Shown here piece after piece: positions 1-23,010 of a DNA stretch of 23,010 nucleotides; positions within the stretch are counted from its first letter, which is position 1, and each line of letters starts with the position of its first letter. This DNA is from a virus. Below the pieces are notes generated by a model. It had not been told where the DNA came from and made no database searches. It saw only the letters and a list, made by a program, of their open reading frames with translations. Location of the stretch: positions 1-23,010 of the IMG/VR virus record IMGVR_UViG_3300042691_020068; one strand, given 5' to 3'. The translations under genes were made by a program, and so were the position numbers.

Positions 1-208
1 AAGAACCTGATGCATCTGCAACCGCAGCTTCGTTGATTAAGTATGAAGCTTGGTTTTCATACAATTGTGCGATGTTATCTCTTTGGTGACCGTCAAGACC
101 TTCTAAAAAGCCTAAGTCATCCCATTTTCTGATGGTATCTTCTTTGATAACACGAAGGTGCTTAAGACCTATGTTACCAACCATACCTGATTCTAATAAT
201 GCTCCCAT
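1..208 (-). CDS. Major capsid protein, T4 gp23-like (N-terminal part only)
   Basis: The gene runs off the left edge, leaving 69 N-terminal residues. The fragment has the gp23 layout: a short N-terminal region, a DxxR/KWDD segment near residues 25-31, then LYENQASYLINEA at about 49-61, which resembles the T4 gp23 segment containing FENQ and FLTEAE. The LINE-A junction at residues 57-61 fits the T4 prohead protease consensus (L/I-x-E before a small residue), so removal of a leader of about 60 residues during maturation is likely (inference). It lies 25 nt downstream of the scaffold gene with no promoter-like box or terminator between, so it is probably co-transcribed. The ATG is preceded by an A-rich stretch and no Shine-Dalgarno. 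The downstream remainder is outside the window. Confidence 0.85.
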   Translation of the reverse strand, partial: MGALLESGMVGNIGLKHLRVIKEDTIRKWDDLGFLEGLDGHQRDNIAQLYENQASYLINEAAVADASGS

Positions 209-233
209 TTTTGTTTTGTTTTATTTTTTTAGT

Positions 234-1727
234 TTATTTTATTTTGTTCATCAAATCTTTCATTCTTTTAAATTGAGGATTCTCATATGCTTTTGATTCT
301 GATAATACCTCTGAAGAAGATGTTGATGGTGTTGAAGAAATTTTATTAACAACTGACTCGGTAACTGGTTTTTTATGTTCGAGTTCAGATTTAATTGATG
401 TAAATAAGTTTTTAGACTCATTCATAGTGGAAACTGAATCAAATCTCTTCAAAATATTCAATTTCTCTTGTTTTGTTGTAGAATGTTCAGTAAATAAACG
501 TGTGGCATATGCCAAGTTCGCATTGAAAACCGCTACTTCATTTAATTTTTCTTTAAAAAGAACTAAAGCTTTTTTGTATTCGGTATTTTGTTTTCTTAAC
601 TTAGATACTTCTTCGTTAATACCAAAAACACCAGAACCTGCTTTATATTTTTTCTTACTTGGTAAACCTGATCTGTTTAAACCACCTTTATTACCATGAG
701 GATTTGATTTAGTTCTAGCAGCTTCAGTAGCTTCGATTTTACCTTCTTCAGATGATTGACCGTCTTCTAATTCTATTTCATAGATATCTTCGTCAACATC
801 TCCATTTGACATATCAGATGTAGGTTCATCGCCCCATTCTTTACCTGAATTTTTACCAGCTAAAGGAGGAAAATCTTCATCATCATTTGGAAAATATTCA
901 TCGTCATCAGTTGGAAGTTCATCAGTTGGAAGTTCATCAGTTGGAAGTTCATCAGTTGGAAAATCTTCATCTCCTAATTCTATTTCGTACATGTTTTCAT
1001 TTGGAAGTTCTTCTTCAGTAAATTCTGACATATAATTATGATCATTGTCATCATCTTCAGTAAATTCTGACATATAATTTGATTGACCATAATCACTCTC
1101 ACTAAATTCACCAGATTCTTCACCATCAAGTTTAATTATGTATTCATCACCATCAATTTCTAAATCTAGTTCATCATCATCTTTTTTAACCATAATACCA
1201 TCTTCTGGTTTCATAGCTTTAAAAACTTTAAGAACTTCAGAATTAGATGCTTTTGTCATGTCCATAACATTTTGATCAGAATTATGGGCCATAGAATTGT
1301 AATCTACTGATGTGTCATCATCTGTCGAATAACTATTATCATCTGTTGGGACATATTCATCGTCCTCAGTTGAATCATCATCATTTTCAGTTGAATCATC
1401 ATCATCCTCAGTTGAGTAATCGTCATCTTCATTTGAATCATCGTCTTCATCTTTTGAATCAATATCCTTAGATGGTTTATCATCGAAGTCATCATCAGAT
1501 TCATCATCTGTTACATCTTTTTCTTCTTCTTTGGTTTTTTTACCTTTAGGTTCAGATTGTTTTTTACCAACCTTTTCCTCTTTTTCTTCTTTTTTACTTT
1601 CTTTAAGTAATTCACTTAGTTCTTCCTTCATAGTTGAAGCAAGTATACCTTTTGCATTTGTTTTTACTGCCTCTTCAAGATTTTGAACTTGAAGCAACGC
1701 TTGTTCTAAAATTGATTTTTCTGTCAT
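234..1727 (-). CDS. Prohead core / scaffolding protein, T4 gp22-like, with acidic expansion
   Basis: This is a 497-residue protein placed directly before the capsid gene, as gp22 is in T4. The N-terminus (about 1-70) is a lysine/glutamate-rich helix. Residues about 72-330 are extremely acidic, with D/E runs, STEDD-type repeats, three PTDEL units at about 257-273 and two YEIEL motifs. Residues about 370-450 form the conserved helical part, with LNEVAVFNANLAYATRLF at 395-412, which I recognise from gp22-like scaffolds of marine T4-like phages. A basic C-terminus follows. T4 gp22 is about 270 residues, so this is nearly twice as long, mostly because of the acidic segment. T4 gp22 is cut to small acidic peptides in the maturing head; the same fate is likely here but not shown. 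Confidence 0.8.
   Translation of the reverse strand: MTEKSILEQALLQVQNLEEAVKTNAKGILASTMKEELSELLKESKKEEKEEKVGKKQSEPKGKKTKEEEKDVTDDESDDDFDDKPSKDIDSKDEDDDSNEDDDYSTEDDDDSTENDDDSTEDDEYVPTDDNSYSTDDDTSVDYNSMAHNSDQNVMDMTKASNSEVLKVFKAMKPEDGIMVKKDDDELDLEIDGDEYIIKLDGEESGEFSESDYGQSNYMSEFTEDDDNDHNYMSEFTEEELPNENMYEIELGDEDFPTDELPTDELPTDELPTDDDEYFPNDDEDFPPLAGKNSGKEWGDEPTSDMSNGDVDEDIYEIELEDGQSSEEGKIEATEAARTKSNPHGNKGGLNRSGLPSKKKYKAGSGVFGINEEVSKLRKQNTEYKKALVLFKEKLNEVAVFNANLAYATRLFTEHSTTKQEKLNILKRFDSVSTMNESKNLFTSIKSELEHKKPVTESVVNKISSTPSTSSSEVLSESKAYENPQFKRMKDLMNKIK
904..962 (-). repeat. 15-bp in-frame tandem repeat in scaffold gene
   Basis: Four nearly perfect copies of a 15-bp unit (plus strand TCATCAGTTGGAAGT) lie head to tail. 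Each encodes a five-residue PTDEL-type unit in the acidic region of the gp22-like scaffold. The period is a multiple of three, so copy-number changes would preserve the reading frame. Confidence 0.85.
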
Positions 1728-1745
1728 TTGTGAATTTTATTTTTA

Positions 1746-1754
1746 TATAAATAC
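1746..1754 (-). promoter_or_regulatory. GTATTTATA box upstream of scaffold gene
   Basis: On the minus strand this reads GTATTTATA, ending 18 nt before the ATG of the gp22-like gene. The same nonamer or a one-base variant recurs before several other minus-strand genes, so I read it as a candidate late-promoter -10 box. No TTG -33 element is visible at the usual distance. Confidence 0.45.
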
Positions 1755-1805
1755 TTTGATTTTATAAAAAAATTTGCTTTTTTATATTAGAATCAATAAA
1801 AAATA

Positions 1806-2489
1806 TTATTTTGATAGAAATGTGTCTAACTTTCCCATTAATCTCTTCATTCTATCATCAACTATTGGTTTTTCATCAATAGATTCTTGATACCTTTCCC
1901 TGTCATTTAGATCTTTAAAAACATATGCACCTGGTGTTGATGGTGACGACACTAAATCAAAACAAACAAGTTCAAAATCTTCTTGTACAATATTTTGACC
2001 TTTAATATTTTTTAAGGAACCAACACCTCTTGAGGAGATACCTAAAGTTGCACCATTCATAATTAACATTGCTGCCTGATCACCTTTAGTACTTACTATA
2101 CCCATTTTTTTCCAACCAGGAGATGTAAATAATTTAATTTTACCCATTAATACTTTACCCTCCCACCATGTCTCAAGAATTGAATGTGATACTCTATCTA
2201 AATCTATAAGAGAAGAAGATGGGTGATTTAATTCATTTAATGCCCCACCTTTTTTAATAATTGATTGGTATTTTTCGTTTTCTCTTTTTAATATATTTTC
2301 AGGATATATTCTACCATTTTTATTTGGGGTATCAAATTTTTGTAAAACAGCATAAAGGATAAGGTCTTGAGAGAAGTCCATATCCTTCATTTCTGAAATT
2401 ATTCTTTTATTTTCTTCCGGTGAAATATGTCCGGCATCGTATTCAATTAAAATACCATGTCCGATTTCTTTGGGTCCTAAAATCTTCAT
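1806..2489 (-). CDS. Prohead maturation protease, T4 gp21-like (peptidase S77)
   Basis: This 227-residue protein is close to the size of T4 gp21. The N-terminal core has LYAVLQKFDTPNKNGRIYP at about 45-63, typical of prohead proteases. The presumed catalytic His is His89 in ELNHPSS, and the nucleophile is Ser152 or Ser153 in LGISSRG. The FDLVSSPSTPGA segment at 177-188 corresponds to the conserved strand after the active site. It would cut scaffold, capsid leader and core proteins in the prohead. It sits between a 141-aa unknown gene and the scaffold gene, matching the T4 order 20-(67-68)-21-22-23. A GTATTTATA box lies 15 nt before the ATG, suggesting its own late promoter. Confidence 0.9.
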   Translation of the reverse strand: MKILGPKEIGHGILIEYDAGHISPEENKRIISEMKDMDFSQDLILYAVLQKFDTPNKNGRIYPENILKRENEKYQSIIKKGGALNELNHPSSSLIDLDRVSHSILETWWEGKVLMGKIKLFTSPGWKKMGIVSTKGDQAAMLIMNGATLGISSRGVGSLKNIKGQNIVQEDFELVCFDLVSSPSTPGAYVFKDLNDRERYQESIDEKPIVDDRMKRLMGKLDTFLSK

Positions 2490-2504
2490 TTATAGTTTTT
2501 ATAC

Positions 2505-2513
2505 TATAAATAC
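2505..2513 (-). promoter_or_regulatory. GTATTTATA box upstream of prohead protease gene
   Basis: This is a sense-strand GTATTTATA ending 15 nt before the start codon at 2489. It is an exact copy of the box at 1746-1754 and is likewise not accompanied by a TTG at -33. Confidence 0.45.
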
Positions 2514-2526
2514 ATCGATATTGTAG

Positions 2527-2952
2527 TTATTTTTTCGTTTTGTAAAAATTGAAAAGATTTTTATTATCTAAACAATCATCAATAATTTTAATTATTATGT
2601 TGTTTATATTTTTTTTAGTATCTTTTGATCTAATATCGAATTGATTATTTACGAATAATGTTATCTCTAAATTCATAAAAGATCTTTTTTCTTTTTTGAT
2701 ACCTTTAGTTCTAATATCCAAATCAACTATTGATTGTTTTTTAAATTTCGTGTCATTTAATTCGTATAATAGATTTTTTATTTCTCTTCTTGTTTTAACT
2801 ATTATACTATCAAAATTTTCATCTAAATTTGTGGGTTGTAACCAAGAATTTAATTTTAAATAAACTGTTTTTAGGTTTTTAAAATCAACAGTACCATAAC
2901 CAATTTTTATATCACTGTGATTACCTAATGGAATAAATTTTCCTGTTTTCAT
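2527..2952 (-). CDS. Uncharacterised 141-aa protein in head gene cluster
   Basis: I do not recognise this protein. It is basic, with predicted beta-strand-like stretches (for example NLEITLFVNNQFDIR), a central segment with TRREIKNLLYELND, and no membrane segment. The ATG at 2952 is preferred because the frame's extension to 3015 begins at TTG and adds a hydrophobic run that would lie in the promoter region between divergent genes. It lies between the protease and the divergent bS21 gene. In T4 the small core genes 67 and 68 sit between portal and protease, so a prohead-core or head-assembly role is possible by position only. Confidence 0.6.
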   Translation of the reverse strand: MKTGKFIPLGNHSDIKIGYGTVDFKNLKTVYLKLNSWLQPTNLDENFDSIIVKTRREIKNLLYELNDTKFKKQSIVDLDIRTKGIKKEKRSFMNLEITLFVNNQFDIRSKDTKKNINNIIIKIIDDCLDNKNLFNFYKTKK

Positions 2953-2994
2953 TATTTTTTTACATATTAAAAATATTTTATGGTGTAAAGAAAA

Positions 2995-3003
2995 TATAAA
3001 TAA
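2995..3003 (-). promoter_or_regulatory. TTATTTATA box upstream of the 141-aa gene
   Basis: The minus strand reads TTATTTATA about 42 nt before the ATG at 2952. It differs by one base from the repeated GTATTTATA box and lies in the 103-nt divergent spacer shared with the plus-strand bS21 gene. Confidence 0.35.
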
Positions 3004-3055
3004 AATTATCCACAATTACAAATTTTTTAAAAAAAATAAAATACTTATATTCTAT

Positions 3056-3247
3056 ATGATAATAATTGATGTAAATAAAGAAAAAAATTTAGAGAGCGGA
3101 CTAAAAATATTAAAAAGTAAATTACAGAAAACTAAATTAGTCCAAGAACTTAGAAATAGAAAAGAATACACTAAACCTTCCGTGGATAAAAGAAATAGGA
3201 AATTAAAAACAATATATACTAATAAAATAAAAAATGGTCTTGATTAA
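3056..3247 (+). CDS. rpsU: Ribosomal protein bS21
   Basis: This 63-residue basic protein matches bS21 along its whole length. MIIIDVNKEKNLESGLKILK is the N-terminal strand and first helix, KTKLVQELRNRKEYTKPSV (26-43) contains the family's R-x-R-x-x-[FY]-x-KPS core, and a helical tail ends shortly after Tyr54. Its size and KPSV motif fit the Bacteroidetes type and not the longer proteobacterial type. bS21 binds the 30S platform next to the 3' end of 16S rRNA. In Flavobacterium, bS21 with bS18 and bS6 is known to sequester the anti-Shine-Dalgarno, so a phage copy could replace host bS21 and change mRNA selection (inference). It is the only plus-strand gene inside the structural block. The leader from the divergent spacer appears short, and no Shine-Dalgarno is seen. 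Confidence 0.9.
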   Translation: MIIIDVNKEKNLESGLKILKSKLQKTKLVQELRNRKEYTKPSVDKRNRKLKTIYTNKIKNGLD

Positions 3248-3259
3248 AGACCATTTTTT
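3231..3259. terminator. Bidirectional terminator shared by bS21 and head gene
   Basis: An 11-bp perfect stem (AAAATGGTCTT pairing with AAGACCATTTT) has a five-base loop GATTA and ends in T-runs on both strands. Both convergent stop codons fall in or beside the loop, so the hairpin is made from the last codons of both genes. Confidence 0.85.
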
Positions 3260-3984
3260 AATTCTTTAAGTTTATAATAACTATGTTTTGAATTTTTCAT
3301 TCCCCTCACTTCTTTTTTCACATCATTTAATTTAGTTATTAATTCTAAATTATTTCCCGATTCGGAAATAATTGAATCTATTTTAAAAAATATATTTTCT
3401 TTTAAATCTTTAACTTTTATTTTTAATTCATCTTCTTTTATCATCATAATTTCTTTAAACTCTTTTTGTTCACTTTCACTTAATGAACTTTGAAAAGTGT
3501 TATTAAAATTATTAGACAATACCGCAAACAACATATTTTCATTAACTATTTTTGGCGAATTAACATCTTCTTGTTTTTCTTTTTTCCTCAATAGATGATT
3601 CGTCAAATTTTTTTTTGCTAATATTTTTTTATCTAAATTTAATAAATTGTCTTCCTCAGATAGTAAATCCAATATTTTGTAAATTTCATTTTCATTTATT
3701 TGAATATTATCATCTATACTATTTTCTAATTCATCCATAATTCCCTCCAAATCTTTGTTTTTATCTTTTAACAAAGATGAAAGCTCTTCAACATATTTTT
3801 TCGCCGTTTCTTCATCTTCTATGTTTTTATTTTCAATGTCTTCATATAGAAGATATAGATCTTTTATGTCTTTATTTTTGGTTATTAAACCTAAAATATT
3901 TTTTATCTTTTTATTATCTTTTTTTAGATAAGACATAGCTAAATTTTCTAAAATACTAGTCTTTATTTTTCCAAAATTTATCAT
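3244..3984 (-). CDS. Probable head/prohead-core protein, 246 aa, uncharacterised
   Basis: This is a lysine- and glutamate-rich, mostly helical protein with several coiled-coil-like stretches (for example residues 40-110 and 170-235). I see no enzymatic motif and no membrane segment. It begins 3 nt after the portal stop codon, so it is translated from the portal mRNA. Position between portal (gp20) and protease (gp21) equals that of T4 core genes 67 and 68, and charged helical composition suits an internal core protein, but no sequence family is recognised. Its stop codon overlaps that of the convergent bS21 gene (TTAA shared) inside a terminator hairpin. Confidence 0.7.
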   Translation of the reverse strand: MINFGKIKTSILENLAMSYLKKDNKKIKNILGLITKNKDIKDLYLLYEDIENKNIEDEETAKKYVEELSSLLKDKNKDLEGIMDELENSIDDNIQINENEIYKILDLLSEEDNLLNLDKKILAKKNLTNHLLRKKEKQEDVNSPKIVNENMLFAVLSNNFNNTFQSSLSESEQKEFKEIMMIKEDELKIKVKDLKENIFFKIDSIISESGNNLELITKLNDVKKEVRGMKNSKHSYYKLKELKNGL

Positions 3985-3987
3985 TTT

Positions 3988-5838
3988 TTAATCGTTTAAA
4001 ATATCTTTTATTTTATTTTCTATTTCATAAATATTACGTTGAGCCTTATTAAAATTAAATAAATCATTTAATTCCATTTTTTCATCACCCAACATACTTA
4101 AAATTTTACTTTTTTTACTATCATTTACACTTTCACTCAAAGGTGGTGCCGATGGTTCAGAACCTGCACTAGATGTTGTAGAAGATCCTCCACCCATTCC
4201 ACCTGTCATTCCACCACCCATTCCACCTCCAGGCTGTTCTGTAGATCCACCACCTGCACCTTCTAATTTCTTCCTTTCTTCTTCAGGTATACCATATTTC
4301 TTATCAACTTCATCAAATACCCCTGAACGTTTAATAATATTTTGTGTATTAGTCAATTCAAATCCAATTGCTCTTTCAAGTCGTTGTTGTTCTAAGTCAA
4401 GAACAACTTCACTATCACTAAAACCTAATATAGTCTTTTTAGCCCAAGTGTGTGAAACAGGTAAAATACCTATTTGAGATTGATCAGATGTTGCGTCTTT
4501 ATATAATGTTATTTTTTCTTTCCATTGTTCTATCTTTAATAATTCTGATTGTGAAGATGGATTAGTCAATGATAATTCAAAATTATCCAAATCATCTTCC
4601 ATTCCTAAAATATATAAATGTATTAGAGCTATTTTATTTAATTCTTGAATTAATGATTTTTGTATTCTATTGATTGTTCTAGCAAAACGAATATCCATTA
4701 ACGCCAAATTTTTACCGTCACCAACAACTTCCTCAAAACCTAAAAATGCTTTTGGTATCCTTAATGCTGCCAACATTTTCTTTTGAATATATTCAATATC
4801 GGCAATCTCACCTAAATTTTGAGCACCTGCCAAAGTTTCAATCGGCATTGCCGCTGAAGGATCACGAACAGGTATAAAATAATCTTGATCAACCGCCATT
4901 TGATTGTATCTCATATCAACTTGACCATTTTTTGGATCTGCAACACCTTGTCTTTTAAATTTATTGGCAACTCTTTGTACATATGCTTCAATATCCTTAT
5001 CGTCCATATTACCAACAAAAATTTTAAAAACACGTCTTTCAGGTGCTCTTGTTGTTCTATAAATTAACATCGCATCTTCAGCCAATAAAAGTTGTTTCCA
5101 TATTCTTCTTATTTTATCTAACATTGATGTACCATATGGTAATTTTCTATCATCACCCAACAACCTAAAGTGAGCAATTTCCCAAGATTGAAATTCTAAA
5201 TCTTTATTTTTCCATTGAAATCTCAATTCTCTAGTTGGTATCTTAATATCTTTTTGATTTGGTGTTTTTGATGCCGCACCTTCAATTCTCTCAATTTCAA
5301 TATTAGGTAATTGTTGACAACCAAGAACTCCTTTTTTTTCATCTATTTTTAAATAAACAAAATCATCACCATATTTACAAACACCTCTTGTCCACATTTG
5401 TAAATTTGTTGATATATCTAATTTATTGTTAAAAAGATCTTCAAGTATTGATTTTACCCTATCTGATTCAGAATATATTGTTAATATTTCACCTTTTTCA
5501 GATGGTGTTGTTGCTTCTTCAGCGTAAATGTCAAGAGCCGCTGATATTTCTGGTGTAAATTCCATAGATTCATAATCATAATATGCCGCTAATCTATTTG
5601 GTTCATAATAAACAGATTGGTTGTATAATGATTGATCTAATTTAGCCCATTTATCCGCAATATATTGACTTTGTTGTGATTGCAACAAAGCGTTTTCATA
5701 TTCTTCTTTACTGTTCGTTTTTAATAATTCATCTTTAGAAAAATTAAACGATGGATTTGTTTGTTTAGGTGGTTCTTGACCAACAAATCCAAACATTTTA
5801 GTTAATTTCTGAAAAACTGTTAAATTACTATCTGCCAT
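3988..5838 (-). CDS. Portal vertex protein, T4 gp20-like
   Basis: This 616-residue protein is slightly longer than T4 gp20. The N-terminal and central parts carry gp20-like segments: a tyrosine-rich VYYEPNRLAAYYDYESM, TPEISAALDIYAEEATTPSEKGEIL (about 95-119), an RAPERRVFKIFVGNM stretch, YIQKKMLAALRIPKAFLGFEE, and DIRFARTINRIQKSLIQELNKIA, the stem and crown helices around the DNA channel. The C-terminal region (about 526-565) is a Gly/Met/Ser-rich linker followed by a charged tail. It would form the dodecameric ring for DNA entry, bound by the terminase encoded just upstream. A GTATTTATA box ends only 4 nt before the ATG, hinting at a leaderless late transcript. Confidence 0.92.
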   Translation of the reverse strand: MADSNLTVFQKLTKMFGFVGQEPPKQTNPSFNFSKDELLKTNSKEEYENALLQSQQSQYIADKWAKLDQSLYNQSVYYEPNRLAAYYDYESMEFTPEISAALDIYAEEATTPSEKGEILTIYSESDRVKSILEDLFNNKLDISTNLQMWTRGVCKYGDDFVYLKIDEKKGVLGCQQLPNIEIERIEGAASKTPNQKDIKIPTRELRFQWKNKDLEFQSWEIAHFRLLGDDRKLPYGTSMLDKIRRIWKQLLLAEDAMLIYRTTRAPERRVFKIFVGNMDDKDIEAYVQRVANKFKRQGVADPKNGQVDMRYNQMAVDQDYFIPVRDPSAAMPIETLAGAQNLGEIADIEYIQKKMLAALRIPKAFLGFEEVVGDGKNLALMDIRFARTINRIQKSLIQELNKIALIHLYILGMEDDLDNFELSLTNPSSQSELLKIEQWKEKITLYKDATSDQSQIGILPVSHTWAKKTILGFSDSEVVLDLEQQRLERAIGFELTNTQNIIKRSGVFDEVDKKYGIPEEERKKLEGAGGGSTEQPGGGMGGGMTGGMGGGSSTTSSAGSEPSAPPLSESVNDSKKSKILSMLGDEKMELNDLFNFNKAQRNIYEIENKIKDILND

Positions 5839-5842
5839 AATT

Positions 5843-5851
5843 TATAAATAC
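5843..5851 (-). promoter_or_regulatory. GTATTTATA box abutting portal start codon
   Basis: The minus strand reads GTATTTATA four bases before the portal ATG. If it is a -10 box, transcription would begin at or inside the start codon. It is preceded by AAAA and has no TTG at -33. Confidence 0.4.
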
Positions 5852-5891
5852 TTTTGTATAAAAATATATTTTTTTTTAGTGATATTAAAGG

Positions 5892-7667
5892 TTATTTTCT
5901 TTTATTAAATAACCAAGAATATTCTTTATATGCGTCTTTTGGTAAATTACTATTGTTGTCCATATGATAAAAATTATCATCAATTGCTAGAGAACCTATT
6001 GGGTCTAAAGATGTTCCATAAGAATAGAATGTTTTCTTCACTTCATATGTTCTTTCAGATGAAACCCAAGATTCCAACATTGCTTTATTAACAGAATCCG
6101 CTCTTTGTAATTGATTGAAACAAATTTCACCAGCATATAACGCCATAGACAAACTCATAATTGAATCATCATGTGAACCTTTCATATGATCTGGTCTACC
6201 GTTTATATAAACAAATGTGTTTAATTCGTTTAACAATCTATTTGATCTAACTATAAAACCTTTTCTTAATTGTTCTTCAAATGATGCGACAATCTGAGTT
6301 CTTTTATTGTTGAAATTAATACCTGGGATTTTTTCCATTGCTTTTTTATTATATTCCCAAATATTTTGTGTATTAATACCGTCGATATAAATGTTTTTAT
6401 AGTTTAATTCTTGTAATTTTCTTGATGTGGCGACTCCCATACCACCGGTTATATCGACAACCACAAAGGCATTACCATAAAGAATACCCCATTTATAAAC
6501 TACTGACGCTAAATCATCTGGAGGTATTTTACCTATATATTCCATTACTTGTTCTCTATCATCAAAATCAATAACATTGATTGAAGAAAAATCTTCACTA
6601 TCACCTCTACTAACGTCCACACCCATAATATATCTATGTCCTTCTATTGGTTCTTTCCACTGCCAAAGAGTACCCTGCATGTATTTTTCATTAGGTTGTC
6701 TAATCATGTTCTTCGCAATACTCTCTTGAACATCGTTAGGAATCACACCATCACCTGAACCTAAAAAGTCACATTCTAATTCCTGTGCTATTTTACGTTT
6801 ATCATATTTGAATTTCTTTGACATTCCTTCAAACCAAGAAGAAAATGGTTTGTACCCCTGTTCTTCATATTCTTGATATTTTTCAATATCAAAATCATAC
6901 ATAACAACTTCATCGTCGTCATATTGTTCTCTATTTAACATATAATGAACAATGTCACTACATTTAACCCAACGTAAATCTTTTGTATATCTTGGATCCT
7001 TGAACCATCTTAAATCGGTAATGTGAAAATCATTTATTCCACGTAATGATTGGTCATATACACCATAATAAATCGGATCGTAACCATTTGGTGTTGAAAT
7101 AAGAATAATCTTACCACCCGTAGATAATGACGCCATTGATGCCGCCCAAAAATCTTCACCCGCCTCAATATATGCCGCCTCATCAAACACAAGTATCGTA
7201 GGTGTGTAACCACGTAACGCATCGGCAGATGTTGCAACTGCTTTAACCTCACATCCATTATTTAATCTAAATCTACTTTCTGAGTTTTTATCGGGATGGA
7301 ACCCCACATTAATCCATTCTGGCCATTGATCTAAAAAGTGTCTAACTTTATTGGCCATTTCAATTGCGGTGTCTCTTTTGTTAGCAATAATCAAAACTCT
7401 TTCAGGATTTTCAGGTTTTGCGGTTTGAAGTTTTTTTGATATCCAAGCGGCAGTTACTGTTGAAACACCCGCCTGTCTATATTTTCTTGTAATATTTTCA
7501 TTATAAGTTTCGTAATCCTTAATCAATTGAACTTGATCAGGAAACAATTCTAATGGTACAAACTTTTTTTGAGTATTATCATAAGTCGTCAAATATGTTT
7601 TTAATGCATATGGGGCGTCTTTTATGATCTTAGCGTACTCTTTTAATTGTTCTATTTTTGAATTCAT
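5892..7667 (-). CDS. Terminase large subunit, T4 gp17-like
   Basis: This 591-residue DNA-packaging motor has an ATPase followed by a nuclease. The ATPase has an adapted Walker A, KYRQAGVST (62-70, Lys shifted as in many phage terminases), Walker B ILVFDEAAY (158-166) and coupling motif LISTPNG (189-195). The RNase H-like nuclease has Asp351 in GVDVSRG, Asp405 in VVVDITGG and the SHDDS pair at 500-501, consistent with the three metal-binding acidic residues of gp17. It cuts concatemeric DNA and pumps it through the portal encoded downstream. A 7684-7706 terminator separates it from the gene upstream, and an ATATTTATA box ends 6 nt before the ATG. No small terminase is recognisable in the window. 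Confidence 0.95.
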   Translation of the reverse strand: MNSKIEQLKEYAKIIKDAPYALKTYLTTYDNTQKKFVPLELFPDQVQLIKDYETYNENITRKYRQAGVSTVTAAWISKKLQTAKPENPERVLIIANKRDTAIEMANKVRHFLDQWPEWINVGFHPDKNSESRFRLNNGCEVKAVATSADALRGYTPTILVFDEAAYIEAGEDFWAASMASLSTGGKIILISTPNGYDPIYYGVYDQSLRGINDFHITDLRWFKDPRYTKDLRWVKCSDIVHYMLNREQYDDDEVVMYDFDIEKYQEYEEQGYKPFSSWFEGMSKKFKYDKRKIAQELECDFLGSGDGVIPNDVQESIAKNMIRQPNEKYMQGTLWQWKEPIEGHRYIMGVDVSRGDSEDFSSINVIDFDDREQVMEYIGKIPPDDLASVVYKWGILYGNAFVVVDITGGMGVATSRKLQELNYKNIYIDGINTQNIWEYNKKAMEKIPGINFNNKRTQIVASFEEQLRKGFIVRSNRLLNELNTFVYINGRPDHMKGSHDDSIMSLSMALYAGEICFNQLQRADSVNKAMLESWVSSERTYEVKKTFYSYGTSLDPIGSLAIDDNFYHMDNNSNLPKDAYKEYSWLFNKRK

Positions 7668-7673
7668 CTTATA

Positions 7674-7682
7674 TATAAATAT
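7674..7682 (-). promoter_or_regulatory. ATATTTATA box abutting terminase start codon
   Basis: The minus strand reads ATATTTATA, ending six bases before the terminase ATG and lying just after the terminator of the preceding gene. It differs by one base from GTATTTATA. A promoter is needed at this place because the unit upstream is terminated. Confidence 0.4.
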
Positions 7683-7683
7683 T

Positions 7684-7706
7684 AAAAAAGGGAGGTAAAA
7701 CCTCCC
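7684..7706 (-). terminator. Rho-independent terminator after the 452-aa gene
   Basis: On the minus strand the stem GGGAGG / CCTCCC with a five-base loop is followed by six T. It begins a few bases after the stop codon at 7713 and separates this gene from terminase. Confidence 0.85.
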
Positions 7707-7712
7707 TTTATA

Positions 7713-9071
7713 TTAATTAAGTCTTATACCCATTTGTGATAAGAAATCACTTATATCATCATCAGTCGAGTCATCATTACCGTGTTTTTTCATAAATTCA
7801 TCCATTTCTTTTCTAAAATATGATGTTGATTTTGTAACTTCATCACCTTTTAATTTACCTGAAATATCATAAAACATTGCACCCAACAATCGCTTACCAT
7901 CTTCGGTTTCTCCCATTATTTCTTTAAATAAAAGTAAAAATTCTTTTCTCTCTAAATTTAGAATATTAACGTAGATATATGTTTGAAGTCTTTTTTCAAA
8001 AAATCTTTTTCTTACATTATTTTCTAAAGATCTAGGAAATTGTTTAATTAATTTTCTCCAAATTGCGGGACCTAATCTAATATCCCATATTTCATGAATA
8101 ACTTGATCCTCTAACTCTCTTGCTGATTTATATAGTTCGATATCTCTACCACTTTTAAAACTACTTGATTTAGGGATTGCCAAATATTCCATAATTCCTT
8201 TAACAGCCTCATGTATTAAAAATGGAAAAACAACCGCCTCAGCATGTATTGTTGGTGGATTTGTAGATGTATCAACTCTTGTTTTACCCGCAGCACCTTT
8301 ACCTGAACTACTTGCTGATGATAACATACTTTCATCATATTGCCAATATCCTAACATCATTGTTGAAACAAGAAAACCATATTTTTCTACAACATTTGGT
8401 ACACCAATAACTTTTGTTACAATATTTTCAAATTTTTTAAAGGCGTATGTGGCATCAATTGATGATCCTTGAGTTAAGGCATTTGCCAAACGTCTTTTCG
8501 CCCTTTCTAAATCTAAATCACCATCATTAAAATCATTTGTTAATTCTTCTTCTTTTTGTTCTAATTCTTGTTTATTCTTTGGTTTTTGAAAACTTGATCC
8601 TTCTCTTTTAAATTTAAAATCAAATTGTACTTTTAACATTGGTTTACCTTCTTGATCTAAAACTGGTTCACCATTTCTATTTCTCTTTATTAATTCAGGA
8701 AACATATTTACCATCATTCTTTCACACAATTTAATTAACGTCCCCTCTTTTCCTGTTTCGGCCCTAATAAGTTCAGACAACATACCAAAAGCCCTCATAG
8801 ATAATTGACCATATGTTTCAGATGTACCAACACCAATATCACTAACACCAGTAAATTCAGATAATTTATTTAACGCATTTTTATATTGATCGCTCGCTAA
8901 TAATTCTTCATAATTTGAATATCCTTCTCCTGTATCTGGAAAATCAACTTTTTTAAATGATGTATCTCTTGTTGAAAGACTTCTTTCTACACTTGGGTCA
9001 GGTCTACTTGGACCATCGAATTGCATATCTTCATTTGTTTGATACTTATTAATCTTTTTTTTATTTGACAT
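7713..9071 (-). CDS. Probable virion structural protein, 452 aa, uncharacterised
   Basis: I do not recognise a named family. The N-terminus is hydrophilic and probably disordered (about 1-50). A folded, mostly helical body follows, with a Ser/Ala/Gly-rich segment around 250-262 and a charged helical region near 165-195. The C-terminus ends in an Asp-rich tail and SQMGIRLN. There is no signal peptide, membrane segment or nucleotide-binding motif. It precedes terminase, where T4 carries small terminase and neck genes, but is too long for a typical small terminase (T4 gp16 is about 164 residues). A head, neck or packaging-linked virion role is the best guess from position. It is the last gene of a unit ending in a strong terminator. 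Confidence 0.65.
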   Translation of the reverse strand: MSNKKKINKYQTNEDMQFDGPSRPDPSVERSLSTRDTSFKKVDFPDTGEGYSNYEELLASDQYKNALNKLSEFTGVSDIGVGTSETYGQLSMRAFGMLSELIRAETGKEGTLIKLCERMMVNMFPELIKRNRNGEPVLDQEGKPMLKVQFDFKFKREGSSFQKPKNKQELEQKEEELTNDFNDGDLDLERAKRRLANALTQGSSIDATYAFKKFENIVTKVIGVPNVVEKYGFLVSTMMLGYWQYDESMLSSASSSGKGAAGKTRVDTSTNPPTIHAEAVVFPFLIHEAVKGIMEYLAIPKSSSFKSGRDIELYKSARELEDQVIHEIWDIRLGPAIWRKLIKQFPRSLENNVRKRFFEKRLQTYIYVNILNLERKEFLLLFKEIMGETEDGKRLLGAMFYDISGKLKGDEVTKSTSYFRKEMDEFMKKHGNDDSTDDDISDFLSQMGIRLN

Positions 9072-9084
9072 TTTATATTTTTTT

Positions 9085-9933
9085 TTATAATCCTAAAATA
9101 TTATAACTTTTTAAAAAATCAGGTAAATCATCACCTCTTTTTTTCATTTTTGGTTGAGGGTCACCTACAGGACCTGGTTCATCAAATGGGTCACTAAATG
9201 GATCGTCGTCAGGTTCTACACGTGGATCATCAACATCAGGTAAAACTTCAGGTTCTGCGATACCAGGTTGAGGTTGTTCATGTAATTTTATTTTAATAAT
9301 TTCCATTATTTCATTTTTTGTTGTTACCGGATGATAATTATTTTCTACCAATTTTTCAACCCAATTTTTTGTTTCACTATGTTCTTTTAATTTTTTTAAT
9401 GTCATGGCCAATCTAGCTCTTTGACCTAATTTACCACCTTTTTTAGATGCTGATTTTAATTTTTCGGCAGGTATTTTTTCATCTTTTTTAACACCAAGAG
9501 CCTTTTTCAAAGATCCTTTTTTAGATGGGTCAATTGCTTTTTGAATCCATTTTTCAGATTCTTTAACTTCGGATTTTTTACCTTTTCTTAACAATTCAAA
9601 ATCTTGTTTGTCGATTTTTTTGTTTTTATTTTTATCTAAAGCGGATAATTGTTTTTCTGTTGGTTTTTTCTTTTCTTCTTTCATTTCGGATTCCTTTTTA
9701 ACCGCAGTTATAGTTTTATCAGTCGGATTTTGACTAATTGTGTAACCCTTCGGACTTCCTGGTAAATCACCGATGCCATCAATTCTCCAAGATTGTTTTG
9801 CTGGTAGTGGTATTGCCGCTTCACCTAACATTCTTTCACATAGATCTTTGAGTTGTCTATCATTAAAATTAACCAATGTTTTCGTGGTAAGACCTTCTTT
9901 TACAAGTCTTTTTACCATATCACTTCTTGTCAT
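9085..9933 (-). CDS. Lysine-rich protein with EF-hand-like loop and WIQxAI / LGxRARLAxTL motif
   Basis: This 282-residue protein has modular composition. Residues 100-111 form a canonical 12-position EF-hand/dockerin-type loop (Asp100, Asn102, Asn104, Ile107, Asp108, Asp111), so calcium binding is plausible. Residues 129-183 carry WIQKAI, then KKGSLKKALGV and LGQRARLAMTLKKL, a basic module I have seen repeatedly in phage proteins, sometimes as a stand-alone small protein. Residues 220-262 are Pro/Asp-rich linker. The protein probably belongs to the virion or binds nucleic acid, but this is inference. It overlaps the upstream gene by 4 nt and ends 13 nt before the next, so it is translationally coupled. 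Confidence 0.65.
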   Translation of the reverse strand: MTRSDMVKRLVKEGLTTKTLVNFNDRQLKDLCERMLGEAAIPLPAKQSWRIDGIGDLPGSPKGYTISQNPTDKTITAVKKESEMKEEKKKPTEKQLSALDKNKNKKIDKQDFELLRKGKKSEVKESEKWIQKAIDPSKKGSLKKALGVKKDEKIPAEKLKSASKKGGKLGQRARLAMTLKKLKEHSETKNWVEKLVENNYHPVTTKNEIMEIIKIKLHEQPQPGIAEPEVLPDVDDPRVEPDDDPFSDPFDEPGPVGDPQPKMKKRGDDLPDFLKSYNILGL

Positions 9934-10331
9934 ATTGTTTTAAATTTAATTTCTTCATTTATTAATTGATAACCTCTTTCTTTTAATTTTTTAGTTACAC
10001 TATCTAAATTTTCACCAAATTTAAATGTTAATCTGTTATTATCGGTATCTGGATTAAATTTTTCCCAAGCCAAGGAAATTACACCGTCAACAGCATCAAT
10101 AACTCCGAAATAATCGGAGTTTTGAACAAGATCTAATTCTATATCACTATTTTTTAATAAACCAATCAAATCAATATATTCAACATCTGGTGATTTAGAA
10201 TTAGTGGAAATTGAGGCTGGAATTACAAACCACTCATCATTATCAAGCTCAGTAGATTTACTAAAAATAAATTCATACTGTTTTTGACCTTTGTAATCTT
10301 CACCAATTTCATTAACATATATTAGTAACAT
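9930..10331 (-). CDS. Uncharacterised 133-aa protein
   Basis: I do not recognise this protein. It is acidic, with alternating hydrophobic patterns that suggest beta structure (for example YEFIFSKSTELDNDEWFVIPA). Aromatic-rich segments and a C-terminal DSVTKKLKERGYQLINEEI helix follow. No catalytic motif is apparent. It lies 2 nt after the stop of the proline-rich gene and overlaps the next gene by 4 nt, so all three are one translationally coupled group in the virion-gene block. Confidence 0.6.
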   Translation of the reverse strand: MLLIYVNEIGEDYKGQKQYEFIFSKSTELDNDEWFVIPASISTNSKSPDVEYIDLIGLLKNSDIELDLVQNSDYFGVIDAVDGVISLAWEKFNPDTDNNRLTFKFGENLDSVTKKLKERGYQLINEEIKFKTI

Positions 10332-10333
10332 TT

Positions 10334-11434
10334 TTATTCAAAATATTTACGTAATGTTTCACCAATTCTTTTATTTATTTCATCTTGCATTTCATCAAGA
10401 TCTAATTCTTTTTCACTAATATCACCTAAATCATTATATTTTTCTAAATCACCTAAATCTTCTGTAAAATCATATTCATTATTTTCATCATCACCCACTA
10501 CTGGTGATTTAATAAAATCATTTAATTTATCCATAGTTTCATTTAGATCATCTTCTGTGGATTTTGTTTCATTAGATTCGTCACTATCACTTACTTCAGG
10601 AGTTTTTTCTTTATCACTTTTTGGTGTTTCACTGGAAGTGTCTTCTTCATTATCCCTATCAAATTTTTCACGTACTTCTTCAATATCCTCATCTTCTAAT
10701 GAATCCAAATTTACAGCAGATATAACCATATTTAAAACATATTTTATATCATCACTTTCTAATTTTTCTCTTTGATCTCTTAATTCTTGTCCTAATTTAC
10801 CTGAAAATTTTTGTATATCTGACATATAATCAGATCTCTTACTTTCTTTTTCACCAGATTCAGATCCCATATCATCAGTAGATGGAGGAGGAGGTACATC
10901 AGATCCCATATCATCAGTAGATGGGGGTGCTGGCATATCAGATCCCATATCATCAGTAGATGGGGGTGCTGGCATATCAGATCCCATATCATCAGTAGAT
11001 GGAGGAGGTGGGGGAGGTGGGGTTGAACCCATATCATCAGTAGATGGTGGAGGTGGAGTTGACCCCATATCATCACCCGATTCTTCTTTTTTGGGTTTTA
11101 AAATATATTTTTTAGCCTCCTGTAAATTTTCTTGACCAACAAGTAAATCTAATCTTTTTAACGCTTCAGCATATGAAGAAAATTTATTTTTGTTTTTCAT
11201 GAATAACCCACCAATATAATCTAGTGAATTTTCATTTAAACCTTTCTTTATATAGTATCCGTCTTTTTCTTTAACGATACCAAAAACACCGTTAAAAGAT
11301 TCTTTTACTATTTCTGCTTTTTTATTGTTTACTGTTGATTTTTGAGGGTTATTATAATAAGTTAATTCAAGGATTCTTTTTAATTTGTCGTCACCTTTTA
11401 ACTTTTCACTACCCAATGGTTTTAAATCTCCCAT
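10334..11434 (-). CDS. Probable virion protein with Pro-rich STDDMGS repeats, 366 aa
   Basis: The N-terminal part (about 1-115) is folded, with FGIVKEKDGYYIK and DYIGGLF followed by SSYAEALKRLDLLVG, a combination I associate with phage structural proteins of unknown role. Residues 121-192 are repeats of PPSTDDMGSDMPA-type units with Pro runs. The C-terminal half is very acidic and helical, rich in Asp/Glu/Ser. No enzyme motif or membrane segment is seen. The repeats look like a flexible, extended linker. It leads a group of four genes (11434 to 7713), preceded by a GTATTTATA box at 11468-11476. Part of its repeat mRNA is complementary to a candidate small RNA at about 16643-16747. Confidence 0.65.
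   Translation of the reverse strand: MGDLKPLGSEKLKGDDKLKRILELTYYNNPQKSTVNNKKAEIVKESFNGVFGIVKEKDGYYIKKGLNENSLDYIGGLFMKNKNKFSSYAEALKRLDLLVGQENLQEAKKYILKPKKEESGDDMGSTPPPPSTDDMGSTPPPPPPPSTDDMGSDMPAPPSTDDMGSDMPAPPSTDDMGSDVPPPPSTDDMGSESGEKESKRSDYMSDIQKFSGKLGQELRDQREKLESDDIKYVLNMVISAVNLDSLEDEDIEEVREKFDRDNEEDTSSETPKSDKEKTPEVSDSDESNETKSTEDDLNETMDKLNDFIKSPVVGDDENNEYDFTEDLGDLEKYNDLGDISEKELDLDEMQDEINKRIGETLRKYFE
10859..11074 (-). repeat. 39-bp in-frame tandem repeats
   Basis: The plus strand shows repeated AGATCCCATATCATCAGTAG-type units of 39 bp with varying purine-rich interiors; two adjacent copies are essentially identical. They encode the 13-residue PPSTDDMGS units of the 366-aa protein. They are in frame and without spacers, so they are coding repeats and not a CRISPR. 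Confidence 0.9.
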
Positions 11435-11467
11435 GTTAATTTTTTAAAATAATGATTATTCTTATCC

Positions 11468-11476
11468 TATAAATAC
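11468..11476 (-). promoter_or_regulatory. GTATTTATA box upstream of 366-aa gene
   Basis: The minus strand reads GTATTTATA 33 nt before the ATG at 11434, in the 67-nt gap after the nucleotidyltransferase gene. It is an exact copy of the boxes at 1746, 2505 and 5843. Confidence 0.45.
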
Positions 11477-11501
11477 AAGGATATATGTAAAAAATTATTG
11501 T

Positions 11502-12287
11502 TTATTGTTCTGTTATAGATAATTTTTTATCTATTATCTTACTTTTCAAGTTCAATAATTTTTCAATATATCCATTTCTTCTTAAAAGTTTAAATGTTAA
11601 ATTTTCATAAGAATACTCGCCACCTGATTCTAAACCACTTTGTCTAAAATTTTTTATTTTTTTATATAATTTAGAAGTATCGTCACTAATATCTTTATTT
11701 TGACTTAATTTATCTATCAAATCGTCTATTTGTTTACCATATTCTTCACCTTTTTGAATGATTTTGTTATCATCGATGTTAGGATTTGTTTTTTCTGGTT
11801 TTATAACCCATTTATTATTAAGAATAGAATAAACACCAGAAGATACGTGATCTTGATGTAAATCTTGAATATATATTTCCAAATCAAAACCTTTTATTTT
11901 TATATTATGTTTTGATTTCCAAACTTTTTCTTTTGAATCAAAAAAATCTTCAATTATTTTATGTAAAATAGTAGAATCTGAATTTTTTTTATTATCAAAT
12001 TCATCCATATCAATAATAATATGTAAATCAACATCTGAAAATTCGGACCAATTATAATTTGATAAAGATCCCGTTAGAACAACATCGTGAACAAAAAATT
12101 CGACATCAATAAAATCAAGATATTCATTAGATATTTCAAGTAATTTTTTTCTAATATCTTCATGTATTTTATAATCACCATTATTTTTTTTGAAAATAGA
12201 AGGACATAATATTGGTTTTGATTTAAAAGATTTTATGATCTTTTTATCTAATTCTTTATCTTCTATTAGTTCTTCAAACAAACTCAT
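11502..12287 (-). CDS. Nucleotidyltransferase-fold protein
   Basis: This 261-residue protein has the signature of the polymerase-beta-like nucleotidyltransferase fold. LTGSLSNYNWSEFSDVDLHI (71-90) gives the Gly73-Ser74 helix cap and the Asp85/Asp87 metal-binding pair, and Asp135 in FDLEIYIQD is the likely third carboxylate. A C-terminal helical part (about 175-255) follows. All three catalytic acidic residues are present, so it should be active, transferring a nucleotide to an RNA, protein or small-molecule acceptor that cannot be told from sequence. Its start overlaps the stop of the KTSC gene by 4 nt, so the pair is coupled. Confidence 0.8.
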   Translation of the reverse strand: MSLFEELIEDKELDKKIIKSFKSKPILCPSIFKKNNGDYKIHEDIRKKLLEISNEYLDFIDVEFFVHDVVLTGSLSNYNWSEFSDVDLHIIIDMDEFDNKKNSDSTILHKIIEDFFDSKEKVWKSKHNIKIKGFDLEIYIQDLHQDHVSSGVYSILNNKWVIKPEKTNPNIDDNKIIQKGEEYGKQIDDLIDKLSQNKDISDDTSKLYKKIKNFRQSGLESGGEYSYENLTFKLLRRNGYIEKLLNLKSKIIDKKLSITEQ

Positions 12288-12529
12288 TTTACTTTTTTGT
12301 ATTTATAATTCTTCGCAATATTTGCGTTAAAATATTTTCCTTGAGATTCTGCCAATCTTAATTTAGTGAAAACTTCCCAAGGTACTTTATTATACTCATA
12401 AATACCTCCATTATTGAAAGTTATCATAAGATCTTCATTTTCTGTATTATATGAAGCCGATTTTAAATTGGATGAGTTTATTTCAATACTGATAACTTTA
12501 CCTTCGATTTTTTCTGATATAATTCCCAT
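12284..12529 (-). CDS. KTSC domain protein
   Basis: This 81-residue protein is essentially a single KTSC domain. INSSNLKSASYN (17-28) is the first strand pair, LMITFNNGGIYEYNKVP (34-50) matches the L-x-V-x-F-x-x-G-x-x-Y-x-Y-x-x-VP core, and AESQGKYFNANI (60-71) is the terminal motif. KTSC domains are small stand-alone or fused modules of unsettled function. It overlaps the nucleotidyltransferase gene by 4 nt, suggesting joint use. Upstream, the hairpin at 12570-12598 terminates the preceding unit, so a promoter should lie at 12530-12570, where GTATATTATA is a weak candidate. Confidence 0.8.
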   Translation of the reverse strand: MGIISEKIEGKVISIEINSSNLKSASYNTENEDLMITFNNGGIYEYNKVPWEVFTKLRLAESQGKYFNANIAKNYKYKKVK

Positions 12530-12569
12530 AATAATATTTTTATTATAATATACGAAATATATTGGAAAT

Positions 12570-12598
12570 AAAAAACCCCTAACTTTAGGGGTTTTTTT
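12570..12598. terminator. Bidirectional Rho-independent terminator
   Basis: The stem CCCCTA / TAGGGG with a four-base loop is flanked by A6 on the left and T7 on the right. It lies just after the stop of the 173-aa gene, which is transcribed leftward, so the functional direction is minus. Confidence 0.85.
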
Positions 12599-12616
12599 AA
12601 TTTTATATCCTAAATA

Positions 12617-13138
12617 TTAGAATCCAATACCTAAATTGGCATTAAGTAAAAACGTTTTAAATTGTTCAGCAACACTTGATTGTCCGGCACCATGTCTAAC
12701 ACCAAATTGATCAATTGGTACACTTATTATAATTTTTGTGTTCGAATCAGCTTCATCTATTTTTTTTAAATCAAAAGTAAATGGATAAGTCTTTTGTACT
12801 GTCTGCAATATACTCATATTATTCTTTATATGTGTTTTCATTTTATCTGTTAAATATATAGTAGCGGTAGCATCGGAAAGGTTATTTGGTGAGCCCTGAT
12901 CTGACGATGTATTTTCAACTGTATACAATACATTACCCCCTTCATCTTTACATTGAAACTTTTTATTATTTACATCTTCAATCCCTTTTGTTTCTTCTTT
13001 AAATTGAGTCACAACATTAGCCCAGTCAGATGGTGGTAATTGGTCTTCTTTTAAATAATGTTTATTTGATGCTTTTTTGTGCATTTCAAGAATTCTTACT
13101 CTTTCTGTTTCACTTATTTTTTCATAAAAATTTTTCAT
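12617..13138 (-). CDS. Uncharacterised 173-aa protein
   Basis: I do not recognise a family. The N-terminus, with an EKISETERVRILEMHKKA-like helix, is a type of start I have seen in several unrelated phage proteins. The rest alternates charged loops and beta-like stretches (NVLYTVENTSSD, ATIYLTDKM, TKIIISVPIDQFG) and ends in a glycine-containing hydrophobic tail. There is no signal peptide or catalytic motif. It forms a monocistronic unit, with terminators on both sides (12570-12598 and 13162-13189) and an ATATTTATA box at 13152-13160 before its ATG. Confidence 0.6.
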   Translation of the reverse strand: MKNFYEKISETERVRILEMHKKASNKHYLKEDQLPPSDWANVVTQFKEETKGIEDVNNKKFQCKDEGGNVLYTVENTSSDQGSPNNLSDATATIYLTDKMKTHIKNNMSILQTVQKTYPFTFDLKKIDEADSNTKIIISVPIDQFGVRHGAGQSSVAEQFKTFLLNANLGIGF

Positions 13139-13151
13139 AAATAATTTTTAT

Positions 13152-13160
13152 TATAAATAT
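13152..13160 (-). promoter_or_regulatory. ATATTTATA box upstream of 173-aa gene
   Basis: The minus strand reads ATATTTATA ending 13 nt before the ATG at 13138, directly after the terminator of the Hsp20 gene. The position supports a promoter role because the upstream unit is terminated. Confidence 0.45.
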
Positions 13161-13161
13161 T

Positions 13162-13189
13162 AAAAAACCCCGAAAAAGTTCGGGGTTTT
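13162..13189. terminator. Bidirectional Rho-independent terminator after Hsp20 gene
   Basis: The stem CCCCGAA / TTCGGGG with loop AAAG is flanked by A6 and T4. The hairpin begins 4 nt past the stop codon of the leftward-transcribed Hsp20 gene. Confidence 0.88.
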
Positions 13190-13192
13190 AAT

Positions 13193-13552
13193 TTAATTAA
13201 GAGAAATTAGTTTTTCCAAAGATTTTTTCTTTGATAATGGTAGTAATAATTCTAATACACCATTTTCAACCTTTCCTTCGATTTGATTTTCATTAATTTC
13301 ATCTGGTAATGTGTAGGTCTTTGTGAAATTACCAACAAAAGTAGATCCACCTTCTTTTTCAAATGTAATCTTCAATGTACTGTCTTTAACAGTAATCTTA
13401 AGATCATCTTTTTTTAAACCAGGAACTGAAATTAAAATTTTGTACTCGGTTTCTGTTTTATCAATCTTTGTTTTAGGATAGGTAAAATTTGTTTCATTTT
13501 CAAACAACCTATCAACTGCCTGAAAAAATGGGTCTTTAAATAATGTAATCAT
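13193..13552 (-). CDS. Small heat-shock protein (Hsp20 / alpha-crystallin family)
   Basis: This 119-residue protein has a short N-terminal arm (MITLFKDPFFQAVDRLFENE) and then an alpha-crystallin domain from about 35 to 107. Within it are ILISVPGLKKDDLKITVKDSTL (39-60) and the family hallmark ENGVLELLLPL (96-106). The short C-terminal tail has LISL as a possible I-x-I-like anchor. The ATG at 13552 is chosen over a frame extension to 13573 that begins with TTG. Such proteins hold unfolded proteins, and phage copies may help virion assembly or survive host stress (inference). It stands as a single-gene unit before a terminator. Confidence 0.88.
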   Translation of the reverse strand: MITLFKDPFFQAVDRLFENETNFTYPKTKIDKTETEYKILISVPGLKKDDLKITVKDSTLKITFEKEGGSTFVGNFTKTYTLPDEINENQIEGKVENGVLELLLPLSKKKSLEKLISLN

Positions 13553-13616
13553 GGTATATATTTTTTTCCACAAAAAATCAATAACTATACCATTTAATAT
13601 GTTATGACAAATTGTC

Positions 13617-14492
13617 TTATCTTTTTATTTTAATCTGACTACTTGTCACATTAGTAATGTCATCATTAACATCTTTAATACGAATCCTATTGTTTCTTAT
13701 AAAAATTTGATCATCAGATATTTTTTTACCATTTTTATTTAAAAAGGAAGAATTACTTCTATTATCTTTTAAAGATTTTTGAATAATATTGATAATATGA
13801 AAAGGTAAGTTTGTTTCGTCCTGACTTATTTTTTTATCTAATTGATTCCAATATGTGATTTCATTATTTCTAAATGATTTATGTACCGCAGTTTTTTTAC
13901 CTGTTTTCATATTAATAACATAGACCAGTATCCCATTTCTTGTGTAATTATCAAAATATTCAGGACTATTTTCTGCAACTGTACACCATTTAGTATTTGA
14001 ACCATATTTTTTTGATGACTGATGTGTCAACGGTTTTAATATCAACCACTCATCGTCTTTGAATAATTCAATTATTTGTCCCTCCAATTCTTTTTCAAAT
14101 TCTTTTATTTCAGCAATTGACATCGATGATTTAATTTGTGAAAATGATTTATATGTACTAAGATCATTATTAGATATTAAATTTTTTTCATTATATTCAC
14201 AAAACTTTTGATATGATTTTAAATCATCTAATCCTATCATATTTTCCATAAAAGAATGGTAAAATAATAAATGATCTTCAGGAATATTTTTTATATCTTC
14301 TTCAGATATATTAAATTCTTCATTTAAGAATTTTTTTATTTCTTTTATGTGTTGTTTATGTTTTTTTTCATTTTTTATTACTCTTAATAATGTTTCCACA
14401 TATTTTGTCCTTTTTGTGCAAAGAATTGACAATAATTCAATAATATTAATATTATTTTTCTCATCATTTTTTAATTGTTTGATCTTTGACAT
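13617..14492 (-). CDS. Phage protein with TKWCT motif, function unknown
   Basis: This is a 291-residue protein. The N-terminal half (1-145) is charged and helical. The second half starts with EWLILKPLTHQSSKKYG and has SNTKWCTVAEN (165-175), followed by YFDNYTRNGILVYVIN and a KKTAVH segment. This pattern (G-x-x-TKWCT, then F-x-x-Y and a hydrophobic strand) recurs in phage proteins I have seen annotated as hypothetical; the activity is unknown. It is the first minus-strand gene from the divergent junction at 14493-14580, and would share a regulatory region with the Clp gene. No terminator is evident between it and the Hsp20 gene. Confidence 0.65.
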   Translation of the reverse strand: MSKIKQLKNDEKNNINIIELLSILCTKRTKYVETLLRVIKNEKKHKQHIKEIKKFLNEEFNISEEDIKNIPEDHLLFYHSFMENMIGLDDLKSYQKFCEYNEKNLISNNDLSTYKSFSQIKSSMSIAEIKEFEKELEGQIIELFKDDEWLILKPLTHQSSKKYGSNTKWCTVAENSPEYFDNYTRNGILVYVINMKTGKKTAVHKSFRNNEITYWNQLDKKISQDETNLPFHIINIIQKSLKDNRSNSSFLNKNGKKISDDQIFIRNNRIRIKDVNDDITNVTSSQIKIKR

Positions 14493-14555
14493 GTGTTCTT
14501 TATGATAATTATTAAAATTGTGAATAATTCATTTTTTTTTTAACTTAAAAAAACT

Positions 14556-14563
14556 TATTTTTG
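14556..14563 (+). promoter_or_regulatory. TATTTTTG candidate -7 box before Clp gene
   Basis: TATTTTTG fits the Bacteroidetes TAnnTTTG -7 element and ends 17 nt before the Clp ATG, in the 88-nt divergent spacer. There is no clean TTG at -33 (TTAAC lies near the expected place), so this is a moderate candidate. The spacer shows nothing else that I can name. Confidence 0.4.
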
Positions 14564-14580
14564 TAATAAATTAATTAAAT

Positions 14581-16596
14581 ATGTCAGTAGATTTTATAGA
14601 TGATAATCAATCAACGAATCAAAATAAAAAAATTAAAAAGAATTCTAACACACCAATATTAGATAACTTTTCAAGAGATTTAATAAAACTCGCTCAGGAA
14701 GGTAAAATAGACCCTATTGTTGGTAGAGATGATGAAGTAAAAAGAATTGCACAAATTCTATCGAGAAAAAAGAAAAATAACGTTGTTATTGTTGGTGATG
14801 CGGGTGTTGGTAAATCCGCTTTAGTTGAAAAATTAGCATTACTAATTAATAAAGGTAATTGTCCAACTAATCTTTTAGATAAAAGAATAATGTCATTAGA
14901 TTTAACTTCTTTAGTTGCTGGTACAAAATATAGAGGTCAATTTGAAGAGAGAATAAAGGCGATATTAAATGAATTACAAGAAGCACCAAATGTTATTGTT
15001 TTTATTGATGAATTACATACAATGGTCGGTGCAGGTAATGCCAGCGGTTCGATGGATGCTGCAAATATTTTAAAACCTGCATTAGCACGAGGTGAAATTC
15101 AATGTATAGGTGCAACAACTTTTGATGAATACAAAAAAAATATCGAAAAGGATTCGGCGTTAGTTAGGAGATTTCAGAAAATAATTTTACCGGAACCAAC
15201 AGAAAAAGAAACAATTGAAATTTTAGAAAACTTAAAGACATCATATGAAAATTTCCATAAAGTAAATTATGAAGATGGTGTTATAGAAACAATAGTTAAA
15301 CTTTCTAAAAGATTTATGACAGACAGACAATTTCCAGATAAGGCAATTGATGTTATGGATGAATTAGGGTCCGAAAAGAAAATATCTAATAAAATTCCTG
15401 AAATAATTGAGAAATTAAAATTAGAAATTGATGAAATAAAATTAAAAAAATTAGAAGTTGTAAAAACACAAAATTATGAACTTGCCGCTAAACTAAGAGA
15501 CAATGAAAAATTAGTTTTAACAAAACTAGAACAAGAAAAAGAAAAATGGGTAAATGAACAACATAAAAACAAAAAACCAATAATAATTGAAGACGTTTAT
15601 AAAATAATTTCAAATATTACCGGTGTACCTATAACAAAATTAGATTCAAAAGAAACTGAAAAATTATTAAATCTTGATAATATTTTAACATCTAAAGTCA
15701 TTGGACAAGATGATGCAATTTCAATTATCTCTAAATGTATTAGAAGAAATAGAGTTGGTATTAAAGATAATAATAAACCAATAGGTTCATTTATATTTTT
15801 AGGGTCAACAGGTGTTGGTAAAACATTTTTAGCAAAATCATTGGCAGAAATATTATTTGGTAATTCTGAAAAAATGATTAGAGTTGATATGAGCGAATTT
15901 ATGGAAAAACATAATGTTTCTAAATTAATAGGATCGCCTCCTGGTTACGTAGGGTATGATGAGGGTGGACAATTAACAGAAAAAGTAAAGAATAATCCAT
16001 TTTCTGTCATTTTGTTTGATGAAATTGAAAAAGCACATAAAGATGTTTTTAATTTACTACTTCAAATATTAGATGAAGGTCATTTAACCGATTCATTTGG
16101 TAGAAAAGTCAATTTTACAAACACATTAATTATTATGACATCAAATGTGGGGGCCAAAAAAGTATCTGAATTTGGTGGTGGTGTTGGATTTGAAACGTCC
16201 ACAACCACTAAACAAAAACAGGAAGTTAAAAAAACAATGATACAAAAATCATTAAAACAACAATTTAATCCTGAATTCTTAAATAGAATTGATGACATTA
16301 TTTTATTTAACTCTTTAGATGAAAATTCATTAAAAAAAATAATTAATTTAGAATTAGATAAACTAAAAAACAGATTAATTGAAAAAAATTATGAAATAAA
16401 TTTTGATGTTAGTGTTTCTCAAAAAATATATGAATTAAATTTACAAGAAGAATACGGTGCTAGACCAATAAAAAGAATCATACAAAATTTGTGTGAAGAT
16501 TTTCTTAGTGAAGAAATATTAAAAAATAATATTAAAGAAAAAACACCTGTGACCCTAAGGGTAAAAGATGGGGAATTAATTATTAGAAAAAAATAA
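14581..16596 (+). CDS. ClpC-like AAA+ unfoldase lacking the N-terminal domain
   Basis: This 671-residue protein has two AAA+ modules. The first has Walker A GDAGVGKS (72-79), Walker B VFIDE (140-144) and arginine finger region RRF (196-198). A short middle region (about 285-325, [13 protein letters not shown]) looks like the UVR-type segment of ClpC, with no long ClpB-type coiled coil. The second has Walker A GSTGVGKT (408-415), Walker B VILFDE (476-481) and sensor-2 GARPIKR (626-632). The loop GGGVGFETS (532-540) places Val-Gly-Phe where ClpP-dependent Clps carry their ClpP-binding tripeptide. The usual N-terminal repeat domain, which binds adaptors, is absent; only about 25 Asn/Lys-rich residues precede the first module. 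It could deliver substrates to host ClpP (inference). It opens the plus-strand block. Confidence 0.9.
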
Positions 16597-16607
16597 TTAT
16601 AAATATC

Positions 16608-16638
16608 TTGACTTTTTTAAAAATTATATATATTTATA
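16608..16638 (+). promoter_or_regulatory. Promoter for candidate small RNA
   Basis: TTG (within TTGACT, 16608-16613) is followed after 20 nt by TATTTATA (16631-16638), with TATATTTA overlapping at 16629. This spacing matches Bacteroidetes -33/-7 promoters, and TTGACT is 17 nt from TATTTA in sigma70 terms. The predicted start is about 16643. Confidence 0.6.
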
Positions 16639-16642
16639 TTCT

Positions 16643-16747
16643 CGGAGGTTCTCTTTGCCGATTACCTTTTCGTTTTTTTCATAAGTAGATGGGGTTGAAC
16701 CCATTGAAAGACCTTTAGTCCCGACAGACAGTTGGGACTTTTTTTTT
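16643..16747 (+). ncRNA. Candidate small RNA with promoter and intrinsic terminator
   Basis: The 195-nt gap between the Clp and lipoprotein genes holds an apparent transcription unit without a credible ORF. From the promoter at 16608-16638 the RNA would begin near CTCGGAGG and run about 105 nt. It contains a hairpin at 16689-16704 (ATGGG / CCCAT around GTTGAA) and a strong terminal hairpin at 16717-16739 followed by nine T. The region is clearly richer in G and C than its surroundings, as expected for a structured RNA. It matches no RNA family that I can name. It could act as a trans-acting sRNA (15 nt complementary to the 366-aa gene mRNA). A leader or attenuator for the lipoprotein gene is less likely because that gene has its own promoter. 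Confidence 0.55.
16717..16747 (+). terminator. Rho-independent terminator of candidate small RNA
   Basis: The nine-base-pair stem AGTCCCGAC / GTTGGGACT (one G-T pair) has loop AGACA and is followed by nine T. Confidence 0.9.
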
Positions 16748-16756
16748 AAAAAAATT

Positions 16757-16786
16757 TTGTTATTTAAAATATTTTTCCTATATTTA
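16757..16786 (+). promoter_or_regulatory. Promoter for lipoprotein gene
   Basis: TTG (16757-16759) is followed after 19 nt by TATATTTA (16779-16786), close to TAnnTTTG. The box ends 5 nt before the ATG, so the transcript would have almost no leader. Confidence 0.5.
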
Positions 16787-16791
16787 CAATT

Positions 16792-16971
16792 ATGAAAAAA
16801 TACATTTTGTTTTTTGTTGTTAGTACTATGTTAGTATTGACATCATGTGGTTCTGAGTCGACCACATCAACTGAAACCACTGACTCAACAGCTGTTTCTG
16901 TTGATACTACTTTATCATCAGAAAAAGATACTATAGTAGAATTTAATGCTGATAGTACGACAGTAAAATAA
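16792..16971 (+). CDS. Small lipoprotein
   Basis: This gene encodes 59 residues. MKKYILFFVVSTMLVLTSC is a typical lipoprotein signal peptide: positive start, hydrophobic core, and lipobox L-T-S-C with Cys19 as the lipidated residue, followed by Gly and Ser. The mature part of about 40 residues is Ser/Thr/Asp/Glu-rich and probably unfolded. Phage lipoproteins of this kind can act at the host envelope, for example in superinfection exclusion, but nothing here shows which role it has. It has its own promoter and is followed by a G/C hairpin with a ten-G run. Confidence 0.8.
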   Translation: MKKYILFFVVSTMLVLTSCGSESTTSTETTDSTAVSVDTTLSSEKDTIVEFNADSTTVK

Positions 16972-17005
16972 AATTAGGGGGGGGGGTCAATTTTCCCCCC
17001 AATTT
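16971..17005 (+). terminator. G10/C6 hairpin, likely terminator after lipoprotein gene
   Basis: A run of ten G (16977-16986) can pair with six C (16995-17000), extended by AATT on both sides, and ends in a short T-rich stretch. The poly-G is unusual in this AT-rich DNA. Because the G run exceeds the C run, the hairpin can pair in several registers. Confidence 0.6.
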
Positions 17006-17027
17006 TGTATTTTAACAAATTTTTTTT

Positions 17028-17456
17028 ATGGAAAATGAAAAAAAATACATCGGAGATTTAATACTTTTAAGAGGAGTACCTGGAAGTGGTAAAACAACAT
17101 TAGGTAAAACAATTTTAAGATGTGTAGCATCTGACGACCCCGATGTTATTTCTGCGGATGATTTTTTTGTTGACAAAGATGGTAACTACAATTTTGATGC
17201 GACGAAATTAAAAGAGGCTCACGCACAATCTCAACAAAGATGTGCAACAAAAATGAAAAATGAATTTTCAAGAATTGTTGTTGCAAATACATTTACTCAA
17301 AAGTGGGAAATGGACGTGTATTATGAGATGGCGGAAAGATATAATTATCGAGTTTTTAGTGTGGTGGTTGAAAATAGACATGGAAACAAAAATGTACATG
17401 GTGTTCCTGATGAAAAGGTTACACAAATGACTAATAGATTTGAAATTTCACTCTAA
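17028..17456 (+). CDS. P-loop polynucleotide kinase-like protein (N4BP2/Pnkp kinase family)
   Basis: This 142-residue P-loop protein has Walker A GVPGSGKT (16-23), then SADDFFVD (42-49), where the Asp pair corresponds to the kinase catalytic/substrate Asp. A helix around KLKEAHAQSQQRC, ANTFTQKWEMDVYYEMA (86-102) and a C-terminal HGVPDEKVTQMTNRFE segment (124-139) follow. This arrangement is that of AAA_33-type kinases related to N4BP2 and the 5'-kinase domain of T4 polynucleotide kinase. It lacks the HAD phosphatase domain of T4 Pnkp. It probably phosphorylates 5'-OH RNA ends (inference, supported by the RNA ligase two genes downstream). Its stop overlaps the next start as TAATG. Confidence 0.8.
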   Translation: MENEKKYIGDLILLRGVPGSGKTTLGKTILRCVASDDPDVISADDFFVDKDGNYNFDATKLKEAHAQSQQRCATKMKNEFSRIVVANTFTQKWEMDVYYEMAERYNYRVFSVVVENRHGNKNVHGVPDEKVTQMTNRFEISL

Positions 17457-17701
17457 TGAGTCAATTTATTTCTTCTTACACTAAAGAGAATTACCCTAAA
17501 AAAAAATTAAAGATGAAATTTTATTATAGTACTTTTACACATAGATGGTTGTTTCATTTTATACCAACAATTAATTTATATCTTGAATCACATTCCCCAA
17601 ATGACCATAAAAGGTTTTGGCAGGATGGAATGTCTGGTTTATATTTGTCTTTTCAATGGGGTAAATGGTTACTCACAATAGGGTTTTACAAAAAATTATA
17701 A
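17456..17701 (+). CDS. Uncharacterised 81-aa protein within RNA-repair operon
   Basis: I do not recognise this protein. It is basic and aromatic-rich, with several Trp, Phe, Tyr and His residues. It contains FYYSTFTHRWLFHFIPTINLYL (roughly 22-43), SPNDHKRFW and a hydrophobic C-terminus (GLYLSFQWGKWLLTIGFY), which might associate with membrane but lacks a clear signal. It overlaps both neighbours by TAATG junctions, so it is translated in fixed coupling with the kinase and ligase. That strongly suggests a linked role and supports it as a real gene despite its length. Confidence 0.6.
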   Translation: MSQFISSYTKENYPKKKLKMKFYYSTFTHRWLFHFIPTINLYLESHSPNDHKRFWQDGMSGLYLSFQWGKWLLTIGFYKKL

Positions 17702-18771
17702 TGTTAGATATTTTAGAAAAATATCACAATGATGGTTTGTTATTAAAACAAATACATCCTAATCTTCCTTTGACTATTTGGAATTATTCTCCAAAAGTTC
17801 AATATGAAAGTTTATGGGATGATATTACAATTCAATGTAGAGGGTTGGTAACAGATTTTGAAGGTAATATTGTTGCAAGACCATTTAAAAAATTCTTCAA
17901 TTACGAAGAATTAAAACCTGAAACTATACCAAATGAACGATTTGATGTGTTCGAAAAACTTGATGGGTCATTAGGTATATTATTCAATTATAAAGGAGAA
18001 TGGGTTTTAGCTACTAGAGGTTCATTTACATCCGATCAATCAAAAAAAGGATGGGAATTACTTCAAAAATATAATTACAAAAAATTATTAGAAGATAAAA
18101 CATATTTGTTTGAAATAATCTATAAAGAAAATAGAATTGTCGTAGATTATCCTTATGAAGATCTTGTATTACTTGCGATAATTGATAATTCAGATGGTTA
18201 CGAATATAAAATATTTGATCCACATATTCATTTGGAAGGTATAAGAATAATTAATCTTTACCGAAATTTAGGTTTTAGACTCGTCAAAAAATTTGATGGT
18301 ATTAAAGACTACACCAAATTAAAAGAAATAATCAAAGATGACGAAGAAGGTTTTGTTATAAGATTTAACTCAGGATTCAGGATGAAAATAAAAGGTTCTG
18401 AATATGTTCGTCTTCACAAAATATTAACAAACATATCAAACCGAGATATTTGGGAGTGTTTGAAAGATGAGAAACCATTAGATAAAATCATTGAAAAAGT
18501 TCCTGACGAATTTTATAATTGGGTTAAAGAAACTAAAGATAATTTTGAAAAAGAATTTAAAAAATTAGATAACGAATATAAATGGATTTATAAAATAATT
18601 TTGAGAGTTAAAGACTCGAACGATAGAAAAGTTTTTGCAAATTATGCACTAAAATATACACACTCGTCTATATTATTTGCGATGTACGATAACAAATCAT
18701 ATAAAAAAATAATATGGAAAATATTATATCCTGAATATTCTAAACCATTTAAAAAAAATAACGATGTATAA
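17701..18771 (+). CDS. RNA ligase, T4 Rnl1 family
   Basis: This is a 356-residue protein from the start at 17701, chosen because it makes the same TAATG overlap as the neighbouring junctions; an in-frame ATG at 17665 would overlap 36 nt. Motif I is FEKLDGSLG with nucleotidyl-accepting Lys86. Upstream QCRGLVTD (45-52) and downstream RGSF (106-109), YLFEIIY (135-141), EEGFVIRF (215-222) and KIKGSEYVRLHK (229-240) supply motifs Ia, III, IV and V. The C-terminal helical part (about 245-356) resembles the tRNA-specificity domain of Rnl1. It seals 5'-phosphate to 3'-OH RNA ends, typically in cleaved tRNA anticodon loops. Kinase and cREC genes flank it. Confidence 0.9.
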   Translation: MLDILEKYHNDGLLLKQIHPNLPLTIWNYSPKVQYESLWDDITIQCRGLVTDFEGNIVARPFKKFFNYEELKPETIPNERFDVFEKLDGSLGILFNYKGEWVLATRGSFTSDQSKKGWELLQKYNYKKLLEDKTYLFEIIYKENRIVVDYPYEDLVLLAIIDNSDGYEYKIFDPHIHLEGIRIINLYRNLGFRLVKKFDGIKDYTKLKEIIKDDEEGFVIRFNSGFRMKIKGSEYVRLHKILTNISNRDIWECLKDEKPLDKIIEKVPDEFYNWVKETKDNFEKEFKKLDNEYKWIYKIILRVKDSNDRKVFANYALKYTHSSILFAMYDNKSYKKIIWKILYPEYSKPFKKNNDV

Positions 18772-19186
18772 AATCTATTTAGACGATGTACGAGTACCGA
18801 AAGATAAAGAATGGATACTTGTAAAAAACTACGATGAATTCGTAAACAAAATAAAAGAACTAGGATTAGAAAATATCTCAACGATATCTCTTGATCACGA
18901 TCTTGGTGAAAGTGCGATGAGAGAATATTTTAATAATGTTGCACCAAATTATGAACTTAACTACGATAATATTACAGAAAAAACCGGATTAGATTGTGCA
19001 AAATGGTTAATTAATCATTATCTTGAAAATAATGAAGATAAAATTTCTTTTCCAAATGTTTATACACATTCAGCGAATCCGATAGGTGCCTCTAATATTA
19101 TGGGAGTTGTTAATAATTTTTTAAAAAATATGAGAAAACCTCAAACTTGTGTTAGAGTTCGTATTGAACATACAATTAGTAAATAA
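18764..19186 (+). CDS. Cyclic-phosphate-processing receiver-like (cREC) domain protein
   Basis: This 140-residue protein has the layout of the cREC family, a receiver-fold group predicted from comparative genomics of RNA repair to process 2',3'-cyclic phosphates. IYLDDVRVP (4-12), TISLDHDLG (40-48), TGLDCAKWLI (74-83) and THSANPIGASNI (101-112) are its conserved blocks, with several acidic and His residues as possible catalytic positions. The start overlaps the ligase end by 8 nt. Together with the upstream kinase it would supply the two end-healing steps that a Rnl1-type ligase needs. Catalysis is a family prediction and not something the sequence proves. Confidence 0.75.
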   Translation: MYKIYLDDVRVPKDKEWILVKNYDEFVNKIKELGLENISTISLDHDLGESAMREYFNNVAPNYELNYDNITEKTGLDCAKWLINHYLENNEDKISFPNVYTHSANPIGASNIMGVVNNFLKNMRKPQTCVRVRIEHTISK

Positions 19187-19650
19187 TGAATATATTTTTT
19201 TTAGATAAAGATCCTAAAAAGTGTGCGGAATATCATTGTGATAAACATGTTGTTAAAATGATATTAGAAACCGCTCAGTTATTGTGTTCGGCACATTGGA
19301 TGACAGGTTCCGAAGCCCAATATAAATTATCACACAAAAATCATCCCTGTTCAATATGGGTTAGAGAGTCTTTATCAAATTATTTGTATCTATGTGAAAT
19401 TGGTTTAGAATTATGTAAGGAATATACACACAGATATGGTAAAAAACATAAATCACAAGAAATAATCGAATGGTGTATTATAAATAAAATAAATATTCTT
19501 GATAAAGGTATAACTAAAATACCTAAAGCGATGCCCGATCATTACAAAGTTGAGTGCCCCATACAATCATATAGAAATTATTACATTGGTGATAAATCAA
19601 ATTTCACTACTTGGAAAAAAAGAGAGATACCTTTTTGGTTTTATAAATAA
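19186..19650 (+). CDS. Pyrimidine-dimer DNA glycosylase-like (Pyr_excise-related) protein
   Basis: This 154-residue protein starts with MNIFFLDKDPKKCAEYHCDK, followed by HVVKMILETAQLL, NHPCSIWVRES (52-62), YLYLCEIGLELCKEYTHRYG (66-85), AMPDHYKV and YRNYYIGDK...TWKKREIPFWF. This order resembles a family widespread in phages and appears distantly related to T4 endonuclease V-type proteins (DKH-x-x-K, NHP-x-x-x-W). Activity has not been verified for this branch, as far as I know. It is joined to the cREC gene by a TAATG overlap, so it may instead belong functionally to RNA repair. Confidence 0.6.
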   Translation: MNIFFLDKDPKKCAEYHCDKHVVKMILETAQLLCSAHWMTGSEAQYKLSHKNHPCSIWVRESLSNYLYLCEIGLELCKEYTHRYGKKHKSQEIIEWCIINKINILDKGITKIPKAMPDHYKVECPIQSYRNYYIGDKSNFTTWKKREIPFWFYK

Positions 19651-19673
19651 TATATATTATAATTATAAATAAC

Positions 19674-19982
19674 ATGAACAACAACAATTATGATTCTGTT
19701 TTAGTTTTAGAAAAAAATTATTCTGATTTTAAAGAATACATTGATGAGACCAAATCAATGATTTATAAAACAATTATTGATTTATATGGAAAACTAAAAA
19801 ATAGTAAAAAAAGAAAAATTAAATTATTGGTTAAATCAACAGTAAGAGATGTTGATTTCGATACCGATTTTGAAATAAGTAAAAATTATTCAAAAAATCT
19901 TTTGAACGAAATTTTGAATTATTTTGTGGAACACGAGGATTATGAAATATGTATTAAAATAAGAGAACTATTAAAAAATTGA
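19674..19982 (+). CDS. Uncharacterised 102-aa protein
   Basis: I do not recognise this protein. It is highly charged and mostly helical, with a basic KNSKKRKIKLLVK stretch near the middle and a C-terminal helix ending in IKIRELLKN. The ATG lies 24 nt after the preceding stop, in a TATA-rich gap with two TATAAATA-like words, and shows no Shine-Dalgarno. It is followed after 21 nt by tRNA-Asp, with which it may share a transcript. Confidence 0.5.
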   Translation: MNNNNYDSVLVLEKNYSDFKEYIDETKSMIYKTIIDLYGKLKNSKKRKIKLLVKSTVRDVDFDTDFEISKNYSKNLLNEILNYFVEHEDYEICIKIRELLKN

Positions 19983-20003
19983 TTTTTTTTAATATTAAAA
20001 ATT

Positions 20004-20075
20004 GGTCTCATAGTTAATCGGCTATAATATCCCCCTGTCACGGGGAAGTGCCGGGTTCGATTCCCGGTGAGACCG
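20004..20075 (+). tRNA. tRNA-Asp (GTC)
   Basis: The 72-nt cloverleaf has acceptor GGTCTCA / TGAGACC, a D-arm, and an anticodon stem TCCCC / GGGGA closing the loop CTGTCAC with anticodon GTC. T-stem CCGGG / CCCGG closes around TTCGATT, and the discriminator base is G. The 3' CCA is not encoded. It lies between a small unknown gene and the SLOG gene on the same strand. Confidence 0.95.
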
Positions 20076-20087
20076 CAAAACATTTAT

Positions 20088-20435
20088 ATGAAAATTATAG
20101 TGGCGGGAGGTAGAGATTTCAATAATTACGAATTATTGAAAGAAAAACTTGATGAACTTATTGGGAAAAATACAGATATTGAAATAGTATCGGGAATGGC
20201 AAGAGGTGCCGATACATTAGGGGTACAATATGCGAATGAGAGAAGTTACGAAATTAAGAAGTTTCCAGCACAATGGGATAAGCACGGTAAAAGTGCGGGA
20301 TATATAAGAAATGAAGAAATGGCGAAATATGGTGATACTTGTATTTGTTTTTGGGATGGTAAAAGCAAGGGTACGAAACATATGATAGACCTATCTAATA
20401 AATATAATTTAAACACAAAAATTATCGGATATTAA
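20088..20435 (+). CDS. SLOG-family protein (YspA/DUF2493-like)
   Basis: This is a 115-residue protein from the ATG at 20088; a longer frame would run into the tRNA. MKIIVAGGRDF (1-11) is the first strand and glycine loop, VSGMARGADTLGVQYA (34-49) the signature GxARGAD ligand loop, and SAGYIRNEEMAKYGD (69-83) and CFWDGKSKGTKHMI (87-100) complete the fold. This is the YAcAr/DUF2493 branch of the SLOG superfamily, whose members bind nucleotides or their derivatives, and some act in nucleotide signalling or conflict systems. The ligand cannot be read from sequence. It starts 13 nt after tRNA-Asp and ends before a strong terminator. Confidence 0.85.
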   Translation: MKIIVAGGRDFNNYELLKEKLDELIGKNTDIEIVSGMARGADTLGVQYANERSYEIKKFPAQWDKHGKSAGYIRNEEMAKYGDTCICFWDGKSKGTKHMIDLSNKYNLNTKIIGY

Positions 20436-20461
20436 TATAAAATTAATATATATTTTTATAT

Positions 20462-20496
20462 AATGTCAACTTAAAAAAAAAGTTGACATTTTTTTT
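20462..20496 (+). terminator. Rho-independent terminator after SLOG gene
   Basis: The 11-bp perfect stem AATGTCAACTT / AAGTTGACATT with an all-A loop is followed by eight T. It ends the unit that includes tRNA-Asp and the SLOG gene. Confidence 0.9.
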
Positions 20497-20551
20497 AACA
20501 TTCATACAATTCACATTATTTATTATTGAATAATTTTCCAATAATAATAAT

Positions 20552-21613
20552 ATGGGCAAAAATAAAATCCTTTTCATCTTAAAAAGAAAAAATAATTATG
20601 ATGTAATAAAGGATTCCAATATCGGTATGAGTACCGGATTATATAATTCGGCATCATTTATGAATGACATGCTTAATAACGCTGGTATTGAATCACATAT
20701 TTCTGTTGTTATTGATAATAATTGTATTGATAGAGAAGTGACAAAACATAAACCAACTCATGTTATAATTGAAGCTTTGTGGGTTGTACCATCTAAATTT
20801 TATGTTCTTTGTAAATTACATCCAAAAGTTAAGTGGATTATTAGATTACATAGTGAAATTCCATTTTTGGCTAACGAAGGTATGGCATTGGATTGGTTGG
20901 GTGATTACGTTTTCTTTGAAAATGTCTATATAGGTACAAATGCACCGAGAGCAACAAAAGAAATTAGAGATTTTATTAAATACAAAGTTGGATGGACTGA
21001 TCGAGAAATAAAAAACAAAGTAATTTATTTACCTAATTTTTATCCTCAAGAATATAAGTCGAAAGAATATAATAAAAATAAAGATACCATAGACATTGGT
21101 TGTTTTGGTGCAATTAGACCTATGAAAAATCACCTAATGCAAGCAATAGCCGCAGTTAAATTTGCTGATAGTATTGGTAAAAAATTGAGGTTTCATATTA
21201 ATTCAGGTAGAGTCGAACAAAAAGGTGATGCGGTTTATAATAATTTAAAAAGTTTTTTTGCACACCTATCCGATTCTGGACATCAATTAATTAATCACCC
21301 ATGGGCACCGAGAGAAGAGTTTTTAAAAATATGTGGTAAAATGGATATAGGGATGCAAGTCTCTTTTTCAGAAACATTTAATATCGTTGCCGCAGATTTA
21401 GTAAGTCAAGGTGTACCTGTTATTTCGTCAAATGAACTCCCTTGGATAAATCCAATTTTTACTTGTAAACCAACCGAAACAGAACAAATTTATAGAACAT
21501 TATTATTAACACATTTTTTCCCAAAAATAAATTTTAAAACAAACCAGTATTTATTAAGAAAATATACCAATAAAACACGTAAAATATGGGTAAAATATTT
21601 TACTAAAAACTAA
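20552..21613 (+). CDS. Glycosyltransferase, GT-B fold (GT4-like)
   Basis: This 353-residue protein has an N-terminal Rossmann half starting KILFILKRKN and a C-terminal half beginning IDIGCFGAIRPMKNH (180-194). It also has SETFNIVAADLVSQGVPVI (273-291), the sugar-nucleotide-binding E-x-x-F-x-x-x-x-x-E/D-like signature of retaining GT4 enzymes. In this protein Glu274 is present, but the second acidic residue is Asp282 (normally Glu), so catalysis by the standard mechanism is probable but not certain. Targets could be virion proteins, phage DNA or host surface glycans. The ATG has no Shine-Dalgarno. The unit follows a terminator, and I see no clear promoter apart from AT-rich sequence, including an AT-only hairpin at 20520-20547. 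Confidence 0.75.
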   Translation: MGKNKILFILKRKNNYDVIKDSNIGMSTGLYNSASFMNDMLNNAGIESHISVVIDNNCIDREVTKHKPTHVIIEALWVVPSKFYVLCKLHPKVKWIIRLHSEIPFLANEGMALDWLGDYVFFENVYIGTNAPRATKEIRDFIKYKVGWTDREIKNKVIYLPNFYPQEYKSKEYNKNKDTIDIGCFGAIRPMKNHLMQAIAAVKFADSIGKKLRFHINSGRVEQKGDAVYNNLKSFFAHLSDSGHQLINHPWAPREEFLKICGKMDIGMQVSFSETFNIVAADLVSQGVPVISSNELPWINPIFTCKPTETEQIYRTLLLTHFFPKINFKTNQYLLRKYTNKTRKIWVKYFTKN

Positions 21614-21628
21614 AAATTAAAAACCAAA

Positions 21629-21913
21629 ATGAAAAACAGAAATTATATGGGTGAAAAGAAAAAACAAATTATCAATAATAAACTTAAAGAAAAAAATAAA
21701 GATTATAGTGTTATTATTTTTGACTGGATTGAAGGTGTTTTAACAAAAACAGAATATTTTTTTGAAACAATTGAAGAGGCAAAAAAATTTGTTGAAACAC
21801 AAACAGGGGATATAAAAATATATAATCAAGATAAACAAGTGGTTCACTCTGAGAAAAAAGAAAAAAAATACGCTAAAATAAAACATAAAGAAGACGAAGA
21901 TTCTTACGCATAA
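21629..21913 (+). CDS. Uncharacterised 94-aa protein
   Basis: This is a small, lysine-rich protein with a central DYSVIIFDWIEGVLTKTEYF segment, a helix EEAKKFVETQ, and a C-terminal DIKIYNQDKQVVHS followed by charged residues and a terminal DSYA. The IKIY-N/D-x-x-x-x-VHS strand and acidic tail ending SYA are features I have noticed in other small phage proteins without known function. It lies 15 nt after the glycosyltransferase gene and is probably co-transcribed with it. Confidence 0.55.
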   Translation: MKNRNYMGEKKKQIINNKLKEKNKDYSVIIFDWIEGVLTKTEYFFETIEEAKKFVETQTGDIKIYNQDKQVVHSEKKEKKYAKIKHKEDEDSYA

Positions 21914-21940
21914 AAAAATTTTCTTTTTAAATATATTTTG

Positions 21941-21948
21941 TATATTTG
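21941..21948 (+). promoter_or_regulatory. TATATTTG -7 box before 35-codon ORF
   Basis: This is an exact match to the Bacteroidetes TAnnTTTG element, 17 nt before the ATG at 21966. A good TTG at -33 is not visible. Confidence 0.45.
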
Positions 21949-21965
21949 TATATACTTATTAAATA

Positions 21966-22073
21966 ATGAAACTAAATTCGAACATATTACCCATTTTGAA
22001 TCCATTAAATAATGGAAACAGAAGAGTTATGCCATTAATAGGTATGATGTGTTCGGATAAAATTCTTTTATAA
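21966..22073 (+). CDS. Possible 35-aa peptide
   Basis: This short ORF encodes 35 residues beginning MKLNSNILPILNPLNNGNRR and ending CSDKILL. It has no known motif. The case for it is context: it lies between a TATATTTG box and a strong terminator, fills most of that 150-nt transcript, and has an A-rich region before the ATG as other genes here do. The transcript could instead be a small RNA with no coding function. The N-terminus is moderately hydrophobic but not a signal peptide. Confidence 0.35.
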   Translation: MKLNSNILPILNPLNNGNRRVMPLIGMMCSDKILL

Positions 22074-22096
22074 AAAAATATAACAAATAAAGAAAT

Positions 22097-22128
22097 AACC
22101 CGAACAAAAAAAAAGTTCGGGTTTTTTT
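22097..22128 (+). terminator. Rho-independent terminator
   Basis: The nine-base-pair stem AACCCGAAC / GTTCGGGTT with an all-A loop is followed by seven T. It separates the 35-codon ORF unit from the tRNA operon. Confidence 0.9.
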
Positions 22129-22157
22129 GTTTTAACGATCTTTGTTTTTTATATTTG
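22127..22157 (+). promoter_or_regulatory. Promoter of tRNA-Leu / mRNA / tRNA operon
   Basis: TTG (22127-22129, made from the T-tract of the preceding terminator) is followed after 20 nt by TATATTTG (22150-22157), an excellent fit to a Bacteroidetes -33/-7 promoter. The start would lie about 15 nt before tRNA-Leu. Confidence 0.6.
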
Positions 22158-22177
22158 CTTTAGTTCTTTGAAATAAT

Positions 22178-22263
22178 ACCTTGGTGGTGGAACAGGTAGA
22201 CACGCAGGACTTAAAATCCTGTGGACCGAAACGTCCGTGCGGGTTCGATTCCCGCCTGAGGTA
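22178..22263 (+). tRNA. tRNA-Leu (TAA)
   Basis: The 86-nt class II tRNA has acceptor ACCTTGG / CTGAGGT, and anticodon stem CAGGA / TCCTG around the loop CTTAAAA with anticodon TAA. A long variable arm GGACCGAAACGTCC follows, then T-arm GCGGG / CCCGC with TTCGATT and discriminator A. CCA is not encoded. It is the first element of a tRNA-mRNA-tRNA-tRNA unit. Confidence 0.93.
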
Positions 22264-22264
22264 C

Positions 22265-22282
22265 TAACACTATCGTTCTTTG
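22265..22282. repeat. Left arm of 18-bp inverted repeat
   Basis: TAACACTATCGTTCTTTG begins one base after tRNA-Leu and is the inverted complement of 22666-22683, with one difference that gives a G-U pair in RNA. The last eight bases, GTTCTTTG, also occur just before tRNA-Leu at 22163-22170. Confidence 0.9.
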
Positions 22283-22301
22283 GAAAAAGGAGAAAATTAA
22301 T

Positions 22302-22652
22302 ATGGATATTTTATCATTTATTTTAGGAATGTCTATAGTGGTGGTTATCGCAGTTGCGATAGTTGCCGTTATAGCCTTTGTTAAGGTGAATAAACATAAC
22401 AAAGAAATAGAAATAATACATCAAATTATTGGAAGAAGATTTGATGAAACTCATCAAATTCTTGAAAAAGAAATTGATAATCAAAACAGAGAACGCGATG
22501 TGGTCATTCAAGAAATATATAGAAAATTTGATGACCAAAACAGAGAGAGAGATTCTATTGTTAACGACATTTATCGAACAATTGATTCTCGTCTTGATAA
22601 ACTTGATAATAAATTGTCCGGTACTTTAGGTGCTAAACAAATAATAAACTAA
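22302..22652 (+). CDS. Single-pass membrane protein with coiled coil, strong Shine-Dalgarno
   Basis: This 116-residue protein has an N-terminal membrane segment (about residues 4-27, rich in Ile/Val/Ala). A basic turn VNKHNK follows, then a long heptad-like helix (about 35-105) with two similar blocks ending in QNRERD. I do not recognise a family; the shape resembles small envelope-anchored coiled-coil proteins. AAGGAG (22287-22292) lies 9 nt before the ATG, and is the only strong Shine-Dalgarno I found in the window. The gene sits between tRNA-Leu and tRNA-Arg and is bounded by an 18-bp inverted repeat. Confidence 0.75.
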   Translation: MDILSFILGMSIVVVIAVAIVAVIAFVKVNKHNKEIEIIHQIIGRRFDETHQILEKEIDNQNRERDVVIQEIYRKFDDQNRERDSIVNDIYRTIDSRLDKLDNKLSGTLGAKQIIN

Positions 22653-22665
22653 AAAATAAAAATAT

Positions 22666-22683
22666 CAAAGAACGGTAGTGTTA
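22666..22683. repeat. Right arm of 18-bp inverted repeat
   Basis: CAAAGAACGGTAGTGTTA ends 4 nt before tRNA-Arg and can pair in full with 22265-22282 (17 Watson-Crick pairs and one G-U). Confidence 0.9.
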
Positions 22684-22687
22684 ATTT

Positions 22688-22759
22688 GGTCCGGTAGCTC
22701 AATGGAAGAGCAACAGCCTTCTAAGCTGTAGGTTAGTGGTTCGACCCCACTCCGGATCA
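22688..22759 (+). tRNA. tRNA-Arg (TCT)
   Basis: The 72-nt cloverleaf has acceptor GGTCCGG / CCGGATC, D-stem GCTC / GAGC, and anticodon stem ACAGC / GCTGT around CTTCTAA with anticodon TCT. T-stem AGTGG / CCACT and discriminator A complete it, and CCA is not encoded. It reads AGA, a common Arg codon in this AT-rich genome. Confidence 0.95.
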
Positions 22760-22764
22760 CTTTT

Positions 22765-22838
22765 CGGGATGTAGTACAGTCCGGTAGTATGCTTGGTTTG
22801 GGACCAAGAGGTCGTAGGTTCGAATCCTGCCATCCCGA
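22765..22838 (+). tRNA. tRNA-Pro (TGG)
   Basis: The 74-nt cloverleaf has acceptor CGGGATG / CATCCCG, anticodon stem CTTGG / CCAAG around TTTGGGA with anticodon TGG, a T-arm with TTCGAAT and discriminator A. CCA is not encoded. It follows tRNA-Arg after 5 nt. Confidence 0.95.
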
Positions 22839-22853
22839 CTTAAAAAATAAAAT

Positions 22854-23010
22854 ATGAAATACAAAATTACCATTAGTGGAAGAGGTGGGGATGTTTATGT
22901 TCATGAATTAAATAAAGAACAAAGAAAAGTTCTTTCAGAAGCATCTGTTGATAATGTTATTACATCCAAAATGGATTATGATGAAATCAGTGAAGTTTTG
23001 GGTCATTTAG
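22854..23010 (+). CDS. Uncharacterised protein, N-terminal 52 residues
   Basis: The gene runs off the right edge. The visible part starts MKYKITISGRGGDVYVHELN, a beta-hairpin-like start with a Gly-Gly turn, and then becomes helical and charged. I have seen similar starts in small unknown phage proteins. It begins 15 nt after tRNA-Pro without a terminator between and probably belongs to the same transcript. Confidence 0.55.
   Translation, partial: MKYKITISGRGGDVYVHELNKEQRKVLSEASVDNVITSKMDYDEISEVLGHL

Follow-up and report, generated by a model that had tools for sequence, protein, structure and literature searches.

We propose that a string of coupled genes in the window, the 23,010-nt IMG/VR fragment IMGVR_UViG_3300042691_020068 (one strand, 5' to 3'), very probably repairs RNAs (tRNAs, for instance) that are cut by host defenses, with the cuts made by anticodon nucleases as a plausible target. 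In the model to which we give slightly better than an even chance, a kinase, a cREC protein, a separate phosphoesterase and an Rnl1-type ligase make up an RNA end-healing and sealing unit. The kinase would phosphorylate the 5' end of the RNA, cREC would open the cyclic phosphate at the 3' end, a phosphomonoesterase from another part of the genome (the calcineurin-like phrog_547) would remove the remaining phosphate, and the ligase would then seal the ends. Most likely, cREC works beside the separate phosphatase and not as a substitute for it. We infer the chemical steps, the target RNA and the way in which cREC and the phosphoesterase share the work from the domains, the catalytic residues, the gene linkage, the lack of a T4-type Pnkp phosphatase above cut-off in relatives and the fact that most near-complete cREC-bearing relatives encode the phosphoesterase. 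The window is a 23-kb fragment, and the phosphoesterase of its phage is predicted from those relatives. The features of the predicted unit are listed below.

16977..17000, + strand: predicted intrinsic terminator (scan), ending the preceding lipoprotein gene and preceding the kinase
17028..17456, + strand: single-domain P-loop polynucleotide kinase of the N4BP2/AAA_33 type, without a phosphatase domain (profile matches)
17456..17701, + strand: orphan of 81 aa, with an N-terminal helix and four beta strands predicted; often missing in relatives
17701..18771, + strand: Rnl1-family (RNA_lig_T4_1) RNA ligase of 356 aa when counted from TAATG (profile matches)
18764..19186, + strand: cREC, predicted cyclic-phosphate-processing receiver-like domain (profile matches)
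19186..19650, + strand: Pyr_excise-like protein, the fifth coupled gene (PF03013, 1.1e-7; phrog_624, 2.1e-57)
19674..19982, + strand: o102, a 102-aa protein, part of the conserved locus (no family above cut-off)
20004..20076, + strand: tRNA-Asp (gtc), inside the predicted unit (ARAGORN; Rfam RF00005, 4e-11)
20085..20435, + strand: YspA/SLOG-family protein (PF10686, YAcAr, 3.5e-18)
20462..20490, + strand: predicted intrinsic terminator closing the unit (scan)

The preliminary description had recognized a four-gene operon of kinase, 81-aa orphan, ligase and cREC. We confirmed the four open reading frames, their order and their coupling on the sequence: the kinase/orphan (17454-17458) and orphan/ligase (17699-17703) junctions are TAATG, and the ligase and cREC genes overlap by 8 nt (18764-18771). 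The unit proved longer than described, however. A further TAATG (19184-19188) joins cREC to the Pyr_excise-like gene, which had been missed, and the kinase, orphan, ligase, cREC, Pyr_excise-like, o102 and SLOG/YspA genes together with tRNA-Asp lie between two predicted terminators. The terminator scan returned 5 terminator-like sites against 1.1 expected; the hairpins and the gene spacing suggest that the seven genes and tRNA-Asp are carried on one transcript. The orphan, the Pyr_excise-like protein, o102 and the SLOG protein would belong to the unit by linkage, and the model gives them no step. The window contains four tRNA genes (Asp, Leu, Arg and Pro; 20004-20076 and 22178-22839), and an Rfam search of it yielded nothing but tRNA above threshold. 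Where the window has tRNA-Asp inside the unit, the closest relative checked (L011) lacks a tRNA.

The window probably derives from a T4-like phage of a large-genome group, and its host is likely a member of the Bacteroidota. Its terminase shows remote kinship to those of T4-like phages and of Flavobacterium phage immuto (28% identity to immuto). The cREC of immuto is 60% identical to that of the window, and a Runella MAG contig holds a cREC fragment with 63% identity.

The kinase matched PF13671 (AAA_33) at 3.6e-12, in agreement with the assignment made earlier, as well as KTI12 (1.2e-4), phrog_2071 (2.7e-36) and phrog_505, a polynucleotide kinase family (3.2e-8). At 142 aa it is a single domain, missing the C-terminal HAD phosphatase of T4-type Pnkp. 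Residues K22, T23 and D44 align with K15, S16 and D35 of T4 Pnkp; R38 of the T4 enzyme is without a counterpart, which we count against our model, and the alignment of R126 is uncertain. PADLOC matches of the kinase were dismissed as generic P-loop similarity.

The ligase matched PF09511 (3.4e-19, 70 bits against a cut-off of 28.3) and phrog_562 (2.4e-68), and T4 Rnl1 was matched in the PDB at about 1e-9. Against the T4 RnlA equivalog TIGR02308 it reached 69.9 bits, under the 242.25 cut-off. Translation more likely begins at ATG 17701 than at the mechanically assigned 17665, since homology to most relatives starts near residue 12 of the long reading frame. We mapped 12 positions of T4 Rnl1 (R54, K75, F77, K99, G102, K119, E159, E227, G228, K240, K242 and Y246); none of the 12 varied among 61 homologues, and every one but K119, which is Arg throughout, carries the T4 residue, bearing out the nucleotidyltransferase motifs that had been read from the window.

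The cREC assignment held equally well, with a strong match to PF20274 (cREC_REC; 5e-21, 75.6 bits against a cut-off of 27) and to phrog_1479 (1.2e-28). The LDD, SLDHDLG and HSANP blocks noted previously are conserved, and D7, D8, R10, D44, H45, D46, H102 and N105 are invariant in 44 homologues, remote phage ones included. The AlphaFold2 model of cREC (pLDDT 95.7) gave receiver domains among its best Foldseek matches, although weakly (E 0.09-0.2, TM about 0.4), and a PDB sequence search with the cREC profile gave chance matches only. The domain is experimentally uncharacterized (PMC9503650).

The orphan matched no protein-family profile, but it is a real gene: 24 homologues at the same place share invariant residues (W31, P37, Y42, P48, Y63, S65 and G76). 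Its AlphaFold2 model (pLDDT 78) had no significant fold match in Foldseek, and a PDB sequence search with its profile gave chance matches only.

A scan of viral contigs with the ligase recovered 80 loci, or 61 after dereplication with the window included, a sample biased towards close ligase relatives. In 54 of the 59 scorable dereplicated loci a kinase gene is found no more than 2 kb upstream of the ligase, which it adjoins in 50 loci, and cREC lies within 1.6 kb downstream in 35/49 scorable loci and adjoins the ligase in 31/49, so that the proposed conserved linkage of kinase, ligase and cREC was upheld by this neighbor survey. The o102 gene is also downstream in 40 of the 49 scorable loci. 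The usual order in dozens of uncultivated phages is clp-lipo-kinase-(orphan)-ligase-cREC-o102, and since the same arrangement recurs in dozens of contigs, it is not due to chance. In most relatives the cassette is preceded by genes for a ClpB-like double AAA ATPase and a small lipoprotein (14581-16596 in the window). The linkage is strong, yet every part can be lost: one locus (L007) retains clp-cREC-o102 with the kinase and ligase missing, and another (L166) retains kinase-orphan-cREC with no ligase between. In the clp tree, all ten cREC-less loci form a single clade with full support, so that cREC was lost, or never gained, once in this clade. The repeated independent losses suggested by the ligase tree were rejected on this ground; the conflict between the two trees suggests instead that ligases are exchanged between phages. 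Among the loci examined, a CxxC protein of about 80-112 aa is encoded upstream of the kinase in 7 of the 10 cREC-less loci (L038, L040, L043, L053, L056, L063 and L071) and in none with cREC.

The preliminary description suggested that cREC alone replaces the phosphatase of Pnkp, taking the RNA from cyclic phosphate all the way to 3'-OH. That a T4 Pnkp-type 3' phosphatase is missing was borne out by the single-domain kinase, by the window itself, which has no phosphatase between kinase and cREC, and by a search with PF25109 (HAD_PNKP; T4 positive control 7.9e-61), which gave no match above cut-off in six relatives judged near-complete from length alone (G004, G006, G007, G009, G012 and G015), G006 and G007 matching below it. 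These results favor a replacement, as does the position of cREC next to the ligase in most relatives. The claim nevertheless remains poorly supported. Isolated phages RaK2, Aeromonas 65, Samisti12 and Xanthomonas X1 encode both cREC and the full Pnkp phosphatase (PF25109), and most near-complete cREC-bearing relatives encode the calcineurin-like phosphoesterase phrog_547, found in four of the five cREC-containing relatives of at least 200 kb at 1e-39 to 1e-43 (G004, G006, G007 and G012), among them the closest relative (G004, 286 kb). The remaining one (G015, 217 kb) had no phrog_547 match, which counts against our own model. The cREC-less clade still has kinase and ligase, an observation that weighs against both replacement and our model. 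Hydrolysis of a 2',3'-cyclic phosphate gives a monophosphate, unusable by Rnl1, which requires a 3'-OH; a separate phosphatase is therefore expected. Receiver-type chemistry is not known to strip RNA of a phosphomonoester, and we consider replacement by cREC decidedly unlikely.

The phosphoesterase family of our model also occurs beside kinase, ligase or cREC genes in many other phages. The order is kinase-x-phosphoesterase-ligase-cREC in four loci (L057-L060), ligase-cREC-phosphoesterase in two (L151 and L164), cREC-Pyr_excise-phosphoesterase-kinase-ligase in L193 and ligase-kinase-x-phosphoesterase in Vibrio phage Cody (L194), and in L023 cREC overlaps the phosphoesterase gene. The kinase, phosphoesterase and ligase queries match separate segments of the phrog_8238 profile, as in a three-domain protein. 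In an independent sample of 61 dereplicated cREC-centered loci, the phosphoesterase was nearby in 22 and a ligase in 17, against about 3.6 expected if a gene is present at one site in every 250 kb; this expectation is rough and the loci are related, so that the nominal probability should be read with reserve. Matches to phrog_547 were also present in immuto, phi17:2, ME3, AhSzw-1, X1 and two uncultured giant phages. The sole near-complete genome of the cREC-less clade (G009) gave a weak phrog_547 match typical of another phosphoesterase class, a single case consistent with the joint loss of cREC and phrog_547. Among other possible healers sought in the relatives (2H phosphoesterase, KptA, RtcB and SIR2), none was found, or, for 2H, matches under cut-off only.

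A different possibility, tentative but deserving of attention, is that cREC acts away from RNA ends on a small cyclic-phosphate or NAD-derived signal arising from tRNA cutting or NAD attack, while the kinase, phosphoesterase and ligase repair the RNA. It would account for the cREC of RaK2 adjoining Sir2 and Nudix genes, that of AhSzw-1 adjoining NAD-salvage genes, the SLOG gene beside cREC in the window, L132 and L136, and the coexistence of cREC with Pnkp, itself an opener of RNA cyclic phosphates (T4 pseT annotation). Fusions of cREC and Nudix are found in other phages (PMC9503650). The presence of cREC in complete genomes with no detected Rnl1, Rnl2 or RtcB ligase (immuto, phi17:2, DLP6, S-SKS1 and AhSzw-1) argues for a role outside RNA ligation, and 24/61 cREC-centered loci have no screened partner gene within 8 kb; both facts are counted against our model. 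The earlier proposal named cREC homologues lacking a ligase partner as a refutation, and these genomes partly bear that refutation out, the linkage to the ligase being conserved in this phage group. Against the signal reading, the 8-nt overlap couples translation of cREC to that of the ligase in this group, the two genes are adjacent in the majority of scorable loci, and searches of near relatives for Sir2 and KptA found none. We favor action of cREC on RNA ends in this group because of the tight coupling to the ligase. A variant that we regard as unlikely makes cREC, the Pyr_excise-like protein and the SLOG protein a separate module, welded to the kinase-ligase unit, whose task would be to clear an alarm signal (a cyclic phosphate or NAD derivative) released by host anticodon nucleases; if so, the Pyr_excise-like family would be a nucleotide or RNA N-glycosidase and not a DNA repair enzyme. 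It is very improbable that the ligase is mainly a tail-fiber attachment protein comparable to T4 gp63 and the unit unrelated to RNA repair. The annotation of phrog_562 as 'RNA ligase and tail fiber protein attachment catalyst' invites this reading, but the nucleotidyltransferase residues of the ligase are conserved and its neighbors are the kinase, adjacent in the 50 loci mentioned above, and cREC, not tail genes.

T4 Pnkp and Rnl1 (pseT and rnlA) repair tRNA cut by PrrC. The window likewise combines a 5' kinase and an Rnl1-family ligase with conserved catalytic residues; it differs from T4 in lacking the HAD phosphatase domain, in its N4BP2-like kinase, in having the genes adjacent in one unit and in the score of its ligase, far below the RnlA equivalog cut-off. 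The link between cREC and RNA ligase and the proposed role of cREC are already published (2021-2022; PMC7824862, PMC9503650). The domain was named and linked to RNA ligases in a 2021 survey of jumbo phages, in which an additional linear phosphatase, of the HAD, calcineurin-like or HD type, was posited beside it (PMC7824862), and operons of cREC and RNA ligase, including a sirtuin type with T4-like ligase and kinase, were described there and in a 2022 survey of NAD-ADPr systems in viruses (PMC7824862; PMC9503650). As in those operons, cREC stands here with an RNA ligase and opening of a cyclic phosphate is predicted. Unlike them, the present locus has no sirtuin, KptA or Nudix partner (near relatives were searched for SIR2 and KptA), its kinase is single-domain, the 81-aa orphan separates kinase and ligase, and the genes hold a fixed place behind clp-like and lipoprotein genes with Pyr_excise-like and SLOG genes downstream.

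The present analysis adds a locus conserved across a group of uncultivated phages, a family of orphan proteins, a Pyr_excise-like gene as repeated neighbor and co-occurrence data that speak against a simple replacement of the phosphatase by cREC. The hypothesis moves from such a replacement to cREC working with a phosphatase or having another substrate. The compact, conserved gene set offers a place to assay the predicted role of cREC with its natural kinase and ligase, and points to the calcineurin-like family as the likely 3' phosphatase where the phage kinase is single-domain, and to two linked, unstudied families, those of the 81-aa orphan and of the Pyr_excise-like protein.

The Pyr_excise/phrog_624 gene is repeatedly coupled to cREC and the phrog_547 phosphoesterase (cREC-pdg-phosphoesterase) in various phages, odd company for a DNA pyrimidine-dimer glycosylase; its coupling to cREC was seen in the window and in L159, L170, L177, L183, L184, L188, L191 and L193. 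The YspA/SLOG gene is repeatedly beside or near cREC (L132, L136, L183 and L184), also in phages with no nearby ligase. The gene cluster of Vibrio phage Cody and the phrog_8238 proteins resemble the window in kinase type and Rnl1-like ligase, with a phrog_547-type phosphoesterase as a neighbor or apparently as part of one protein; the window differs in having cREC and no linked phosphoesterase. In Cody, the ligase, kinase and phosphoesterase genes lie just before genes for ribose-phosphate pyrophosphokinase and nicotinate phosphoribosyltransferase, placing RNA repair genes next to NAD salvage genes.
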